Source: Gemmatirosa kalamazoonensis | Lineage (GTDB): Bacteria; Gemmatimonadota; Gemmatimonadetes; Gemmatimonadales; Gemmatimonadaceae | Direction of reading: 5' to 3' | Assembly: GCF_000522985.1 (NCBI RefSeq) | Contig: NZ_CP007128.1 | Location: forward strand, 1,472,220 to 1,536,219 | DNA length: 64,000 nucleotides | In this document: positions 1 through 64,000 of the stretch, piece after piece | Layout: every line of letters begins with the position of its first letter | How positions within the stretch are numbered: the first letter of the stretch is position 1 | Notes under the pieces: generated by a model | Told to the model about the DNA's origin: nothing | Seen by the model: only the letters and a program-made list of their open reading frames with translations | Databases searched by the model: none | Position numbers and translations under genes: made by a program

Positions 1-173
1 CCGTTGTCCGCGGCCGGACACCGCGCGCCGCGCCGCGTCGCGCGCGCGGGTGCCTAACTGCTTGCGGCGCGGCGACTAACGCCACGTCGGCGGGCGGCAG
101 GCGACTTGCCATCGGCGGTCGCGGCGGGCGCTGCTCCGCGCGCCCGCGCCGTCCACCCGAGCGACTCCCGCCG

Positions 174-773
174 ATGCACGCACTCCGCCTCCCCGCCGCC
201 GCCCTGCTGCTCGTCCCCGTCGCCGCCCGCGCGCAGCGCGCGGCCCCGGACTCGCTTCCGTTCAGCCCTGGCCAGTGGGGCATCGAGGCCGGTGTCGGCG
301 GCGGCGGGAGCGTCGGCGCGCTGAAGTTCCTCTCGCGCGCGACCGCGCTCGCCGCGAACCTCGCCGTCAACTACAACACGCGCACGACCGACCCGCAGCT
401 CGCGAGCGTGCCCGTCAGCGAGTTCTCGAACACGTTCGTCACCGCCACCCTCGGCGTCCGGCATTACTCGCCCGTGGCCCGCAGCATCGGCGCGCTGTTC
501 ACGGTGGGCGCGGCGCTCAGCCGGCAGTCCAGCCACGCGAACCCCGGCGACATCCGCGGCCACGAGACCGACGTCGGCGCGTTCGGTGAGGTCGGCCTGA
601 GCTACTTCGTGCTGCCCCGGCTCACGCTGAACGGAACCTACGGCCTCACGGTGCAGCACCAGGACGGCGCGCAGCTGCAGAATCTGCTCAACTCGCAGGT
701 CAGCACCGTGAAGACGCACGGCTGGCTGGTGCAGACCACCGGCGTGCGGGCGACGGTCGGCATCTTCTTCTGA
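174..773 (+). CDS. Secreted outer-membrane beta-barrel protein
   Basis: A 199-residue protein of no family I can name. The first ~21 residues are a Sec signal peptide (Ala/Leu core, ARAQ cleavage region). The remainder alternates polar and hydrophobic residues with many Gly and aromatic positions, as in a small transmembrane barrel, and the chain ends in GIFF; a terminal Phe is the usual recognition feature of BAM-inserted barrels. The ATG start is chosen because it directly precedes the signal peptide. It stands alone: the 173 bases to its left contain no gene I can support, only one GCCTAAC heptamer. A porin-like or structural role is inference. Confidence 0.75.
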   Translation: MHALRLPAAALLLVPVAARAQRAAPDSLPFSPGQWGIEAGVGGGGSVGALKFLSRATALAANLAVNYNTRTTDPQLASVPVSEFSNTFVTATLGVRHYSPVARSIGALFTVGAALSRQSSHANPGDIRGHETDVGAFGEVGLSYFVLPRLTLNGTYGLTVQHQDGAQLQNLLNSQVSTVKTHGWLVQTTGVRATVGIFF

Positions 774-873
774 TCGGGACAGGCCGCGTGCGGGGACGCG
801 CGGATCTCGCGCGCCCCCGCACCGTGGCGTATGCTCCCGGACGCGTACGGCACTCGTCGCCCATCCGACTCCG

Positions 874-2292
874 GTGCAGCCAGCCTTTCGGTCCTTCCGT
901 CTTCACGTGGCGCTGCTGTCGTTCGCGCTGCTCGCGGTGCTCGGCGCCGCTCCAGCCGCGCAGGCCGCGCCGTCACGACTCGCGGTGACCGTCACGGTGA
1001 CCGGCGCCGGCGCAGGGACGGGCACGATCGCCAGCAACCCGTCCGGCATCGACTGCCGCATCTCGGCCGGCACCGCGACCGGCACGTGCTCGGCGAGCTT
1101 CGCCGAAGGGACGGTGGTGACGCTCATCCCCACCGGCTCCGCATCCGGCAGCTTCACCGGATGGAGCGGCGGCTGCTCGGGCAACGCGAACTGCACGCTG
1201 ACGCTCCCCACGACACCGGGGTCGGTGAGCGTCGTCGCGACGTTCGCCGCGAGCACGAACGCGGCGGTCGCGGTCGCCGGCGCGGGCACGGGCAGCGGTC
1301 GCGTGACGAGCGTGCCCGCCGGCATCGACTGCACCGTGACGAACGGCGTCGCGAGCGGCGCCTGCAACATCCTGTTCCCGTTAGGCGGGCCGGTGACGCT
1401 CACCGCCGCGGCGGCGTCGGGCAGCGCGTTCGGCGGCTGGGCGGGCGCGTGCAGCGGCGCGGCGACGTGTCAGATCCAGCTCACCGCGAACGCGAGCGTC
1501 ACCGCGACGTTCAACCGCGCGACCGGCGGCACGACGTCGACGCTCACCGTCACCGGCGCGGGTACCGGCTCCGGAACCGTGGCGAGCGTCCCGTCGGGGA
1601 TCTCGTGCACGATCGCGGCGGGGGTCGCGAGCGGTACCTGCTCGGCGAGCTTCGCCGCGGGCAGCGTCGTGACGCTCGTGCCGACGGGATCGGCGAGCGG
1701 CAGCTTCACCGGCTGGAGCGGCGCGTGCGTCGGCACCGCGAACTGCGTGGTGACGATGCCCGCCGCGGGCGGCACCGCGACGGTGTCGGCCACGTTCGTT
1801 CTGAGCACGAACGCGGCGATCGTCGTCGCCGGCGCCGGCAACGGCGGCGGGCGTGTGACGAGCGCGCCGGCGGGGATCGACTGCGGCGTGACCAACGGCG
1901 CGGCGAGCGGCGCGTGCAACATCCTGTTCCCGTTAGGCGCCACGGTCACGCTCACGGCGACGGCGCAGCCGGGAAGCGGGTTCGCCGGGTGGAGCGGCGC
2001 GTGCACCGGCACGGCGCCGTGTCAGATCCGGCTCGCCGCGGCGGCGAACGTGACCGCGACGTTCGCCGTGCTGCCCAACGTCACCGCCGCGGTGAACGAT
2101 CTGTTCGACGGCCGCTCGCTCACCGCCGCGGAGCGCTCGGTGCTCGATGCGCTCGGCAACGCCGACGGCACGTTCAACCTCGGCGACGTGCTGTCGCTGC
2201 TCGACCGCACGGGGCAGCGGCTCAGCGTGCGCACGCTGGAGCGATTGCTCGCGCTGCCACCATCGCCGCCGAGCGCGCGGAGGACGCCGTGA
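874..2292 (+). CDS. Secreted InlB-repeat protein with C-terminal dockerin-like motif
   Basis: A 472-residue exported protein starting at GTG; residues ~8-32 form a signal peptide ending in AAQAA. It then has four tandem ~85-residue repeats (about 36-123, 130-213, 222-308, 313-398), each with the pattern GxGxGxVxSxPxGIDC...C...F..G..VTL...FxGWxGxC...C...VxATF, that is the divergent InlB B-repeat/'bacterial repeat' fold with two Cys pairs per unit. Residues ~407-447 contain a calcium-loop-like motif, NADGTFNLGDVLSLLDR, resembling one half of a type I dockerin. Known dockerins bind cohesins; here that is only inferred. The stop overlaps the GTG of the next gene by 4 bp, so the two are coupled. 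Repeats 1 and 3, and 2 and 4, are more alike, suggesting duplication of a two-repeat block. Confidence 0.8.
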   Translation: MQPAFRSFRLHVALLSFALLAVLGAAPAAQAAPSRLAVTVTVTGAGAGTGTIASNPSGIDCRISAGTATGTCSASFAEGTVVTLIPTGSASGSFTGWSGGCSGNANCTLTLPTTPGSVSVVATFAASTNAAVAVAGAGTGSGRVTSVPAGIDCTVTNGVASGACNILFPLGGPVTLTAAAASGSAFGGWAGACSGAATCQIQLTANASVTATFNRATGGTTSTLTVTGAGTGSGTVASVPSGISCTIAAGVASGTCSASFAAGSVVTLVPTGSASGSFTGWSGACVGTANCVVTMPAAGGTATVSATFVLSTNAAIVVAGAGNGGGRVTSAPAGIDCGVTNGAASGACNILFPLGATVTLTATAQPGSGFAGWSGACTGTAPCQIRLAAAANVTATFAVLPNVTAAVNDLFDGRSLTAAERSVLDALGNADGTFNLGDVLSLLDRTGQRLSVRTLERLLALPPSPPSARRTP

Positions 2293-2999
2293 GGACGCGA
2301 CGCATCTCCGCGCGCGGCGCGCTCGGCGCCGCGTTAGGCACCCTGCTCGGCGGCTGCGGCGGGGGCGGCGGCGGCATCGCGCCGGTCACGCCGCCGCCCC
2401 CGCCGGTGACGTTCGCGCTCTCGGTGACGGGATCCGACGTCGGCAGCGGACGCGTGACGTCCGCCGACGGGAAGATCGACTGCCGACTCGGCGCCGGCGG
2501 CGGCGGCACGTGCTCGGCCTCGTTCAACTCCGGCGCGAGCGTCTCGCTCACCGCGACGCCGTCGGGCACCGACCAGTTCGCGGGCTGGACGTCGGGGCCG
2601 TGCACCGGCACGACGAATCCGTGCACCGTCGTCGTGTCCACGAACGTCGCGCTCGCCGCCGGCTTCCGCCCCGCGGTGAAGCAGGTGACGCTCTCGCTGC
2701 AGACGCCGAACGCCGACGACGGCGCGGTGCTGCTCACGCTCACCGGCCCGAGCCTGCTCGCCATCCGGCCGAGCGCGGGGCTCGAGATCAAGGAGGTGCG
2801 CGACACCGTGGCCGGCGCGCCGCGCTCGCGCATGCTCCTCCGCGGCGCGCTCGCCAGCGGCGTGGTCGCCCAGCTCGACATCGCCGGCAGCGCGACGCCG
2901 GCCCAGTACACGGCGCAGATCCAGCAGGTCGCCGCCCGCGCGAGCGGCCGCTACGCGCAGCGCACCAGCCTCGCCGGGTACGCGCTCACGGTGCAGTGA
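2289..2999 (+). CDS. Lipoprotein with one InlB-type repeat and a beta-sandwich-like domain
   Basis: 236 residues from a GTG that overlaps the preceding stop (GTGA). The N-terminus is a lipoprotein signal with lipobox LGGC (Cys at ~23), followed by a Gly/Pro linker and a single InlB-type repeat (~45-125; GWTSGPCTG and CTVVV motifs) like the four in the upstream gene. The last ~105 residues (VTLSLQTPNADDGAVLLTL...) look like a beta-sandwich; I suspect a cohesin-like fold pairing with the upstream dockerin-like segment, but I cannot demonstrate it. Co-translation with the upstream protein supports a two-component surface structure. Confidence 0.75.
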   Translation: MRTRRISARGALGAALGTLLGGCGGGGGGIAPVTPPPPPVTFALSVTGSDVGSGRVTSADGKIDCRLGAGGGGTCSASFNSGASVSLTATPSGTDQFAGWTSGPCTGTTNPCTVVVSTNVALAAGFRPAVKQVTLSLQTPNADDGAVLLTLTGPSLLAIRPSAGLEIKEVRDTVAGAPRSRMLLRGALASGVVAQLDIAGSATPAQYTAQIQQVAARASGRYAQRTSLAGYALTVQ

Positions 3000-3020
3000 C
3001 GGGAGGACTGGCTCTTCGTA

Positions 3021-3199
3021 TCGAACCGCCGAGGGCCGCCGAGGGCCGCAGAGAACGGCAACTGCTTTCTCAACCACAGAGGACGCGGAGGACACAGAGG
3101 AGAACCCTTCAAGAGAAGTTGGTTTTCTCTGTGTCCTCCTGTCCTCTGTGGTTCGATGCCAAAGGCCTCCGCGGCCCTCGGCGGCCCTCTGCGGTTCAC
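3021..3199. repeat. Nested double hairpin repeat element (families A and A')
   Basis: Two hairpins, one inside the other. The outer arms (about 3021-3054 and 3165-3199) are built from tandem CCGAGGGCCG/CCGCAGAG units; the inner arms (3071-3104 and 3123-3153) from AACCACAGAGGA/GACACAGAGG units. The element fills the gap between the lipoprotein and the sigma factor. The outer type recurs at 27454, 37884 and 41599, and the inner type again at 37936. Confidence 0.8.
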
Positions 3200-3283
3200 T
3201 CACATGGCCAGGACCCGTGTCGAGCGACGAGTAAACGCCGGAGCCGCTCGCGGCATCTACATGGTGGGCGCCCGCACCGACTC

Positions 3284-3922
3284 ATGTCCCGACCGTCCGC
3301 CACTACCGCCGTCGTGTCGATCCAGCCCGCCGCTGCGCTCCATGCGGCGGCGGGCGCGTCCGAGAGCGCGCTGGTGGCCCGGGCCTCCGGCGGCGACGGC
3401 GACGCGTTCGCGACGCTCGTCGCGCGGCTGCTGCCGCTGGTGTATCGCTGGGCGCTCGTCCTCGCCGACGACGTGGACGACGCGGACGACATCACCCAGG
3501 ACGCGTTCGTGCAGATGCATCTCCGGCTCGCGCAGTTCCGCGGCGAGGCACCGCTCGAGGCGTGGCTGTACGGCATCGTGCGACGCGCGGCGGGGCAGCG
3601 GCGGCGCAGGGCGCGGCGGCGCGCCCGCCTGGCCGCGCTGCCGCGCGCGCTGCCGGAGCGCGACGTCTACGTCACCGACCCCGGTGCGCGCGTCGACCGG
3701 CAGCAGCTCCTGATGAAGGTGCGCGCGTTCTTCGCCGCGCTGCCCGCTCGTCAGCGCGAGATCGTCGACCTCGTCGACCTCCAGGGCTACGACCCGATCG
3801 AGGTCGCGCTCATGACGGGGATCAAGCCGGCGACGGTGCGCGCCAACCTGTTCAAGGCGCGCGCGGCGGTGCGTGCGCATCTCATCGCCCGGCACCCGGG
3901 CGTCGCGGAGGTGGAACGATGA
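3284..3922 (+). CDS. ECF-type RNA polymerase sigma factor
   Basis: 212 residues with the two helical domains of sigma70 family ECF factors. Region 2 (~40-100) carries DADDITQDAFVQMHLRLAQF and, following it, EAWLYGIVRRA, the usual core-binding and -10-recognition helices; region 4 (~150-200) carries LPARQREIVDLVDLQGY and a helix-turn-helix ending KPATVRANLFKARAAV. The start ATG at 3284 is chosen because it precedes the conserved region by a normal ~35 residues. The stop overlaps the ATG of the anti-sigma gene (ATGA), the classic sigma/anti-sigma arrangement. Regulon unknown. Confidence 0.9.
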   Translation: MSRPSATTAVVSIQPAAALHAAAGASESALVARASGGDGDAFATLVARLLPLVYRWALVLADDVDDADDITQDAFVQMHLRLAQFRGEAPLEAWLYGIVRRAAGQRRRRARRRARLAALPRALPERDVYVTDPGARVDRQQLLMKVRAFFAALPARQREIVDLVDLQGYDPIEVALMTGIKPATVRANLFKARAAVRAHLIARHPGVAEVER

Positions 3923-4701
3923 TGGCCATGACGTGCGACCAGTGCCGCGAGATCATCGCGGTCGCCGACCTCACCGACTGGGGCGACATGGACGCCGTGG
4001 CGGCGCACTGCCGCACGTGCGAGACGTGCGCCGGCGTCGTGACCGAGGTGCGCGACTCGGCGCGCCGCGTGGCCGATCTGCTCGACGGGATCGGGCCCGG
4101 CATGCCCGCGGCGCTCGTCGCGCGCCGCGCGGCCGCGCAGGCGGCGCTCGAGCGGCAGCAGCGTCGGCGCCGGCGCGCGTTCCTCTATCCGACCGCGGCC
4201 GCGATGGTGGCCGCGGCGGGGTTCGCGGTCTTCGTGAGCCGGAGCGGAATGCGGCACTACCCCGAGCTGCATCTCCCGCTCCGCTGCCTCGGTCCCGAGC
4301 AGGCGACCACGCTCGTCATGCCGATCGTGGGCCGGGAGGGGACCGTCGCCGTCAAGGGGATGGGCCCGCACATGCTGACGATCAGCGGCCCGCGCGAGAT
4401 GCTGCAGCGCGCGGAGCACGCGGTGGCGCAGTACGACAACGAGGGCTCGCTGCTGCCGGGGGAGAGCTGCCTGCTGCCGGCCGGCCCGCCCAACGTGGGC
4501 ATGGCCGCGACCATGCCGCCCGACGTGGAGACGCAGCAGGCGTTCGACGAGATGATCAGGGAGCAGGCGCGGCTCGAGGCCGAGCAGGCGCGGCGCACCG
4601 CCGAGGAGATGCGGCGCGCCGCCGAGGAGCAGCGCCACGCCGCCGAGGAGGCGCGCCGCGCGATGCGGGAGGACGCGCGCGCCGCGGCCCGAAAGCCGTA
4701 G
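3919..4701 (+). CDS. Membrane anti-sigma factor with zinc-finger-like N-terminus
   Basis: 260 residues. The N-terminal cytoplasmic domain has CDQC at ~6-9 and HCRTCETC at ~33-40, a variant of the HxxxCxxC zinc anti-sigma domain. A single membrane segment (~87-107, AFLYPTAAAMVAAAGFAVFV) follows a run of Arg. The periplasmic part contains VAVKGMGPHMLTISGPREML and AEHAVAQYD, which resembles the small secretin/TonB N-terminal (STN) fold. The last ~60 residues are a charged Glu/Arg/Ala coiled coil (repeated AEE.RRAAEE). Coupled to the sigma factor by a 4-bp overlap. The anti-sigma role is strongly supported by position; ligand sensing by the STN-like part is inference. Confidence 0.85.
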   Translation: MMAMTCDQCREIIAVADLTDWGDMDAVAAHCRTCETCAGVVTEVRDSARRVADLLDGIGPGMPAALVARRAAAQAALERQQRRRRRAFLYPTAAAMVAAAGFAVFVSRSGMRHYPELHLPLRCLGPEQATTLVMPIVGREGTVAVKGMGPHMLTISGPREMLQRAEHAVAQYDNEGSLLPGESCLLPAGPPNVGMAATMPPDVETQQAFDEMIREQARLEAEQARRTAEEMRRAAEEQRHAAEEARRAMREDARAAARKP

Positions 4702-4734
4702 GAGAGGCTCCTCGGAGGGAGTCCTGAGACGGCG

Positions 4735-5973
<1,239 letters not shown>

Positions 5974-6036
5974 CTTCAATGCTGAGGGTGCTGCCGAAAG
6001 CTAATGGTGCCGTGACCCTGCTCCGAGTGAAACCCC

Positions 6037-6477
6037 ATGACCGAGCCCGAGATCACCGAACCCATCGCCCGGCCGGACGTCCGCCCGGAGAAGAAGCGCG
6101 GCTTCGCCCGCCGTCACTGGAAGGGGCTGCTGCTGTCGCTGATCGTGCTCGTCCCTGCCGCGGTGATGGCGGTGTGGCTCACCGCGACGCTCGCCTACAG
6201 CTACTCGTCCGGCGAGCGCACGGGCTACAACCAGAAGCTCTCGAAGAAGGGGTGGCTGTGTAAGACGTGGGAGGGCGAGCTGGCGCAGAGCAACGTGCCC
6301 GGCCAGGCGCCGCAGCTCTTCATGTACTCGGTGCGCAGCGACTCCGTGGCGCAGGCGATCGAGGCCGCGGCGGGGGAGCGGGTGACGCTGCAGTACGAGC
6401 AGCACAAGGGCGTGCCGACGAAGTGCTTCGGCGAGACCGAGTACTACGTCACGGGCGTGCGGAAGGCGGGCTCCTGA
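6037..6477 (+). CDS. Conserved single-pass membrane protein
   Basis: 146 residues. An acidic/proline-rich cytoplasmic N-terminus, then an Arg/Lys-rich stop-transfer signal (KKRGFARRHWKG) and one membrane helix at ~31-55, followed by a ~90-residue extracytoplasmic domain with YSSGERTGYNQKLSKKGWLCK, two Cys (in WLCKTW and TKCFG) that could pair, and a YYVTGV ending. Proteins with this YSSG.R.G...K.S.KG..CKT.EG signature occur as hypotheticals in Bacteroidota and relatives; function unknown. It lies 63 bp after the divergent ispG start. Confidence 0.85.
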   Translation: MTEPEITEPIARPDVRPEKKRGFARRHWKGLLLSLIVLVPAAVMAVWLTATLAYSYSSGERTGYNQKLSKKGWLCKTWEGELAQSNVPGQAPQLFMYSVRSDSVAQAIEAAAGERVTLQYEQHKGVPTKCFGETEYYVTGVRKAGS

Positions 6478-6545
6478 GCGGGAACGTGTCCTGCGGTGGG
6501 GTCGGCGCGTCCGACCACCCACTCTCCACTCGCAAGGAGCTCGTC

Positions 6546-7124
6546 GTGCACGCTCTCACTCTCCGCACGTTCCGCGTCGCCGTGGCGCTCGCCGGCGTCA
6601 CGCTCGCGTCGTCCACGCTCGCCGCGCAGGCCGCGCCCGCGTCGTCGCGTCCCACGTTCGGGATCTCGGGGGGCATCGCGCTCCCCCTCGGCGACTTCGG
6701 GGACGGCTTCAACAGCGGCTACGACATCGCCGCGCACGTCGGGTTCCGCCCGTCGGGGCAGGCCTTCGGGGTGCGCGCCGAGGGCGCGTTCAACCGCTTC
6801 GGCGCGAAGGGCGGCGGCAGCGCCGACGTGCACGCGAACATCTTCGGCGTGACCGGAAACCTGATCATCGGCACACCGGCGACGCCGGGGTCGATCCGCC
6901 CGTACTTCATCGGTGGCGCGGGGATCTACAACGTGAAGGCCGAGGCCAAGGTTGCGAACAGCACGGTCTCGTCGTCCGACACGAAGTTCGGCCTCAACGT
7001 GGGCGCGGGGCTCGACCTGCCACTGAGCGGGATCGCCGCGTTCGCCGAGGCGCGCTACCACATCGTGTTCACCGACGGCGGCAACACCGCGTTCGTGCCG
7101 ATCGTCGTCGGCGTCCGGTTCTAA
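6546..7124 (+). CDS. Outer-membrane beta-barrel protein (OmpA/OprF-like barrel)
   Basis: 192 residues with a signal peptide (~1-26, ending TLAAQA) and a barrel of the OMP_b-brl type: FGISGGIALPLGDFGDG near the N-terminus, PYFIGGAGIYNVKAEA in the middle and FVPIVVGVRF at the C-terminus with terminal Phe. The GTG start at 6546 is supported by AAGGAG at 6534-6539. Function beyond an outer-membrane barrel cannot be assigned. Confidence 0.85.
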   Translation: MHALTLRTFRVAVALAGVTLASSTLAAQAAPASSRPTFGISGGIALPLGDFGDGFNSGYDIAAHVGFRPSGQAFGVRAEGAFNRFGAKGGGSADVHANIFGVTGNLIIGTPATPGSIRPYFIGGAGIYNVKAEAKVANSTVSSSDTKFGLNVGAGLDLPLSGIAAFAEARYHIVFTDGGNTAFVPIVVGVRF

Positions 7125-7134
7125 AACGGGGCCG

Positions 7135-7163
7135 TTGTCCCGTCTCCACACCATCCGTATATT
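7135..7163 (+). promoter_or_regulatory. Sigma70-type promoter of the cold-shock gene
   Basis: TTGTCC at 7135-7140, a 17-bp spacer and TATATT at 7158-7163 form a near-consensus housekeeping promoter. It predicts a start near 7170 and an untranslated leader of about 118 nt before the csp ATG, consistent with the long, structured leaders of many cold-shock mRNAs. Confidence 0.65.
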
Positions 7164-7287
7164 CCCGCGTCCTTCCGGAGGGTCGGCGGGATGATCCATC
7201 GCGGGGGATCCAGGTCCCGCGTAGCGTTTGTCGGGGTACGGCGTGTTCCGCTCCCCTGCACAAAGCGACAACCACGAGGAGTAGGAC

Positions 7288-7503
7288 ATGCGTACGACCG
7301 GCAAAGTGAAGTGGTTCAACGACGCGAAGGGCTTCGGCTTCATCACGCCCGACAACGGCACGAAGGACTGCTTCGTCCACTACAGCGCCATCCAGGGCCA
7401 GGGCTTCAAGAGCCTCGCCGAGGGTGACTCGGTGGAGTTCGACATCGTGCAGGGCCAGAAGGGTCCGGCGGCGGAGAACGTGACGCGCGCTGGCGCCCGC
7501 TAA
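7288..7503 (+). CDS. Cold-shock domain protein (CspA family)
   Basis: 71 residues, a complete single cold-shock domain that binds single-stranded RNA/DNA and melts RNA structure. [12 protein letters not shown] (residues ~8-19) contains RNP1; DCFVHYSAI (~27-35) is RNP2 with Cys and Tyr in place of the commoner Val and Phe. GAGGAG at 7276-7281 is a good ribosome binding site. It has its own promoter upstream and a hairpin terminator downstream, so it is probably monocistronic. Confidence 0.96.
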
Positions 7504-7522
7504 ACGGGTTCCGGCACGAACG

Positions 7523-7564
7523 GAGCGGGGCGGCCGAGCGATCGGTCGCCCCGCTCTGCCTTTC
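7523..7564 (+). terminator. Hairpin terminator after the cold-shock gene
   Basis: Arms GAGCGGGGCGGCCGA (7523-7537) and TCGGTCGCCCCGCTC (7542-7556) pair almost completely around a 4-nt loop and are followed by CTGCCTTTCT, a weak U-tract. It lies 19 nt after the csp stop. Confidence 0.75.
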
Positions 7565-7603
7565 TGGGATGATTACATCGGCCAGGCTGGTCCACGACCT
7601 GCC

Positions 7604-8893
7604 ATGACGAGCCGCATGCGATTCGTCCTCGTCACGAAGTGGTTCACGGGCCTCGGCTTCGCGCTGCGGCTGCGGGAGGAAGGGCACGACGTCGTCGTCG
7701 CCGTCGTCGGCATCGACGACCAGCGCAAGCTCGCGAGCTACGATCTCGTCGGCCGCGGGATGATCGATCGGCGACCGCTCGCCGACGTGATGGCCGACCG
7801 CGCGGCGCTGCGCGACGCGTGCTGGATCTGGGACGAGAACCATTCCGTCGAGGAGAACGAGACGCTGCGGCGCGAGGGGTTCCGCGTGTTCGGCGGCGGC
7901 ACGTACGCGAACACGATGGAGCACGACCGCGCCGAGTGTCTGCGGTTCGTCGGCGCGCACGGGCTCGAGGCCCCGCCGTCGCATCGGTTCGACTCGCCCG
8001 GCGACGCGCGCGCGTTCGTGGAAGCGCACCCGCACACCGCGTACGTGTTCAAGCCCGACGAGGGGGAGAACTTCGAGACGTGGCTGCCCGAGTCGGAGAA
8101 GGCGGCCGACGCGAACCTCGAGCTGCGCGCGCATCTCGCGTCGCTGCGCGCGACCACGCCGTTCATCCTGCAGGAGCGCAAGGACGGCGTGGAGACGAAC
8201 GTCGAGGTGTGGTTCGTCGACGGGGAGCCGAGGTTCGCGTTCATGTGCCTGGAGAGCAAGCGGAAGCTCACCGGCGACCTCGGGGATCTCGTGGGCTGCG
8301 CGTTCGACTTCACGTTCCGCATCCCGGTGGACAGCCGCGCGGTGCGCGAGACGGTGGGGCGCATGTTCGACACGTACCGCGAGATGCGCTACACCGGCTT
8401 CGGCGACGCGAACTTCATCGCCGCGCGCGACGGCGTGTGGTTCTTCGAGAAGTGCGAGCGGTTCGGCTACAACGCGCACCCGAACCTGCTCTGGAACCTG
8501 AACCTCGATCCGTTAGGCACCACCCTCGCGTCGCTCGTCGACGGCACGTTCGCGCCGCGCTTCTCGCCGGGGTTCGGCGCGTCGGTGTCGCTGTACATGG
8601 ACCATCCGCGCCCCGGCAAGGCGATCGGCATCCCGCCCGGCGGGGAGTCGCAGCTGTATCTCTACGACGTCTACCGCGAGAACGACCTGCTGCTCACCGC
8701 CGGCTACGCGGACAACGTGGCGATCGCGATGGGCTTCGGCTACACGATCCCGACCGCGTGGGAGGCGTGCCTCGCGAACGCGCGCCGCGTGACGTTCCCG
8801 GGCCGCGCGTTCCGCATCGACGGCGCGGGCACCGACTTCCCCACGTCGCCGATCCGGCGCTACGAGGCGCTCGTCGCGATGGGGTACGTGTGA
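7604..8893 (+). CDS. GARS-like ATP-grasp ligase (phosphoribosylamine-glycine ligase-like)
   Basis: 429 residues. The order of motifs follows the PurD/GARS ATP-grasp family: an N-terminal Rossmann-like part (VLVTKWFTGLGFALRL), FRVFGGGTYANTMEHDR, a central ATP-grasp domain with YVFKPDEGENFE and FILQERKDGVETNVEVWFVDG, and a metal-binding GFGDANFIA/FFEKCERFGYNAHPN region. It lacks the canonical PurD glycine loop and is not near other purine genes, so it is probably a paralogue acting on another amine/acid pair rather than the de novo purine enzyme. ATG 7604 is used; Met at 7616 is an alternative. Confidence 0.75.
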   Translation: MTSRMRFVLVTKWFTGLGFALRLREEGHDVVVAVVGIDDQRKLASYDLVGRGMIDRRPLADVMADRAALRDACWIWDENHSVEENETLRREGFRVFGGGTYANTMEHDRAECLRFVGAHGLEAPPSHRFDSPGDARAFVEAHPHTAYVFKPDEGENFETWLPESEKAADANLELRAHLASLRATTPFILQERKDGVETNVEVWFVDGEPRFAFMCLESKRKLTGDLGDLVGCAFDFTFRIPVDSRAVRETVGRMFDTYREMRYTGFGDANFIAARDGVWFFEKCERFGYNAHPNLLWNLNLDPLGTTLASLVDGTFAPRFSPGFGASVSLYMDHPRPGKAIGIPPGGESQLYLYDVYRENDLLLTAGYADNVAIAMGFGYTIPTAWEACLANARRVTFPGRAFRIDGAGTDFPTSPIRRYEALVAMGYV

Positions 8894-8978
8894 CCCTGTC
8901 GGGGCCGCGGCAACGCGGTAACATCAGCGCCACGGCATCACACTGAGGCCTCGCTGCGACAAGCCAACACGATCCGAC

Positions 8979-9719
8979 GTGTCTGACGGCCTCCTCCTGA
9001 TCCTCGCGCACCCCGACGACGAGTCGTTCATGATCGCCGGCACGGCGCGGCTGCTCGCCGACCGCGGCGTGCGCGTGGCGCTCGTGTGCGCGACGCGCGG
9101 GGAGCTCGGCTCGGTGGGCGATCCGCCGCTCGCCACGCGCGACGCGCTGCCGGCGCTCCGCGAGCGCGAGCTGCGCGCGGCGTGCGCGATACTCGGCGTC
9201 GCCCACGTGGAGCTGCTCGACTACCACGACCAGAAGCTCGCCGCGGCGCCCATCGACACGATCCGCCTCGCGCTCGTGCGCGCGATCCGTCGCGAGCGGC
9301 CGCGCGTCGTCGTCACGTTCGATCCGCACGGCGTCACCGGACACACCGACCACGTCGCGATCTCGGGCTTCACGCTCGACGCGGTGACCGCCGCCGCCGA
9401 CGACCGGTGGTTCCCCGACGCGGGCCCCGCGCACCGGGTGGCGCGCGTCGTGTGGCCGGCCCCCGTGGTGCCGTGGGAGGAGTGGCGTCCCGAGGTGATC
9501 GGGACGCTCCCCGGCGTCGACTTCATGGTCGACGTGTCGCGCGCGCGTGAGGCGAAGGCCGCCGCGCTCCGCGCCCACCGCACCCAGCACCTCAGCGTCG
9601 ATCGGCACTGGTTCGCCCACGCCGAGTCCGACGCGATCCTCTCGACGGAGACGTTCCGGCTGGCGTGGGGCCAGGCGCCGACCGTCAGGCCGGCGCCGGA
9701 TCTGCTCGACGGGCTCTGA
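8979..9719 (+). CDS. PIG-L/LmbE family zinc deacetylase
   Basis: 246 residues from GTG. The family removes N-acetyl groups from GlcNAc-type substrates (GlcNAc-PI, mycothiol and bacillithiol precursors, antibiotic intermediates). AHPDDE at residues 10-15 gives zinc ligands and the catalytic Asp; HTDH near 123-126 supplies the remaining His; ATRGELGS and RERELRAACAILGV are further family marks. No signal peptide, so cytoplasmic. Substrate unknown. Confidence 0.9.
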   Translation: MSDGLLLILAHPDDESFMIAGTARLLADRGVRVALVCATRGELGSVGDPPLATRDALPALRERELRAACAILGVAHVELLDYHDQKLAAAPIDTIRLALVRAIRRERPRVVVTFDPHGVTGHTDHVAISGFTLDAVTAAADDRWFPDAGPAHRVARVVWPAPVVPWEEWRPEVIGTLPGVDFMVDVSRAREAKAAALRAHRTQHLSVDRHWFAHAESDAILSTETFRLAWGQAPTVRPAPDLLDGL

Positions 9720-9728
9720 CCGCCGCGC

Positions 9729-10601
9729 CTAACGCACCACCAGGATCGCCGTGTAATCCGACTCGACGGGCTCGGGCCGATCGGCGCCGATCACCTTGAA
9801 CGGCGACAGCCCGACGAGGCGGAACTCCGCGCCGCCGACCGTCGTGCCCACGAGGCCGATCTTCGCGCTCGTGTGCAGCGTCACGTCGCTCGTCTGCGCG
9901 CCACTCTCGAACCGCAGCGCGACCGCGGCGTCGCCCTCCCAGATGCACAGCGCGTTGATGGGGCACCGGCTGTCGTTCAGCACGTGCTGCAGCGTCACGC
10001 GCACGCCGTGCGTGTCCACCGTCTTGCCGAACGCGACGCGCACCGTGTCGTAGCGTGCGGCCGGGTTGCACGCCGTCACGGCCGTCCGCTCGACGAACCG
10101 CACCGGCTTGTTGTCGCGCCGCGGCAGCTGCACGACGTCGAACGGCCGCGTGAGCACGCCGAGCGTGACGCAGTCCGACGCCGGCGAGGTCTCGACGACC
10201 TGCACGTCGAGATGGTCGGCCCACTCCGTGACGCTCTCGATCTTGATGCCGTAGCCGCTCGACGGGCGCACCGGCGTCGCGACGGCGATCACCATGTCGC
10301 GCGTGAAGTCCACCGCGGGCGGCGCGCCTCCCGCGTTCGGGTCGGGCGCGAGCGACGCCCAGAACTTGGACCACGTCGCCGCGTCGGCGATCACCTGCCG
10401 CTGCCGCGCCGTGTCGCCCGGCTGCCGGCCGGCGCCCTGGCCGGTCGACACGTCGAAGTGGCCGACGATGAGCGCCTGCCCCCCCGCCTGCGGCGTCGGC
10501 TCCGTGGACACCGCGTCGTCGCCGCACGCGGCGAGCGCGGTGAGCGATGCGAGCGCGAGCGCGGCCGCCACGCCGCGCGCGTATGACGTCATCCGTGCCA
10601 T
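9729..10601 (-). CDS. Lipoprotein with PrcB-type domain and a DSRCP-containing domain
   Basis: 290 residues. A lipoprotein signal with lipobox LAAC is followed by ~150 residues like the PrcB C-terminal domain (VDFTRDMVIAVATPVRPSSG, VVETSPASDC, RPFDVVQLPR). A second domain (~180-290) has VLNDSRCPINALCIWEGDA and a VESDYTAILVV ending, a pairing often seen in secreted lipoproteins of this kind; its function is not known to me. The ATG at 10601 has GAGGAA just upstream. The TAG stop lies in a GCCTAAC heptamer. It faces the PIG-L gene with 9 bp between stops. Confidence 0.8.
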   Translation of the reverse strand: MARMTSYARGVAAALALASLTALAACGDDAVSTEPTPQAGGQALIVGHFDVSTGQGAGRQPGDTARQRQVIADAATWSKFWASLAPDPNAGGAPPAVDFTRDMVIAVATPVRPSSGYGIKIESVTEWADHLDVQVVETSPASDCVTLGVLTRPFDVVQLPRRDNKPVRFVERTAVTACNPAARYDTVRVAFGKTVDTHGVRVTLQHVLNDSRCPINALCIWEGDAAVALRFESGAQTSDVTLHTSAKIGLVGTTVGGAEFRLVGLSPFKVIGADRPEPVESDYTAILVVR

Positions 10602-10716
10602 CTGTTCCTCTCTCGGTCGATCGGTCGAGCTCTCGTGGACTGCGGCGCGCCTCCGTGCGCGCTCGAGGGGCATTACCGAGCGTGCCCCGCGTCGGTCACG
10701 CCTCGCGCGTCGTGCG

Positions 10717-11937
10717 TCACGGCACGACGAGCAAGCCGCTCCGCTCGCCGAAGTCGTCCTCCACGCTCGGAAGGTTCGCCGGCGGACGCCACGCGCCGCC
10801 ATCCAATCGAATCGTTAGGCGCACGGTGCTGGGCTCCGCGCTCAGCGCGATCTCCCACAGATCGCCGACGCGCGCGAGATCGGCGGCGCGCCAGCCGGTG
10901 AAGTCGCCGCGCACCTCCACGCGCGATGCGCCGGGCGCACGCACGCGCAGCACGCGCCGCGCGCCGCGCACGACCACCTCGGCCGCCGGCGTCGCACCGC
11001 CGAGGCTCGACCCGCGCGGCGCGCGCGCCGGGGCGCCGCCGAGTCGCCAGCGGAGCCCCACCGCGGCCACGCGGCGCGCCGGAAAGCCCCGCAGCGGATC
11101 CGCCGCGAGATCGCCGGCCGACGCGGTGAGCGCGGCGCGCGGCAGCACCCACCACGCTCCGGTCACGTACACGGAGTGGAGCGTCTCGCTGTCCTGGCGC
11201 GGCGCGCGGCGCAGCACGGCGGTGCCGCCGAGCTCCACCACCGGCGCGCGCCACTCCGCGGCCGCGGTCGCGTCGAGCGCGACGAACGGGTGCGACGGCT
11301 CGCGCGGCAGCGTCGTGACGACGACCCCCTGGTCGTCGACCAGCACGACCGTCGTGTCGAGCCGGGTGCGGAGCGCCGCGAGCGTGATCGATGCCCGCAG
11401 CCGGTCGTGCCGAAGCCACCCGCCCGTCTCCACGCTCCCCACTGGCGCGACGTCGCCGCGACGCCGGCCGAGCACCCCGCCACTCGCGCCGAGCCACAGG
11501 CCGCCCGCGCCGAGGGCCAGGTGCCGTCGCGCGAGCGCGACCCCGCTCGCCCCTGCCGGCTCGCCGTTGAACTGGAGCGCCGACGCCGTCGCGCCGAGCT
11601 CCCACGCCCCGCGCGTCGCGACCGACGACAGCCACGACGCCGCGAGGTCCCCCTGCGCCGACCACCGATCGCTCCCGCCGAGCGTCGCCCCGGCCGCGGC
11701 GCGCAGCGCGGTGCGCGCGCCGTCCAGCCGCAGCTCGCCGGCCAGCGTGGGCGCCGTCACCGTGGGCTCCGCCGGCTGCCGCAGCGTCGCCGCGCCGACG
11801 TCGACCGTGCCCTGGCCATGGAACGCCGACTGGCCCCACCCCGCGCGCGCTCCGAGCGGAGCGGCGAGGAGGCAGAGCCATCGAGCGGCGTGGAGGCGAT
11901 TGGAGGGGCGTGTCGGTCGTCGTCTTCGGCGGTGCAC
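10717..11937 (-). CDS. Secreted beta-rich protein with C-terminal glycogen-binding (CBM48-like) domain
   Basis: 406 residues. Arg-rich n-region and a hydrophobic segment (LCLLAAPLGARAGWGQ) form a signal peptide. Residues ~35-320 are repetitive, Ala/Gly/aromatic-rich and strand-like (AWELGATASALQFNG, GLWLGASGG), compatible with a surface barrel. The last ~75 residues (VRAPGASRVEVRGDFTGW ... LWEIALSAEPSTVRLTIRLDGG) match the early-set/AMPK glycogen-binding fold, with the GDFTGW signature. It is the last gene of the sigma-factor operon starting at 13864, whose anti-sigma gene carries the same type of domain. Confidence 0.75.
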   Translation of the reverse strand: MHRRRRRPTRPSNRLHAARWLCLLAAPLGARAGWGQSAFHGQGTVDVGAATLRQPAEPTVTAPTLAGELRLDGARTALRAAAGATLGGSDRWSAQGDLAASWLSSVATRGAWELGATASALQFNGEPAGASGVALARRHLALGAGGLWLGASGGVLGRRRGDVAPVGSVETGGWLRHDRLRASITLAALRTRLDTTVVLVDDQGVVVTTLPREPSHPFVALDATAAAEWRAPVVELGGTAVLRRAPRQDSETLHSVYVTGAWWVLPRAALTASAGDLAADPLRGFPARRVAAVGLRWRLGGAPARAPRGSSLGGATPAAEVVVRGARRVLRVRAPGASRVEVRGDFTGWRAADLARVGDLWEIALSAEPSTVRLTIRLDGGAWRPPANLPSVEDDFGERSGLLVVP

Positions 11938-11946
11938 GCCCTCAAC

Positions 11947-12609
11947 TTAGGGCTTGGACGTGGGGACTGCGGTACGGCCGATCGGCGCCGGGGCCGGCGG
12001 CGGGAGCGCGGCGATCACGGCGCGGAAGCGGAGGTCGAGCGCGGTCGACGGCGGGACGCCGGCGGCGAGATCGTCCTGCACCTCGCGCTGCATCGACAGC
12101 AGCTGCGCGTGGCTCGCGCCGCGCTGGACGAGCGTCGCCACCGCCTGCGCGGCGCGCGCCGCCGGGACCCCGCGCACCGTGAGCTGCGCGAGCACGCCGA
12201 GCGCCACGGTGATCGAGCGGCTCGGCGCGGCGAGGCGCACGACGCGGATCGCGTCGGCGGTGACGCCGGCGGCGAGCGCCCCCGCTGCGGCGTCCAGCTC
12301 GGCCGGCGAGGCGGTGGGAGCGAGCGCGTCGCGCGCGACGAGCAGCCGCCCCACCATCGCCCGCACGGCGGCCTCGATGCGCTCGCCGGGCGCGCCCTTC
12401 TGCACCCCCTCCAGCGCCTTCGTCACGAGCGGCTCGCGCGGCAGCCCGCGCCCCTCGGCCTCCACGATGATGGCCCCGACGGCGGCGCGCGCGTCGGCGT
12501 CGGGGATCGCGGACAGCCGTGCGTCCTGCGCGCGGAGCGGGGCGACCCAGCCGCCCAGCGCGAGAGCCGACGCGACGACGGCCGCGGCGAGCGTGCGGCG
12601 CACCGTCAC
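11947..12609 (-). CDS. Secreted alpha-helical protein of unknown function
   Basis: 220 residues from a GTG overlapping the upstream stop (GTGA). A signal peptide (~8-30, ending LRAQ) precedes an Ala-rich, helical region with no recognisable catalytic motif (IVEAEGRGLPREPLVTKALE ... GASHAQLLSMQREVQDDL) and a proline-rich tail. It lies between the two glycogen-binding-domain genes and is co-translated with the anti-sigma gene, so it probably belongs to the same envelope function. I do not recognise the family. Confidence 0.75.
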   Translation of the reverse strand: MTVRRTLAAAVVASALALGGWVAPLRAQDARLSAIPDADARAAVGAIIVEAEGRGLPREPLVTKALEGVQKGAPGERIEAAVRAMVGRLLVARDALAPTASPAELDAAAGALAAGVTADAIRVVRLAAPSRSITVALGVLAQLTVRGVPAARAAQAVATLVQRGASHAQLLSMQREVQDDLAAGVPPSTALDLRFRAVIAALPPPAPAPIGRTAVPTSKP

Positions 12610-13226
12610 GGCTGCCCCACGACGATGACCGAGTGGTCGCGTCCGTAGTCGGGGTCGCGCACGACGAGCGCGCTCGGGTCGGTCACCCACACGCTGTCGT
12701 CGACGACGAACGCGTACGCGTGGCGTCCGGGCGCGAGCGTGACCGTCGTCGTCCACGTGCCGTCGGCGGCGCGGCGCATCGGCACCGCGGCCGGGCTCCA
12801 CTCGTCGAAATCGCCGACGAGCGAGACTCGGCGCGCGCCCGGACGACGCAGCGCGAACGCCACCGCCACCGGCGTGTCGTCGCTCCGCCCCGCCGTCGCG
12901 AGCCGCAGGTTCCCCGTCGCGGCTGCCGGCGTCGTGGGAGGCAGCGCCGCCGTATCCGTCGTCGCGGTGCTCGCCGTCGCCGTCGTCGTGCCGGACGCGG
13001 CCTCGCGCCGCCCGAACCACACGCCGCCGCCGGCCAGTCCCACGGCGAGCGCGAGCCCCGCCGCGCGGGCGAGCCACGTCCGCTGCCGGGCGCGCGTCTG
13101 GCGGCGGGCGAGCGCGGCGGAGACCACGCGGTCGACCGCCCGCGGGTCGGCGGGCGGGAGGCGGCGGAGCGCGTCGGTCACGCGCTCGAGCCCCGTGCCG
13201 TCGTCGAACGAGGAGGGCCCGGTCAT
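12606..13226 (-). CDS. Putative membrane anti-sigma factor with periplasmic glycogen-binding domain
   Basis: 206 residues directly after an ECF sigma gene, overlapping its stop by ATGA. The cytoplasmic ~55 residues (LERVTDALRRLPPADPRAVDRVV) lack a clear zinc motif. One membrane helix spans ~59-80 (ARAAGLALAVGLAGGGVWFG), then a Thr/Ala-rich linker, then an AMPK/CBM48-type domain (~120-200) with VSLVGDFDEWSP, DGTWTTTVTLAPGRHAYAFVVDD and a DPSALVVRD end. The family binds alpha-glucans; if the domain faces the periplasm the protein could couple glucan sensing to sigma release (inference). Confidence 0.8.
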   Translation of the reverse strand: MTGPSSFDDGTGLERVTDALRRLPPADPRAVDRVVSAALARRQTRARQRTWLARAAGLALAVGLAGGGVWFGRREAASGTTTATASTATTDTAALPPTTPAAATGNLRLATAGRSDDTPVAVAFALRRPGARRVSLVGDFDEWSPAAVPMRRAADGTWTTTVTLAPGRHAYAFVVDDSVWVTDPSALVVRDPDYGRDHSVIVVGQP

Positions 13227-13864
13227 GCGAGCGCTCCGAGCTGGGCGCGGAGCGCGTCGCACGCGCGCTTCACGCGCATCTTGAGCGCCGAGAGGCCGGC
13301 GCCGGTCACGGTCATCATCGCTTCGTAGTCCATCCCTTCGACGTGTCGCAGCAGGAACGCCTCGCGCTGCTCGCGGGGCAGAGTGTCGAGCGCTCGGCGG
13401 ATCTCCTCGCTCCATTCCGCGTCGCCGGTGGTGTCGCGCATCGGCGTGCGCTCGATCGGCGCCTCGACGCGCAGGCGGCGCCACCACCGGCCGCGCCCGT
13501 GCGCGGTGCGGCAGCAGTTCGCGAGGATGCGGAACAGCCACGGCTCGAACGGCGCCGACGCGTCGAACCGGTCGAGCGCACCGTGCGCCCGCACGAGCGC
13601 GTCCTGCACCGCCTCCTCCGCGTCCTCCTTGCCGAGCCCCATGTTCGCCGCGAAGCGGAGCATGCGCGGGTAGTAGCGCTCGACGAGCAACCGGAACGCG
13701 ATCGGGTCGCCGTCGCGCGACAGCGCGACGAGCTCGCCCGCCGGCGTCGCGCTGCCGGCGTGCAGCCGGTCGGCGCCGCGGACGACACGGAGCGAGGCGC
13801 TGCCAGGGGGCATCGCGTCGCTCACGGGACGGGGAAGGTGATCGCGTGCATGGTCGTGCAACAT
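13223..13864 (-). CDS. ECF-type RNA polymerase sigma factor
   Basis: 213 residues. Region 2: AFRLLVERYYPRMLRFAANM, DAEEAVQDALVRAHGALDRF and PWLFRILANCCRT; region 4: LPREQREAFLLRHVEGMDYE with the helix-turn-helix MTVTGAGLSALKMRVKRACDAL. The N-terminal ~40 residues before the conserved part are not typical and the start may be internal (Met near residue 18). First gene of a four-gene minus-strand operon (sigma, anti-sigma, helical secreted protein, CBM48 barrel), with the first three linked by 4-bp overlaps. Confidence 0.9.
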   Translation of the reverse strand: MLHDHARDHLPRPVSDAMPPGSASLRVVRGADRLHAGSATPAGELVALSRDGDPIAFRLLVERYYPRMLRFAANMGLGKEDAEEAVQDALVRAHGALDRFDASAPFEPWLFRILANCCRTAHGRGRWWRRLRVEAPIERTPMRDTTGDAEWSEEIRRALDTLPREQREAFLLRHVEGMDYEAMMTVTGAGLSALKMRVKRACDALRAQLGALA

Positions 13865-13906
13865 TACTCGCGAGGAGACGCGAGGGTCACACGGCTATGA
13901 GGGACG

Positions 13907-14027
13907 AGGCGAGTACTCGTGGGGATCCCAGAGCGATCGAAACGATCTACGATGGGCGCACGTCCGCCGGCTCGAGCCCATCCGAAGATCCGCAAGATCG
14001 CCGTCGGATCCCCAGGAGTACTCGCCT
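13907..14027. repeat. 22-bp inverted repeat with long loop upstream of the sigma operon
   Basis: AGGCGAGTACTCGTGGGGAT... (13907-13928) and its complement (14006-14027) pair at 21 of 22 positions around a ~77-nt loop. It lies between the sigma gene start and the amidohydrolase stop; it could be a terminator of the amidohydrolase, a 5' structure of the sigma gene's region, or another mobile hairpin. Its sequence is unlike the other hairpin families here. Confidence 0.6.
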
Positions 14028-14041
14028 TCGACCTCGCGCCC

Positions 14042-15484
14042 TCACCGGATCGCCGCCCGGATCGCCCGTCCCGGCAGCGCCCCCGCCTGCGGCTTCCCGT
14101 CGCGCACCACCGGCACGCCGCGCACGAGCACGAACGGGATCCCCGCCGGCGCGAGCGTCGGCTCGCGGTACGTGGCGCGGTCGATCACGCGCGCGGGGTC
14201 GAACAGCGTGAGATCCGCGTCGGCGCCGACGCGCACGCGTCCCTTGTCGCGCATCGCCGGCACGCGCCGCTCGAGCCGTCGCGCGGGGGCCAGCGTCATG
14301 CGGCGCAGCGCGTCCATGAGCCCGAGGTCGCGCGTGTCGCGGACGTAGTGGCCGAGGACGCGCGCGAACGTGCCGACGACGCGCGGGTGGCCGAACGGAC
14401 CATCGAGGATGCCGTCGCTCGCGAACATCGGCAGCGAGTCGCGCACGGCGGCGCGCACCCACGCCTCGGCCCTGGCCTCGTCCGGCGCGTGGTGGACGAC
14501 GAACCCTTTCTGCGCGCGGTAGCGGGCGAACGACTCGCGCGTGAGCCGCTCGCCGGTCGGCGGCCACTCGAGCTGCGCGAACCACGCGTCGGGGCGCTTC
14601 TCCCAGCCGTCGAGCGCGGCGCCCTCGATCTCCTGGATGCTCGCGGTGAACGGATACATCTCGGTCGTCACGTCGACCCCGCGCGCCCGCGCCGCGGTGA
14701 GGATGCCGAGGTAGAGCGGCGTGAGCTCGTGCACGCTCGCGCTCAGGTGCACGACCTGCAGCGGTGCGCCGGTCACCAGTGCGTCGGTCACGACCTCCTG
14801 CACGTCGCGCAGGTCGTCGTCGCTCTCGACGTCGCGCAGATGCACGTGACACGACGCGTGGTACCGCGCGGCGACGCGGAACTCGTCGAGGATCTCGCGC
14901 GGCGACGCGCCCGGCGTGTACGCGATCGGGAAGCCGACGGCGACCGCGCCGCGCCGCAGCCCGCGCTCGACGCCGGCGATGATGGCCGAGTACTCGTCGG
15001 GCGTGGGGGCGCGCGTCGCGGCGTCGCCCACCGGCTCCGTGCGGCCGACGGTGTCGTGCATGACGATCATGCGCACGTGCCCCTCGCCGATCGCGACGCC
15101 GTAGTTGATCGCCGCCCGGCCGGCGCGCTCGTCGTACCACGCGTCGACGTCGCCGGTGCCGTCCTCCAGCTCGAACGCGCTCGTGACGCCGCCGGTGGCC
15201 TCGACGGCGTACGCCTCCGGCGTCTGCGCGTGCTGGTGCAGGTCGATGAACCCCGGCGCGACGACGAGCCCCGCGGCATCGATCGTGTCGCGGGCGCGCG
15301 GCGCGCCGCCCAACGCGCGTATCACCCCGCCGGCGATCGCCACGGCGCGCACCGCGTCGAGCCCGGACTCCGGATCCATCACGCGGCCGTGGAGGATCAC
15401 GAGGTCGTATGTCCGCTCGCGTGCCGGGGCCGCGGTGCCGAGAGCAAGTGCGGCGAGCGACGTCAGGCGGACGGCGAGGCGCAT
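14042..15484 (-). CDS. Exported amidohydrolase, D-aminoacylase (N-acyl-D-amino-acid deacylase)-like
   Basis: 480 residues with a signal peptide (LTSLAALALGTAAPARE). A metal-dependent amidohydrolase barrel: YDLVILHGRVMDPESGLDAV at the start, GFIDLHQHAQT carries the first metal ligands, CHVHLRD and VVHLSAS further His, and FASDGILDG the catalytic Asp. The ending (GRVRVGADADLTLFDP ... PFVLVRGVPVVRDG) is typical of D-aminoacylase/dihydroorotase-type enzymes. Likely periplasmic hydrolysis of N-acyl-D-amino acids or a D-amino-acid-containing peptide; exact substrate not determinable. Stands alone, followed on its upstream side by a repeat element. Confidence 0.88.
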   Translation of the reverse strand: MRLAVRLTSLAALALGTAAPARERTYDLVILHGRVMDPESGLDAVRAVAIAGGVIRALGGAPRARDTIDAAGLVVAPGFIDLHQHAQTPEAYAVEATGGVTSAFELEDGTGDVDAWYDERAGRAAINYGVAIGEGHVRMIVMHDTVGRTEPVGDAATRAPTPDEYSAIIAGVERGLRRGAVAVGFPIAYTPGASPREILDEFRVAARYHASCHVHLRDVESDDDLRDVQEVVTDALVTGAPLQVVHLSASVHELTPLYLGILTAARARGVDVTTEMYPFTASIQEIEGAALDGWEKRPDAWFAQLEWPPTGERLTRESFARYRAQKGFVVHHAPDEARAEAWVRAAVRDSLPMFASDGILDGPFGHPRVVGTFARVLGHYVRDTRDLGLMDALRRMTLAPARRLERRVPAMRDKGRVRVGADADLTLFDPARVIDRATYREPTLAPAGIPFVLVRGVPVVRDGKPQAGALPGRAIRAAIR

Positions 15485-15536
15485 GTGTGTCCCGGGTGCG
15501 CTCGGCGAATGGGTCGAGCGTTGGAATGGTACCGCT

Positions 15537-15695
15537 GGCCGGCGCGCGCGATAGCACCTTGGGCGAAGGGGGGGGAGCCCCGCTGGGACCTAGGGACGCG
15601 CAGTGAAGCCCGCAGTGAATCGTCCCGCCATAGATCGTCCCGCCGTAGATCGTCCCGCCGTCGATCGTCCCGCCGTCGATCGTCCCGCCGTTCCA
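15537..15695. repeat. Composite repeat element F1: conserved 44-nt core plus GATCGTCCCGCCGTA array
   Basis: A 44-nt G-rich core (15551-15594, beginning ATAGCACCTTGGGCGAAGGG and ending GGGACCTAGG) is followed by five imperfect copies of a 15-nt unit GATCGTCCCGCCGTA (about 15618-15691). The core recurs at 21890-21932 with very few differences and the array there too. It separates the amidohydrolase from the end of the large barrel gene. Confidence 0.8.
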
Positions 15696-15702
15696 CGACT
15701 TC

Positions 15703-18015
15703 CTACATCTCCGCGCCGACGGCGATTACCCGCTGCCACCCGCGCGGCCGGTCCCGATGTGCGTCGAGCGCGCGCGACGCGCCGACGAACAGCGCGCCGC
15801 CGAAGAAGCGCATGCCGAGGTCCATCGTCGTGCGCACCCCATCGCTCGGCCGCGACAGGGCGCCGGCGTCGTCCCGCGGGCCGAGTCGCTCGATCGCGCG
15901 CCGCGCGCCGGCCGTCGATGCCGCGACGGCACCCGCCTCGAGTCCCGCCGAGAGCCCCGGCGACACGCCCGGCAGCACGACCGGGCCGAGGTGCAGCGGC
16001 CGGTGCCACCACGGGCTGCCGTACTGCAGCACGCCGCGCACGACGCCCGCGCGGTCGCCGGCGAACGTCTTGTAGTCGTACGCCTGCAGGCTCATGTCGC
16101 CGCCGACCTCGAACAGCTGCTGCGGCGGTGGCTCGCCGGCGACCACCACGCCTCCCTCGCCGCGGCCGATGAGCGTGAGCGTGCTGCCGCGCAAGGCGCG
16201 GCCCCACGGCGCGTCGAGCTCCGCGCGTCCCACCACGCGCAGCTCCGCGCGCTGGTAGGTGAGCCCACCGTCGCCGCGCTCGTACGACAGCCGCGCGCCG
16301 ACCCCCGGGCGCACGAACTCCGCCGACACGTCGGGGTGCAGGTCGAGCGTGAGCGCCGTGCGCGCGTAGTTCCCCGCGTCGACGCCGCGATTGGGGCGGA
16401 ACGGCGCGGACGCGGCGACGATCCCCTGCCGCACGTGCGTCGCCGCGCCACGGTCGCTCGCCGCGCCGACCTCGAGCCGCGCGACCGCGGCGCGCCCGGC
16501 GAACGTGCGCCGCACGAACGCCGTCGCCGTGCGCCGGTCCACGTAGTCGTAGAGATCCTCGGAGCCGAGCAGCGCGCCGGCGCTCGATCCGGAGTCGAGC
16601 GGGTTGCGGAAGTCGTTCGTGATGTCGAGCGAGCGGGCGACGCGCAGGCCTAACGCCCACCGGCCGCCGCTCGTGTCGGGCGCCGTGCCGCGTCGGAGGC
16701 CGAGCTCGCGCTCGAGCTCCACGCGGCCGCGCGCGGTGCTCTCCGCCCACGCCCACCCGCCGACGGCGCGCAGCGTGAGCCCCGGCGCCGCGTCGCGGAA
16801 GCGCACCCGCACGCCGCTGCCGGTGAACAGCCCCTGCACGCGGTCGAAGCGCAGCAGGTCGGAGCCGCGCGCGACGTACGGCTCCACGCGCGGCGGCCCC
16901 ACGCGGCGCCACGCGTCGGGCGCCACGTCGTCGAAGTCGTCGGCGTGCGTGGCGCCGGTGAGCGTGCCGAGCGCCTCGCGCCATCGGTCGAACCGGTCGA
17001 GCGTGTCGCCCTTCGCGCGCGTCAGCCGCCACCAGCGCGCCGGCCGCGCCGTGTCCGCGTCGGCGATGGCGTTAGGCGCGGTGCGCGGGAGCGTCGTGTC
17101 GTTCACCGTCACGTCGCGCAGCCGCGACACGATGCGCAGCACCGCGCGCGACTCGCCGAGCGCGGGGATCAGGATCTGGAACTCGAGCCGCTGATACGTC
17201 GGGAGCCAGTACCGGCCGTCACGCTCCGCCGTCTCGTACTCGATGAACGCGTAGCCCTGCATCGCGGCGTGGCGCAGCCGGCCGCCGATCCCCTTCGGCG
17301 CCGCCTCGTCGGCCGCGAGGTACTGGCCGCGCATCCGCACGACGACGTGGCGCACCGCATCGAGCTCCACGTCGCCGAGGAACAGGCTCCCGTTAGGCGG
17401 CGGCGCGGCGCGCGGCTCCACGTGCACGCGCACGATCGGCACGGCGCGCGTGCCGTCCGCACCGTCGGGGACGCGCAGCGTGACGACGGTGTCGCCGCCG
17501 GAGAAGCGGTACCATCGCTCACGGTCGCCGGCGAGCGGATGCACGGCGAAGCTCGGCGAGCGGCGCGGGCGCGGTGCGCGGCGGCGCACCGAGTCGGCGG
17601 GCGGGCGCGGTGGGAACAGTCGCTCGCCGTACAGCACCGGCACCACCCACCCGCTCGGCAGCAGCGCGAACGCGGACGTCGTCGGCACCGCCTGGCGCGC
17701 GCGGTAGCCGACGACGTGCTGGTCGTAGAAGCCGGTGCGCGTCCAGCGCAGCGTGGAGGCCACCTGCTCCATGGAGATCACGGCCTCCACGCCGTCGTCC
17801 GTGCGCAGCGCGACCGCCATCTCCGACTCCACCGCCGCGCGATAGGAGCCGAGCGACGCCGGCACGCGGTTGTCGCGGGCGGCCGCGGCGACGAGCGCCC
17901 GGAGCGCCTCGCTCGCGTACGTCGCCGTGTCCCGCTGCGCGCCCGCGCCTAACGGAAATCCCAGCAGCGCGGCGCCGAGCGCCGTGAGCGTCAGACGGCG
18001 TTCACGACGCGCCAC
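15703..18015 (-). CDS. Large outer-membrane protein with Omp85/DUF5686-like barrel
   Basis: 770 residues from GTG 18015, which places a signal peptide (RRLTLTALGAALLGFPLGAGAQ) at the N-terminus. Residues ~30-330 form a soluble beta-rich part (YRAAVESEMAVALRTDDG, WYRFSGGDTVVTLRVPDG, LFLGDVELDAVRHVVVRMRG), similar in outline to DUF5686 proteins. The C-terminal half is a barrel; LFEVGGDMSLQAYDYKTFAG followed by DRAGVVRGVLQYG resembles the GG...LRGY...F.GDR signature of BamA/TamA-type surface antigens. The first 25 bases overlap the end of the M15 peptidase gene. Function unknown; cargo transport or surface display possible. Confidence 0.75.
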   Translation of the reverse strand: MARRERRLTLTALGAALLGFPLGAGAQRDTATYASEALRALVAAAARDNRVPASLGSYRAAVESEMAVALRTDDGVEAVISMEQVASTLRWTRTGFYDQHVVGYRARQAVPTTSAFALLPSGWVVPVLYGERLFPPRPPADSVRRRAPRPRRSPSFAVHPLAGDRERWYRFSGGDTVVTLRVPDGADGTRAVPIVRVHVEPRAAPPPNGSLFLGDVELDAVRHVVVRMRGQYLAADEAAPKGIGGRLRHAAMQGYAFIEYETAERDGRYWLPTYQRLEFQILIPALGESRAVLRIVSRLRDVTVNDTTLPRTAPNAIADADTARPARWWRLTRAKGDTLDRFDRWREALGTLTGATHADDFDDVAPDAWRRVGPPRVEPYVARGSDLLRFDRVQGLFTGSGVRVRFRDAAPGLTLRAVGGWAWAESTARGRVELERELGLRRGTAPDTSGGRWALGLRVARSLDITNDFRNPLDSGSSAGALLGSEDLYDYVDRRTATAFVRRTFAGRAAVARLEVGAASDRGAATHVRQGIVAASAPFRPNRGVDAGNYARTALTLDLHPDVSAEFVRPGVGARLSYERGDGGLTYQRAELRVVGRAELDAPWGRALRGSTLTLIGRGEGGVVVAGEPPPQQLFEVGGDMSLQAYDYKTFAGDRAGVVRGVLQYGSPWWHRPLHLGPVVLPGVSPGLSAGLEAGAVAASTAGARRAIERLGPRDDAGALSRPSDGVRTTMDLGMRFFGGALFVGASRALDAHRDRPRGWQRVIAVGAEM

Positions 18016-18476
18016 ACCGCCTCTGTCCCGCCCGACGCGACGAGCTGCCGCGCGAGGTCCGACGGGCTCGGGCGGCAGGGTCCCCACTGGAAGTGCGGCA
18101 GATCCGGCTTCGTCCAGTCGCCTCCCCACTTGCACCCCTCTCGCTTGAACGACTCGGCCACACCCTCGAACCACGCGCGCGGACGGTCCCACCCGTGGTT
18201 GCGCGACACGACGTCGACGGCGAGACCGTACCCGTGCCAGCTGAAGAGGTTCGTCGGCGCGTTCGTCACCGTGTCCTCCGGCGGCACCACCGTGCGGCCG
18301 CGCGCGTAGTACGCCGCCTGCAGCTCGGGGGACCGGTACGCCTCGTACACGATGGCGTCGAAGCCGCGCGCGTTCGCGTCGGCGATCGCGCGCTCCACCG
18401 CTTCCCGGAACTTCGGCGCGAGCAGCGCGAGATCGCTGCTCGCGACGAGGCTCGGGTGCGTGGCGCCCGCGCTCAC
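17991..18476 (-). CDS. M15-family L-alanyl-D-glutamate/D,D-peptidase (endolysin-like)
   Basis: 161 residues, no signal peptide visible. The M15 zinc peptidase motifs are present: EAYRSPELQAAYYARGR, FSWHGYGLAVDVV (SxHxxGxAxD with His and Asp zinc ligands) and LPHFQWG (third His). GGDWTKPDLPHFQW closely resembles phage-type L-Ala-D-Glu endopeptidases that cut peptidoglycan stems. The GTG start overlaps the upstream gene's stop (GTGA). Lack of a signal suggests the multi-pass upstream protein or another route gives access to the wall; a phage origin is possible but no other phage gene is near. Confidence 0.88.
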   Translation of the reverse strand: MSAGATHPSLVASSDLALLAPKFREAVERAIADANARGFDAIVYEAYRSPELQAAYYARGRTVVPPEDTVTNAPTNLFSWHGYGLAVDVVSRNHGWDRPRAWFEGVAESFKREGCKWGGDWTKPDLPHFQWGPCRPSPSDLARQLVASGGTEAVWRVVNAV

Positions 18477-19657
18477 AGGATCCCCTCGTGCGGGTCGTTC
18501 CCCGACGCCCACTCGTGCGACTCGAACGAGACGGCCGGCGCCGGCGCGCCGCCCGGTGGCCGCGCGTTCACGATCGACGTCGGTGTGCCGACGGGGATCG
18601 CCGCGCTCGCGGGCAGCTCCACCGGCGGCGCCTGCGGCGCTGCGGCCGGCATCGTCGGCACGGCGATCAGCCGCGGTACCTTGTCCTGCCGGTCCTCCGA
18701 GCCTTCCTCGCCGCTCTTCTCGTGCGGCTTCACCGTGGTGCGGATCACCATGATCTTGTTCAGCACGTCGAACCAGAACGGCGCGCCGAGCGTGATGGCG
18801 AACGCGGTGAGCAGCCAGCCGGCGGCCATGCCTAACGGCCGGTTGAAGCGATCCGACGACGACACCGTCACCGGCCAGCCGAGCGGCAGCTCGAGGTTCG
18901 CGATCTCGCGCACCGCGGCGTCGAGCGCGGAGTCGCGCTGCGTCGCGAGCGGGCCGCTCGCGCGCGTCATCGCGGCTGCCACGACGTCGCGCCGCGTGTC
19001 GCCGTTCCGGTAGAGCTGCTCGGCGATGACGAGCGTGTTCGCGTTCACGAGCGCGGTGATGCCGAGCGAGACGAAGAACAGGATGACTTGCGTCTCGCGC
19101 TTGTACCATCCGGAGACGCGGTCCATGCCGCTGTCGAACCACGCCTCGAGGTTGCGCCGTGCCTGCTCCAGGCTTCCGTCCGCGGTGTCGATCGCGTGGA
19201 TGATCGCGCGCCGCACCGGCGTCGGCACGCCGGCCATGACCTGCACCGACTTGCGCACGTCCTGGATCGACGGTGCGGCGTCGAGCGTCTCCAGCACGCT
19301 GTCACCGTGCGCGGCGATGTCGAGCAGCGCCGACGCGAAGCTCCGCGCGGGGATGTACGACGGGAGGTTCGGCTGCCAGGCCTGCGTCATGCGCTTCGTC
19401 ACGCGCTCCATCGCCGGCGGCGAGGGCGCGTAGTCGCCCCGGTACAGCCCGAAGATCAGCGGGTGCTCGAACAGACGCTTCGCGAAACCGTGGCCGTCGG
19501 GGTCGTGGAGCATCTCGCGGATGCCGCGCTCGAGCTGCACGGCGCGCGACTTCAGGAACGACTCGGCCCCCTCGCGCACCGACGACGCGATGAGGGCGAG
19601 CACGAGGTACACGAGCACCAGCCCGATGGCGACCTCGAGGATCTGCGATCCGAACAT
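18473..19657 (-). CDS. Conserved multi-pass membrane protein
   Basis: 394 residues. The N-terminal helix (ILEVAIGLVLVYLVLALIAS) is followed by a cytoplasmic-looking region, then helices near ~185-210 (VILFFVSLGITALVNANTLV) and ~260-285 (GMAAGWLLTAFAITLGAPFW), ending DVLNKIMVIRTTVKPHEKS, a motif I associate with uncharacterised proteins of cyanobacteria and Bacteroidota. The C-terminal ~70 residues are Pro/Ala-rich and probably disordered. Co-translated with the M15 peptidase; function unknown. Confidence 0.8.
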   Translation of the reverse strand: MFGSQILEVAIGLVLVYLVLALIASSVREGAESFLKSRAVQLERGIREMLHDPDGHGFAKRLFEHPLIFGLYRGDYAPSPPAMERVTKRMTQAWQPNLPSYIPARSFASALLDIAAHGDSVLETLDAAPSIQDVRKSVQVMAGVPTPVRRAIIHAIDTADGSLEQARRNLEAWFDSGMDRVSGWYKRETQVILFFVSLGITALVNANTLVIAEQLYRNGDTRRDVVAAAMTRASGPLATQRDSALDAAVREIANLELPLGWPVTVSSSDRFNRPLGMAAGWLLTAFAITLGAPFWFDVLNKIMVIRTTVKPHEKSGEEGSEDRQDKVPRLIAVPTMPAAAPQAPPVELPASAAIPVGTPTSIVNARPPGGAPAPAVSFESHEWASGNDPHEGIL

Positions 19658-19820
19658 CTTCCGCTCTCCGTGAAGAGTGGCGCGGCGTGCGACGGGCTAG
19701 CGTAGGGCGCGCGCATGGGGCCCGCAAGATCGCGGGCGTGCGTCACATGCCGCGCATCGCATCCCTGGACAGCGCGCACGGCGGGGCGCAACGTGGACGT
19801 CTCACCCACCGGAGCCGCTC

Positions 19821-20369
19821 ATGTCCACGCGCACGCTCGCCCTCGCGCTGCTCGCCGCCGCCGCCCTCCCGCTGGTCCAGGACGCCGCCGCCCAGGGGAC
19901 GCCCGCCGCGGCGACGGCGCCCGTCTCGGCCGCGTTCAAGGCGAGCACGAAGCAGTTCGCGAAGAACCTCACCGCCGCCGCCGAGGCGATGCCGGCGGAC
20001 AAGTACGGGTTCAAGCCGACGCCGGCGCAGATGAGCTTCGGCGACGTCGTCGTGCACCTCATCCAGGGGAACGACTACCTCTGCGGCGCGATCTCCGGCA
20101 CGCCGGCGCCGCAGCGCTCGAAGGTCGCCGCGACCGACGCGAAGGACGCGCTCGTCGCGCGGCTGAAGGAGACGTTCGCGTTCTGCGACGACGCGCTCGC
20201 GAGCCTCGACGACACGAAGCTCGCCGAGCAGGTGCCGTTCTTCGGCGGCCCGCGCACGCGCGCCGACGTCATGAACCTCACGACGGGCGACTTCGCCGAT
20301 CACTACAGCCAGGTCGCGATCTACATGCGCCTGAACGGGCTGCTGCCGCCGACCGCGAAGAAGCAGTGA
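19821..20369 (+). CDS. Secreted DinB-like protein
   Basis: 182 residues. A signal peptide (ALALLAAAALPLVQDAAAQ) precedes a DinB/YfiT-type four-helix bundle: FKPTPAQMSFGDVVVHLIQG contributes the first His, and GDFADHYSQVAIYMRLNGLL the later His; this family usually binds a divalent metal with three His. Known relatives act in thiol or maleylpyruvate chemistry, but exported members are uncharacterised. Its stop is only 4 bp from the stop of the convergent crp-type gene. Confidence 0.88.
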   Translation: MSTRTLALALLAAAALPLVQDAAAQGTPAAATAPVSAAFKASTKQFAKNLTAAAEAMPADKYGFKPTPAQMSFGDVVVHLIQGNDYLCGAISGTPAPQRSKVAATDAKDALVARLKETFAFCDDALASLDDTKLAEQVPFFGGPRTRADVMNLTTGDFADHYSQVAIYMRLNGLLPPTAKKQ

Positions 20370-20373
20370 CGCG

Positions 20374-21045
20374 TCAGCCGCTCATCGCGTCCAGCACGTC
20401 CATGCTCGCCACCGCGTAGCGCGCGCGTCCGGTTCGCCGGACGGCGCCCGCCGCGCACAGGGTGCCTAACGCGCGCACCACCACCTCGCGCGCCGTGCCC
20501 AGCTCCTCGGCGAGCGCGGCCTGCGACATGCCCAACGTGAAGTCGCGGCCGCGGGCGTGGCGGGCGCGCGCGAGCACCACCGCGGCGACGCGCGACGGCA
20601 CCGTGTGCTCCTGCACGTCGTCGAGCCGCGCGAGCAGCGACCGCGCACGCTCGGCCAGCCGCCGCAGCGCGAACCGCGCGACCTCGGGGCGCTCGGCCAG
20701 CAGCCGGTCGAGCGCCGCCGCGCCGATCCGCGCGCAGCGCGTCGGCTCCGTCGCGGTCGCCGTCGCCGGATACGCGCCGCCGCCGAAGACGGGGATCTCG
20801 CCGAGCACCCCACCCGGTCCCTCGGCATGCAGGAGGCGGCTGCGGCCGTCGGCGGCCACCCGCGCGACGCGCACGCGCCCCGCGAGCACGAGATACAGCG
20901 CGTCGGCCGCGTCGCCCGCGCGATAGAGCACCGCGCGCGTCGCGTAGCGCCGCTCCACCGCGATCCGCGCGAGGTGCTCCAGCGCGTCGTCGGAGAGCGG
21001 GCGCAGCGCAGGGATGCGCTCTCGAAGGATGCTCGGGTCGATCAT
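20374..21045 (-). CDS. Crp/Fnr-family transcriptional regulator
   Basis: 223 residues. Cyclic-nucleotide-binding beta-roll (~20-130) with VLYRAGDAADALYLVLAGRV and GPGGVLGEIPVFGGG; a dimer helix; and a C-terminal winged helix with SQAALAEELGTAREVVVRAL as the recognition helix-turn-helix. No Cys cluster for an Fnr-type iron-sulfur centre, so a nucleotide or other small ligand is more likely. The ATG at 21045 abuts a hairpin repeat (B1) occupying the entire divergent promoter region. Confidence 0.92.
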   Translation of the reverse strand: MIDPSILRERIPALRPLSDDALEHLARIAVERRYATRAVLYRAGDAADALYLVLAGRVRVARVAADGRSRLLHAEGPGGVLGEIPVFGGGAYPATATATEPTRCARIGAAALDRLLAERPEVARFALRRLAERARSLLARLDDVQEHTVPSRVAAVVLARARHARGRDFTLGMSQAALAEELGTAREVVVRALGTLCAAGAVRRTGRARYAVASMDVLDAMSG

Positions 21046-21187
21046 GACTCCACGTACGTGTTTCTGGGGGACTGAAGAAGGACTGAAGGAGGACTGAAGA
21101 AGGACCAAAACACACCGTCTTTGTTGTTGTCCTTCTTAAGTCCTTCTTCAGTCCTCCTTCAGTCCTGCACGAACTCGTACGTGGAGC
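21046..21187. repeat. Hairpin element B1 (CTCCACGTACG ends, GGACTGAAGAA array)
   Basis: Terminal inverted repeats GACTCCACGTACG (21046-21058) and CGTACGTGGAG (21176-21186) enclose an array of ~11-nt GGACTGAAGAA/GGACTGAAGGA units and its complement, forming a ~140-nt hairpin. Two further copies with the same ends lie at 39878 and 56808. This copy separates divergent genes, so it is not merely a terminator; it starts at the base next to the crp-type ATG. Confidence 0.85.
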
Positions 21188-21271
21188 CACGCCGGGCGCG
21201 ATGGAACCCAGGTTCCAGCGGAGCCACCGCGCGGTCGACATCGTGTCGGTGGACACTCACCCCGGCATCCC

Positions 21272-21745
21272 ATGCGCACCACGCTCGCCCTCCTGCTCCT
21301 CGTCGCCGCGCCGCTCCACGCCCAGCACCATCACGCCGACACCGCGTTCGCGTCCATGCAGGCGCGCGGCAAGACGGCGATGGGCGTCGACCAGTACGCG
21401 TCGTCGCACCGCTTCGACACGCTCGCCGACGGCGGCCGCATCGCGCTCGTGAGTGGCCGCGACGACTCCGCCGCCGTCGCCGCCATCCGCACGCACTTCC
21501 GCACCATCGCGGCCGCGTTCGCCCGCGGCGACTTCGCGACGCCCGGCTTCGTGCACGACGGCCCGGTGCCCGGCACGCGCGTGATGGCCGAGAAGCGCTC
21601 GGCGATCACGTACGAGGCGCGCGACCTGCCCCGCGGCGGCGAGCTGCGGATCCGCACCGGGGATCCGGAGGCGCGGAAGGCGATCGCCGAGTTCCTCGCG
21701 TTCCAGCGCAGGGAGCACCGGAGTGGGGGACGGCGGGATGACTGA
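21272..21745 (+). CDS. Small secreted conserved protein
   Basis: 157 residues with a clean signal peptide (LALLLLVAAPLHAQ) followed directly by HHHAD. Motifs MGVDQYASSHRF, IRTHFRTIAAAFARGDF and ITYEARDLPRGGELRIRTGD are shared by a family of exported bacterial proteins usually left as hypothetical; function unknown. Its last codons run into the repeat array that begins at 21728, so the C-terminus (HRSGGRRDD) is encoded by repeat DNA. Confidence 0.8.
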   Translation: MRTTLALLLLVAAPLHAQHHHADTAFASMQARGKTAMGVDQYASSHRFDTLADGGRIALVSGRDDSAAVAAIRTHFRTIAAAFARGDFATPGFVHDGPVPGTRVMAEKRSAITYEARDLPRGGELRIRTGDPEARKAIAEFLAFQRREHRSGGRRDD

Positions 21746-22028
21746 CGGCGGGACGACTGACGGCGGGACGACTGACGGCGGGATGCCTGACGGCGGGATG
21801 CCTGACGGCGGGACGCTGAACGGCGGGATCCGGATGCGTTCAGCGGGATCCGTTGGGCGTCGGATTGGTACAGTCGCGCGTTCAGCGGCATAGCACCTTG
21901 GGCGAAGGGGGGGAGCCCCCCTGGGACCTAGGTACCGCGCCCGCCGTCGGACGTCCCGCGGTTGATCGTCCCGCAGTAGATCGTCCCGCAGTAGATCGTC
22001 CCGCAGTCAGTCCTCCCGCCGTCCGCAG
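21728..22028. repeat. Composite repeat element F2: GACGGCGGGAyG array, 43-nt core, GATCGTCCCGCAGTA array
   Basis: Left part (21728-~21835): about seven tandem 13-15-nt units of the type GACGGCGGGACGACT. Centre: a 43-nt core (21890-21932) nearly identical to 15551-15594. Right part (~21945-22020): five 15-nt units of the type GATCGTCCCGCAGTA. The two arrays are partly complementary (CGGGAC versus GTCCCG), giving a large hairpin with the core at its tip. It overlaps the 3' end of the secreted-protein gene and abuts the VOC gene stop. Confidence 0.85.
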
Positions 22029-22370
22029 TCACTTCCGTTCCACGATGTCGAAGACGAACCCGTACGGATCGCGGAAGTACACCAGCCCCGGGTGCCCCTC
22101 GACCGGCACCGTCTCGCACCCCGCCCGCTCGAGGTGCGCCCGCGCCGCCGCGTAGTCGGCGACGTCGAACGACGGGATGTAGCCGAGCGGCGCGCCGGGG
22201 TCGCGGTTCACGTACAGCCGCAGCTGCCCCGTGTCGAGGTCGAGCTGGTCGGGCGAGCGGGAGACGACGCGGCACGCCAGCACGCCGACGTAGAACGCCT
22301 CCGCGCGCTCCAGGTCCGGGACGTGGATCGCGACCTCGCGGTTCGAGCGGAACGTGGGGCCGTCCGTCAT
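22029..22370 (-). CDS. VOC (glyoxalase/dioxygenase-fold) family protein
   Basis: 113 residues, one vicinal-oxygen-chelate unit pair: VAIHVPDLERAEAFYVGVLA at the start, LRLYVNRDP in the middle and GLVYFRDPYGFVFDIVER at the end, with candidate metal ligands His and Glu. Family members isomerise, cleave or sequester small molecules; the substrate is not evident. It begins 1 bp after the stop of the upstream YdeI gene, so the two are one transcript. Confidence 0.88.
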   Translation of the reverse strand: MTDGPTFRSNREVAIHVPDLERAEAFYVGVLACRVVSRSPDQLDLDTGQLRLYVNRDPGAPLGYIPSFDVADYAAARAHLERAGCETVPVEGHPGLVYFRDPYGFVFDIVERK

Positions 22371-22371
22371 G

Positions 22372-22986
22372 TCACGCGCGCTGGTACTTCCAGTGGCGCG
22401 ACTTCCCCTCCGCGAGCTGGGCGAGCGTCTGCTCCAGCCGCTTCTGCCGCGTGGCGTCGGTCTTCGCCTCCGTGATCCACTCCACGTACTCGCGGCGGTG
22501 GCTCGGGCTGAACGCGTCGAACGCGGCGCGCGCCTTCGCGTGCTTGCGCTGCGTCAGCGCCGCCGCGAGGTCGTCGGGCACCGCCAGCTCCGCCTTCGCC
22601 TTCTTCGGCCGCTCCACCTTCACGCCCTCGGCGTTCAGGGCCGCGGCCTTCTTCACGTATCTGAGGAGCGTGCGCTTCGGCGGCAGGTCGGCGACCGCGG
22701 CGAAGCGCGACGGGCCCTTCGGGTCATCGCCCTCCGCGTCGCCGAACGGGTCGTCGCCCACGACCAGCTTCCCTTTCCAGAAGCCGAACCGGCAGTGCTC
22801 CTTGAACGCGGCCATCATGCACAGTGGGCCGCCGGCATAGTCGAAGAACGGGGAGCTCCACTTCATCGTCTCCACGACGTCGGGACACCCCTCGTGGACG
22901 ACGGCGCGGATGTGCGTCAGGATCGGCCGCGCGAACTCGGGCGCCTTCGCGATGTACGCATCGATCCGGGGATCCTTCTGGCCCAT
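22372..22986 (-). CDS. YdeI/OmdA-type protein with DUF1801 domain
   Basis: 204 residues. N-terminal DUF1801 (YdhG-like) domain: ARPILTHIRAVVHEGCPDVV, MKWSSPFFDYAGGPLCMMAA and HCRFGFWKGKLV; C-terminal OmdA/YdeI region: VPDDLAAALTQRKHAKARAA, FDAFSPSHRREYVEWI and TRQKRLEQTLAQLAEGK. These are small cytoplasmic proteins linked in some bacteria to stress and peptide resistance, with no known activity. Start ATG 22986 gives the standard N-terminus. Confidence 0.9.
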   Translation of the reverse strand: MGQKDPRIDAYIAKAPEFARPILTHIRAVVHEGCPDVVETMKWSSPFFDYAGGPLCMMAAFKEHCRFGFWKGKLVVGDDPFGDAEGDDPKGPSRFAAVADLPPKRTLLRYVKKAAALNAEGVKVERPKKAKAELAVPDDLAAALTQRKHAKARAAFDAFSPSHRREYVEWITEAKTDATRQKRLEQTLAQLAEGKSRHWKYQRA

Positions 22987-23160
22987 GGGCGGGGAGGGAC
23001 GGGGGTGGAGCGAGGGGAGCGGCAATATGCGGCTGCGGGGCGGACCGTGCACGGATGGGTCGGCCTTCACCGATTCGTAACCCGTCCGTCATCGTTTCGG
23101 CCTGTTCAGGTGTCAAACGGCGCAGCATCGTAGCCGGGCCCCCCCTACCGTCTGCTGCCC

Positions 23161-24504
23161 ATGCCTCGTCTCAGCCCGAAGCTCGTCGGCGGCGCCGCCC
23201 TTGGCGCCGTGGCGCTGTCCCTCGTCGCCTGGCGCTTCGCCGGGTCGTCGCCGACCGCCGCCGATCCGCTCGTCGCCCGCGTGAAGGCCGGCGACTTCCA
23301 CGTCACCGTGACCACCACCGGGGAGCTGCGCGCGATCCACTCGGTGCAGGTCCAGGGGCCCGGCAACCTGCCGCAGGCGCAGATCTACCAGCCGATCAAG
23401 ATCGCGACGCTCGTCCCCGAGGGGACCGTCGTGAAGGCGGGCGACGTCGTCGCGGAGCTCGACCGCGGCGCGGCGGCCGGGAAGCTGAGCGAGATCACGC
23501 TCAACGTGCAGAAGGCCGACGCGCAGTACACCCAGGCGCAGCTCGACTCCACGCTGAACCTGTCGAAGGCGCGCGAGGAGATGCGCACGCTGGAGTACGC
23601 GATGGAGGAGAAGCGGCTCGCGAAGGAGCAGGCGCAGTACGAGGCGCCGAGCATCCGGCGGCAGGCCGACATCGACATGGAGAAGGCGACGCGCGCCCTC
23701 GCCCAGGCCAAGCGCGACTACGAGACGAAGACGCAGCAGGCGAAGGCGAAGATGTCGGAGGTCGGCGCGGAGCTCGAGCGCCAGAAGAACAACCTCAAGA
23801 TCATCCAGGACGTCGTCGGCGCGTTCACGATCAAGGCGCCGGCCCCCGGCATGGTGATCTACGCGAAGGAGTGGAACGGCCGGAAGAAGACCGTCGGCTC
23901 GCAGGTGTCGCCGTGGGAGCCCACCGTGGCGACGCTCCCCGACCTCACGAGCATGGAGTCGATCACCTACGTGAACGAGATCGACGTCCGCAAGCTGGCC
24001 GTCGGCCAGCCCGTCCGGCTCTCGCTCGACTCCGACCCGTCGAAGGTGCTCACCGGCAAGGTGACCGCGGTGGCGAACGTCGGTGAGCAGCGCCCGAACA
24101 CGGACGCGAAGGTGTTCGAGGTGAAGGTGCAGGTGATGCAGTCCGACACCACGCTGCGCCCCGGCATGACGACGTCGAACGCGGTGGAGACGGCGGTCGT
24201 GAAGAACGCGCGCTTCATCCCGCTCGAGGCGCTCGTCGCGGAGGGCGGCCGCACGTTCGTGTACAAGCGCGACGGCAGCCGCGTCGTGAAGCAGGAGATC
24301 GAGACGGGCCTCATGAACGACAACGAGGTGATCGTGACGCGCGGCCTCGGGGCGAACGAGGAGGTGCTGCTCGCGGCGCCCGCCGACGCCGCGACGCTCG
24401 CCGTGGTCGCGCTCCCCGGCGGCGCGAAGACGCCGGCGCCCGGGAAGCCGGGCGACACCGCCGCGCACGCGACGGTGCCCGCGGTGCCTAACGCCAAGCG
24501 CTGA
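23161..24504 (+). CDS. Periplasmic adaptor subunit (HlyD/MacA-like) of an ABC efflux system
   Basis: 447 residues with an N-terminal membrane anchor (LVGGAALGAVALSLVAWRF). Order of parts: lipoyl half-motif (VTTTGELRAIHSVQVQGPG), a long coiled-coil hairpin (~115-225), second lipoyl half (FTIKAPAPGMVIYAKEWNG), beta-barrel (~290-370) and membrane-proximal domain ending in a Pro/Ala-rich tail. It is followed by a MacB-type permease (7 bp) and a TolC gene, so it bridges inner and outer membranes in an efflux or export pump. No ABC ATPase is in the cluster. Confidence 0.92.
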   Translation: MPRLSPKLVGGAALGAVALSLVAWRFAGSSPTAADPLVARVKAGDFHVTVTTTGELRAIHSVQVQGPGNLPQAQIYQPIKIATLVPEGTVVKAGDVVAELDRGAAAGKLSEITLNVQKADAQYTQAQLDSTLNLSKAREEMRTLEYAMEEKRLAKEQAQYEAPSIRRQADIDMEKATRALAQAKRDYETKTQQAKAKMSEVGAELERQKNNLKIIQDVVGAFTIKAPAPGMVIYAKEWNGRKKTVGSQVSPWEPTVATLPDLTSMESITYVNEIDVRKLAVGQPVRLSLDSDPSKVLTGKVTAVANVGEQRPNTDAKVFEVKVQVMQSDTTLRPGMTTSNAVETAVVKNARFIPLEALVAEGGRTFVYKRDGSRVVKQEIETGLMNDNEVIVTRGLGANEEVLLAAPADAATLAVVALPGGAKTPAPGKPGDTAAHATVPAVPNAKR

Positions 24505-24511
24505 GGCGCCC

Positions 24512-25977
24512 GTGGCGACCCTCAGCAGCCCCGTCGGCGCGACGTACGCACCGCCGGCGGGCGGACGGCCCCCGTACGCGCCGCCCGGCATGGGCAACCG
24601 CGCGTCGCGCGCGGCGATGCTGCGCCTCGCCGTGTTCGGCTTGCGGGCCGCGGTCGAAGCCGTGGGCCACAACACGCTGCGCGCCGCGCTCACCTCGTTG
24701 GGCATCCTGTTCGGCGTCGCGTCCGTCATCGCGATGCTCGCCATCGGCAAGGGGGCGGAGCAGGAGGTGCTCGCGCAGATGAAGCTCCTCGGCTCCAACA
24801 ACGTGCTCGTCACGCCGATCGTGGAGCAGAAGCAGGAGAAGGCCGAGGACAAGATGGAGAAGGAGACGAAGCGCTTCTCGCCCGGGCTCACGGAGCTCGA
24901 CGCGCGCGCGCGATCGCGGCGGTCATCCCGCACGTGCAGTCGGTGAGCGCGGAGCTCGCGCTGAACTCGATGGCCACGCGCGAGGGGCACCGCCGCTCGG
25001 TGAAGCTCGTCGGCGTGGACACGACGTACTTCGACGCGTTCAACCTGCAGATCGCCGAGGGCACGCGCTTCGGCACGCTGCACGTCACGCGCGGGCTGCC
25101 GGTGGCGATCATCGGCAGCGCGCTCCGGGCGCGGTTCTTCACGAGCGAGCCGCCGATCGGCCGCCGCATCAAGGTCGGCGACGTGTGGCTCACCGTGGTC
25201 GGCGTGCTCGCGCCGCGTCCGTCGTCCCAGTCGACGGCGGAGAAGCTCGGCATCCGCGACGCGAACATGGACGTCTACGTGCCCCTCTCCACCGCGCTCG
25301 TGCGCTACCGCAACCGCGCGCAGATCACGTCGCGCGACGTGGAGAAGGCGGCGCAGGAGTTCAGCGACGACAACAACAACCAGGCCGACGCCGAGGACCC
25401 GCAGCGGCGCGCCGAGCGGCTCAACCCGAACCAGCTCGACCGACTCGTGATCCGCGTCGAGGACGCCCGCTACGTGGCGCAGGTGGCCGACGTCGTGCGG
25501 CGGCTCATGGCGCGGCGACACAACGCGGTGGTCGACTACGAGGTGACCGTCCCCGAGCTGCTGCTGAAGCAGGAGCAGCGCACGAAGGCGATCTTCAACA
25601 TCGTGCTCGGCGCCATCGCGTCGATCTCGCTGCTCGTCGGCGGCATCGGGATCATGAACATCATGCTCGCGTCGGTGCTCGAGCGCATCCGCGAGATCGG
25701 GGTGCGCCGCGCGATGGGCGCCACGCGCCGCGACGTGCTCGCGCAGTTCCTCGCCGAGGCGGTGCTCATCAGCACCGCGGGCGGCGTCGCCGGCATCCTC
25801 GTCGGCGTGGGGCTCAGCGTCGCGATCGAGCACGTCGCCGACATCCGCACGATCGTCTCGGCGGTGTCCGTGACCGTGGCCTTCGGCGTCTCGCTCGCCG
25901 TGGGACTCGGCTTCGGCATCGTCCCCGCCTGGCGTGCCGCGCGCCAGGACCCCGTCGTCTGCCTCCGCTACGAATGA
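24512..25977 (+). pseudogene. MacB-type ABC transporter permease, split by a CG-run frameshift
   Basis: Two overlapping frames encode one permease. The first (from GTG 24512) has the N-terminal helix and LTSLGILFGVASVIAMLAIG but ends soon after a (CG)6 run at 24901-24912; the other frame continues with IPHVQSVSAELALN, the periplasmic MacB core domain (VKLVGVDTTYFDAFN, RRIKVGDVWLTVVGVL) and the C-terminal FtsX helices (LGAIASISLLVGGIGIMNI, EIGVRRAMGATRRDVLAQFL). Removing one CG gives ELDARAIAAVIPHV with no other defect, so the gene is intact except for +2 nt. It may be a true mutation, a phase-variable tract or a sequencing error. Neighbours are the adaptor and TolC genes. Confidence 0.85.
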
Positions 25978-27446
25978 TGCACCCCGCGAAGTCCCTCGTC
26001 CTCCTCGCGTTAGGCGCCTCGCCGGCGCTCGCGCAGCCGGCGCCTAACGGCGCGCCGCTCACGCTCGAGCAGGCCGTGCAGCGCGCCGCCGAGAACGGCC
26101 CCGCCGGGCGCGCCGCGCTGCAGGCGGTGCGTGCCGCGCGCTGGCGCGACAAGGCGTTCGACGCGCGGCTCATGCCGCAGCTCAGCCTCGACGCCGTGGC
26201 GCCGAACCTCAACCGCGCGATCGTCCCCGTCGTGCAGCCGGACGGGAAGACGCTCTACCTCGCGCAGCGGCAGATGGAGTCGAGCTTCTCGGTCACGGCG
26301 CGTCAGCCGCTGCCGTTCTCCGGCGGCTCGCTGTTCGTGTCGACGGGGCTCAGCCGGCTCGACGTCTACGGCGACAAGGGCGCGACGCGGCTGTACCAGT
26401 CGTCGCCCGTCATCATCGGCATCACGCAGGGGATCTTCCGGCCGAACCGGCTGGCGTGGGACTCGCGCGAGCAGTCGCTCAACAGCGACGCCGCCGAGCG
26501 CCGCTGGCTCGAGGCGCGCGAGGACGTCTCGACGCAGGCGGTGGCCGCGTTCTTCGACGTCTACTCGGCGCAGGTCACCGAGGAGAACGCGGCGACGAAC
26601 GTGGCCGTGAACGACTCGCTGTACACGCTGTCGAAGGGCCGCCTCGAGGTCGGCAAGATCGGCGAGAACGACCTGCTGCAGAGCGAGCTCGCGCTGCTCC
26701 GCGCCCGCGCCTCGCTCGACGCGGCGAAGCTCGCGACCCAGCGCGCGCGGGCGGCGCTCGCCGTGACGCTGGGCATCGCGCCCGACGCGTTAGGCCCCAT
26801 CGCGCCGCCGGCGCAGTTCCCCGAGTTCACCGCCGACCCGGACAAGGCGGCGGCCGAGGCGCTGCGCAACCGGAGCTCGATGGTGGACCTCGAGCTGCAG
26901 GACGTGCAGGCGAGCCGCCGGGTGCGCGAGGCGCAGCTGAACAACCGCTTCGGCGCGACGGTGACGGCGACCGCGGGGCTCAACCAGACCGCGCCGTCGT
27001 TCGGCACGGCGTACAACTCGCTGCTCGACCAGCAGCGGGTGAGCGTGAACGTGCAGATGCCGATCGTGCAGTGGCGCGCCGGCCACGCCGAGGTGGAGGC
27101 GGCGCGTGCCGATCGCGAGCGCACCGAGTTCGTGGCGAAGAACCAGCGCGCGACGCTGGAGCAGGACGCCCGCTTCGCCGCGCTCGAGATCCCGCTCGAC
27201 CGCCGGCAGCTCGACCTCGCGATCAAGGCCGACTCGGTCGGCGCGAAGCGGTTCGAGATCGCGAAGAACCGCTACGTGATCGGCAAGATCGGCATCGACA
27301 ACCTGTACATCGCCCAGAGCGAGAAGGACGCCGCGCGGCAGTCGCTCGTGCAGGCGATGCGCTCGTACTGGCTGGGGTACTACCGGCTGCGGCGATTGAC
27401 GCTGTACGACTTCGCGGCGAACAAGCCGCTCACGGCCGAGCCCTGA
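25974..27446 (+). CDS. TolC-family outer-membrane efflux protein
   Basis: 490 residues; signal peptide LVLLALGASPALAQ. Two repeated OEP domains with long helices: LTLEQAVQRAAENGP at the start, SQAVAAFF-like helices, ARASLDAAKLATQRARAALA, and in the second half VSVNVQMPIVQWRAGHAEVE and DRRQLDLAIKADSVGAKRFE. The ATG overlaps the permease stop (ATGA), confirming an adaptor-permease-TolC operon. A perfect 30-bp hairpin follows the stop. Confidence 0.92.
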   Translation: MMHPAKSLVLLALGASPALAQPAPNGAPLTLEQAVQRAAENGPAGRAALQAVRAARWRDKAFDARLMPQLSLDAVAPNLNRAIVPVVQPDGKTLYLAQRQMESSFSVTARQPLPFSGGSLFVSTGLSRLDVYGDKGATRLYQSSPVIIGITQGIFRPNRLAWDSREQSLNSDAAERRWLEAREDVSTQAVAAFFDVYSAQVTEENAATNVAVNDSLYTLSKGRLEVGKIGENDLLQSELALLRARASLDAAKLATQRARAALAVTLGIAPDALGPIAPPAQFPEFTADPDKAAAEALRNRSSMVDLELQDVQASRRVREAQLNNRFGATVTATAGLNQTAPSFGTAYNSLLDQQRVSVNVQMPIVQWRAGHAEVEAARADRERTEFVAKNQRATLEQDARFAALEIPLDRRQLDLAIKADSVGAKRFEIAKNRYVIGKIGIDNLYIAQSEKDAARQSLVQAMRSYWLGYYRLRRLTLYDFAANKPLTAEP

Positions 27447-27453
27447 AGCATTG

Positions 27454-27525
27454 AACCGCAGAGGACGCAGAGGGCGCAGAGGACTGCCTAACGGCTCCTC
27501 TGCGCCCTCTGCGTCCTCTGCGGTT
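27454..27525. repeat. Perfect 30-bp hairpin (family A) between convergent genes
   Basis: AACCGCAGAGGACGCAGAGG... (27454-27483) is perfectly complementary to 27496-27525; the 12-nt loop contains GCCTAACG. It lies between the stops of tolC and ilvE and could terminate both, but has no T-tract. Same family as the hairpins at 3021, 37884 and 41599. Confidence 0.9.
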
Positions 27526-27533
27526 GAGATCTA

Positions 27534-28481
27534 CTAGACGCTCGCCGTTCGCTCCGCGCGGACGTACGTGAGCCAGTTGTGCGTGTCCTCGCCCGCGCCC
27601 TTCACGATGTCGAGGAAGCGGCGCTGGATCTGCTGGGTGATGGGGCCCGGCTTGCCCGCGCCGACCGCGATGCGGTCCACCGAGCGCACCGGCGTCACCT
27701 CGCTCGCCGTGCCGGTGAGGAACACCTCGTCGGCCGTGTACAGCGCCTCGCGCGGCACGTGCTGCTCGCGCACCGGCAGGCCGAGGTCGCGCGCGATCGT
27801 GATGATGCTGTCGCGCGTGATGCCGTGCAGCAGCGTGCCGTCGATCGGCGCCGTGTACAGCGTGCCGCCGCTCACGAGGAACACGTTCTGCCCCGAGCCC
27901 TCGCTGATCATCCCCTCGGTCGTGAGCGCGATCGCCTCGTGGAAGCCGTTCGTCAGCGCCTCCATCTTGATGAGCTGACCGCTGAGGTAGTTCCCCGCCA
28001 CCTTCGCCATCGACGGGATGGTGTTCGGTGCCACGCGGTTCCACGTCGAGACGCACGCGTCCACGCCGTTCTCCAGCGCGCCCTCGCCGAGGTACGCGCC
28101 CCACGGCCAGCAGGGGAGGTAGACCTCCACCGGGCTGTCGAACGGCACCATGCCCGTCGCGCCGTAGCCGCGCAGCACCATCGGCCGCAGGTAGCACGCG
28201 TCGAGGCCGTTCTTCTCCACCAGCTCGCAGCACGCGGCGACGAGGTCGTCGACCGTGTACTTCACCTCCATCCGGTAGATCTTGCACGAGTTGACCATCC
28301 GCTTGAGATGGTCCTCCAGCCGGAAGATGGCCGGCCCGCGCGGCGTGCTGTAGCAGCGGATCCCCTCGAATACCGAGGAGCCGAACTGCATCGAGTGGGA
28401 GAGCAGATGGACCTGCGCGTCGTTCCAGGGAATGAACTCCCCGTCGCGCCAGATCCAGTCGGTCGCGGTGATCTTCGCCAT
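27534..28481 (-). CDS. ilvE: Branched-chain amino-acid aminotransferase
   Basis: 315 residues, fold-type IV PLP enzyme for the last step of valine, leucine and isoleucine synthesis. WIWRDGEFIPWNDAQVHLLS and SSVFEGIRCYSTPRG are the N-terminal signature; SMAKVAGNYLSGQLIKMEA has the PLP-binding Lys; MISEGSGQNVFLVSGG and LLHGITRDSIITIA bind the cofactor phosphate; TGTASEVTPVRSVD completes the active site. Length normal. It follows argH on the same strand but a 180-bp hairpin intervenes, so it may have its own transcript. Confidence 0.96.
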   Translation of the reverse strand: MAKITATDWIWRDGEFIPWNDAQVHLLSHSMQFGSSVFEGIRCYSTPRGPAIFRLEDHLKRMVNSCKIYRMEVKYTVDDLVAACCELVEKNGLDACYLRPMVLRGYGATGMVPFDSPVEVYLPCWPWGAYLGEGALENGVDACVSTWNRVAPNTIPSMAKVAGNYLSGQLIKMEALTNGFHEAIALTTEGMISEGSGQNVFLVSGGTLYTAPIDGTLLHGITRDSIITIARDLGLPVREQHVPREALYTADEVFLTGTASEVTPVRSVDRIAVGAGKPGPITQQIQRRFLDIVKGAGEDTHNWLTYVRAERTASV

Positions 28482-28490
28482 GAAATGAGG

Positions 28491-28660
28491 CTGGTGATGC
28501 GGCGCTGGTGGGGCGGCGCTGGTGAGGCGGCTCTGAACGGGCGGCGCTGGAACGGCGGCGTCGGCCAGTCGGAAGATACCTGGCCTCCCTCGCACCGTCG
28601 ACGCCGTATCAGCGCTGCGGTTCCGGCACCGCCGTCCCAGCGCCGCCCGTTCAGCGCCGC
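28491..28660. repeat. Imperfect hairpin element G (GGCGGCGCTGG units)
   Basis: Left part carries four to five GGCGGCGCTGGTG-like units; right part their complement. The best stem is GAACGGGCGGCGCTGG (28535-28550) with 28637-28652, 16 bp perfect, with further matches outside it. It fills the whole gap between the ilvE start and the argH stop. Single copy in this window. Confidence 0.75.
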
Positions 28661-28664
28661 AGTA

Positions 28665-30185
28665 TCAGACGTTGAGGACCACGTTCTCCGACAGCTCGTT
28701 CGCGCTCGCGGTGGGCTGCGGCTGCTCGTGCGCGGGGTGCAGCGCCTGGCGGGCCGCCTCGAGCTGGGCGCGCACCGCCTCGGGGCCGGTGCCGCCGACC
28801 GCCTCGCGGTGCTGCACCGAGCTGACCGGCGACAGCGCGTCCATCACGTCGTCGCCGAACAGCGGGTGCGCCGCCTTGTACGCGTCGAGCGGCAGCTCCG
28901 TCATCTCGATGCCGCGCTCCTCGGCCTGCCGCACGAGCGACCCCACCGCGCCGTGCGACTCGCGGAACGTGGCGCCCTTGCGCACGAGGTAGTCGGCGAG
29001 GTCGGTCGCCATCATCGTGCTCGACAGCGCCGCCTGCATGCGCTTCTCCTGCAGCGTGAGCTCGGCCAGCGTGCCGGCCACCGCGGGCAGCACGAGCAGC
29101 GCCGCGTCCACGGCGTCGAACAGCGCGCGCTTGTCGTCCTGCAGGTCCTTGTTGTAGCCGCTCGGCAGCCCCTTCAGCGCGCCTAACAGCGACACCAGAT
29201 CGCCGAGGAAGCGCGCCGCCGACCCGCGCGCGAGCTCCAGCGCGTCCGGGTTGCGCTTCTGCGGCATCATGCTGGAGCCGGTCGTGAAGCCGTCGCCGAA
29301 CTTCACGAACCCGAACTCGCTCGACCCGTACAGGATGAGATCCTCGGCGAGCCGCGACAGATGCGCGCCCATGAGCGAGATCGCGAACAGCAGCTCGGCG
29401 ATGAAGTCGCGGTCGCCCACCGCGTCCATGCTGTTGCGGATGACGCCCTGGAAGCCGAGCGACTCCTTCAGCAGCACGCGCGACACCGGGAACGCCGAGC
29501 CGGCGACGGCGCCGCTGCCTAACGGCAGCTCGTTCGCGCCGCGCGCCGCGGCGGCGATGCGCGCGCGGTCGCGGTCCAGCGGCCAGAAGTGCGACAGCAG
29601 CCAGTGCGCGGCGGACACCGGCTGCGCGCGCTGCATGTGCGTGTACGCGGGCATCAGCACGTCCTGGGCGCGCTCCGCCTGCGCGATGATCACGCCCTGC
29701 AGCTCGCGCACGGCGGCATCGAGGCGCACGCACGCGTCCATCGTCCACAGGCGCGTGGCGGTCGCCACCTGATCGTTGCGGCTTCGCCCCGTGTGCAGCT
29801 TGGACGCGACCGTGCCGACCGCCTCGTGCAGCAGGCGGTCGATCATGGTGTGGATGTCCTCGTCGGCGGCCGTGGGCTGCGTGCCGCCCTTCAGCCGCTC
29901 GGCGACGACGTCGAGGCCGCGCTCGATCTCACGGCTCTCCTCGAGCGTGAGCACGCCCGCGTTCCACAGCGCGACGGCCCAGGCCTTCGACAGCTGGACG
30001 TCGAACGGCCACAGGCGGAAGTCGACGCCGATGGAGCGGTTGATCGCCTCGAGAATGGGCGAGGGGCCGCCGGCGAAGCGGCCCCCCCAGAGCTTGTGCG
30101 GCGCACCGGCCGCCTCGCCGGCGCCCTCGGAGATGAGAGCGCCCGTGTCGTCGTCGCGGACGACGCGCGGCTTCAGCGGGTTCAC
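28665..30185 (-). CDS. argH: Argininosuccinate lyase
   Basis: 506 residues; cleaves argininosuccinate to arginine and fumarate. The fumarase/aspartase-superfamily motifs are clear: [62 protein letters not shown] and the catalytic-serine loop [16 protein letters not shown]. It carries ~30 extra N-terminal and ~40 extra C-terminal residues compared with typical ArgH. The GTG start overlaps the argG stop (GTGA), so translation is coupled to ArgG, the preceding enzyme. Confidence 0.97.
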
Positions 30186-31459
30186 GCGCGCACCGGCGCG
30201 TTCGCCTTGGCGACGGCCGCCGCCTCCGCCTCGGCGGCGAGCTCCTGGTCCTTGATCGCGCGCACGCGCTGCGACAGCCCGTACAGGCGGATGTAGCCCG
30301 CGGCGTCGCTCTGCTCGTACACGTCATCCTCGCCGAACGTGACGAACCGCTCGTCGTACAGCGCGTGGATCGACTCGCGCCCGACGACGTTCGCCGACCC
30401 CTTGAACAGGCGCATCGTGACCGTGCCCGTGATGCGCTCCTGCGTGACGTTCACGAACGCGTCGTACGCCTCGCGCTCCGTCGTCCACCAGCGGCCCTCG
30501 TACACGAGGTCCGCGTAGCGCGGCGCGATGACGTCCTTCGCGGCGAGCGTGCGGCGGTCGAGCACCATCTGCTCGAGCTCCGAGTGCGCGGCGTAGAGGA
30601 TCGTGCCGCCCGGCGTCTCGTACACGCCGCGCGACTTCATGCCGATCATGCGGTCCTCGACGATGTCGCTGCGGCCGACGCCGTGCTTCGCGCCGAGCGC
30701 GTTGATCTTCGTGAGCAGCTCGACCGGGCCGAGCGTCTCGCCGTTGATCGCGACCGGCGTGCCCTTCTCGAACGTGATGACGACGTCCTCGGCCGCGTTA
30801 GGCGCGGTCGTCGGATCGGTCGTGAGCTGGAACATGTCCTCGAGCGGCGCGTTCGCCGGGCTCTCGAGCACGCCCCCCTCGTGCGACAGGTGCCAGATGT
30901 TGCGGTCGCGCGAGTAGATCTTCGTGATCGTCGCGGCGACCGGCACGCCCTTCTTCGCCGCGTACTCGAGCGCGTCCTCGCGGCTGCGGATGTCCCACTC
31001 GCGCCACGGCGCGATGACCGGGAGGTCGGGCGCGAACGTCATGTAGGTGAGCTCGAAGCGCACCTGGTCGTTCCCCTTGCCGGTGCACCCATGGGCGAGC
31101 GCGTCGGCGCCCACCATGCGCGCGATCTCCACCTGCCGCTTCGCGATGAGCGGCCGGGCCATGGAGGTGCCGAGGAGGTACTTCCGGTTGTAGATCGCGC
31201 CGGCGCGGAGCGTCGGGAAGATGAAGTCGCGGACGAACTCCTCGCGGAGGTCCTCGACGTAGCACTCGTCGGCACCGGAAGCGATCGCCTTCTGCTTGAT
31301 CCCCTCGAGCTCGTCCCCCTGCCCGATCTCGGCCGCCACGCAGACCACGCGCGCGCCGGGATAGTGCTCCTTGAGCCAGGGCACGATGATCGACGTGTCG
31401 AGCCCACCGGAGTAGGCGAGCGCGATCGTCTTGGGGGCGGGACGGTTCTTCGGGGTCAT
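30182..31459 (-). CDS. argG: Argininosuccinate synthase
   Basis: 425 residues; ATP-dependent joining of citrulline and aspartate. [19 protein letters not shown] is the N-type pyrophosphatase P-loop; [35 protein letters not shown] and [15 protein letters not shown] are the synthase signatures. The ATG lies 16 nt from a 21-bp palindrome that is also found at argC (probable ArgR operator). First gene of the argG-argH operon. Confidence 0.97.
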
Positions 31460-31474
31460 GGCGGCTCCGGTTGA

Positions 31475-31495
31475 ATATGCAACGATGCTGCATAA
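31475..31495 (-). promoter_or_regulatory. Probable ArgR operator at argG
   Basis: ATATGCA-N7-TGCATAA at 31475-31495, an inverted repeat with the same arms and spacing as at argC (35970-35990). On the minus strand it overlaps a candidate promoter: TTGACT (31522-31517) and TAATTA (31498-31493), 18 bp apart. Arginine-responsive repression by the linked ArgR is inferred. Confidence 0.7.
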
Positions 31496-31542
31496 TTAAC
31501 CGGATTTCGGCGCCGAAGTCAATGCCCGGCAACGGCTTTGGC

Positions 31543-31622
31543 TCTCACGCGGAGACGCGGAGCACGCGGAGCACATCAAAAGCAAAGGCAGTTCTCCGCG
31601 TGCTCCGCGTCTCCGCGTGAGA
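31543..31622. repeat. Perfect 29-bp hairpin C1 (CTCACGCGGAG family)
   Basis: TCTCACGCGGAGACGCGGAG... (31543-31571) pairs perfectly with 31594-31622 around a 22-nt AT-richer loop. Copies of the family lie at 62737 and 63147, and as the outer layer of the nested element at 37851. It sits between argG's promoter and the end of the four-helix-bundle gene. Confidence 0.9.
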
Positions 31623-31626
31623 CGAC

Positions 31627-32115
31627 TCAGGCCGCCGCCTCCGCTGTCTCGCCCTTCGGCTGCAGCGCCCGCGCGAGCCCGCGCAGCATCCGGCCGATGT
31701 CGGCGGCGCTCGCGAGGAGCGGCGCGCTGTCGGTGCCGGAGAGCGCGGTCAGCCGGTCGGCGAGGTGCAGGAGGCACTCGAGGCGCGCCACCTGCCCGTG
31801 CGCCGCGGACAGCTGCGCCACGTACTCGGCACGGACGTAGAGCGAGTTCCCCGCGGCGATGTGCGCCGGGATCGACAGCGCGGTGCGCCACAGCTCCTCG
31901 GCCAGCACGTCGTCCGCCATGACGTGCGAGACGTGGTAGACCGCGGCGCCGAGGTCCATGGCGCGCTGCCAGACCTTGAGGCCGCGGTAGCCCGCGAACG
32001 GCGGCGCCGGCGGCGGCTCGACGGCCGTCGGGACGGGCTCCGCGACGACCGCGGGGGTGGGCGTGGGGGTCGACGGGGCGGTGCGGCGGGTCGGACGGGT
32101 GGCGCGGGCGGGCAT
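31627..32115 (-). CDS. Four-helix-bundle protein (23S rRNA intervening-sequence/Avd-like family)
   Basis: 162 residues. A ~38-residue Thr/Pro/Ala-rich N-terminus precedes the four-helix bundle: YRGLKVWQRAMDLGAAVYHV, LAEELWRTALSIPAHIAAGN and SAAHGQVARLECLLHLADRL, the signature (F.xLxVWQxAxxL...) of the IVS23/'S23' family, first seen as ORFs inside intervening sequences of 23S rRNA and as diversity-generating-retroelement accessory proteins. No retroelement reverse transcriptase is near. The gene is bracketed by two different hairpin elements (C1 and D1). Confidence 0.88.
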   Translation of the reverse strand: MPARATRPTRRTAPSTPTPTPAVVAEPVPTAVEPPPAPPFAGYRGLKVWQRAMDLGAAVYHVSHVMADDVLAEELWRTALSIPAHIAAGNSLYVRAEYVAQLSAAHGQVARLECLLHLADRLTALSGTDSAPLLASAADIGRMLRGLARALQPKGETAEAAA

Positions 32116-32203
32116 GGTCGGGCTCCTGAAGGGTGTGCGCCCAGGATGCCCGCCCCGCGTCACGCGACCGTACCGCGCGAACGCACGAGGTGACAAAAAT
32201 GCG

Positions 32204-32289
32204 AGGGCAGGAGGGCAGGAGGGCAGGAGGGCACGAGAGGCGAAAGCTCCTGCCCTCCCGCCCTCCTGCCCTCCTGCCCTCCTGCCCTA
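32204..32289. repeat. Hairpin element D1 (AGGAGGGC array)
   Basis: Four GGCAGGAG units on the left and their complement (CTCCTGCC) on the right, separated by a ~15-nt loop. It ends exactly in the argR stop codon. A second, longer copy (D2) is at 46393-46525. Confidence 0.85.
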
Positions 32290-32748
32290 GGTCTCCTCGG
32301 CCACCTTCCGGATCTTCCGGATGAGCTGCTCGCGCGCCTGTGCCGACCGGCAGACGATGAGGATCGTGTCGTCGCCGGCGATGGTGCCGAGGACGTCGGG
32401 CCATCGCGCGGCGTCGAACGCGGCGGCGATCGGCTGGGCGCCGCCGGGGACGGTGTGGAGCACGATCAGCTCCCCGACGCCGTCGATGCGGGCGAACAGC
32501 TGCGGCAGCAGCGCCTCCAGCGCCACGCGCCCCCGCTCGCTCGCCTCGGCGTCGGTCGACGCGACGTACCGCATGCCGTCGGCGGTCGGGACGCGGGCGA
32601 GCCGGAGCTCGTGCAGGTCGCGCGACAGTGTCGACTGAGTGACGTCCCATCCTCGCTCGGCGAGGCGTTGCCGCAGCTCCTCCTGCGAGCCGACGACGGT
32701 CGCGGCGACGATCTCGCGGATGGTCCGGTGGCGGTCGCGCTTGTTCAT
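32287..32748 (-). CDS. argR: Arginine repressor
   Basis: 153 residues. N-terminal winged helix with RTIREIVAATVVGSQEELRQ, WDVTQSTLSRDLHELRLARV as the recognition region, and the C-terminal arginine-binding oligomerisation domain with IVLHTVPGGAQPIAAAFDA and LGTIAGDDTILIVCR (GDDT arginine-contact motif). Represses arginine biosynthesis genes when arginine is bound. Placed between argGH and argCBDA; the two 21-bp palindromes at argG and argC are its likely sites. Its own upstream region has a TATCGT box 7 nt from the ATG but no clear operator. Confidence 0.95.
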   Translation of the reverse strand: MNKRDRHRTIREIVAATVVGSQEELRQRLAERGWDVTQSTLSRDLHELRLARVPTADGMRYVASTDAEASERGRVALEALLPQLFARIDGVGELIVLHTVPGGAQPIAAAFDAARWPDVLGTIAGDDTILIVCRSAQAREQLIRKIRKVAEET

Positions 32749-32796
32749 GGGCTCAACGATAACGCATCCCGCCAACCCCGCCGATTCCCTCAACCC

Positions 32797-32825
32797 TTGA
32801 TGGTATCAACGCCTGAGGGTATGAT
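32797..32825 (+). promoter_or_regulatory. Promoter of padR-ADOP operon (leaderless)
   Basis: TTGATG (32797-32802), 17-bp spacer, TATGAT (32820-32825). The hexamer ends 6 nt before the padR ATG, so transcription should begin at or next to the A of ATG. GGTATCA/GGTATGA direct repeats 15 bp apart overlap the promoter and could be the PadR site. Confidence 0.7.
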
Positions 32826-32831
32826 GCCGCC

Positions 32832-33179
32832 ATGACCGACGACGCGGCGATCGACATCCTGCTCGGCACGCTCGACGTGCTCGTGCTGAAGACCCTCTCG
32901 TGGGGGCCGAGCCACGGCTACGGGATCGCGCGGTGGATCCGCGAGTCCTCGGGCAACACGTTCCGCATCCTCGACGGCGCGCTGTACACCGCGCTCCACC
33001 GCCTCGAGGAGCGCGGCGCGATCGAGGCCGAGTGGGGGCACACCGAGCAGGGGAAGCGGGCGAAGTTCTATCGGCTCACGACCGCCGGCCGGCGCGAGCT
33101 GCGCGTCCAGGCCGAACAGTGGGAGCGCTACGCCGCCGGCATGACCGGCGTGCTGACCACCGCGCCGCGTCCCGCCTGA
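32832..33179 (+). CDS. PadR-family transcriptional regulator
   Basis: 115 residues: LLGTLDVLVLKTLSWGPSHG, GYGIARWIRES and ILDGALYTALHRLEERGAI form the PadR winged helix, followed by the wing RAKFYRLTTAGRRELR and a short dimerisation helix. PadR proteins repress neighbouring transporter or stress genes until a ligand binds. Thirteen bp upstream of an ADOP permease, a pairing widespread in Acidobacteriota and Gemmatimonadota; it probably controls that gene and itself. Confidence 0.94.
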   Translation: MTDDAAIDILLGTLDVLVLKTLSWGPSHGYGIARWIRESSGNTFRILDGALYTALHRLEERGAIEAEWGHTEQGKRAKFYRLTTAGRRELRVQAEQWERYAAGMTGVLTTAPRPA

Positions 33180-33192
33180 CCGCGAGATCGCC

Positions 33193-35907
33193 ATGCCCGA
33201 CGTTCCGAAGTGGCGCCACTTCCTGCGCTTCTGGCGCGCCGACGTCGATGCCGACATCGACGACGAGCTGCGCTTTCACTTCGAGCAGCGCATCGAGGAT
33301 CTGCGCGCGCGGGGCCACTCCGCACAGGACGCGACGCGGATCGCTCACGAGGAGTTCGGCGACGAGGCGGCGACCCGCCGAGGGCTGCGCGAGATCGGCG
33401 AGCGCGTGGAGCGGCGGCGCGAGCGGATGCGGTGGTGGCGGCAGCTGCTGGCCGACCTGCGCTACGTGCTGCGCGGCCTGCGCCGCACGCCGACGTTCAC
33501 CGCCGGCGTGGTGCTCACGCTCGCCATCGGCATCGGCGCGGCGGCGTCGATGTACGGCACGATGCGCCGGCTGCTGCTCGAGCCGCCGCCGCACGTCGCG
33601 GCAGCGGATCGCGTGGCGCGACCCTACTTCCACTACGAGCGCGCGGGCGACTCCGCCCGCACGTTCGACCAGCTCTCCTACCCGTTCTACGAGCGTGTGC
33701 GAACGGAGGCGCGCACGCTCGCCGGCGTCGCCGCGTACTCGCCGGGGAACTCGCTCACGGTGGGCGTCGGAGCGGACGCCCGGATGGTCCACGCGACGTT
33801 CGTCTCGGCCGGGTTCTGGCGAACGCTCGGCACCCGCCCCGCGCTCGGCCGCTTCATCGCCGACGACGAGGCGCACCCGGCGACCGGCGCACGCGTGGTC
33901 GTGCTGGGCCACGCGTTCTGGCAGCGGCGCTTCGGCGGTGATCCGGCGGTGGTCGGCACCACGCTCCACGTGAAGGGACTCCCGTATCGCGTCGTCGGCG
34001 TCGCGCCGCGCGGGTTCCGTGGCGTGGATCTCACCGACACGGACGTGTGGCTCCCGCTGTTCACCGAGGCGGACGGGCAGGGGCGGCCGGCGACGTGGCA
34101 CACGTTCGCGAGCTCGTCGAACCTGAAGTTCGTCGTGCGTCCGCGCCCCGACGTCCCGCCGGCGCGCGTGGCCGCGGAGCTGTCGCGCCTCCAAAAACTC
34201 CTCGTGGAAGAGGAGGATCGGACGTTCCCGTCGCAGTACCGCAGCCACTTCCGGACGCACGTGTCGCTCGGCCCGCTCACCGGTGCCGCCGGCTTCGACG
34301 GGCGCCGCATCCCGGAGGCGACCGTGGCCGCGTGGCTCGTCGGCGTGGCGGGGGTGCTGCTGGCGATCGCGTGCGCGAACGTGGCCAGCCTGCTTCTGCT
34401 GCGCGCCCTGCGCCGTCGCCGCGAGATCGCGGTGCGGCTCGCGCTCGGCATGAGCCGGCGCCGACTCGCCGCGCTCCTGTTCGTGGAGAGCGCTGCGCTG
34501 GCCCTGTCGGGCGGCGTCGCTGCGGCGATGGTGATCGCGGTCGGCGGCGCGTGGGTGCGTCGCGTGCTGCTGCCCGGGATGATCGCGGAGAGCGCGGGGG
34601 TGGACTGGCATACGGTCGCGCTGTTCGCGGGGACGGTGGTCGCGGCGGCCGTGCTGACCGGTCTCGTTCCCGTGCTGCAGACCCGGCGCGACGTGGCGGC
34701 GGGACTGCGCGACGGCGCGCAGCACGGGGCGACGCGGCGATCGTCACTGTACCGGGGGCTGCTGGTGTCGCAGAGCGCGCTCTCCGCCGTGCTGCTGGTG
34801 GGCGCCGGGCTGTTCGTGCGCAGCCTGCACCGCGTGACGACGATGGACCTCGGGCTCGATCCGGACCACTCGTTCGTCGTCCGGATCGACTTCACCGGAA
34901 CCGGCCGGCCGGGACCGGACGTGATGGCGTTCCACGAGCGGGCGCTGGAGCGGCTGCGCGCGGTGCCCGGCGTGCGGAGCGCGAGCGTGTCGGTCAGCGC
35001 GCCGCTCCGCACGGCGCAGGGAGGGAGCTTCCGTCTGCAGCCCGCCGGCGAGGTGCTGAGCACGTCGAAGGGGGTGCCGTTCGTCAACTACGTCTCGGAC
35101 GGCTTCTTCGACGCGAGCGGGATGCGCATCGCGAGCGGCCGAGGGTTCCTGCCGGCCGATCGCGGCGGGGCGCCGGTGGTGGTGGTGAACGAAGCGCTCG
35201 CGCGCGTGGCGTGGCCGGGGCGCTCGCCGCTCGGGGAGTGCGTGTATCCGACGTGGGCGCCGGACGCGTGCGCCCGGGTGGTCGGCGTGGTGCGGAACGC
35301 CCACACGTTCCAGATCCGCGAGGACCAGCGGCTGTGGCTCTATGTGCCGCTCGACCCGACCGACGTGGGCGACCGCGTGCTGCTCGTGCGCGCCGCGCCG
35401 GGGGCGCGCGGGATGGAGCGCACCGTCGAGCGGGTGCTGCGGGAGCTCGACCCGGGGCTGCCGTACGTGGACGTGCACCGGCTGGGCGACGCGCTCGACC
35501 CACAGATCCGGCCGTGGCGGATCGGGGCGGCGGTGTTCACGGCGTTCGGCGCGCTCGCCGCGCTGCTCGCCGCGCTCGGGCTGTACGCGGCGGTGGCGTA
35601 CGCGGTGGCGCAGCGCACGCGCGAGATCGGGGTGCGCATCGCGCTCGGCGCGGCGCGTCCGGCCGTGGCGCGGCTCGTCGTCGGGGACGGGCTTCGCATC
35701 GCGGCCGTCGGCGTGGGCATGGGGCTCGTCCTCGCGCTCGTCGGCGCCCGCTGGGTGGCCGACCTGTTGTTCGACACGTCGCCACGCGAGCCCACGGTGA
35801 TCGCGGCGGTGGCCGTCTCGCTGCTCGGCGTGGCGGCGGCGGCGAGCCTGGTGCCGGCGCGTCGAGCGACGCGCGTGAACCCGACCGAGGCGCTGCGCGC
35901 GGACTGA
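33193..35907 (+). CDS. ADOP-type duplicated MacB/FtsX ABC permease
   Basis: 904 residues. The N-terminal ~85 residues (IDDELRFHFEQRIEDLRARG, ARIAHEEFGD-like) are the cytoplasmic leader typical of acidobacterial duplicated orphan permeases. Two MacB-FtsX repeats follow: first helix GVVLTLAIGIGAAASMYGTM, periplasmic domain, then helices around 380-500; the second begins LLVSQSALSAVLLVGAGLFV and ends with REIGVRIALGAARPAVARLV and VVARRATRVNPTEALRAD-like C-terminus. No ATPase gene is adjacent ('orphan'). Probably exports or gates release of an unknown lipophilic substrate. Confidence 0.93.
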   Translation: MPDVPKWRHFLRFWRADVDADIDDELRFHFEQRIEDLRARGHSAQDATRIAHEEFGDEAATRRGLREIGERVERRRERMRWWRQLLADLRYVLRGLRRTPTFTAGVVLTLAIGIGAAASMYGTMRRLLLEPPPHVAAADRVARPYFHYERAGDSARTFDQLSYPFYERVRTEARTLAGVAAYSPGNSLTVGVGADARMVHATFVSAGFWRTLGTRPALGRFIADDEAHPATGARVVVLGHAFWQRRFGGDPAVVGTTLHVKGLPYRVVGVAPRGFRGVDLTDTDVWLPLFTEADGQGRPATWHTFASSSNLKFVVRPRPDVPPARVAAELSRLQKLLVEEEDRTFPSQYRSHFRTHVSLGPLTGAAGFDGRRIPEATVAAWLVGVAGVLLAIACANVASLLLLRALRRRREIAVRLALGMSRRRLAALLFVESAALALSGGVAAAMVIAVGGAWVRRVLLPGMIAESAGVDWHTVALFAGTVVAAAVLTGLVPVLQTRRDVAAGLRDGAQHGATRRSSLYRGLLVSQSALSAVLLVGAGLFVRSLHRVTTMDLGLDPDHSFVVRIDFTGTGRPGPDVMAFHERALERLRAVPGVRSASVSVSAPLRTAQGGSFRLQPAGEVLSTSKGVPFVNYVSDGFFDASGMRIASGRGFLPADRGGAPVVVVNEALARVAWPGRSPLGECVYPTWAPDACARVVGVVRNAHTFQIREDQRLWLYVPLDPTDVGDRVLLVRAAPGARGMERTVERVLRELDPGLPYVDVHRLGDALDPQIRPWRIGAAVFTAFGALAALLAALGLYAAVAYAVAQRTREIGVRIALGAARPAVARLVVGDGLRIAAVGVGMGLVLALVGARWVADLLFDTSPREPTVIAAVAVSLLGVAAAASLVPARRATRVNPTEALRAD

Positions 35908-35947
35908 CTCCGGCGCGGGGCGAGGTAAACATCGGGCGCCCAAGCGG

Positions 35948-35976
35948 TTGACGCGGGGTGGCTGCAAGATTATGCA
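35948..35976 (+). promoter_or_regulatory. argC promoter (leaderless)
   Basis: TTGACG (35948-35953), 17-bp spacer, TATGCA (35971-35976); the ATG at 35983 follows after exactly 6 nt, as at padR. The -10 hexamer is inside the ArgR-like operator, so a bound repressor would block polymerase directly. Confidence 0.7.
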
Positions 35977-35990
35977 TTCACCATGCATAA
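35970..35990 (+). promoter_or_regulatory. Probable ArgR operator at argC
   Basis: TTATGCA-N7-TGCATAA is a perfect 7-bp inverted repeat spanning the -10 element and the first two argC codons. Its arms and spacing match the argG site. E. coli ARG boxes are also ~18-bp AT-rich palindromes, but with different arms. Confidence 0.72.
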
Positions 35991-37053
35991 GATCCCGGTC
36001 GGCGTGTTGGGCGCGAGTGGCTACGCGGGGCGTGAGCTCTGCGGCCTCGTGGCCGGCCATCCGCAGCTCTCGCTCCGGTTCGCGAGCGCCGACTCCCGGC
36101 GTGGCGAGACCGCGCGCGTGCGCGCCGCGGGCACCGGCGCGCCGATCGACGTCACGTTCGTCGCCCCCGACGACGCCCGCCTGGACGAGGCGGCGCTCGT
36201 CTTCAGCGCGCTGCCGCACGGCGCGTCGGCCACCTGGTCGGCCCGCGCCCGCGCCGCCGGCGCGAAGGTGGTCGATCTGTCGTCGGATCTGCGGCCCGGG
36301 CACATCAAGCCGGAGGTTCTCTCCGCGCTCCACGCTCCACGCTCCACGCTCGCCATGTCGGGCGGCGGAGCGAGCGTGGAGCGTGGAACGGAGAGCGTGG
36401 AGGTACCCTACGGGTTGCCGGAGCTGTTCCGCGACGATGTCAGGGGCGCCGACGTGGTCGCGAACCCGGGCTGTTATCCGACGTCGGTCCTCCTCGGTCT
36501 CGCGCCGCTGGCCGAGCGTGGGCTGCTGCCGGAGGGCGCGGTCGTGAGCGTCGCCGCGGCGAGCGGCGTGTCGGGGGCCGGCAACTCGCCGAAGGCCGAC
36601 ATGCTGTTCGGCGAGGTGACGGAGGATTTCCGCGCGTACGGCGCCGGCAACGTGCATCGCCACCTGCCCGAGATGCGCGCGACGATGGAGCGGCTCGGCG
36701 CCGACGTGGACCTCGTGTTCACGCCGCACCTGCTCCCCGTGCACCGCGGCATCCTGGCGACGATGACCGTGCCCGTGACGGAGCTGCCTGACGACGTGGC
36801 CGGGCTCTGGCGCGAGCGCTACGCGGGCGAGCCGTTCGTGGAGATCGTCGACGGGAACGTGTCGCCGGCGCTGCGCGACGTGACGCGGCGCAACGTCGTG
36901 CGCATCGCCGCGATGCCGCTCCAGGGGATGCGGCGTCCGACGCTGCTCGTGCTCTCGGCGATCGACAATCTCGTGAAGGGCGCCGCGGGACAGGCGCTGC
37001 AGAACGCGAACCTCATGCTCGGCCTCGACGAGGCCGCGGGGCTGCCGCGGTGA
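35983..37053 (+). CDS. argC: N-acetyl-gamma-glutamyl-phosphate reductase
   Basis: 356 residues; NADPH-dependent third step of arginine synthesis. VGVLGASGYAGRELCGLVAG is the nucleotide-binding loop, VFSALPHGAS and VVDLSSDLRPG follow, VANPGCYPTSVLLGLAPLAE contains the catalytic Cys, and FTPHLLPVHRGILATM is the C-terminal signature. About 27 residues after DLRPG (LHAPRSTLAMSGGGASVERG and flanks) do not belong to the family and are encoded by a hairpin repeat inserted in frame at 36321-36402. Translation is coupled to argB by GTGA. Confidence 0.96.
   Translation: MHKIPVGVLGASGYAGRELCGLVAGHPQLSLRFASADSRRGETARVRAAGTGAPIDVTFVAPDDARLDEAALVFSALPHGASATWSARARAAGAKVVDLSSDLRPGHIKPEVLSALHAPRSTLAMSGGGASVERGTESVEVPYGLPELFRDDVRGADVVANPGCYPTSVLLGLAPLAERGLLPEGAVVSVAAASGVSGAGNSPKADMLFGEVTEDFRAYGAGNVHRHLPEMRATMERLGADVDLVFTPHLLPVHRGILATMTVPVTELPDDVAGLWRERYAGEPFVEIVDGNVSPALRDVTRRNVVRIAAMPLQGMRRPTLLVLSAIDNLVKGAAGQALQNANLMLGLDEAAGLPR
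36321..36402 (+). repeat. In-frame palindromic insertion within argC
   Basis: Left part has three CTCCACG units and right part their complement; the core stem TCCACGCTCCACGCTCGC (36336-36353) pairs perfectly with 36370-36387 around a 16-nt loop. Length is compatible with an in-frame addition, and the reading frame stays open through it. Confidence 0.85.
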
Positions 37054-37838
37054 GCGCGCCTAACGCGACCATCGTCGTCAAGCTGGGCGGCCGCACGCAG
37101 GGCGCGGTCGAGCTGCCCGATGCCGTCGCCGCGGTGTGGCGCGCGACGGGCGGTCGGCTCGTGGTCGTGCACGGCGGCGGCGACGTCGTGAGCGAGCTGC
37201 AGCGCGCGCGCGGCCTCGCGCCGGTGTTCGTCGGCGGCCGTCGAGTCACGAGCGAGGCGGACATCCAGATCATTCGCATGGGCCTCTCCGGCCTCGCGAA
37301 CAAGCAGCTCGTGTCCGACTTCCGCGCGGCCGGCGTGCCCGCGCTCGGCCTGTCGGGCGAGGACGGCGCGCTGCTGCAGGCGGCGCCGACGTCGAACCCG
37401 GCGCTGGGCCTCGTGGGCGAGCCGGCGCGCGTGGACGCGGCGCTGCTCGAGCTGCTGCTCGGCGCGGGCCACTGCCCGGTGATCAGCCCCGTCTCGGCGA
37501 GCACGGAGCGCGCGGGTGTCGCGCTCAACGTGAACGGCGACGACGCCGCGGCGGCGATCGCGATCGCGCTCGGCGCGGCGGAGCTGTTCTTCATGGCCGA
37601 CGTGCCGGGCGTGCTGCGCGACGGCGCACTGGTGCGCGAGCTGGACCTCGCCGCCGCCGCGTCGCTCGTCGCCGACGGCACCGCGGCGGGCGGAATGGCG
37701 GCGAAGCTCGAGGCCGCGCGCCACGCGCTGCTCGCCGGCGTCGACCACGTCCGCATCGGCGACCTCGCCGCGTTAGGCGACGCGTCGGCCGGCACGACGA
37801 TCGTCCGGGCAGGCACGCGAGCCACATCGTCGGCCTGA
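37050..37838 (+). CDS. argB: Acetylglutamate kinase
   Basis: 262 residues; phosphorylates N-acetylglutamate, second step of arginine synthesis. TIVVKLGGRTQ is the N-terminal phosphate-binding segment; RLVVVHGGGDVVSELQRARG, VNGDDAAAAIAIALGAAELF and MADVPGVLRDG form the amino-acid-kinase core; TAAGGMAAKLEAARHALLAG the C-terminal signature. Starts at GTG overlapping argC. Short form lacking the N-terminal helix seen in arginine-inhibited hexameric enzymes, so feedback control may differ (inference). Confidence 0.95.
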   Translation: MSAPNATIVVKLGGRTQGAVELPDAVAAVWRATGGRLVVVHGGGDVVSELQRARGLAPVFVGGRRVTSEADIQIIRMGLSGLANKQLVSDFRAAGVPALGLSGEDGALLQAAPTSNPALGLVGEPARVDAALLELLLGAGHCPVISPVSASTERAGVALNVNGDDAAAAIAIALGAAELFFMADVPGVLRDGALVRELDLAAAASLVADGTAAGGMAAKLEAARHALLAGVDHVRIGDLAALGDASAGTTIVRAGTRATSSA

Positions 37839-37850
37839 CGCTCGGCGATT

Positions 37851-38102
37851 TCTCGCGCGGGGACGCGGAGGACGCTTTTCGAATTGAACCGCAGAGGGTC
37901 GCAGAGAGCCGCAGAGAACGGCAACTGCTTTTCTTACCACAGCGGACACGGAGGACACAGAGGAAACCAAACAAGAGTGGCTCTCCTCCGTGTCCTCCGT
38001 GTCCTCTGTGGTTCAATTCAAAGAGGCAGTCCTCTGCGGCCCTCTGCGGCCTCTGCGGTCCATTCACACAGCCAAGGAAGTCCTCCGCGTCTCCGCGCGA
38101 GA
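37851..38102. repeat. Triple-nested hairpin element (families C, A and A')
   Basis: Fills the 305-bp gap between argB and argD. Outer arms TCTCGCGCGGGGACGCGGAG... (37851-37873) with 38080-38102 are family C; middle arms TTGAACCGCAGAGGGTCGCA... (from 37884) with ~38032-38062 are family A; inner arms ACCACAGCGGACACGGAGGA... (37936-37964) with 37984-38012 are family A'. Each layer sits in the loop of the one outside it. I see no gene or promoter within. Confidence 0.85.
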
Positions 38103-38143
38103 TACGAACGGCCCCATTCCACACAGCGACACGAGTCTCTCCC

Positions 38144-39391
38144 ATGGCCACTCTCGTCTCCCCCACGACCGCCGCCGGATCCGCCGACGCGCTGTTAGGC
38201 ACGTACAAGCGCGCGCCGATGGAGCTCGTGCGCGGCGAGGGCGTCACGCTGTGGGACGCCGAGGGGAACGCGTACCTCGACTTCACGAGCGGCATCGCCG
38301 TGAACGCGCTGGGCTACGGCGACGCGGGGCTCGTGCGCGCCATCCAGGAGGGCGCGGCGTCGGGGATCGTGCACGCGTCGAACCTGTTCCGCACCGCGCC
38401 CGGCGAGCAGCTCGCGGCGTGGCTCGTGGAGCGCTCGTTCGCGAGCAAGGCGTTCTTCTGCAACTCGGGCGCGGAGGCGAACGAGGGCGCGTTCAAGTTC
38501 GCGCGCCGGTGGGCGCGCGCGATCGCCGCGCCGCCGGGCGACGAGCTGGGCGTGTTCGGCGCGTGCGCGAAGCACGAGATCGTGAGCCTGCGCGGCGCGT
38601 TCCACGGGCGCACGCTGGGCGTGCTCGCGGCCACCGACCGTCCCGCGTACCGCGCCCCGTTCCGCCCGCTCGCCGGCGGCGTGACGATCGCCGAGCGCGA
38701 CATCCGTGAGCTCGACGTGGTGCTCGACGGCGAGCGCGTGGCGGCCGTGATCGTGGAGCCGATCCAGGGCGAGGGCGGCGTGCGCGTCGTCGCTCCGGGG
38801 CTCCTGAAGGAGCTGCGGGCGATGACGACGGAGCGCCGCATCGCGCTCGTGTTCGACGAGATCCAGTGCGGCCTCGGTCGGCTCGGGACGCTGTTCGCGT
38901 ACGAGACGACCGGCGTGGAGCCGGACATGGTGACGCTCGCGAAGCCGCTCGCCGGCGGATTGCCGATGGGCGCGATCCTCGTGAACGCGGAGATCGCGGC
39001 CGCGATCAAGCCGGGCGACCACGGCACGACGTTCGGCGGCGGGCCGCTCGTGGCGCACGTGGCGAACTACGTGCTCTCGCGCCTCGGCGACCCGGCGCTG
39101 CTCGCGCACGTGCGCGAGACGGGCGCCTGGTTCGGCGAGCAGCTGCGCGCGCTCGGCGAGCGCACGGGGAAGATCCGCGCGGTGCGCGGCGCGGGGCTCA
39201 TGTGGGGCGTCGACACGCACGAGAGCGCGGGCGCGATCGTGGAGCGCGCGCGCCAGGCCGGGCTGCTCGTGCTGACGGCGGGCGAGTACACGCTGCGCAT
39301 CCTGCCGCCGCTCGTCATCTCGCGCGAGGATCTCGCGCGCGGCCTCTCCGTCCTCGAGGGCGTGCTGACGTCCGGAGCGCCGCCGAAGTGA
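38144..39391 (+). CDS. argD: Acetylornithine aminotransferase
   Basis: 415 residues, class III PLP aminotransferase converting N-acetylglutamate semialdehyde to N-acetylornithine. TLWDAEGNAYLDFTSGIAVN, FFCNSGAEANEGAFKFARRW (PLP-phosphate contact), LRGAFHGRTLGVLAATDR, VIVEPIQGEGGVRVVAPGLL and VFDEIQCGLGRLG are in order; VTLAKPLAGGLPMGAI contains the PLP Lys. The ATG at 38144 follows the nested hairpin. Stop overlaps the next GTG. Confidence 0.96.
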   Translation: MATLVSPTTAAGSADALLGTYKRAPMELVRGEGVTLWDAEGNAYLDFTSGIAVNALGYGDAGLVRAIQEGAASGIVHASNLFRTAPGEQLAAWLVERSFASKAFFCNSGAEANEGAFKFARRWARAIAAPPGDELGVFGACAKHEIVSLRGAFHGRTLGVLAATDRPAYRAPFRPLAGGVTIAERDIRELDVVLDGERVAAVIVEPIQGEGGVRVVAPGLLKELRAMTTERRIALVFDEIQCGLGRLGTLFAYETTGVEPDMVTLAKPLAGGLPMGAILVNAEIAAAIKPGDHGTTFGGGPLVAHVANYVLSRLGDPALLAHVRETGAWFGEQLRALGERTGKIRAVRGAGLMWGVDTHESAGAIVERARQAGLLVLTAGEYTLRILPPLVISREDLARGLSVLEGVLTSGAPPK

Positions 39392-39879
39392 CGCCGTCGC
39401 GCGATGTCCTCACGGGTGCCGTCGCCGTGCGGCGGGCCGTGCCTAACGACGTGCCGGGGATCGCCGCGCTCGTCGCGGAGTGGGCGGAAGAGGAGATCCT
39501 GCTTCCGCGCACCGCGGCCGACGTGGCGCGCGCGGTGGACGACTACGTGGTCGCGGTGGACGCGCGCGGCCGCGTGCTCGCGTGCGGCGCGCTGCGGGAG
39601 TACTCGCCGTCGCTGGCCGAGCTGGTGTCGCTCGCCGTGGCGCGCGACGCGCACGGCCGCGGGCTCGGCCGGCTCGTGGTGGCGGCCGTGGAGCGGCTCG
39701 CGCTCGCGCGCGGGCACGCGAGCCTGTTCGCGCACACCGTGAGCTCGGAGTTCTTCGAGGCGGTCGGGTACGATCGCGCCGATCGGTCGCTGTACCCGGA
39801 GAAGACGGGGCGATCGCACACGGTCTGCATGCACCGTTCGCTTCTCGTGGAGGTGGAGGGTCTCGCGGTCGCGGCATGA
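39388..39879 (+). CDS. Short GNAT-type N-acetylglutamate synthase-like protein
   Basis: 163 residues from a GTG overlapping the argD stop (GTGA). A lone GNAT domain: AVRRAVPNDVPGIAALVAEW, LACGALREYSPSLAELVSLA, ARDAHGRGLGRLVVAAVERL (acetyl-CoA pyrophosphate loop) and FFEAVGYDRADRS. Such short proteins supply the ArgA activity in bacteria without the kinase-fused enzyme; the coupling to argD supports that here. Without argJ or argF in the window the pathway is completed elsewhere. Confidence 0.88.
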   Translation: MTPSRDVLTGAVAVRRAVPNDVPGIAALVAEWAEEEILLPRTAADVARAVDDYVVAVDARGRVLACGALREYSPSLAELVSLAVARDAHGRGLGRLVVAAVERLALARGHASLFAHTVSSEFFEAVGYDRADRSLYPEKTGRSHTVCMHRSLLVEVEGLAVAA

Positions 39880-40019
39880 CTCCACGTACGAGTGTTCGTT
39901 GGACTGAAGAAGGACTGAAGGAGGACTGAAGAAGGACCAACACAACGTCTTTGTTGTTGTCCTTCTTCAGTCCTCCTTCAGTCCTCACTTCAGTCCTACT
40001 GAAACGCGTACGTGGAGTC
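39878..40019. repeat. Hairpin element B2 (CTCCACGTACG ends)
   Basis: Same structure as B1: GACTCCACGTACGAGT at the left end, CGTACGTGGAGTC at the right, and a GGACTGAAGAA/GGACTGAAGGA array with its complement between. It overlaps the last two bases of the argA-like stop and ends 3 bp before the esterase stop, so it fills a convergent gap completely. Confidence 0.88.
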
Positions 40020-40022
40020 CCG

Positions 40023-40823
40023 TCAGGCGCGCATGATGAACGCCGCTGCCTCCGCGGCGATCGCGGACGGCACCATGTGCGGCCCGTCGAACTCGCGGTA
40101 GGTGACCGCGTAGCCGTCGGCGCGCAGCGACGGCACGAAGCGGCGGCTGCACGAGTCGATCGGGAGCACCCCGTCGCGCGTGCCGTGCGACACGAAGATC
40201 GACGGCTTGCCGCGGCGGGCGGCCGGCGAAAGGATGCACGGCGAGAACGCGACCAGCCGGGTGAACAGGTCGCCGTTCGTGAGGCCTAACGACAGCGCGT
40301 AGCTCGCGCCGTCGGAGAAGCCGGTGAGCGCGATGCGCGCCGGGTCGACGTTCGCGTCGCGGAAGACGCGCGCGAGCGCCTTGTCCATGTTCGCGACGTC
40401 GGGGCCATACGTGCCCCGGATGAAGTCCCACGTCGACCCCACCGACTGCGGCGCGACGACGATGAGCCCGACCGCGTCGGCCTGCGCCATGAGCGGCGTG
40501 ATGCCGGTGCGCGCGCTCTGTCCCGCGCCATGCAGCGCGACGGCGAGCGGCGCTGGTCGGTCCGGCGTGTAGCCGGTCGGGACGTAGAGCAGCACCTCCT
40601 GCGAGGTGTCGACGTCGAGCGGCTCGAGGCCGGGCGTGAGCGGCCCGCGTGCGCCGGTGGCGGCGCCGGGGCGCGAGACGAGGTGCGCGGCGGGCGAGTC
40701 GCCGCTCGACGTCTTCGGCTCGAACAGTCGGCACGCGCCGAGCGACGTGCCGGCGAGCGACGCCGCGCCGAGGGCGCCGAATCGCACGAAGTCGCGGCGG
40801 GTGCACGTGGAGGACCGATGCAT
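40023..40823 (-). CDS. Exported lipoprotein esterase (PHB depolymerase/dienelactone-hydrolase-like)
   Basis: 266 residues. RRDFVRFGALGAASLAGTSL is a twin-arginine-like signal ending in a lipobox (GAC). An alpha/beta-hydrolase follows: PLAVALHGAGQSARTG (oxyanion hole), ALTGFSDGASYALSLG (Ser nucleophile), FVSHGTRDGVLPID (Asp) and FDGPHMVPS (His). Probably a Tat-exported, membrane-anchored carboxylesterase. Divergent from the TetR gene, which may regulate it. Confidence 0.88.
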   Translation of the reverse strand: MHRSSTCTRRDFVRFGALGAASLAGTSLGACRLFEPKTSSGDSPAAHLVSRPGAATGARGPLTPGLEPLDVDTSQEVLLYVPTGYTPDRPAPLAVALHGAGQSARTGITPLMAQADAVGLIVVAPQSVGSTWDFIRGTYGPDVANMDKALARVFRDANVDPARIALTGFSDGASYALSLGLTNGDLFTRLVAFSPCILSPAARRGKPSIFVSHGTRDGVLPIDSCSRRFVPSLRADGYAVTYREFDGPHMVPSAIAAEAAAFIMRA

Positions 40824-40980
40824 GGCGCCAAGATGCGAGCGTCGGCGGCGCGGCCGACAGCGTCGTCGCCTCGTGCCCGTCACCGCGACGCCGCGCCTCG
40901 TCACTTGCGCGGTCCGGGGCCGGGCACTATCCCCTTCGGGGCGTCCCGAACACCGTTCACCCGAGCGTGATGCGAGCGTG

Positions 40981-41583
40981 ATGCACGTCCGCCGCGAGAC
41001 CGACCTCCGCACCGCCGTCCTCGATGCCGCGCGCCAGCTCCTCGTTCGCGAGGGCTACCGCGACCTCAGCATGCGCGACGTCGCGAACGCGGTCGGGTGC
41101 TCGGTGAGCAGCATCTACCTCTACTTCGCGGGCAAGGACGAGCTGGTCCACACGCTCATGGACGAGGGCTTCGAGCGGTGGTACCGGCGCATGACCGACA
41201 TCGCCGACGCCGACGGCACGCCGCGCGACAAGCTCGAGGCGATCTGCCGCGCCTACGTGGAGTTCGGGCTCGCGAACCGCGAGTTCTACGAGATCATGTA
41301 CATGTTCCACTCGGACCGCATGGCGCGGTACCCGAAGGAGCTGTTCCGCCGAGCGCGGCGCAACTTCGATCTCATCGCGGATCTCGTGACCGCGTACGTG
41401 CCCGAGAGCGTCGCGGCCCCCGACGACGCGCGCATCGCCGCGACGGCGCTGTGGGCGACGCTGCACGGCGTGGTGTCGACGATCATCGCCGACCGCCTCG
41501 ACCGCCGCATCGATCAGCAGCGGTACGTGGACGGGGCGATCCGGTTCGCGTTGGCGGGGGTGCGCGTGACCCGCGACGCGTGA
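40981..41583 (+). CDS. TetR-family transcriptional regulator
   Basis: 200 residues. N-terminal helix-turn-helix: AARQLLVREGYRDLSMRDVA and VGCSVSSIYLYFAGKDELVH; C-terminal ligand domain with REFYEIMYMFHSDRM and ATALWATLHGVVSTIIADRL as in the WHG-type TetR subgroup. Likely represses a nearby or distant transporter/enzyme; the divergent esterase is the obvious candidate. Start ATG 40981; a GTG lies one codon before. Confidence 0.92.
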   Translation: MHVRRETDLRTAVLDAARQLLVREGYRDLSMRDVANAVGCSVSSIYLYFAGKDELVHTLMDEGFERWYRRMTDIADADGTPRDKLEAICRAYVEFGLANREFYEIMYMFHSDRMARYPKELFRRARRNFDLIADLVTAYVPESVAAPDDARIAATALWATLHGVVSTIIADRLDRRIDQQRYVDGAIRFALAGVRVTRDA

Positions 41584-41597
41584 TGCGGTGAACCACA

Positions 41598-41723
41598 TCG
41601 AACCGCAGAGGACTGCCTCTTCGACAGCAAGAGATCTGGGGATGAAAGGATCCTCAGGATCCTGGGATCCTTTCATCCCCCAGGTATTTGCTGTTGATGT
41701 TCTCTGCGGCCCTCTGCGGTTCA
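41598..41723. repeat. Nested hairpin: family A outside, GGGGATGAAAGGATC (family E) inside
   Basis: Outer arms CGAACCGCAGAG (41599-41610) and CTCTGCGGTTCA with a second CCCTCTGCGG unit (~41702-41722); inner arms CTGGGGATGAAAGGATCC (41636-41653) and GGATCCTTTCATCCCCCAG (41665-41683). GACAGCAA/TTGCTGTT pairs between them. Occupies the convergent gap between the TetR and kinase genes. The inner sequence recurs at 49685. Confidence 0.85.
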
Positions 41724-41726
41724 AAA

Positions 41727-42934
41727 TCAGACGGCGTTAGGCAGTGCCAGCGTGAACGTGGAGCCGCCGCCCAGCGCGCTCTGGACCGTGAGGTCGCCGC
41801 CCATGCCGCGCGCCCACGAGCGGCTGATCGCGAGGCCGAGCCCCGTCCCTTCCACCTGACGGCGCTCGCCCGATTCGGCCTGCACGAACGGCTCGAAGAT
41901 GCGCTCGCGCTCGCTCGCGCCGATGCCGATGCCGGTGTCCGTCACGCGCACGAGCACCCGTCCCGCGCCGTCGCGCTCCGCCTCGATCGCCACGCGGCCG
42001 CCGGCGGGTGTGAACTTCACCGCGTTCGTGAGCAGGTTGATGAGGATCTGCTGCACCTTGTCGCGGTCGCCGCGCGCGCGCGCAGGTCAGGGGGCGTCGA
42101 GACCGCGAACGTCTGCGTCTTCGCGGCGATCTGCGGCTCGAGTAGCGGCGTCACGCTCGCGACGACGTCGGCGACGGACATCGGCTCGATCGTGTACTCG
42201 ACGCGTCCCGACTCGACGCGCGCGAGGTTCAGCACCTCGTTGATGAGCCGCAGCAGGTGCTGCTGCGCGCGGGCGATGCGGCCGAGCGCGTCGCGTTGCG
42301 CGTCGGTGAGGGCGCCGTGGATGCCGAGCTCCAGGATCTGACAGTAGCCGCCGATCGCGTTCAGCGGCGTGCGCAGCTCGTGGCTCATCGTCGCGAGGAA
42401 CTGGCTCTTCGCGCGGTTCGCCTGCTCCGCGTCGTCGCGCGCCTGCTCCAGCTCCGCCGCCTGCTCCTGGAGCTGCTGATGCTGCAGCTCGAGCTCCACC
42501 GCCTGCTCCTCGAGCAGCGCGTTCGCGGCCTCCGCGGCGCGGCGCGCGCGCAGCAGCTCGTCCTCGTACTTCCGGCGCTCGCGCACCTCGAGCAGCACGC
42601 AGTCGCACACCACCGCGCCCGGCCCGCCGGCGGAGCCGGCCTCGCCACGCTCGCGGCGCGCGGCGTTCACGAGCGCGCCCACCTCGCCGCCGTCCTTGCG
42701 CCGCAGCAGCAGGAAGATCTCCTGCGCCGCGCCGTGCAGGCGGAGCAGCGGGAAGAGGTGCGTCTGGAAGAAGATCCGCCCCGCGACGGTGAGCAGGGTC
42801 TCCACGTGGCGCCCCTCGACCTCGCCCTCCGCGTAGCCGAGCAGCGCGCGGAGCGTCGCGTTCGTCTCGCGGACCGTGCCGTCGTCGGCGAACGACACGA
42901 AGCCGCACGGGAGGGTGTCGAGCAGCGGGTCCAC
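41727..42934 (-). pseudogene. PAS-domain histidine kinase, split by a CG-run frameshift
   Basis: From GTG 42934: PAS domain (LPCGFVSFADDGTVRETNAT, LLGYAEGEVEGRHV), a coiled linker, HisKA with QFLATMSHELRTPLNAIGGY (phospho-acceptor His) and the next helix; then the frame is lost at a (CG)6 run (42071-42083 region). The other frame supplies the HATPase: QQILINLLTNAVKFTPAGGR (N box), VTDTGIGIG, RIFEPFVQAES and GTGLGLAISRS. Removing one CG restores DLRARGDRDKVQQILINLL. Otherwise complete (~400 residues). It lies 9 bp after the RsbQ-like gene in the same frame. No response regulator adjacent. Confidence 0.85.
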
Positions 42935-42943
42935 GAGCCGTGC

Positions 42944-43768
42944 CTAACGCACCGCCGCCGGTTCGGCCGCGAGGTACTCCTCGATGAGCGCGATCGTCTC
43001 GTCGGGCGCGCTCATGTGCGGGCAGTGCCCGGTGGCGTGCATCACGCGCACCGTGCTGCCCGGCAGCTCGCGCCGCAGGTACTCGCCCACGGCGAGCGGC
43101 GCGATGATGTCGTCGGAGCACTGGAGGACGAGCGACGGCACGCGCACGCGCGCGAGGTCGGCGCGGTTGTCGGCGAAGAACGTCGCCTCGGCGAAGCGGC
43201 GCGCGATCACCGGGTCGGTGGAGCAGAAGCTCTCGGTGAGCTCCTGGCCGAGCTCCGGTTGATCGGGGTTCTTCATGATCGCCGGCGCGAGGAAGTTCGC
43301 CCAGCCGATGTAGTTCTTGTCCATCGTCTCGAGCAGCCCCTCGATGTCGGAGCGCTCGAAGCCGCCGACGTAGTCGGCCGACGCGTCGTCGATGTAGCGC
43401 GGCGACGGGCCGATGAGCACGAGACGCGCGAAGCGGTCCGGCTCGCGGTTCGCGGCGAGCACGCCGACCATCGCGCTCACCGAGTGGCCGACGAAGATGA
43501 CGTCGCGCAGATCGAGCGCGTGCACGACGTCGAGCACGTCGTCGGCGTAGCCGTCGAGCGACGCATACCGCCGCGCGTCGTAGGCCGAGAGGTCCGACTT
43601 GCCCGAGCCGACGTAGTCGAACAGGACGATGCGGTAGTCATTCTCGAACGCGGGCGTGACGAACCGCCACATGTTCTGGTCGCAGCCGAAGCCGTGCGCG
43701 AACAGCATCGGCTGCGTACCACGTCCGAACACCTTCACGTTGTTGCGGGCGACGACGTCGGTAGCCAT
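42944..43768 (-). CDS. rsbQ: RsbQ/KAI2-type alpha/beta hydrolase
   Basis: 274 residues, matching Bacillus RsbQ along its length: NVKVFGRGTQPMLFAHGFGC, RIVLFDYVGSGKSDLSAYD, DVIFVGHSVSAMVGVLAANR (nucleophile Ser), YIGWANFLAP, ESFCSTDPVIARRFAEATFF, VLQCSDDIIAPLAVGEYL (Asp) and ATGHCPHMSAPDETIALIEE (His). RsbQ supplies a small hydrophobic signal sensed by the PAS domain of RsbP; plant strigolactone/karrikin receptors D14 and KAI2 are its closest relatives. Here the partner gene downstream is a PAS histidine kinase instead of a PP2C phosphatase. Stop TAG lies in a GCCTAAC heptamer. Confidence 0.94.
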   Translation of the reverse strand: MATDVVARNNVKVFGRGTQPMLFAHGFGCDQNMWRFVTPAFENDYRIVLFDYVGSGKSDLSAYDARRYASLDGYADDVLDVVHALDLRDVIFVGHSVSAMVGVLAANREPDRFARLVLIGPSPRYIDDASADYVGGFERSDIEGLLETMDKNYIGWANFLAPAIMKNPDQPELGQELTESFCSTDPVIARRFAEATFFADNRADLARVRVPSLVLQCSDDIIAPLAVGEYLRRELPGSTVRVMHATGHCPHMSAPDETIALIEEYLAAEPAAVR

Positions 43769-43905
43769 ACGAAAGTGTGACGTGAGGGGTGGCTCGAAAG
43801 GTACACGGGGCGCGCCGGCTCTGGCGCGGTCCGACCGGCGGATCGTACCTTGGCGTTCCGGGCCCACGGGCCCGTCCCCGAGTACCTCCCCCCGCAGCCT
43901 GCCGC

Positions 43906-44853
43906 ATGGTCCCGCCCGCCCACGCGCGTGCCCGCTGGACGCCGCGCATGCCGTCGCTCGCGATCGCCGCCCTCGCGATCCTCCCCGCCGTCCACGCCCA
44001 CGCGCAGTCGCTCACCGACGGGTTCTTCGTGCAGCCGCGCGAGCTGCGGCTCGGCGTGGACTACGCCACCGACCGGTGGGATCGGTACTGGGAGGGATCC
44101 CTCAAGCGCGACAACGAGAACATCGGCACGCTCACGACGCAGCGCGTCGGCTGGAGCGCCGCGTACGGCGTGAGCCGCCGACTGAGCGTGTTCGCGTCGC
44201 TGCCGTACGTGCACACGACGGCGAGCGAGGGGGTGCTGAGCCCGATGCACGGGTTCCAGGACCTCACCGCGGCGGCGAAGGTGCGGCTGCTGCGCGCGAC
44301 GCTCGCCGGCCGCGCGACGCTGATCGCCTCCGCGATCGCCGGCGGGAGCGTGCCGACGAGCGACTACACGCCCGACTTCCTGCCGCTGTCGATCGGGCTC
44401 GGGAGCCGGGCCGCGTTCGTGCGCGGCGTGGTGCAGGTGCACGACCGCGCGGGCTGGTTCGCGAACGCGTCGTCAGGCCATGTGTGGCGCTCCACGGTGC
44501 ACCTGAACCGGCCCGCGTACTACACCGACGGACAGCTCGTCCTCAGCGACGAGGTGGCGATGCCCGACGTCGCCGACTACGGCGCGGAGACGGGCTACCA
44601 GCGCGGGCGCTGGTGCGTGCCGGTCGGGCTCGCGGTGCAGCGCACGCTCGGCGGCGGCGACATCCGCCGGCAGGACATGCCGTTCGTGTCGAACCGCATG
44701 AACTTCACGAAGGTGCACGCCGAGGCGATGTACACGCTGCCGGCGCCGTCCGCCGTCACGTTGGGCATCGGTGCCGCGCGCGTGCTCGACGGCCGCAACG
44801 TCGGCCAGTCCACGATGCTCATGGGCGGGGTGACGTATGCGTTCGGGCGCTGA
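43906..44853 (+). CDS. Secreted outer-membrane protein, barrel-like
   Basis: 315 residues from ATG 43906; ATG 43948 is equally possible and would leave a shorter signal peptide (LAIAALAILPAVHAHAQ). After the signal: RELRLGVDYATDRWDRYWEG, GWSAAYGVSRRLSVFASLPY, GFQDLTAAAKVRLLRATLAG and a GGVTYAFGR end, all barrel-like and reminiscent of 'transporter' family barrels that sit with oxidoreductases. Its last 17 bp overlap the haloperoxidase gene, so the two are co-translated and probably functionally linked. Confidence 0.78.
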   Translation: MVPPAHARARWTPRMPSLAIAALAILPAVHAHAQSLTDGFFVQPRELRLGVDYATDRWDRYWEGSLKRDNENIGTLTTQRVGWSAAYGVSRRLSVFASLPYVHTTASEGVLSPMHGFQDLTAAAKVRLLRATLAGRATLIASAIAGGSVPTSDYTPDFLPLSIGLGSRAAFVRGVVQVHDRAGWFANASSGHVWRSTVHLNRPAYYTDGQLVLSDEVAMPDVADYGAETGYQRGRWCVPVGLAVQRTLGGGDIRRQDMPFVSNRMNFTKVHAEAMYTLPAPSAVTLGIGAARVLDGRNVGQSTMLMGGVTYAFGR

Positions 44854-46390
44854 GACGCGCCGCCGCGCGGCGGCGGCGATCCTGTTAGGCACCGTGTGGC
44901 TCGCGCTGAGCTGCGACCGCACGGTGACGCTCACCGAGGTGCTGCCGACGCTGCGGCCGGCGAACGTCGATGCCGACGCGGGCACGTGGCGCATGCTCGT
45001 GCTGAACGGCCCCGACCAGGTGGCCGTCGCCGCGCCCGCCGCCGCGACGAGCGACGCGTACCGCACGGAGGTCGAGGCGGTGAAGGCGGCCCAGTCGCAC
45101 CTCACCGCGGCGCAGCGCGCGGGGATCGACTACTGGGCCGGCGGCGGCGTGCTGCGGTGGAACCAGATCCAGCGCGAGCTCGTGGCCCGCTACAACCTGC
45201 CGCCCGCGCCGCGCGACGACGGCACGTATCCGGCGCCCGACGCGGAGAACCCGTTCGGCGACCCGGCGTTCCCGTTCGCGAACCCGCCGTACGCCGCGCG
45301 CGCCTACAGCTACGTGGCGGTGGCGCAGTACGAGGCGCTGAAGGCCGCGTGGTACTGGAAGTACCGCTACAACCGCCCGTCGCCGGCCAAGGCCGACGCG
45401 AGCGTTCGGGCACTGCTGCCGGCGACGGACCTGCCCGCGTATCCCTCGGAGGACGCGGTGCTCTCCGGCGTGACGGCGGAGATGCTCAAGCTGCTCTTCC
45501 CGGCCGCGCTCGAGGAGATCACGAAGAAGGCGGCCGAGGAGCGCGAGGCGGCGATCGACGCGGGACGCGCCACGGCGAGCGACGTCGCGGCGGGGCTCGC
45601 GTTAGGCAAGGCGATCGCCGCGCTCGTGGTCGCGCGTGCGGGCGCCGACGGCACGCGCAACGCCGTGGGCACGCCCGCGCAGTGGAAGGCGCTGTTCGAC
45701 TCGACGACGGCCAAGGGCGAGGTCGCGTGGGTGAGCCAGGAAGCGCCGGCGCGTCCGCCGATGCTGCCGAACTTCGGGCAGGTCCGCACGTGGGTCGCGA
45801 GCCCCGCCGTGCTCGCGGCGATCGCGCCGCCGCCGTCGACGTCGTCGGCGAAGTTCAAGGCGGACCTCGCCGAGGTGAAGGACGTCGTGACGCACCTGAC
45901 GAGCGCGCAGCTCGCGATCGCGCAGAAGTGGAACGACGGCGCCGGCACCTACACGCCGCCCGGGCACTGGAACGCGATCGCGACGTCGTACGTGGCGAAG
46001 GCGAACATGAGCGAGGTGCGCGCGGCGCGCACGTTCGCGCTGCTGAACGTCGCGATGCACGACGCGGGCGTCGCGTGCTGGCAGACGAAGTACCGCTACT
46101 TCAACCCGCGCCCGACGCAGATGGACCCGGCGATCAAGACGGTGATCGGGCTGCCGAACTTCCCCGCGTACCCGTCGGGCCACTCCACGTTCTCCGCCGC
46201 GGCGGCGACGGTGCTGGGCTACGTGTTCCCGGAGGGCGCGTCGAGCTTCCTGCAGATGGCCGACGAGGCAGGGATCTCGCGGTTGTACGGCGGCATCCAC
46301 TACCGGAGCGACATCGACAACGGCAAGGTGCACGGGATGAACGTCGGCGCGGACGTGGTGACGTTCGCGCGGGGCGACGGGGCGCGCTGA
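44837..46390 (+). CDS. Vanadium haloperoxidase/PAP2-type lipoprotein
   Basis: 517 residues. Signal with a Cys after LALS (lipobox-like). The C-terminal half has the three PAP2/vanadium-peroxidase motifs: KYRYFNPRP (K..R.P), AYPSGHSTFSAAAATVLGY (PSGH) and RLYGGIHYRSDIDNGKVHG (SR..H...D type). These bind phosphate or vanadate; members dephosphorylate lipids or oxidise halides. The N-terminal half contains a second, degenerate copy (KYRYNRPSPAKAD, AYPSEDAVLSG) without the His. Reaction not determinable from sequence. Confidence 0.88.
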   Translation: MRSGAETRRRAAAAILLGTVWLALSCDRTVTLTEVLPTLRPANVDADAGTWRMLVLNGPDQVAVAAPAAATSDAYRTEVEAVKAAQSHLTAAQRAGIDYWAGGGVLRWNQIQRELVARYNLPPAPRDDGTYPAPDAENPFGDPAFPFANPPYAARAYSYVAVAQYEALKAAWYWKYRYNRPSPAKADASVRALLPATDLPAYPSEDAVLSGVTAEMLKLLFPAALEEITKKAAEEREAAIDAGRATASDVAAGLALGKAIAALVVARAGADGTRNAVGTPAQWKALFDSTTAKGEVAWVSQEAPARPPMLPNFGQVRTWVASPAVLAAIAPPPSTSSAKFKADLAEVKDVVTHLTSAQLAIAQKWNDGAGTYTPPGHWNAIATSYVAKANMSEVRAARTFALLNVAMHDAGVACWQTKYRYFNPRPTQMDPAIKTVIGLPNFPAYPSGHSTFSAAAATVLGYVFPEGASSFLQMADEAGISRLYGGIHYRSDIDNGKVHGMNVGADVVTFARGDGAR

Positions 46391-46392
46391 CG

Positions 46393-46525
46393 GGAGAGGG
46401 CAGGAGGGCAGGAGGGCAGGAGGGCAGGAGGGCAGGAGGGCAGGAGGGCGGGAGGGCAGGAGACCTTGTGGCTATCCTGCCCTCGCGCGTTTCGCGCGCG
46501 CCCTCCTGCCCTCCTGCCCTCGCTC
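46393..46525. repeat. Hairpin element D2 (AGGAGGGC array)
   Basis: Nine tandem GGCAGGAG/GGCGGGAG octamers on the left, CTCCTGCC units on the right, with a small CGCGCG hairpin (around 46490-46502) at the tip. Same family as D1. It spans the entire gap between the haloperoxidase stop and the tldE stop. Confidence 0.88.
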
Positions 46526-47962
46526 TCACACGGCGTCGGAGATGCTCGAGAAGTTGAAGTCGCGCACGCGGATCGGCGGCATGACGACGGCGAGCCCGGG
46601 GCCGCCGCCCTCGCTCGCGCTCACGCGGATCGGCCGGCCTAACGCCTCGAGGTTGTTCAGCATGAACACCGGCGACTCGTTGAAGCGCAGGTTCTTCACC
46701 GCCTTCGTGATCTTGCCGTTCTCGATGAGGAACGTGCCGTCGCGCGTGAGGCCGGTGTAGAGCACCGTGCGCGGGTCCACGGCGCGGATGTACCAGAAGC
46801 GCGTGACGAGCAGCCCGCGCTGCGTCTCGGCGATGAGATCCTCGAGCGACTTGTCGGCGCCCGACATCTTCAGGCCACCGGGGACGCCGCCGCCGAAACC
46901 ACCGCCGCCGCCCCCGCCGAACCCGCCACCGCCGCCGCTGGCGTTGGGCTCGTGCCCCGTCTTCTGCGCCCAGTAGCGGTCGTAGGCGAGGTTCTTCACG
47001 ACGCCGTTCTCGATCCACACGACGCGCTTGCCGGGGAGTCCCTCGAGCGTGAACGGCGCGGTCGCGGTGTCGTCGTCCATCGGGTCGGAGACGATCGTCA
47101 CGCGCTCGTCCATGACCTTCATGCCGATCTTGTTGCCGCCGCCGGGCTTCGTGAAGAAGGAGCGGCCCTCGTCGGCGCTGCGCGCGTTCGCCGCACCCAA
47201 CAGGAGCTGCACGAGGTTGCCGACCGCGGTCGGCTCGAGGATCGTCGTGTAGCGACCGGGCTCGATGGCGACCGGGTTCACCGACGCGCGGCACTTCTGC
47301 ATCGCGGTGCGCCCCATCGCGGCGGCGTCGAGCTTCGACACGTCCCAGTGCGCGCCGCCGCCCCAGCCGGAGCCGGTGCCGTCCGCGGTGCGCACCGTCG
47401 TCGTCAGCACGCTCTCCGTCTGCCGCGCGTAGGCGAACAGCCCTTTCGAGTTCGCGACGGCCACCGAGCCCGCCTGCCCCTCGAGGTAGCCGGTGCTCAT
47501 GAGCCCCGCCGCCTTCGCGGGGCCGGTGACGCGGTCGATCGTCGTGGCGCGCGCCGCGGGCTCCATGCTCGCCGTCGCGTCGCTCCACCCGCGCGACTCG
47601 GCGAACTGCTGCGGGCCGAGCTCCGGCATCGCCTCGGGGTCCTCGGGCATGAGGCGCGCGAGGCGCTCGGCGCTCCCCACGGCGCGGCGGAGCGAGTCGT
47701 CGTCGAGACCGTTCGACGTGGCGGTCGCGCTGCGCTTGCCGACGGCGCTCCGCACCTGCACGGTGACGTCGTAGCGGTCGCCGCTCGTCGTGATCTGGTT
47801 GTTCGCGAAGCGGGTGCCCATGCGCGCGCCGCTCTGGATGACGACGCGCGTCTCGTCCGCAGTCGCGAAGCCGAGCACCTTCCTCGCGAGCGCCTCGGCG
47901 TCGGCGCGGGAGAGATAGCGCGGAGCGTTAGGCTGGTCGAACAACGAACGCGGGCCCGTCAC
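46526..47962 (-). CDS. tldE: TldE/PmbA-family metalloprotease subunit
   Basis: 478 residues; partner of TldD in the TldD/E protease that processes peptides such as microcin precursors and CcdA. YLSRADAEALARKVLGFATA, TRFANNQITTSGDRYDVTVQ, MSTGYLEGQAGSVAVANSKG and FTLEGLPGKRVVWIENGVVK fit the family. A Gly-rich insertion (two runs of GGGGGFGG type near residue ~325) replaces a loop. GTG start overlaps the tldD stop. No signal peptide, unlike its partner. Confidence 0.9.
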   Translation of the reverse strand: MTGPRSLFDQPNAPRYLSRADAEALARKVLGFATADETRVVIQSGARMGTRFANNQITTSGDRYDVTVQVRSAVGKRSATATSNGLDDDSLRRAVGSAERLARLMPEDPEAMPELGPQQFAESRGWSDATASMEPAARATTIDRVTGPAKAAGLMSTGYLEGQAGSVAVANSKGLFAYARQTESVLTTTVRTADGTGSGWGGGAHWDVSKLDAAAMGRTAMQKCRASVNPVAIEPGRYTTILEPTAVGNLVQLLLGAANARSADEGRSFFTKPGGGNKIGMKVMDERVTIVSDPMDDDTATAPFTLEGLPGKRVVWIENGVVKNLAYDRYWAQKTGHEPNASGGGGGFGGGGGGGFGGGVPGGLKMSGADKSLEDLIAETQRGLLVTRFWYIRAVDPRTVLYTGLTRDGTFLIENGKITKAVKNLRFNESPVFMLNNLEALGRPIRVSASEGGGPGLAVVMPPIRVRDFNFSSISDAV

Positions 47963-49581
47963 GCGGTCCTCCCGGTGTTGATGATGTTCACGTTGCGGAA
48001 CCGCGCCGGCACGCATCCGTGCGTCACCGCGTTCGCCTGCACCGGCTGCCCCTTCGCGTCGCCGAACGCGCCGCCGAGGAAGTAGCTCGACTTGCCGCCG
48101 ATCATGTCCATCGACTTCCAGAACTCCGGCGTGCGGAACTGGTACACGACGTCCTTCAGCATGCCGACGATCTTGCCGCCCTTGATCTCGTAGAACAGCT
48201 GCCCGCCGAACTGCCCGTTGTAGCGCTGCTGGTCGATGGAGAACGAGCCGTCGCCCTTGATCGCGATGCCGCGGTCGGTCGCCGCGATGAGATCCTCGAA
48301 GCTCTGCTCCTTCGCGCCGGGGAGCAGCGACACGTTCGGCATGCGCGAGAACTGCACGTCGCCCCAGCTCTGCGCGTACGAGCAGCCGTGCGAGCGCACC
48401 GGCTTGCCCTGCTTCTTGTACCACCAGTCGAGGTACGGCGCCTGGTCGCGCGTGGTGGCGTGGTAGTCGACGACGATGCCGTTGCGGATGATCATGAACG
48501 TGTCGGGCACGACGCCCTCGTCGTCCCAGCCGCACGCGCTGAGCGACCCGACCTGCGAGCGGTCGCCCTGGATGTTCAGCAGGTCGGAGCCGTAGCGCAG
48601 CGTGCCGAGCACCTTCTCCGGCGGCATGACGAAGCTCGTGCCGGCGTAGTTCGCCTCGTAGCCCATCGCGCGATCGAGCTCCGTGGGGTGCGCGATGGTC
48701 TCGTGGATGGTGAGCCAGAGATTCGTCGGATGCAGCACGAGGTCGTAGCGTCCCACCTCGACGGGCTTCGCGGAGAGCTTCTCCACCGCCTCCTGCGCCC
48801 ACCGCGGCGCGTTCTCGACGAGCTTCGCGTCGAGCACGTGCTCGTAGCCGAGCCCGCGCGGCATGACGTCGGTGGACTCGCGCGTCTGGAAGTCCTTGAA
48901 GTCGCTCGACACCGCCGTCACCGTCATGCTCGGCTGCGCGCGGTAGATCGTCTGCTGCGTGACGGTGCCGTCGCTCGACGCGAACGTCTTGTCCTCGCGC
49001 AGGAAGAACATGCTCGACTGAACGAAGCGCGCGCCCTGGACCTTCAACGCGGCCTCGTTCGCGGCGAGCAGCAGCGCGACCTTCTCCTCGATGGGCACCG
49101 TGAACGGGTCGACCCGGATGGGGCTCTTCCACGTGCCGCCCGGCGTCGGATCCTTCGGCGCGAGCGTGACGGGACGCAGCTGCGACGCGCGGTTCGCCCG
49201 CGCCTGCGCGATCGCCTGTCGCGCAACGCGCACGACCTCGTCGGCGGTGACGTCGCGGCTCGCGGCGAAGCCCCACGCGCCGTCGACGAGCACGCGCACG
49301 CCGAAGCCCGACGTCTCGTTGTCGACCGCGCCCTGCACGCGTCGCTCGCGCGTGAACACGTTCTGCGTCTGGTTGCGGCTGACGCGGCAGTCGGCGTAGC
49401 TGGCGCCGGCGGCCTTCGCCGCCTCGACGGCGCGCTGGGCCAGCGCGACGGCGTCGTCGGGAGGCGGGAACGCGGGCGCGGCGTAGGCCTGCGCGGCGAG
49501 CGCGCGCTGCGGGGCGAGGGCCGAGAGCGCGGCGGCGGCGGCGGCGGTGCCCTGGAGGAACTCGCGGCGGTTGAGCGGCAT
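47959..49581 (-). CDS. tldD: Tat-exported TldD-family metalloprotease
   Basis: 540 residues. LNRREFLQGTAAAAAALSAL is a twin-arginine signal. The catalytic subunit motif HETIAH (HExxxH, in LWLTIHETIAHPTELDRA) supplies the zinc ligands; YADCRVSRNQTQNVFTRERR, GFGVRVLVDGAWGFAASRDV and the C-terminal HGCSYAQSWGDVQF and GKIVGMLKDVVYQFRTPEFW are TldD-like. Canonical TldD is cytoplasmic; here folding before Tat export is implied. Coupled to tldE by GTGA. Confidence 0.92.
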   Translation of the reverse strand: MPLNRREFLQGTAAAAAALSALAPQRALAAQAYAAPAFPPPDDAVALAQRAVEAAKAAGASYADCRVSRNQTQNVFTRERRVQGAVDNETSGFGVRVLVDGAWGFAASRDVTADEVVRVARQAIAQARANRASQLRPVTLAPKDPTPGGTWKSPIRVDPFTVPIEEKVALLLAANEAALKVQGARFVQSSMFFLREDKTFASSDGTVTQQTIYRAQPSMTVTAVSSDFKDFQTRESTDVMPRGLGYEHVLDAKLVENAPRWAQEAVEKLSAKPVEVGRYDLVLHPTNLWLTIHETIAHPTELDRAMGYEANYAGTSFVMPPEKVLGTLRYGSDLLNIQGDRSQVGSLSACGWDDEGVVPDTFMIIRNGIVVDYHATTRDQAPYLDWWYKKQGKPVRSHGCSYAQSWGDVQFSRMPNVSLLPGAKEQSFEDLIAATDRGIAIKGDGSFSIDQQRYNGQFGGQLFYEIKGGKIVGMLKDVVYQFRTPEFWKSMDMIGGKSSYFLGGAFGDAKGQPVQANAVTHGCVPARFRNVNIINTGRTA

Positions 49582-49666
49582 CCGAGGGGCGATGGTTCGG
49601 GTGGCGTGCTGCTACGGCGCTTACGCGGCCGGCCTGCCGGGCGTTGTCGGCGAACGGCGCGTTCAC

Positions 49667-49746
49667 GCGAGGGCAACGACCAATGGGGATGAAAGGATCG
49701 AACGGATCTTCGCGATCCGTTCATCCCCGGTGGCAGTTGCCCTCGC
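49667..49746. repeat. Nested hairpin E2 (GGGGATGAAAGGATC type)
   Basis: Outer arms GCGAGGGCAAC (49667-49677) and GTTGCCCTCGC (49736-49746) are perfectly complementary; inside them GGGGATGAAAGGATC (49685-49699) pairs with GATCCGTTCATCCCC (49714-49728) with two mismatches. Upstream of the peptidoglycan-binding gene and of the divergent tldD. Confidence 0.8.
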
Positions 49747-49854
49747 CTCGTGCCTCATCGCCCATCCGCATTTTGACCCATGCCGTGACGACGGAGCTCC
49801 CGTAGTCTGCCCGCGCGAACCGAGCCACCGTCATCCCAGCACCGGAGTCATACG

Positions 49855-50748
49855 ATGCCCGGCACGTTCACCATCGTCACCAAGAAGACCGGAGAGGGCG
49901 GCGTGAAGCACGGCACCGAGGTGAAGCGCGTGCAGCAGCTGCTCTACCTCGCCGGCTACAAGGGCGTCATCCCCGACGGTGGGTGGGGAAAGAAGACCAC
50001 CGAGGCGTGGCAGCAGTATCAGGCGGACTACGGCTTCTTCCCGACGCGCCCGTTCGTGCAGGGCCACGACCCCGAAGGCAAGCTGCTCCCGCTCGCCGAA
50101 GCGGCGGGCGTGCTCGTGCCGCTCCCGGGCGGCGCCAACGGCGCGTCGGGCGTGCGCGCGTTCTTCGATACCGCGCAGTCGACGAAGCTCCCGTACGGCT
50201 GGTCCGACCACGGCAACGGCTCCATGCTGACGTGGGGCCTCGCGCTGAACGGCGACGTGAGCTGGGCGATCTGCACGAAGCCCGGCGGGTCGATGACGGC
50301 GCTGTTCGACATGAAGGTGCCGGTGTCGAGCAACTGCACGTCGCTCGCGAACGTGCTGCTCTCCATCTGGCACGCGGGCAACCTGCACAACGCGCAGTAC
50401 GACGCGAGCCAGGCCTCGGGCGGCGCCGACGACGCGAAGGTGCTCGGCCGCCGCTACGGCTACGCGGCGCTCAAGGGCTCGCCGAAGCGGCCGGCCGGCG
50501 TGTCGACGCGCGCGGGGCTGTACACGACGGTGGAGGAGATCCAGGCGGACACGAAGCCGGGGCAGCTGTACCACTTCGCGTTCTGCGACAAGACCGGCTT
50601 CATCACGCACGACACGCTGCTGCTGGACGGCGAGATCTACGAGTGCACGTACACGAAGTCGCCGGCGTGCCACCGGTCGGATCTCGAGTCGCGATGGAAG
50701 CAGGCGCGGAGCATCGGGAAGTACGCGATCGTGTACGGGCCGGCGTGA
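49855..50748 (+). CDS. Peptidoglycan-binding protein with putative Cys/His amidase domain
   Basis: 297 residues without a signal peptide. Residues ~15-60 are a PG_binding_1 domain (EVKRVQQLLYLAGYKGVIPD, GKKTTEAWQQYQADYGF). The rest resembles an NlpC/P60-type papain-like fold: SSNCTSLANVLLSIWHAGNL offers a nucleophilic Cys after a Gly/Asn-rich segment (SMLTWGLALNGDVSWAI), and GQLYHFAFCDKTGFITHDTL the His. A wall hydrolase or secreted effector is plausible; the catalytic assignment is inference. No secretion genes or immunity gene recognised next to it. Confidence 0.75.
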   Translation: MPGTFTIVTKKTGEGGVKHGTEVKRVQQLLYLAGYKGVIPDGGWGKKTTEAWQQYQADYGFFPTRPFVQGHDPEGKLLPLAEAAGVLVPLPGGANGASGVRAFFDTAQSTKLPYGWSDHGNGSMLTWGLALNGDVSWAICTKPGGSMTALFDMKVPVSSNCTSLANVLLSIWHAGNLHNAQYDASQASGGADDAKVLGRRYGYAALKGSPKRPAGVSTRAGLYTTVEEIQADTKPGQLYHFAFCDKTGFITHDTLLLDGEIYECTYTKSPACHRSDLESRWKQARSIGKYAIVYGPA

Positions 50749-50870
50749 CGAGGCGTTAGGCCGCGGCGCAGCGCCTAACGACCGAGTGCCGGGGCCGCCT
50801 CGTCGCCGACCCCCTGGCCGCCCGCTCGCGGACGCCGCACCTTGCCCCGTCCGCCCCACCCGCGCCGTCC

Positions 50871-52112
50871 GTGCAAGTCACGATCGACTGGATCCACCTC
50901 GCCGAGCTCGCGGGCGCCGTGCAGGGCCTCCTGCTGGCCGTGGCGCTCGCCGCCCACCGCACCAACCGCACGGCGAACCGCCTGCTCGCGGCGCTCATGG
51001 CGGCGTTCACGGTGTCGCTGCTCTCGGAGGTGTACTACGCGGCCGGGTTGGTCCGGAGCGCGCCGCACTTCTTCGGCATCTCCTATCCGCTGCCGTGGAC
51101 GTTCGGGCCGCTGGTGTACCTGTACGCGGTGGCGGCGAGCGACCGGCGGTGGCGCTTCGGGGCGCGCGGCGCGCTGCACCTCGCGCCGGCCGTCGGCGTC
51201 GTGCTCCTCACGCTCCCCATCTATCTGAAGAGCGGACCCGAGAAGATCGCGCTGTTCGACCGGATGACGGCCGGCGACGTGCCGACGGTCCTGAGGCTCC
51301 TCGACCCGACCAAGTACGTGTCGGGAATCGCGTACTCCGCGGCGACGGTGATGTACCTGCGCGCGCACCGCCGCCGGGTGCAGGACAGCTACTCGAACAC
51401 CGAGCGGGTCAACCTCCGGTGGCTGCAGTCGCTGGCGGCCGTCGCCGCGGCCATCTGGCTGCTCGCGGTCGTCTCGGCGAACGCCGGCCTGGTCCCGCCG
51501 TCGATCGAGCGCTCCAGCGACAACCTCGTCTCCCTCGCCGTCGCCGCGTTCGTCTACGCGATCGGCTACAAGGGACTCCGCCAGCCGGAGGTCTTCCGGT
51601 ACGACCGGCCGGAGCCAGCGCCAGCGCCGGTCCCCGACGCGCCGCCCGACGCGCCGCCCGTGCCGCCGACCGAGCCGGCCGCGAGCGTCGCCCAGCCCGC
51701 CGACCGCACCGACGCCCGCTACGAGCGCTCGGGCCTCGGCGAGTTCGAGACGCGGCGACTGAAGGCGGCGCTCCTGTCGCTGATGGACACGGAGCACCCG
51801 TACCGCGACCCGGAGCTCACCCTCCCCGCGCTGGCCGAGCGGCTGAAGTCCACGCCGCACAAGCTGTCCGAGGTGCTGAACCGCGAGATCTCGCAGACGT
51901 TCTACGACTTCGTGAACGCCTACCGGGTCGACGAGGTCCGCGCGCGGCTCGCCGACCCCGCCACGAAGCACCTGAACATCCTCGCCCTCGGCCTCGACGC
52001 CGGGTTCGCGTCCAAGTCGACGTTCAACCAGGCGTTCAAGAAGCTCACCGGGCAGACGCCGTCCGCCTACCGCAAGGTGCTGGAGGCGCGTCCTTCGCTC
52101 CGCTCGGGCTGA
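50871..52112 (+). CDS. Membrane AraC-family transcriptional regulator
   Basis: 413 residues from GTG. About seven membrane helices in the first ~235 residues (AVQGLLLAVALAAH, GALHLAPAVGVVLLTLPIYL, LAAVAAAIWLLAVVSANAGL), a Pro/Ala linker, then an AraC DNA-binding domain: LPALAERLKSTPHKLSEVLN and LNILALGLDAGFASKSTFNQ followed by KKLTGQTPSAYRK. Such membrane-anchored AraC proteins respond to envelope signals. The next gene (barrel at 52231) is co-oriented and could be its target. GCCTAAC heptamers in both orientations lie in the 120 bp upstream. Confidence 0.92.
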   Translation: MQVTIDWIHLAELAGAVQGLLLAVALAAHRTNRTANRLLAALMAAFTVSLLSEVYYAAGLVRSAPHFFGISYPLPWTFGPLVYLYAVAASDRRWRFGARGALHLAPAVGVVLLTLPIYLKSGPEKIALFDRMTAGDVPTVLRLLDPTKYVSGIAYSAATVMYLRAHRRRVQDSYSNTERVNLRWLQSLAAVAAAIWLLAVVSANAGLVPPSIERSSDNLVSLAVAAFVYAIGYKGLRQPEVFRYDRPEPAPAPVPDAPPDAPPVPPTEPAASVAQPADRTDARYERSGLGEFETRRLKAALLSLMDTEHPYRDPELTLPALAERLKSTPHKLSEVLNREISQTFYDFVNAYRVDEVRARLADPATKHLNILALGLDAGFASKSTFNQAFKKLTGQTPSAYRKVLEARPSLRSG

Positions 52113-52230
52113 CCGTCACCCCCAGCGCGGCGAAGTGGTCCGATCCGATCGGCCCGGACGACCCGGACGGCCCGCGGGCCGAGCTTCACCCCCGTCGCAG
52201 TCACTCGACTCACCCACGGGGGTTACCCAT

Positions 52231-53076
52231 ATGAAGCGCCATCACCTCATCGCACGCGCGGCGGTCATCTCCATCGCGTTCGCCGTCGTCCACACCCCGG
52301 CCGCCGCGCAGGAGCAGCTCCACGGCAGCGGCCACGACGACGGCCGGCCCCACCTGCACGGCAACGGGAGGTGGAAGGAGTGCTCGATCCAGCTGGACCC
52401 GTCGCTCACCCAGGGCGCGTGGCGCCAGTTCACGAAGGAAGCCGGGCTGGTCGCCTACTTCCGGCCGCTCGCCGACGCCGAGCCACTCGGCAGGGGACGG
52501 TTCGAGGTCTCGGCGGTGCAGTGGGACACCGGGATCGACGACGCGGACGACGCCTGGAACGACACGTTCGTGCACCCGGACTCGACGCACTACCTCACCG
52601 AGGGGAAAGGGCTGAAGTTCCCCGGCCTCATGGGCCGCGTCGGGGTGTCGGCGAACACGGACGTCGGCGTGTACTTCACGAAGAACCCGAACGCGAACTA
52701 CGGCTTCTACGGCGCTCAGGTGCAGCGCCGCCTCCTCGGAGGGGCCGACCGGCGCTGGGCCGCCTCCGCGCGGGGGAGCTTCGTGTCGCTGTACGGGCCG
52801 GCCGACGCGAACCTCACGGTGTACGGGATGGACCTGGTCGCGAGCCGGAAGCTCACGCTGACGCGATGGGTCGCGGTCTCGCCGTACGTCGGCGTCTCCG
52901 GCTACGTGTCGACGTCGCACGAGAAGTCGGCGGTCGTGGCGCTGTCGGACGAGCACGTGGGCGGCGGCCAGGCGATGGCGGGCGCGGTGCTGCAGCTGTC
53001 GAAGGCGCGGATCGCGGCGGAGTACAACGCGGCGACGGTGCGGACCATCTCGCTCAAGGTGGCCATCGGGCGGTAG
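52231..53076 (+). CDS. Secreted barrel-like outer-membrane protein
   Basis: 281 residues; signal peptide (AVISIAFAVVHTPAAAQ) followed by a His-rich stretch (HGSGHDDGRPHLHGNG) that might bind metal. Further on: GRFEVSAVQWDTGIDDADDA, MGRVGVSANTDVGVYFTKNP and barrel-type strands to the C-terminus (VGGGQAMAGAVLQL, ISLKVAIGR). Found next to a membrane AraC regulator; function unknown. Confidence 0.8.
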   Translation: MKRHHLIARAAVISIAFAVVHTPAAAQEQLHGSGHDDGRPHLHGNGRWKECSIQLDPSLTQGAWRQFTKEAGLVAYFRPLADAEPLGRGRFEVSAVQWDTGIDDADDAWNDTFVHPDSTHYLTEGKGLKFPGLMGRVGVSANTDVGVYFTKNPNANYGFYGAQVQRRLLGGADRRWAASARGSFVSLYGPADANLTVYGMDLVASRKLTLTRWVAVSPYVGVSGYVSTSHEKSAVVALSDEHVGGGQAMAGAVLQLSKARIAAEYNAATVRTISLKVAIGR

Positions 53077-53091
53077 CCGCGCGGGCAGACC

Positions 53092-53676
53092 TCACCCTCG
53101 CTGCCGCGTGTAGTGCAGTCCCACGACCCCGCTCGGATACGGCCTCGCCGACACCAGCCCGAACGTCGCGTGCACGCCCTCCGGCAGCAGACGCTTGCCG
53201 CCGCCGAGCATGAGCGGGTACAGGAGCAGGTGCAGCTCGTCGACGAGATCGTGCGCGAGCAGCGCGTGGACGAGCTGACTGCTCCCGTCGGTGAGGATGT
53301 TCTTTCCCGGCTCCGCCTTCAACGCGCGCACCGCGTCCATCGGGTCGTCGCGGATGATCGTCGTGTTGCGCCACGTCGGCTGCTGCAGCGTGCGCGACAC
53401 GACGTACTTCCGCGGCGCGTTCATCATGTCGCCGAACGGGTCGCCGGCGGGCATCGGCTCGAACGCGGCGGCGTGCGTCTCGTACGTGCGGCGGCCGAGC
53501 AGCAGGGCGTCGCAGTCGGCCATGAGCGCGCCGAAGCTCCGGCCGATGTCGTCGTGCCAGTACGGCCACGTCCAGCCGCCGTGCTCGAACCCGCCGTCGC
53601 GATCCTCGTCCTTCCCGCCTGGCGCCTGCATCACGCCGTCCAGCGACACGAACTCCGACACGATGAGCTTGCGCAT
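53092..53676 (-). CDS. Dihydrofolate-reductase-fold (RibD C-terminal-like) protein
   Basis: 194 residues. RKLIVSEFVSLDGVMQAPGG at the N-terminus, DALLLGRRTYETHAAAFEPM, KYVVSRTLQQPTWRNTTII, ILTDGSSQLVHALLAHDLVD and ELHLLLYPLMLGGGKRLLPE are the typical order for YwjB/YyaP-type reductase-like proteins. Probably an NADPH-dependent reductase of unknown substrate; not the housekeeping FolA. GGAGAGA precedes the ATG. Confidence 0.93.
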   Translation of the reverse strand: MRKLIVSEFVSLDGVMQAPGGKDEDRDGGFEHGGWTWPYWHDDIGRSFGALMADCDALLLGRRTYETHAAAFEPMPAGDPFGDMMNAPRKYVVSRTLQQPTWRNTTIIRDDPMDAVRALKAEPGKNILTDGSSQLVHALLAHDLVDELHLLLYPLMLGGGKRLLPEGVHATFGLVSARPYPSGVVGLHYTRQRG

Positions 53677-53780
53677 GCGGTCTCTCCGGTGATGGTCGTG
53701 CGTCGTCGGGGCTCCCCTCCGTCCACACGACGAACGAGCGGACTCTGGTTCGACACGCGCCGCGACGACAAGATATCCCG

Positions 53781-54242
53781 GTGACCAACGCACCCCGCCG
53801 GTTCACCGGCACGCTCACCGAGTCCGGCAGCCGCGCGTTCGTCGAGCTCCCGTTCGACCCCGACGACGCGTGGGGCCCGAAGGACCGGCACTACGTCGCC
53901 GGCCACGTCGGCGGCCGTCGCTTCCGCGGCGTGCTCGATCGCACCGCGCTCGGCTTCGTGCTGCCGTTAGGCCCGGCGTGGCGCCGCGACAACGGCATCG
54001 TGCCCGGCGCGACGATCGACGTCGAGCTCGTGCCGGAGGGGCCGCTCGTGGAATCGCTCGACGCCGACATCGCGACGGCGCTCGACGCGGCGCCGAAGGC
54101 GGGGTCGCTGTTCCGCTCCATCGCGCCGTTCTACCGCAAGAACTTCGTGCGGTGGATCACGAGCGCGAAGCGTCCCGAGACGCGCTCCGCGCGCATCGCG
54201 GAGATGGTGAACCTGCTCGCCACGGGGAAGATCGAGCGATGA
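53781..54242 (+). CDS. DUF1905/YdeI (OmdA-like) protein
   Basis: 153 residues from GTG. DUF1905 beta-barrel (FTGTLTESGSRAFVELPFDP, GHVGGRRFRGVLDRTALGFV, RRDNGIVPGATIDVELVPEG) followed by the OmdA helical tail (FRSIAPFYRKNFVRWITSAK, TRSARIAEMVNLLATGK). Second YdeI-type protein of the window (see 22372). Overlaps the CPBP gene start by ATGA. Confidence 0.9.
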   Translation: MTNAPRRFTGTLTESGSRAFVELPFDPDDAWGPKDRHYVAGHVGGRRFRGVLDRTALGFVLPLGPAWRRDNGIVPGATIDVELVPEGPLVESLDADIATALDAAPKAGSLFRSIAPFYRKNFVRWITSAKRPETRSARIAEMVNLLATGKIER

Positions 54243-55135
54243 GCCGACCGACGACCGGAGCGATTGCCATGGAGAAGCCGCCCCGCGACACGCGCGCGCC
54301 GCTGGCCACGTACCTCGCCCTCACGTTCGGCCTCAGCGCCGTCTTCTGGTGGCTCATCATCGCCGCCGGATCGTTAGGCGCCCAGGGCGGGCTGTACGTC
54401 CTCGCGCTCATGTGGTGCCCGGGCGTGAGCGCGCTCGTCACGCGGCTCGCGTTCCAGCGCGACGTGCGCGGCGAGGGCTGGGGATGGGGCGGCACGCGGT
54501 GGAACGTGCTGGCGTACCTGCTGCCGCTGGCGTACGCGGGCGTCGCGTACGGCCTCGTGTGGCTCACGGGGCAGGGCGCGGTCGACCTCACGCGGTTCAA
54601 GACCCCGGTCGTGCTGTTCGTCGTCGTCGGCTCGCTGCAGAGCCTCCTCTCGGCCACGGGCGAGGAGCTCGGGTGGCGCGGGTTCCTGGTGCCGACGCTC
54701 GCGCGCACGCAGACGTTCGGGCGCACGGCGGTCGTGAGCGGCGCGATCTGGGCGGCGTGGCACATGCCGCTCATCTTCTTCGCCGACTACAACGGCGGCA
54801 CGCCCACGTGGTACTCGGCGCTCTGGTTCGCGGTGATGGTCGTGTCGCTCGGCGTGCCGTTCGCGTGGCTGCGGCTGCGCTCGGGGAGCGTGTGGCCGGC
54901 GGCGATCCTGCACGCGTCGCACAACCTGTTCGTGCAGGGCTTCTTCGACCGCGTGACGGTGGACACCGGACACACGCGGTGGCTCACGACGGAGTTCGGG
55001 GCGGCGCTCGCGCTCGCGGTGGTGGCGACGTCGTGGATCTTCTGGCGCGCGCGCGACGCGCTCCCCGGACACGACACGGTGCGCGCGGTGCGCGCGGCCG
55101 AGCCGCGGCGCGTGGAGCCGGTGCCGTCGGCGTGA
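54239..55135 (+). CDS. CPBP-family intramembrane glutamic endopeptidase
   Basis: 298 residues with about eight membrane helices. The three CAAX-protease-like motifs are present: SATGEELGWRGFLVP (EExxxR), VSGAIWAAWHMPLIFF (FxxxH type) and AAILHASHNLFVQG (HxxxN type). Type II CAAX/CPBP proteases cleave within membranes and serve as bacteriocin-immunity or signalling factors. Coupled on both sides by 4-bp overlaps, to the YdeI and the hydrolase genes. Confidence 0.93.
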   Translation: MSRPTTGAIAMEKPPRDTRAPLATYLALTFGLSAVFWWLIIAAGSLGAQGGLYVLALMWCPGVSALVTRLAFQRDVRGEGWGWGGTRWNVLAYLLPLAYAGVAYGLVWLTGQGAVDLTRFKTPVVLFVVVGSLQSLLSATGEELGWRGFLVPTLARTQTFGRTAVVSGAIWAAWHMPLIFFADYNGGTPTWYSALWFAVMVVSLGVPFAWLRLRSGSVWPAAILHASHNLFVQGFFDRVTVDTGHTRWLTTEFGAALALAVVATSWIFWRARDALPGHDTVRAVRAAEPRRVEPVPSA

Positions 55136-56787
55136 GCAGCGACGTGAGCAGCGACGTGAGCAGCGACGTGAGCACCGGCGTGCCGCGCGCCCGTCTTCGA
55201 GCGGCCATCGCCGCCGCGGCGCTCGTCGCGTCGCCGCTGGCCGCGCAGACCGCGCGCACCGCACACGCCGCGCGCACCGCGCCCGTGATCGACATGCACA
55301 TGCACGCGCGTACGGCGGCGCACTACGGCGCGAGGGGGATGCCGCTCTGCGCGCCGGTCGAGCGCATGCCGTGGTGCGGCGGCCCTGCGAAGCCGAACAC
55401 CGGATCGCCCGCGTTCCGCGCCCTTCTGGCGGACGCCCAGAAAGCCGTCATCGCGCAGACGCCGCCGTGGGCGGCGGCGATCGACTCCCTCATGGCGGGC
55501 GAGCTCGCCCGCGCGCGCGCGCCGGGGGCGCAGATCGCCGTCGTGGAGCGCGGACGCCTCGCGTACGCGAAGGGCTACGGCGTCGCCGACGTCGAGACGG
55601 GGCGGCCCGTCACCGATCGCACGCTGTTCCTCACCGGCTCGGTGACGAAGCTCGTCACCGCGACGCTGCTCGCGCAGCTCGCGGCGTCGGGCGTCGTCGA
55701 CCTGCACGCGCCGGTGTCGCGCTACGTCCCGGAGCTGGCGGGGCGGCGCACCGGGGCGGTGACCACGCACCACCTCCTCACGCACTCGTCCGGCTGGAGC
55801 GACGCCGGCACCCCGTTCGGCCGCCTCGACGAGACGGCGTTAGGCGACGTGTTCCGCGCCGTCGGTGACACGATCGTGGCGACCGACCCGGGACGGGTGG
55901 CGTCGTACTGCAACCCCTGCTTCTCGATGGCCGGCTACGTGGCCGAGCGCGCCACCGGGCGGCGGTACGCGGATCTCGTCGACAGCGCGGTGCTGCGGCC
56001 GTTAGGCATGCGCCGCGCGACGGTGCGGCCGACGCTGGCGATGACCTACGACTTCGCGCTCGGCCACGCGGGCGCACCCGCGGATCCGCCGCGCGTGCAG
56101 CGCCCCATGCCCGCGAACGCCGCGGACGCGCCGAGCGGGTTCCTGTACGCGAGCGCGCCGGAGCTGTCGCGGCTCGCCGCGGCGCTCATGGGCGGCGGCA
56201 TGCTCGACGGGCAGCGCGTGCTCGCCGCCGACGCGGTGCGCGCCATGACGACCGCGTACGTGCCGATCCCCGGCGAGCGCGCCGAGGCGCACGGCTACGG
56301 CCTGGACGTCGACACCGTCGGCGGGCGCGCGGTGTGGCGGAAGAGCGGCACCGTGGCGGGATTCCGCGCGCTGGTCACGATGTGGCCGCGCGAGCAGCTC
56401 GCGATCGTGGTCCTGACGAACCGCGCGACCGACCTGCCGATGCACGCGACGCCGCTCGCCGCGCGCCTCATCGCCGGCATCTCCGAGCCGCCGACGATCG
56501 TCTACCGTGGCGAGCGCGACGCCACGCCGGCCGAGCGCGCGGAGCTGGCGGGCACCTACGGCATCGGCCGCCAGCCGATCGTGATCGCGGACAGCGGCGG
56601 CGCGCTCGTCGTGCGGCTGCCGAACGGCGAGACGGGCCTCGGCCGGCTCACGCGCGACGGCGCGCGGCTGGTGCTGCCCGCGCCCACGGACTCCGCGCTG
56701 CACCCGTACGTCATCGTGCGCGACGCGGCGGGACGGGTACGGTACCTGTTCCGCGACAACGGGCGCGCGTACACGAAGCGGCCGTGA
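55132..56787 (+). CDS. Serine beta-lactamase-like hydrolase with an amidohydrolase-like N-terminus
   Basis: 551 residues. Starts at the first of several GTGs formed by a 12-bp repeat GTGAGCAGCGAC; the actual start could be any of them. A signal peptide (AAIAAAALVASPLAAQ) follows. Residues ~50-95 (APVIDMHMHARTAAHYGARG, LCAPVERMPW) look like the first strand of a TIM-barrel amidohydrolase, then the protein switches to a class C/esterase fold: LFLTGSVTKLVTATLLAQL (SxxK), RVASYCNPCFSMAGYVAERA (YxN) and VWRKSGTVAGFRAL (third motif). C-terminal ~90 residues are a lipocalin-like DUF. Periplasmic peptidase or esterase likely. Confidence 0.88.
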   Translation: MSSDVSSDVSSDVSTGVPRARLRAAIAAAALVASPLAAQTARTAHAARTAPVIDMHMHARTAAHYGARGMPLCAPVERMPWCGGPAKPNTGSPAFRALLADAQKAVIAQTPPWAAAIDSLMAGELARARAPGAQIAVVERGRLAYAKGYGVADVETGRPVTDRTLFLTGSVTKLVTATLLAQLAASGVVDLHAPVSRYVPELAGRRTGAVTTHHLLTHSSGWSDAGTPFGRLDETALGDVFRAVGDTIVATDPGRVASYCNPCFSMAGYVAERATGRRYADLVDSAVLRPLGMRRATVRPTLAMTYDFALGHAGAPADPPRVQRPMPANAADAPSGFLYASAPELSRLAAALMGGGMLDGQRVLAADAVRAMTTAYVPIPGERAEAHGYGLDVDTVGGRAVWRKSGTVAGFRALVTMWPREQLAIVVLTNRATDLPMHATPLAARLIAGISEPPTIVYRGERDATPAERAELAGTYGIGRQPIVIADSGGALVVRLPNGETGLGRLTRDGARLVLPAPTDSALHPYVIVRDAAGRVRYLFRDNGRAYTKRP

Positions 56788-56807
56788 GGTCCGGCGATGC
56801 CTCGCAG

Positions 56808-56950
56808 GACTCCACGTACGAGTCTCTGAAGGACTGAAGCAGGACTGAAGAGAGACTGAAGAAGGACCAACCACAAAAAAAGTGTTGTTGGTCCTTCTTC
56901 AGTCCTCCTTCAGTCCTGCTTCAGTCCCCCACGAACTCGTACGTGGAGCC
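56808..56950. repeat. Hairpin element B3 (CTCCACGTACG ends)
   Basis: GGACTCCACGTACGAGT (left) and ACTCGTACGTGGAGCC (right) enclose GGACTGAAGCA/GGACTGAAGAG units, an A-rich tip (ACCACAAAAAAAGTGTTG) and the complementary array. Same family as B1 and B2. Located in a convergent gap between the hydrolase and the esterase. Confidence 0.88.
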
Positions 56951-56962
56951 TAGCGCGCGCGA

Positions 56963-58021
56963 CTACTGCGGGAAGATGACCGGGAACACCACGTTCGTCG
57001 TGAAGATGCATCGGTCGTTGTGCCCGCACTCCGGCACGATGATCGCCTGGTGCTTCGCGCCGAGCGTCTCGGTCACGTACTTGTAGAACGCCTCGCCGCG
57101 CGCGCGCCGGGTCGGCCCCTGCGCCATCGCGTTCGGCGACGAATCGAAGCCGCCTAACGGGAGGACGTCGACCTGGCCCAGCAGATAGGTCGTGGGGCGC
57201 TCGACGAGCTGCTTCACGAGCTGCGCGTCGCTCATGCCCGCCGCGTAGCCCGTGCGGTTCTCGAGCCCCGACGGCCACCGGTTGAAGTTCGGCGCCTTCG
57301 CCGCGTCGAACGGGCCGAACGTGAAGCTCGCGTGCACCTTCTCGCCCTCCGGGCCTAACGCTTCCTTCGCTCCCGCGGCGTTCTCCGGATCGGCGTCGCC
57401 GCTCGCCAGCGGCCGCACCGCCGCCGGCCACGCGTAGCTCGACGGGTTCGCGACGACGTAGCTGATGGAGACGCCGGGGGTGCCATGCACCTTGTTCGTC
57501 ATCTCGTAGCGCGTCGCCACCTGGCCGCCCGCCGAGTGCCCGGCGACGACGATCCGCCGCAGGTTCGGGAACGTCTTCTTGTCGGCGAGCGTGCGGACGA
57601 TCTCGTCGAGGAAGTCGAACGAGGAGATCGCGGGGTTCGTCGGCGACATGCCGCCCGACCGCCAGTTCTCGCCGCGCTCCGGCCACATGACCTCGTTCGC
57701 CTGCGCCTTGTCGGTCCCCGCGATGAAGTGCGGCGCGATGATGATCGTGTTCTCCAGCGCGCCGGCGAGGAACCCCGCGGCGGTCGACGTCTCGAAGTAG
57801 TGATCGGCGTTGCGTCCCGCGCCGTGGACCATGATCAGCGCGCGGGTGATGGCCGTGTTGCGCGCGGTCAACGGGTACGTCGCGTACACCATCGACCGCG
57901 CGGGGCCGCCGCCGTAGGTGATCCAGCGCTCGCACGGCGTGGTGGGCGTGGTGCACGGGCGGGCCTGGGCCCGAACCGTGGCGGGGAGGAGCAGGACGGC
58001 GAGCAGCAGGGGAATCCGCAT
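56963..58021 (-). CDS. Secreted alpha/beta hydrolase
   Basis: 352 residues; signal peptide LLLAVLLLPATVRAQ. RALIMVHGAGRNADHYFETS, TIIIAPHFIAG, RRIVVAGHSAGGQVATRYEM (Ser nucleophile) and IIVPECGHNDRCIFTTN (His) give a complete catalytic triad with an Asp candidate near YLLGQVDVLP. Cys residues in PCTTPTTPCERW and CGHNDRC may form disulfides. Fungal-type secreted esterases look similar; substrate unknown. Confidence 0.88.
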   Translation of the reverse strand: MRIPLLLAVLLLPATVRAQARPCTTPTTPCERWITYGGGPARSMVYATYPLTARNTAITRALIMVHGAGRNADHYFETSTAAGFLAGALENTIIIAPHFIAGTDKAQANEVMWPERGENWRSGGMSPTNPAISSFDFLDEIVRTLADKKTFPNLRRIVVAGHSAGGQVATRYEMTNKVHGTPGVSISYVVANPSSYAWPAAVRPLASGDADPENAAGAKEALGPEGEKVHASFTFGPFDAAKAPNFNRWPSGLENRTGYAAGMSDAQLVKQLVERPTTYLLGQVDVLPLGGFDSSPNAMAQGPTRRARGEAFYKYVTETLGAKHQAIIVPECGHNDRCIFTTNVVFPVIFPQ

Positions 58022-58226
58022 GAGCGAGACGGCGGGATGAGAGAAGGGTCGCGGCGGTCCGGCCGCGCACTGACTACGAGCGCGCGCGGCGGTGCGTTGG
58101 GTCCGGACTTCGCCGACGCACGCCGCTTTCCCCAATACCGGACTCGACAGTATAGTTGATGCAGGGCGCGGACATGCGCGGCGATGCGGCCGCCGGCGCG
58201 CCCCGCGTTTCCCTCCCTCCCGAGCC

Positions 58227-58625
58227 ATGCCAATGCGTCACGCGCCGATCGGCGCGGCGATGCTGCTGTCGTTAGGCGGCTGCAGCTGGTCGACCACGAC
58301 CCACGACGATGCGATCCCCTGCGACGCGCCCGTCCAGGTCACCGTCGTCCCCGGATCACCGCAGCGGATCTCCTGGGCGCCGGCATGCGGCTTCAAGGAC
58401 CTCACCATCGTGGATGCCGCCCCGAGCCCGTCGACGCCGCCGGCGCAGTGGCAGATCAGTGCGAACTCGCGGCTCATCGTTCCCGGCATCGAGTATGGCG
58501 TCGTGCCGCGCGGCGTGACCGGCGTGTATCCGCCGGCGCCGCTCGCGTCGGGGCGGACGTACCAGCTCGAGCTCACCCCGATCCGTGCGGGCGCGCCGCC
58601 GACGAGGGTCACGTGGACACCGTGA
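58227..58625 (+). CDS. Small lipoprotein of unknown function
   Basis: 132 residues with lipobox LGGC at ~16-19 (MLLSLGGCSW). The mature part has a Cys pair (IPCDAP and APACGFKD) and a beta-rich, fibronectin-like pattern (VQVTVVPGSPQRISWAPACG ... RTYQLELTPIRAGAPPTRVT). A strong TATAGT box lies at 58151-58156, ~70 bp upstream, but its -35 is poor. Stop overlaps the next GTG. Confidence 0.75.
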   Translation: MPMRHAPIGAAMLLSLGGCSWSTTTHDDAIPCDAPVQVTVVPGSPQRISWAPACGFKDLTIVDAAPSPSTPPAQWQISANSRLIVPGIEYGVVPRGVTGVYPPAPLASGRTYQLELTPIRAGAPPTRVTWTP

Positions 58626-59836
58626 CGCGCCGGCGCTCCACGCGGCGGCGCGCCGCGACCTCGATCCTCGCCGTGGTGGTCGCGGGGAGCGCCGCGTGCG
58701 GCGGGCGATGGCGCGCGGGCGAGCCGACGAACGATCTTCGCCCCGCGCTGGCCGCGAGCCGCCGAGCGATCGCCGCGGCTCGGTCGCGACTCGACACCGT
58801 GCTGGCGGACGCCGATCGCGCCGCCGCGGCGTCGCTGCTCGCCGACTCGGTCGAGATGCGCGTCGACGGGCGCGCCGGCGAGGCCACGGTGATCGCGCGC
58901 GGCCGCGAGGCGCTGCTCGCGCGGCTCGCCGCGTTCGCCGGACCCGGCGACGTCGTCCTGCTGCCGCGGCAGACCGAGCACTGCATCGGCGCCGGCTACG
59001 AGACCGGTGTCTACACGCGGTACCAGGCCGACCCGACGGGCGCGCGGACCGCGACGTCCGGCGGCTACGCGATCGCGTGGCAGGTGCGTGACGGCCGCGC
59101 CGCCGTACGCGCCCTCGTCGTCCGCGACGTGCGGGAGTTCGAGCACGCGCCGCGCGGCGTGGCGTGCATGGACGCGGCGGCGGTCGAGCGACGGGCGAGC
59201 CGCACCGGCATCGCCATCGCGTCGGTCTACTCGAACTGGCCCGCGGCGGGCACGCTCGATCGCGCGGCCGCGCGCGCCGGGTGGGGCACGCCGGCGAAGA
59301 ACGGCCAGACGGCGGCGCCACCGTGCGCCGAGGGGAGCGCACCGTGGTCGCCGATCGCCGATCAGGTGCGCTTGCAGCTCTCGCTGCACCGGCGGTTCGG
59401 CACGCTGTTAGGCGCGGAGCTCGTGTCGGTGCCGACCGAGGTGACGCGCTGCTACCGCTCGCTCAACCCGCGCACGCAGACGGTCGTCTCGCAGACCGTG
59501 GCGCTCTCCGACCACGACGCGTTCGTCAACCTGCACGCAGGCGGGGCGCGCGTCGGCGCGGGGCTCGCGTACACGCGGGTCCGCACCCGGTCGATGGAGG
59601 ACAGCGTCGGCGCGTCGGCATGGAAGCGCGCCGACGTGCGCACGACGGGTGGTACGCTCGGCGTCGCCGGGCAGGCGGCGTACACGTTCGGCGTGGGGAC
59701 GCACCTGTATGGGGAGCTCGGTGGGCGCGTGCGGTTCGCGCCGGCCATGACCCCGGACCGGCTGCTCAACTTCGTCCCGGCGTCGATCCCCACGTGGGGG
59801 TACGCGCTGAGCCTCGCGGCGGGCGTCGCGTTCTGA
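58622..59836 (+). CDS. Lipoprotein with NTF2-like domain and C-terminal barrel
   Basis: 404 residues from a GTG overlapping the preceding stop. Lipobox in VVVAGSAACGG. Residues ~30-170 resemble a SnoaL/DUF4440 (NTF2-like) pocket domain (ADRAAAASLLADSVEMRVDG, YAIAWQVRDGRAAVRALVVR). From ~190 the protein becomes barrel-like (GIAIASVYSNWPAAG, LQLSLHRRFGTLLGAELVSV, GTLGVAGQAAYTFGVGTHLY) and ends ..AAGVAF with terminal Phe. An unusual mix of lipid anchor and barrel; function unknown. Confidence 0.72.
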   Translation: MTRRRSTRRRAATSILAVVVAGSAACGGRWRAGEPTNDLRPALAASRRAIAAARSRLDTVLADADRAAAASLLADSVEMRVDGRAGEATVIARGREALLARLAAFAGPGDVVLLPRQTEHCIGAGYETGVYTRYQADPTGARTATSGGYAIAWQVRDGRAAVRALVVRDVREFEHAPRGVACMDAAAVERRASRTGIAIASVYSNWPAAGTLDRAAARAGWGTPAKNGQTAAPPCAEGSAPWSPIADQVRLQLSLHRRFGTLLGAELVSVPTEVTRCYRSLNPRTQTVVSQTVALSDHDAFVNLHAGGARVGAGLAYTRVRTRSMEDSVGASAWKRADVRTTGGTLGVAGQAAYTFGVGTHLYGELGGRVRFAPAMTPDRLLNFVPASIPTWGYALSLAAGVAF

Positions 59837-59837
59837 G

Positions 59838-59860
59838 GCCACGCTACGCGTAGCGGTGGC
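59838..59860. terminator. Short hairpin after the NTF2/barrel lipoprotein gene
   Basis: GCCACGCTACGCGTAGCGGTGGC folds into a nearly perfect 10-bp stem one base after the stop. No T-tract follows, so terminator function is uncertain. Confidence 0.45.
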
Positions 59861-59907
59861 GCGAGCGTGTCGCGCGATACTATCCATGGTGTCGACCACG
59901 CCCGCCC

Positions 59908-61719
59908 GTGCCTAACGTCGAACCGATCGCGTACTACGAGGAGGTCGCCCGCGCGCGCGGGGCCGAGGCCGCGCGCGCCGACCGCGCGGCCCGCGTCGCG
60001 TCGTGGCTGCGCCTCGCGCTCGCCGCCGCCACCGTCGGGGCGCTACTGCGCGGGGCTCCGTGGCCCGGGCTCGTCGCCGCGGCGGGCTTCGTCGCCGTCG
60101 CGTGGTGGCACCGGCGCACCGTGGAGCGCGCCGACGTGGCGCGCCGGCGTGCGGCCGCGGCGCGGGGCGGGCGCGCGCGCGCCGCGCGGCACTGGGCGGA
60201 GATGCCGGCCGTGCGCGCCGTCGCCCCCGCCGACGGGTGGCCGGCCGCGCTCGCGCGCGACCTCGACGTCACCTCGGGTCGGTGCCTAACGCGGCTCGTC
60301 GACGTCGTCCACCCCGCGGTCGGAGGACGCCGCCTGCTCGACTGGCTGCTCGGCGACCCGCCGGCGGTGGAGACGATCCGCGACCGGCAGGCGTCGGTCG
60401 CCGCGCTGCGCGAGCGCCCGGCGCTGCTCGTGGAGATCGTGGCCGACGCGCGCCACGGCGACGCGCCGGCGACGGCGGGCGGGCTCGCCGCGGTGCGCGC
60501 GTGGTGCGAGGCGGGCGAGTCGCGCGTGGCGTGGCTGCCCCGCGCGCTCTCCGTCGCCTGCGTGCTCGCGGCGGTCGTCGCGTTCGTGCTCGGCGGCGCG
60601 AGCGCGGTCGAGCGCGTCGCGGCGCCGCTGCTCGTCGTGCAGCTCGCGCTGGCCGCCGCGGCGCGACGCCGACTGCAGCGCGAGCTGCCACGCGTCGACG
60701 CGGCGCTGCCGCAGATCGCGGGCGTGGTGCGCGTGCTCGCCTCGCTCCATCGCGCCACGGACGTCGCGGGACGCCTCGGCGGGATCCAGCGCCGGCTGCG
60801 CGCGGAGCACGCGGTGTCGTCGCTCGCCGCGCTCGCGCGGCTGCTGGCGTGGAACGAGACGCGCCGCTCGCCGATGGCGCACTGGGCGCTGAACGCGGCC
60901 GGCGGCTTCGACGTGCATCTCGCGCACGCGTTCTCCCGCTGGCGGCGCGACGCCGGCCCGCGCGCGGCGGCGTGGCTCGATCTCGCCGCGGACGCCGAGG
61001 CGCTCGTCGCGCTCGCGACGCTCGCGTTCGAGAACCCGCGCTGGACGATGCCCGCGGTGCGCAACGAGCCCGCGCCGCCGCTCGACGCACGCGGCCTCGC
61101 GCACCCGCTGCTCGCCGCCGACGTCGCGGTGCCTAACGACGCGGCCCTCGCCGCGCCAGGCGACGTGGCGGTCGTGAGCGGCGCGAACATGGCCGGCAAG
61201 ACGACGTTCCTGCGCGCGATCGGGCTCAACGTGCTGCTCGCGCAGGCGGGCGGCCCGGTGTGCGCGGACGACATGGTGGTGCGGCGGTCGCGCGTACGCT
61301 CGAGCGTGCGCGTCGACGACGACCTCGGTCGCGGCGCGTCGCTGTTCCTCGCCGAGGCGACGCGCTTGCGCGACGTGATCCGCGACGCGGAGGACGGCGG
61401 CGCGCCGGTGCTGTTCCTGTTCGACGAGATCCTGCACGGCACGAACGCCGCGGACCGTCTCGCCGCCACGCGCGTGGTGCTGCGCCGCCTCGCGCGCGCC
61501 GGCGCCGCCGGCGTGGTGACGACGCACGACCCCGCGGTCGGCGAGGTGGGCGACGGCGCGGGGGCAGAGCTGAACGCGCCGCGGCAGCTGCACTTCGCGG
61601 GGAGCGTCCGGCGCGATGCGGGCGGCGGGCTCGCGCTCGTGTTCGACTATCGCGTGCGCGAGGGGCCGGCGCGCGAGGCGAACGCGCGGCAGGTGCTGGA
61701 GATGCTCGGCATCGCCTAA
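59908..61719 (+). CDS. Membrane-anchored MutS-like ATPase
   Basis: 603 residues from GTG (GTGCCTAACG, start codon inside the recurrent octamer context). N-terminal hydrophobic hairpin (~30-70: LALAAATVGALL, LVAAAGFVAVAWW) and a second one near 210-250 (LSVACVLAAVVAFVLGG), then MutS core-like helices and the MutS ATPase: VVSGANMAGKTTFLRAIG (Walker A, ~427), VDDDLGRGASLFLAEATRLR, LFLFDEILHGTN (Walker B) and VVTTHDPAV. The mismatch-binding domain I is absent. Related proteins occur in Bacteroidota; a role other than mismatch repair is likely. Confidence 0.88.
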   Translation: MPNVEPIAYYEEVARARGAEAARADRAARVASWLRLALAAATVGALLRGAPWPGLVAAAGFVAVAWWHRRTVERADVARRRAAAARGGRARAARHWAEMPAVRAVAPADGWPAALARDLDVTSGRCLTRLVDVVHPAVGGRRLLDWLLGDPPAVETIRDRQASVAALRERPALLVEIVADARHGDAPATAGGLAAVRAWCEAGESRVAWLPRALSVACVLAAVVAFVLGGASAVERVAAPLLVVQLALAAAARRRLQRELPRVDAALPQIAGVVRVLASLHRATDVAGRLGGIQRRLRAEHAVSSLAALARLLAWNETRRSPMAHWALNAAGGFDVHLAHAFSRWRRDAGPRAAAWLDLAADAEALVALATLAFENPRWTMPAVRNEPAPPLDARGLAHPLLAADVAVPNDAALAAPGDVAVVSGANMAGKTTFLRAIGLNVLLAQAGGPVCADDMVVRRSRVRSSVRVDDDLGRGASLFLAEATRLRDVIRDAEDGGAPVLFLFDEILHGTNAADRLAATRVVLRRLARAGAAGVVTTHDPAVGEVGDGAGAELNAPRQLHFAGSVRRDAGGGLALVFDYRVREGPAREANARQVLEMLGIA

Positions 61720-62627
61720 CGGTTGCCGTACGGCCGCGGCGGCAGCGTGCGCAGGAACTGGTAGACGGCGCGCAGCTCCACCGTGTCCATCTGCGCGATG
61801 ATCTTCAGCGGCATCAGCTTGCCGTCGATGCGCGACCCGTCGGGGCGGGTACCCGTGGTGAGCGCGTGCACGAACTCCGCCTCCGACCACCGGCCGGGAT
61901 TGCCGGCGGGCGTGATGTTCGCCGCCGGCCCCCAGTCGGGGGGCGCACCGGGGATCTTGCCGCCGGAGTAGCCGGGCCCATGGCACCCGGTGCACATCGC
62001 CGCGACGTAGCGTCCGTACTCGGCGGTCGGCGCGACGTCGACGTGCGGCACGTGCGACGCCGCGTGGTCGATCTGCTCGGCCGCGAGCAGCTTCACCTGC
62101 CCGCCGAGGTACAGCGCGCGGATGAGCGGCCCGGCGCGCGGTGGCGTGCGCTCGGTGCCGACCGCCGGGACGCTCCGCGCATACGCGACGATCGCGGCGA
62201 GGTCCTCGTCGGACATGCCCGTCATCTCCTGCGACGGCATGACGAGCAAGGCGGACCCGTCGGCGCGCAGCCCGTGCCGCACGGCGAGCTCCCAGTCGCG
62301 ATCGCCTAACGCCGCACCGCGCCCGCCGCGCGTGAGGTTCGCGCCGGTGAGCCGCCCGATCATCGGGTCGTCGATGATGGTGCGCCCGGCGAGGTTCTCG
62401 CCGTGGCAGTCCATGCACCCGCGCGTCGTCACGAGATGCTTCCCGCGCGCGACGGCCGCGGCGTCGTCGCGCGCGGCGAACGCGTGGTCGGGCGTCGCGA
62501 AGCGCGCGCGGAGCCGCCGCTCGCTCAACCCGTAGACGACGCCCACGCCGGTGAGCACGAGCACGACGACGACGGCGAGCACGCGCAGCGTCCAGCGTGC
62601 GATGGTGCGGGCGGTCGAGGCAGACAT
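61716..62627 (-). CDS. Diheme c-type cytochrome
   Basis: 303 residues. One N-terminal membrane anchor (LRVLAVVVVLVLTGVGVVYG) then two cytochrome c domains with CMDCH (~71) and CTGCH (~214); Met ligands probably in MPSQEMTGMSDEDL and GKLMPLKIIAQM. Periplasmic electron carrier, anchored, similar to the cytochrome subunits of membrane alcohol/aldehyde dehydrogenases. Its TAG stop and the TAA stop of the convergent MutS-like gene overlap within one GCCTAACG. Confidence 0.93.
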   Translation of the reverse strand: MSASTARTIARWTLRVLAVVVVLVLTGVGVVYGLSERRLRARFATPDHAFAARDDAAAVARGKHLVTTRGCMDCHGENLAGRTIIDDPMIGRLTGANLTRGGRGAALGDRDWELAVRHGLRADGSALLVMPSQEMTGMSDEDLAAIVAYARSVPAVGTERTPPRAGPLIRALYLGGQVKLLAAEQIDHAASHVPHVDVAPTAEYGRYVAAMCTGCHGPGYSGGKIPGAPPDWGPAANITPAGNPGRWSEAEFVHALTTGTRPDGSRIDGKLMPLKIIAQMDTVELRAVYQFLRTLPPRPYGNR

Positions 62628-62736
62628 GGGTGGAGCTCCGGTCGGGATTCGTCCGGAAGCTCGCGGCGCTCAGTCGCGCCGGCCTGGGTCGGATGACCCG
62701 GGAGCATGATGACGGCGGCGTGACGGGGGGACGACA

Positions 62737-62816
62737 TCTCACGCGGAGCCGCGGAGGACGCGGAGAACACCACCTGTTGTTGGTTTCCTCCGCGTTCTCC
62801 GCGGCTCCGCGTGAGA
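62737..62816. repeat. 29-bp hairpin C2 (CTCACGCGGAG family)
   Basis: TCTCACGCGGAGCCGCGGAG... (62737-62765) pairs with 62788-62816 with one G-T mismatch; loop 22 nt. Left boundary of the GxxExxY pseudogene region; nearly identical to C3. Confidence 0.88.
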
Positions 62817-62834
62817 GCATCCACCACGGCCGCC

Positions 62835-63139
62835 ATGCGCCTGCTCGACGAAGTCACTGCCACCATCATCGGCACGTCTCTCCGGATCCACCGCGACGTC
62901 GGGCCGGGCCTCCTCGAGTCGGTGTACGAGGCGATCCTCGGGCGGGCTCTCACGCGACACGGGAGCGCCTGACGACCGTGCACGGCAAGCAGGTGCTCAC
63001 CTACCTGCGGCTCATGCACCTGCCGGTCGGCCTCCTGCTCAACTTCGGCGCGGGCACCATGAAGGAAGGGCTGCGTCGGATCGTCAACGACCTGCCGCCG
63101 GAGGAATCGCCCGCCCTCCGGGTCAATCGCGGCGGCTGA
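62835..63139 (+). pseudogene. GxxExxY-family protein, internally deleted remnant
   Basis: The N-terminal fragment from ATG 62835 (ATIIGTSLRIHRDVGPGLLE, SVYEAILGRALTRHG) is the classic GxxExxY start but stops at 62970-62972. The C-terminal part (GKQVLTYLRLMHLPVGLLLN, FGAGTMKEGLRRIVNDLP) is in another frame and ends at 63139. The middle ~55-60 residues, including the DxxVxxxxxxElK core, are missing, so the gene is dead. Family members are small nuclease-fold-like proteins of unknown role. Bracketed by hairpins C2 and C3. Confidence 0.85.
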
Positions 63140-63146
63140 CGGCATG

Positions 63147-63221
63147 TCACGCGGAGCCGCGGAGGACGCGGAGAAACCCCAAGGCAGTGGTGTTCTCCGC
63201 GTCCTCCGCGGCTCCGCGTGA
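63147..63221. repeat. Perfect 29-bp hairpin C3 (CTCACGCGGAG family)
   Basis: TCACGCGGAGCCGCGGAGGA... (63147-63175) pairs perfectly with 63193-63221 around a 17-nt loop. It starts 8 bp after the GxxExxY remnant's stop. Confidence 0.9.
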
Positions 63222-63274
63222 GATCCACGCAGCGTCCGACACGCCGCGGACGCCGCGCGGTCGGACGAGCGACC

Positions 63275-64000
63275 TCACTCCGCGCGCAGCGCCGCGTTCG
63301 GGTCCGCCCGCGCGGCGCGGCGCGCCGGGAGCGCGCTCGCGAGCGCCGCGACCGCGACGAGTGTGGCGCCGACCCCGAGATATGCGCGCGGGTCGGTGGC
63401 CGAGGTGCGAAAGAGCAGCGGCTGGATCCACGGCGCGGCGACGAGCGCCGCGATGGACCCGAGCCCCGCGCCCGCGAGCGCGAACGCGACGCCCTCGCCG
63501 ACGACGAGCCGCGCGACGGCGCGCGCGCTCGCGCCGAGCGCGACTCGCACGCTCAGCTCGTGCGACCGCTGCGCGACGTCGTACGCGACGACGCCGTACA
63601 GCCCCACCGCCGCGACGGCGAGCGCGAGCAGCCCGAACGCGGCGAACATCGTCGCGCCGAGCTCCCACGAGCGGCGCTGCGCGCTCACGAGATCGGCGAG
63701 CGGCTCCACGGTGACATATCCCTGCCCGGGCATCGCGCGCGTGAGCGCTCGGCGCACGTCCTCGGCCATCGCGGCGGCGTGCGCACCGGCGACGCGCACG
63801 ACCATGCGGTTGCCGCCCGCCGGGTCGCGCTGGTCGAGCGGCAGGTAGTAGACGAACCGCTCCGCGCTCGTGAGGTCGCGCTCCGCGGCGTCCTCGGCGA
63901 CGCCGACGACCGTCGCGCACGGCACGGTGTCGGCGCCGACGCGCAGGCAGCGGCCTAACGGATCGCGGCCGGGCCACAGCGCGCGCGCCATCGAGCGGCT
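63275..64000 (-). CDS. ADOP/MacB-type ABC permease, C-terminal part (runs off window)
   Basis: At least 241 residues, open to the right edge. SRSMARALWPGRDPLGRCLR precedes the second periplasmic domain's end (VPCATVVGVAEDAAERDLTS), then the FtsX helices LGATMFAAFGLLALAVAAVG, the coupling segment ELSVRVALGASARAVARLVV and the usual C-terminus ARRAARADPNAALRAE. This is the 3' third of a second duplicated orphan permease; its start and any PadR partner lie outside the window. Confidence 0.92.
   Translation of the reverse strand, partial: SRSMARALWPGRDPLGRCLRVGADTVPCATVVGVAEDAAERDLTSAERFVYYLPLDQRDPAGGNRMVVRVAGAHAAAMAEDVRRALTRAMPGQGYVTVEPLADLVSAQRRSWELGATMFAAFGLLALAVAAVGLYGVVAYDVAQRSHELSVRVALGASARAVARLVVGEGVAFALAGAGLGSIAALVAAPWIQPLLFRTSATDPRAYLGVGATLVAVAALASALPARRAARADPNAALRAE

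Follow-up and report, generated by a model that had tools for sequence, protein, structure and literature searches.

A Sigma Factor Module with CBM48-Type Domains on the Anti-Sigma Factor and on a Predicted Outer-Membrane Barrel in Gemmatirosa kalamazoonensis

Introduction

What would be read by a sigma factor operon in which both the membrane-bound anti-sigma factor and the last secreted protein carry a domain of the glycogen-binding type? This question is raised by four genes in a stretch of 64,000 nucleotides of Gemmatirosa kalamazoonensis DNA, referred to below as the window. The original prediction for this locus suggested that one carbohydrate is read by the anti-sigma factor and bound by the regulated surface protein. 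In this work, the gene order, domains and recurrence of the locus were analyzed together with predicted folds and topology.

Results

Organization of the operon

All four genes are on the minus strand. The first (13223..13864) encodes an ECF sigma factor that contains little besides regions 2 and 4_2 and has 213 amino acid residues if translation begins at the first ATG, with 13813 as a possible later start; Sigma70_r2 and Sigma70_r4_2 were recognized by Pfam (PF04542 at 52.7 bits and PF08281 at 40.2 bits, both above the cut-off). Its stop overlaps by 4 bases with the gene of a single-pass anti-sigma factor (12606..13226, 206 residues). After a second 4-base overlap follows the gene of a secreted all-helical protein (11947..12609, 220 residues, a predicted signal peptide and then a helical array) and, after a gap of 9 bases, that of a predicted outer-membrane beta-barrel with a C-terminal CBM48-type domain (10717..11937, 406 residues, also with a predicted signal peptide). 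Given the two overlaps and the 9-base gap, the genes form a coupled operon. When the sequence was read again, the coordinates, gene order and motifs (GDFDEW and GDFTGW) given by the original prediction were all correct, and its sigma/anti-sigma operon was supported.

Recurrence of the module and its sigma factors

Two further full copies were found in the G. kalamazoonensis genome (three in all), and all four genes occurred together in 44 of the 60 other Gemmatimonadota regions that were read, so the arrangement is not due to chance. The gene set is an undescribed module that is common in Gemmatimonadota and has some representatives in several other phyla, with relatives in Nitrospirota, Eisenbacteria, Myxococcota, Rhodothermota, Fibrobacterota, Atribacterota and Bipolaricaulota. 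At most loci the anti-sigma start overlaps or adjoins the sigma stop and a barrel gene is in the operon or nearby; Nitrospira has a CBM48 lipoprotein instead. The barrel was rejected as an obligatory part, given that 8 of the 60 regions consist of the sigma factor, the anti-sigma factor and the helical protein without it.

In the sigma tree, the window sigma factor fell with other module sigma factors into one supported group, inside which L200, a long-branched sigma factor from outside the module, was also placed. A single sigma lineage for all phyla was rejected, as the sigma factors of Bipolaricaulota, Atribacterota and Fibrobacterota lay outside this group. Upstream of the module sigma genes, a bipartite promoter-like motif (TKAC-N14..18-GTCT), picked after dyad counts on the same sequences had been inspected, was present in 18 of 76 cases, against a mean of 1.5 in shuffled sequences (n = 50) and 5 of 76 on the reverse strand; an EM motif search gave a slight excess (821 vs 747-766 in shuffles). 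These occurrences are in keeping with self-transcription. The full motif was absent from the promoter of the window operon itself. It was not found upstream of 11 separately transcribed barrel genes either, and a shared regulon was thus unsupported.

The anti-sigma factor and its CBM48 domain

A membrane helix was predicted at residues 52-70 of the anti-sigma factor (13017..13073, minus strand; mean hydropathy 1.42), with six Lys/Arg residues before it and two after it. Among 62 anti-sigma factors, Lys plus Arg were more numerous before the helix in 58, equal in 3 and fewer in 1. On this basis of hydropathy and charge counts, used in place of a dedicated predictor, the N-terminus is predicted to be cytoplasmic and the CBM48/AMPK1_CBM domain (residues 122-203; 12618..12863, minus strand) periplasmic, in agreement with the extracytoplasmic position claimed for it earlier.

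The domain, which could be aligned to AMPK-beta1, scored 38.7 bits against AMPK1_CBM (cut-off 26.8) and 34 bits against CBM_48 (cut-off 22.4), and a match to one of these families was obtained for 38 of 38 anti-sigma members at E up to 0.1. It is the most conserved stretch of the anti-sigma factor; the GDFDEW motif occupies residues 138-143, and W143 and W180 are the Trp residues of the stacking type. The domain and profile matches of the CBM48 domains were to AMPK-beta, pullulanase, branching enzymes and other alpha-glucan-binding modules. No Pfam anti-sigma family was matched among the 38 members, and the zinc motif HxxxCxxC was found in none of the 62 anti-sigma factors, including that of the window; class I anti-sigma domains without zinc exist, as an excerpt of PMC7406223 indicates.

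The barrel protein and its C-terminal domain

The predicted model of the barrel part (residues 40-299; 11041..11820, minus strand) has 14 long strands, with pLDDT mostly 80-95 and lower near residues 190-220. Among the matches listed, the nearest solved folds were the cyclodextrin channel CymA (4v3h, Z 19.6) and OmpG (4ctd, Z 17.9), and the sole match covering the extra domain alone was an AMPK carbohydrate-binding module with bound cyclodextrin. Because there are 14 strands, between which short turns and long loops alternate, the C-terminal domain (residues 318-406; 10720..10986, minus strand) is predicted to lie in the periplasm, and the idea of a domain exposed at the surface was not upheld.

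This domain carries GDFTGW at residues 344-349 and the Trp pair W349/W383. In the window protein it stayed below the Pfam cut-off (18.5 bits vs 26.8), which several relatives exceeded. Its predicted fold (residues 327-405) resembled the carbohydrate-binding module of AMPK-beta1 (4yef; Z 12.1, rmsd 1.5 Å over 77 residues), and a profile built from the module's own CBM48 family matched it at 3e-23. A CBM48-type domain in both proteins, as originally proposed, is thus supported by Pfam for the anti-sigma factor and by fold and family profile for the barrel.

Binding residues compared with AMPK

The anti-sigma and barrel domains were separated by hydropathy, with correction by hand, and compared with AMPK at the positions that bind carbohydrate. 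Of the two Trp residues that stack on glucose in AMPK, W100 was kept in 62/62 anti-sigma factors and 54/54 barrels and W133 in 52/62 and 46/54, and an aromatic residue stood at the L146 position in 62/62 and 44/54, respectively. N150 was retained in 48/62 anti-sigma factors, and its position was V in 31/54 barrels. Lys at the K126 position was present in none of the 62 anti-sigma factors and none of the 54 barrels (a single barrel has R); the window has A172 in the anti-sigma factor and T in the barrel domain. K or R was found there in 62 of 71 other bacterial CBM48 domains, as against 0/62 anti-sigma factors. Replacement of K126 by A/M, and of N150 by V in those barrels, gives a binding face of higher hydrophobicity than that of AMPK.

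In AMPK, K126Q abolished glycogen binding, according to an excerpt of PMC6274970, and a change at K126 is also reported to have markedly reduced it. Since this Lys is missing throughout, ordinary glycogen binding is doubtful even with both Trp positions kept, and the residue pattern suggests that the ligand of the CBM48-type domains is probably something else. A single ligand common to both proteins does not follow either, as the two window domains differ at the N150 and D136 positions. None of the 17 GH13 matches in the genome was at a module locus, which leaves the reading as a starch-use operon unsupported.

The helical protein

The model of the helical protein is all-helical, with pLDDT 91.3. 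No Pfam or NCBIfam match was obtained for the window protein, no PDB sequence matched at E < 0.02, and no Foldseek match to the model was found at E < 0.001; its relatives gave scattered weak Pfam matches, each in 1-2 of 28 members. Designed helical repeats matched the model at Z 10.6, which may reflect a mere common helical arrangement, and a new fold is not claimed.

Relatives were present in 185 of 297 genomes. When the genome lists were compared by hand, helical protein and CBM48 occurred together in 181, CBM48 only in 6, the helical protein only in 4 and neither in 106. All 27 helical matches (16 genomes) lay within 2 kb of a CBM48 match, and 41 of 42 CBM48 matches were near a helical match. 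The helical protein, hardly used in the original prediction, is the strictest partner of the CBM48 module. Across 47 loci, with sigma distance held fixed, its distances covaried most strongly with those of the barrel CBM48 domain (partial r 0.46, higher than the 0.40 between the barrel and its own CBM48 domain) and weakly with those of the anti-sigma CBM48 domain (0.15); the strongest covariation was thus not between the two CBM48 domains.

Discussion

From observed gene order, domains and recurrence, and from predicted signal peptides, folds and topology, we tentatively favor a trans-envelope ECF sigma circuit that reads a saccharide in the periplasm, where it may have entered through the CymA/OmpG-like barrel. 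The sigma factor would be held by the cytoplasmic part of the anti-sigma factor, whose CBM48-type domain would read the saccharide; loss of the anti-sigma factor by regulated proteolysis, or a change in its shape, would then free the sigma factor. The freed sigma factor may transcribe its own operon, yielding the helical periplasmic protein and the OmpG/CymA-like channel, whose periplasmic CBM48 domain might meet the same class of saccharide on entry. The matches to alpha-glucan modules, the kept Trp pair, the CymA/cyclodextrin fold matches, the predicted periplasmic topology, the recurrence, the promoter-like motif and the precedent of RsgI argue for this circuit; the lost Lys, the lack of GH13 at the loci, the gaps in the motif, the barrel-less lineages and the covariation pattern argue against it.

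A close rival, possible if less probable, is that the CBM48 fold has become a domain on which the helical protein docks. This protein would be bound in turn by the anti-sigma domain and by that of the barrel or the Nitrospira lipoprotein, and its distribution over the two membranes would signal how much of the outer-membrane partner there is or what state it is in. The tie of the helical family to the module (27/27 and 41/42 in proximity; 181 genomes with both vs 6 + 4 with one, of 297), the more hydrophobic binding face and the peak covariation with the barrel CBM48 domain would all fit. However, covariation with the anti-sigma domain is weak, distance correlations may stem from shared history, and barrel-less modules (e.g., L091 and L068) keep the W, W, aromatic and N set in the anti-sigma factor, with no second CBM48 found alongside to share the partner. 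Somewhat more doubtful is a related signaling principle in which the same CBM48-derived domain is borne by the inner-membrane anti-sigma factor and by an outer-membrane partner, either barrel or lipoprotein. A dedicated periplasmic helical protein, from a new family, would shuttle between the two copies, the inner switch would be titrated by the outer partner, and the fold would act as a docking face or as a site of competition between protein and sugar.

Control of outer-membrane assembly or envelope stress of the RpoE-RseA-RseB type, in which assembly of the barrel is monitored by the anti-sigma factor together with the helical protein, with the CBM48 domain as a mere structural adaptor, is unlikely: the order of sigma factor, anti-sigma factor and secreted third protein matches that of RpoE and most loci have a barrel in the operon or close by, but the RseA and RseB/MucB families were absent among the Pfam matches, some regions lack the barrel or, in Nitrospira, replace it with the CBM48 lipoprotein, and the best-kept part of the anti-sigma factor is the CBM48 domain. 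Least likely is the account given originally, with ordinary glycogen or starch bound by the anti-sigma factor and by a surface-exposed domain, for which the Pfam names, the AMPK, pullulanase and branching enzyme matches and the conserved Trp speak, and against which stand the loss of the K126 position throughout, the predicted periplasmic barrel domain, the lack of a GH13 enzyme at the loci and a 14-stranded pore too narrow for polymers of glycogen size.

The module gives a testable sigma system for Gemmatimonadota, a phylum with few characterized regulators, and names a family of secreted helical proteins for which this analysis detected no relative. A domain like that of AMPK, the eukaryotic energy sensor on glycogen, is linked to bacterial transcription control; the uniform loss of the K126 Lys in the signaling copies, and its retention in other bacterial CBM48 domains, mark a subfamily with a ligand that experiments can identify.

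Comparison with known systems

In the RpoE-RseA-RseB operon, the genes of the sigma factor, the membrane anti-sigma factor and a secreted periplasmic protein follow in this order. The module shares no sequence family with that system, has a CBM48 sensor and carries the helical protein in the place of RseB. The barrel resembles CymA and OmpG, monomeric outer-membrane channels, in its 14 strands (Z 19.6 and 17.9 for the predicted barrel), and differs from them in an identity of about 6-8% in structural alignment and in the extra C-terminal CBM48-type domain, predicted to be periplasmic. With the CBM48 of AMPK-beta, the module domains share the fold, both stacking Trp residues and, in most anti-sigma factors, the N150 position, whereas the K126 position is lost and the domains are predicted to be periplasmic, on an anti-sigma factor or a barrel.

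The SigI/RsgI systems are alike in having a one-helix anti-sigma factor with a module of the carbohydrate-binding type outside the cell membrane: an excerpt of PMC12203970 describes the RsgI anti-sigma factors of Clostridium thermocellum as having one membrane helix and an external carbohydrate-binding module as substrate sensor. The sensors named in that excerpt are CBM3, CBM42, PA14, GH10 and others, whereas the module combines an ECF sigma factor with a CBM48-type domain, and none of the 38 anti-sigma members had a Pfam match to the RsgI N-terminal domain. The module further differs in its two-membrane envelope and in two additional components, the conserved helical protein and an outer-membrane protein that bears a second CBM48. 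No anti-sigma factor bearing CBM48 was found in the published literature, as the original prediction had supposed. Anti-sigma factors with other carbohydrate-binding families are already known from RsgI; the CBM48 design with a helical partner is a new variation on them.

Organization of the operon and its CBM48 domains

The operon lies on the minus strand of the window, and re-reading of that strand confirmed the coordinates and gene order originally claimed for it: an ECF sigma gene (13864-13223), a one-pass anti-sigma gene (13226-12606), a gene for a secreted helical protein (12609-11947) and a gene for a secreted barrel protein (11937-10717). A 4-base overlap was found at the sigma/anti-sigma junction and again at the anti-sigma/helical junction, and 9 bases separate the helical gene from the barrel gene. 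Downstream, at 9729-10802 on the minus strand, lies what we take to be a lipoprotein gene, with a C-terminal sequence reminiscent of the PrcB_C domain.

The anti-sigma domain scored 38.7 bits against AMPK1_CBM (cut-off 26.8) and 34 bits against CBM_48 (cut-off 22.4); the barrel protein's domain scored 18.5 and 16.6 bits, under both Pfam cut-offs. In the barrel protein model (pLDDT 81.7, built on a 19-row alignment), 14 long strands span residues 40-299; they are followed by a linker that was predicted poorly and, at residues 318-406, by a further domain. This C-terminal domain matched 4yef, the AMPK-beta1 module with cyclodextrin (Z 12.1, rmsd 1.5 Å, 77 residues). Therefore, the anti-sigma profile scores and the match of the predicted barrel-domain fold place a CBM48 fold in both proteins, as had been proposed. 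The barrel part was closest to CymA (Z 19.6, rmsd 4.1, 251 residues), with OmpG at Z 17.9; Foldseek instead placed OmpG top. The helical protein model was all helical (pLDDT 91.3), and sequence-family and structure searches returned no significant relative.

Recurrence of the module

The module is real and widespread. A genome-wide profile search of the host (chromosome 5,311,527 bp; whole genome 7.48 Mb) found six AMPK1_CBM places, the window barrel domain being under its threshold and so outside the six: one in the window anti-sigma, two each in the further full sets L001 (barrel gene first, then sigma, anti-sigma and helical) and L002 (order as in the window operon), and one in L003 (G000:C2:3673000-3680000, 2172-3414, plus strand), a sigma and CBM48 anti-sigma pair without helical protein or barrel. 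The L003 pair is followed by genes that we take, from their sequence, to be groES-groEL; the CBM48 match of its anti-sigma stops shortly past the W133 position (AMPK-beta1 numbering throughout). The helical family occurred in exactly three places in this genome, every one within a module operon.

The AMPK1_CBM domain was present in 187 of 297 Gemmatimonadota genomes. When the two lists were matched by hand, 181 genomes had both CBM48 and helical protein, 6 CBM48 alone, 4 the helical protein alone and 106 neither. Within 16 well-assembled genomes, picked for having CBM48 matches and with distances compared by hand, 27/27 helical matches lay ≤2 kb from a CBM48 match and 41/42 CBM48 matches lay near a helical match. 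Sixty regions were hand-picked, about 1-2 per genus, from the best genome-search matches, which favours strong matches; all four module genes were present in 44 of these. The barrel was missing in eight, the helical gene in one (L036, at a contig end), both in another (L070, at a contig end), and two held helical protein and barrel alone. No sigma was found in four: L039 and L085, which end at a contig edge, and L089 (genus g63) and L090, where none lay within the stretch read beside a CBM48 anti-sigma-like protein, barrel and helical protein. L037 and L046 pair a helical protein with a CBM48 barrel, and the 10 kb read at each showed neither a sigma nor an anti-sigma; these are possible targets in trans.

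Beyond Gemmatimonadota, named genomes were scanned (best 80 of 337 loci examined), which revealed modules in four Nitrospira-like genomes, Eisenbacteria, Myxococcales, Salinivenus, Chitinispirillaceae, Atribacteria and Bipolaricaulota. The Nitrospira loci carry a short secreted CBM48 protein in the barrel's stead (L101, 5207-5734, plus strand, where it has a lipobox; same place in L099, L100 and L104); it has Met at the K126 position and keeps N150. Helical relatives were found in 25 of 118 Nitrospirota genomes. Seven loci from other phyla (L106, L121, L127, L128, L131, L137, L158) encode proteins, either large or in clusters, that combine at least one CBM48 domain with a hydrophobic stretch at the N-terminus, and no sigma was found beside these.

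Sigma phylogeny and regulation

In a tree with 22 other sigmas of the host genome and one from Phycisphaerae as outgroup, 84 of 87 module sigmas fell in a single group (support 99/96), which also contained one long-branched non-module sigma; the Bipolaricaulota, Atribacterota and Chitinispirillaceae sigmas lay outside it. Of 76 module sigmas (86 minus nine CBM48-gene-first loci and one duplicate), 18 had the motif TKAC-N14..18-GTCT upstream, against a mean of 1.5 and a highest count of 4 in 50 shuffles and 5 on the reverse strand. The region upstream of the window operon contains GTGACC and lacks the full motif, which was also absent from all 11 separately transcribed barrels examined.

With sigma distances fixed (47 loci), the highest partial correlation was that between helical protein and barrel CBM48 (0.46), followed by 0.40 for the barrel against its own CBM48, 0.29 between the two CBM48s and 0.15 for the helical protein with the anti-sigma CBM48. 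The top value is a hint that the helical protein touches the barrel domain; a common history can also produce such a correlation.

Ligand-binding residues

Aligned to AMPK-beta1, the anti-sigmas kept W100 (62/62), W133 (52/62), an aromatic residue at L146 (62/62) and N150 (48/62). The barrel domains kept W100 (54/54), W133 (46/54) and an aromatic at L146 (44/54), with N150 in only 7/54 and Pro at the D136 position in 53/54. Lys or Arg at the K126 position was found in 0/62 anti-sigmas, 1/54 barrels (Arg) and 62/71 CBM48 domains from sigma-less loci; the barrels of L103 and L109, further module loci of the out-of-phylum scan, have Arg there. The window anti-sigma and barrel domain have A172 and Thr at the K126 position, and His and Ser at the N150 position, respectively. 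In two AMPK studies, K126Q abolished and W133L reduced glycogen binding (PMC6274970), and Ala or Gly at these positions cut it markedly (PMC2642990). Judged from these residues, the original prediction that both are glycogen-binding domains is weakened: the retained Trp pair favours a ligand of sugar-like kind, and the absent lysine speaks against ordinary glycogen.

Predicted topology

Lys and Arg were commoner before the membrane helix than after it in 58 of 62 anti-sigmas (equal in three, fewer in one); therefore, the anti-sigma CBM48 domain was assigned to the periplasm, in agreement with its proposed location outside the cytoplasm. Counted by hand on the predicted barrel, connections 1, 3, 5, 7, 9, 11 and 13 are longer (6, 5, 5, 5, 24, 8 and 10 residues) and connections 2, 4, 6, 8, 10 and 12 shorter (3, 6, 2, 2, 3 and 4 residues). 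The 14 strands and alternating connection lengths put both barrel ends in the periplasm, and the barrel's CBM48 domain is predicted from the model to face the anti-sigma's compartment, not the cell surface where it had been placed. The original reading is weakest in the ligand that it named and in placing the barrel protein's domain at the surface.

Comparison with known systems

About 79% of Gemmatimonadetes ECFs are listed with class I anti-sigmas in an anti-sigma survey (PMC7406223). Literature searches, covering few subscription papers and with every match judged off subject by its title and abstract start, returned no CBM48, glycogen-binding-domain or isoamylase-early-set anti-sigma. Within that coverage, the claim that no CBM48-type anti-sigma has been described holds, and the module is apparently undescribed so far. 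Carbohydrate-binding modules serve as sensors in the RsgI anti-sigmas of C. thermocellum (PMC12203970), and the principle of a carbohydrate-binding anti-sigma is therefore already known; what is new here is the CBM48 form of such signalling, together with a new secreted helical partner.

Follow-up and report, generated by a model that had tools for sequence, protein, structure and literature searches.

Rickettsia palindromic elements (RPEs) are repeats of ~150 bp that encode a conserved peptide and have a high share of their copies in ORFs (PMC10969869). Intragenic REPs carrying GTAG/CGTC tags occur in several phyla, encode 20-30 aa and have been found in tRNA synthetase and DNA-repair genes; Gemmatimonadota are not mentioned in the paper that describes them (PMC3733652). 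Direct repeats of the heptamer TAACTGA are known from Beggiatoaceae, Cyanobacteria and Bacteroidetes (PMC4679880).

The element described here lies in argC of Gemmatirosa kalamazoonensis, a soil bacterium of the phylum Gemmatimonadota, within a 64,000-nucleotide stretch of DNA (the window). An earlier note on this DNA had drawn a parallel between the argC hairpin and RPEs, placing it in another phylum and in an essential-pathway enzyme. The parallel holds as an analogy, in that palindromes lie in frame in several housekeeping genes, but not as membership, the arms of tandem heptamers marking a different element. Housekeeping genes are indeed hit, but the other phylum and the essential enzyme are not new by themselves, since in-frame palindromes outside Rickettsia are already recorded in tRNA synthetase and DNA-repair genes of several phyla (PMC3733652). 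The reading that best fits the evidence below, to which we assign a probability of roughly two-thirds, is that these elements were inserted in frame long ago and have since been inherited at fixed sites, their arms having been rewritten in concert by arm-to-arm exchange.

A tandem-heptamer hairpin in the argC coding sequence

The argC ORF (Table 1) is uninterrupted along its full length despite the hairpin, in agreement with the earlier note, and its product matches the ArgC model TIGR01850 with 285 bits against a cut-off of 234. The position given earlier for the hairpin also proved correct. An inverted-repeat search returned arms at 36306-36353 and 36370-36417 that are 81% complementary, and RNA folding gave an outer stem of 11 bp (36320-36330 paired with 36393-36403) in addition to the perfect inner stem of 18 bp. 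The minimum free energy of the hairpin is -81.4, compared with -50.8 +/- 3.8 for shuffled sequences (z = -8.0; 0 of 200 shuffles equally stable). Matches among the heptamers of the 5' arm reach 95%. The array is translated as the 7-aa repeat LHAPRST, and its complementary strand yields RGAWSVE, which makes the term 'low-complexity', previously applied to these residues, only partly apt.

Table 1. Features of argC and its palindromic element in the window
Feature	Position	Strand	Basis
argC CDS with in-frame element, 356 aa	35983..37053	+	Open ORF; TIGR01850; closest PDB relative 1vkn
Palindromic element, encoding residues 113-140 (LSALHAPRSTLAMSGGGASVERGTESVEV)	36321..36402	+	Inverted repeat, fold, dispersed family
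5' arm, 4.4 tandem CTCCACG heptamers	36321..36351	+	Tandem Repeats Finder
18-bp perfect stem, 5' half (partner 36370-36387)	36336..36353	+	Fold
Loop separating perfect stems	36354..36369	+	Fold
18-bp perfect stem, 3' half	36370..36387	+	Fold
3' arm, CGTGGAG-type heptamers, one diverged unit	36370..36402	+	Inverted repeat, extracted elements
ArgC peptide region at insert (LHAPRSTLAMSGGGASVER)			

The open frame alone is weak evidence for an inserted element, because a random heptamer of the same base composition has a probability of ~0.81 of containing no stop in any frame. To that extent a coding repeat of chance or codon-level origin, palindromic by coincidence, would serve as well, but the stability of the fold speaks against it and the many dispersed, mostly intergenic copies described below refute it, so that its probability is close to nil. 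The idea that stop-free heptamers are an adaptation to insertion into coding sequence was rejected on the same 81%.

In the window protein, the ArgC linker that runs from DLSSDLR to YGLPE has 38 aa. The gain of ~27 residues reported earlier is borne out against typical relatives, in which the linker measures 9-13 aa, but against the nearest hairpin-free relatives (19 aa) the net gain is ~19 aa. In an AlphaFold2 model based on 35 ArgC sequences, the core has a pLDDT >90 and residues 121-140 have a pLDDT of ~50; the insert is modelled as a flexible loop on a confident core, with the predicted fold intact. The peptide encoded by the element is probably a tolerated flexible insert rather than a functional domain and, judged from the open frame alone, would be kept in mature ArgC.

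A dispersed family in the genome

The argC element sequence has at least 40 BLAST-scored places in the 7.48-Mb genome of the window (G000), with copies on the chromosome and two other large contigs, and a pattern search for inward-facing arms gave at least 100 matches per strand, overlapping matches counted, against 0 for the control. From 40 neighbourhoods of at least 6 kb, 43 hairpins with heptamer arms were extracted, these copy numbers being lower bounds. The elements are 68-97 bp long and consist of (CTCNNCG)3-4, a loop of ~20 nt and the reverse complement of the array. The argC hairpin thus belongs to a dispersed family of palindromic elements in this lineage, which is probably non-autonomous. 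Halves of the loops in L076-L155 recur in varied combinations (GGCCAG, GCTTCC and GCCATG starts, with complements at the opposite end), which suggests mosaic halves.

Genes were called with a simple codon-usage model, under which ~76% of the examined sequence is coding. Coding signal on both sides was found for 7 of the 43 elements (~16%), the remainder lying mostly in tight spacers; the in-gene share is far below the coding share (binomial p = 5e-15, in a test run with 8/43). Three candidate intragenic copies (L113, L119 and L133) were dropped, there being no coding signal upstream of the element. The 18 resolved spacers of this genome, with gaps usually <25 bp, comprised 14 between co-directional, three between divergent and one between convergent genes.

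In-frame copies in G000 lie in ArgC, IleRS, Lon, an ABC-F ATPase, an ABC exporter and two NRPS ORFs (NRPS being read from sequence motifs), and two further copies lie at the 3' ends of genes. In a genome of another genus, G015, they lie in ArgC, an ABC exporter, MnmE, MutS and an FlhF/SRP-type GTPase. The majority of in-frame copies are in linkers between Pfam domains, the Lon copy separating the lid and protease domains, the ABC exporter copy the membrane and ATPase domains, and the ABC-F copy the ATPase modules. The IleRS insert forms residues 620-657, in place of ~4 residues in IleRSs of the PDB. Elements of opposite polarity, in which a GAG-type array precedes a CTC-type array, were also observed (L105:4904-4982, L138:3046-3107, L144:2974-3035 and L147:3004-3064), and these too lie in frame, within the genes for Lon, MnmE, MutS and an SRP-type GTPase.

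A functional RNA or DNA hairpin maintained by selection in argC, for translation pausing, mRNA processing or protein binding, is improbable. The very stable fold, the compensatory changes between arms and the tight placement of intergenic copies between co-directional genes (14 of 18 spacers) are what such a function might produce, but outside the two nearest relatives the argC hairpin is without counterpart in argC of any relative examined, many copies carry one-sided arm changes, and copies occur in unrelated genes and differ in presence or absence between species. A search of Rfam with the element returned chance-level matches to miRNA hairpins, all far below gathering score.

Related arrays and other hairpin families

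Triplets of CTCNNCG numbered 306 in G000, 210 in G182 (a member of the same genus as G015), 156 in G015, 42 in G129 and 19 in G068, and were near zero in most of the 179 family genomes. Two further genomes, G010 and G069, contain arrays of other heptamers (CTCGCAT and CTCGCCA), some of them in opposite-polarity hairpins, which indicates that heptamer hairpins with their own units exist in several genera. Hairpins with such other units (CTCGCAT, CTCGCCA and AGTGCCT) were seen in Gemmatimonadota at L279, L281, L292 and L294 (G010 and G069) and at L207:6447-6555.

The window itself holds hairpins of further kinds. One family has arms of tandem 11-mers (GGACTGAAGAA; 21048-21186, 39911-39985 and 56810-56948), two copies of which are framed by CTCCACGTACG...CGTACGTGGAG. 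Tandem 8-mers (GAGGGCAG) form the arms of hairpins at 32204-32288 and 46436-46521. Repeated arms of CACAGAGGA-type and ACGCGGAG-type occur at 27454-27525, 31543-31622, 62737-62816, 63147-63221 and 37936-38012, the last lying in the spacer after argB. Hairpins at 41638-41680 and 49667-49746 have GGGGATGAAAGGATC in common.

The argC site and other sites shared between genera

Among ~70 ArgC sequences from relatives in the family and order, a hairpin at the argC point was found, besides G000, only in G015 (71% identity) and G182, the latter a fragmented assembly of 820 contigs. The insertion point is identical in all three, and the heptamer of both arms is CTCCACG in G000, CTCGGCG in G015 and CTCGACG in G182, so that the pairing is kept although the sequence has changed. 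Comparison of ArgC from relatives revealed a length difference, and both close relatives with extra residues also have the inverted repeat; neither condition that the earlier note had named as refuting its reading was therefore observed. The linker measures 8-23 aa in 53 named Gemmatimonadota loci, with two exceptions, of 27 and 49 aa, both hairpin-free; the 49-aa linker, in the ArgC of L170:3001-4074, is at the same place. This range of 8 to 49 aa marks a permissive site.

Since the argC site is filled in another genus too, the insertion is probably not recent. Codons on either side of the insert can be aligned between the genera but have no equivalent in other relatives, a pattern that favours a single insertion predating the divergence of the genera. 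The similarity of the argC loops between genomes is not above chance (p = 0.40 and 0.88), so that common descent at argC rests on position and flanking sequence. From these sequence comparisons, the argC insertion appears to have occurred once, before the genus split, and to have been inherited thereafter.

A MITE- or REPIN-type element that is still mobilised by a transposase and entered argC recently would be in keeping with the high copy number, the palindromic form and the presence/absence polymorphism between species. It is highly improbable, given that the argC site is filled in two genera and that the RAYT-type transposase domain (Y1_Tnp, PF01797) has no match in G000, G182, G068 or G129; the single match, in G015, has no heptamer arrays or hairpin nearby. 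A RAYT was rejected as the driver in G000 on this ground. Inverted repeats are present as in MITEs, and no target-site duplications were recognised by eye at filled and empty sites, which are too diverged.

Besides argC, ten sites have an element in at least two genomes. Comparison of neighbourhoods gave five positions common to G000 and G015, namely argC, an infB-like/rbfA-like spacer, an ABC exporter, an ftsH-like/folP-like spacer and a fifth. Targeted flank searches identified further sites that G182 has in common with these genomes or lacks; the genes bordering spacers were named from sequence. The ftsH-like/folP-like spacer is filled in all three genomes, and MutS, the FlhF-type gene and spacers L121, L130 and L131 are filled in both G015 and G182. 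The ABC-F site is filled in G000 and G182 and empty in G015, the IleRS site is filled in G000 and empty in G182, one ABC exporter site (L120) is filled in G015 and empty in G182, and two spacers filled in G000 are empty in both G015 and G182. The empty ABC-F site of G015 (L265) retains the 9-nt GCGGACGGC, also found in the G182 loop (L260), possibly a remnant of an in-frame deletion of the arms, although this is suggestive only.

The main rival to inheritance is independent insertion at hot spots, in which the same permissive loops and tight spacers were invaded separately in each lineage, by a family belonging to that lineage, and the differences between arms are differences between families. 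Several observations lend it some weight: arm units are genome-specific at all sites common to both genera, the argC loops show no significant resemblance, related genomes contain several sub-families, and in Xanthomonas the recB REPs of X. campestris and X. oryzae are 'about at the same site' yet different (PMC3733652). However, five exact coincidences among ~43 and 38 elements compare with ~0.03 expected, an estimate that assumes uniform placement within 100 bp. Taken overall, the loops of shared sites also resemble each other more than unrelated loops do (mean similarity 7.6 versus 2.8, p = 1.4e-4), and the sequences flanking the argC insert can be aligned between the genera to the exclusion of other relatives. 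Independent insertion is therefore considered unlikely, though it is the alternative that deserves most attention, and inheritance at fixed sites is preferred.

Concerted change of the arms

In G000, 203 of 262 units have CA as the variable dinucleotide NN of the heptamer, and in G015, 57 of 88 have GG; arm units differ at every site common to G000 and G015/G182. Between G015 and G182, three of seven common sites have switched unit, a proportion drawn from one genome pair with one fragmented assembly; the switch, between GG and GA, affects both arms in argC, MutS and spacer L131/L246. Mixed elements with one arm of each type are present in ABC-F of G182 and in the FlhF-type gene of G015, as expected of switching intermediates, and such mixed arms can still fold through G-T (G-U) wobble pairs. 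Units departing from the consensus were matched across arms more often than expected both in G000 (6 observed versus 1.1 expected, p = 0.0008) and in G015 (10 observed versus 1.6 expected, 0 of 5000 shuffles). In four of ten comparisons (L091/L128, L082/L132, L131/L246 and L130/L252), loops match only as the reverse complement, and exchange between two arms would leave such an inverted loop between intact arms.

Under inheritance at fixed sites, slippage within an arm would spread one heptamer along the array, and template switching or recombination between the inverted arms would copy the unit to the opposite arm, sometimes flipping the loop. Together, slippage and arm-to-arm exchange would account for the matched arms, the inverted loops and the mixed intermediates, and we infer from the sequences that the arms were rewritten in this way. 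Whole elements may also have been replaced by conversion from other copies. Slippage and arm exchange would not suffice by themselves for a single dominant unit per genome, which would need exchange among copies, a burst of insertion or a unit-recognising factor. A more far-reaching proposal is that the elements are self-homogenising tandem-heptamer hairpins with their own unit or units in each genome, all arms at old fixed sites being rewritten to a new unit through a unit-recognising factor or genome-wide arm conversion. This is doubtful at present; if true, genome-wide arm rewriting would change the sequences of housekeeping enzymes as a side effect.

Comparison with known elements

Like RPEs, dispersed palindromes whose in-frame peptide inserts are tolerated by many functional genes of unrelated kinds (PMC10969869), the heptamer elements lie in frame in argC, IleRS, Lon, ABC-F, ABC exporter and NRPS genes. 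In contrast to RPEs, they measure 68-97 bp rather than ~150 bp, have tandem-heptamer arms, encode a peptide that follows the heptamer and differs between genomes instead of being conserved, and have only ~16% of their copies in genes; this separation is drawn from the published description of RPEs. They resemble tagged REPs in being palindromes inside ORFs, most copies of which are intergenic and near ORF ends (PMC3733652), but have longer stems built of tandem 7-mers. No GTAG/CGTC end tag was seen by eye in the extracted elements, the ends of which are not sharply defined.

REPINs, REP doublets that go with a RAYT transposase, are likewise inverted and form hairpins with compensatory changes (PMC3116915), but G000 has no match to a RAYT-type transposase, and the outer arms are the conserved part of REPINs, whereas those of the heptamer elements vary in concert between species. 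The TAACTGA repeats, too, are tandem heptamers scattered over the genome, for the most part close to gene starts and sometimes in ORFs, but consist of one fixed direct heptamer with a single indirect repeat reported (PMC4679880), in contrast to the inverted pairs of several heptamers found here. In the open-access literature, no description was found of heptamer-armed hairpins in Gemmatimonadota, nor any account of such hairpins with arms changing together at fixed sites.

Palindromes lying in frame have mainly been described as one-off insertions, whereas the argC point can be traced through three genomes with both arms differing together each time. The series provides a natural test of how perfect palindromes are maintained, by selection for pairing or by copying from arm to arm, and points to the turnover of DNA repeats as a route by which a loop of an essential-pathway enzyme is repeatedly rewritten.
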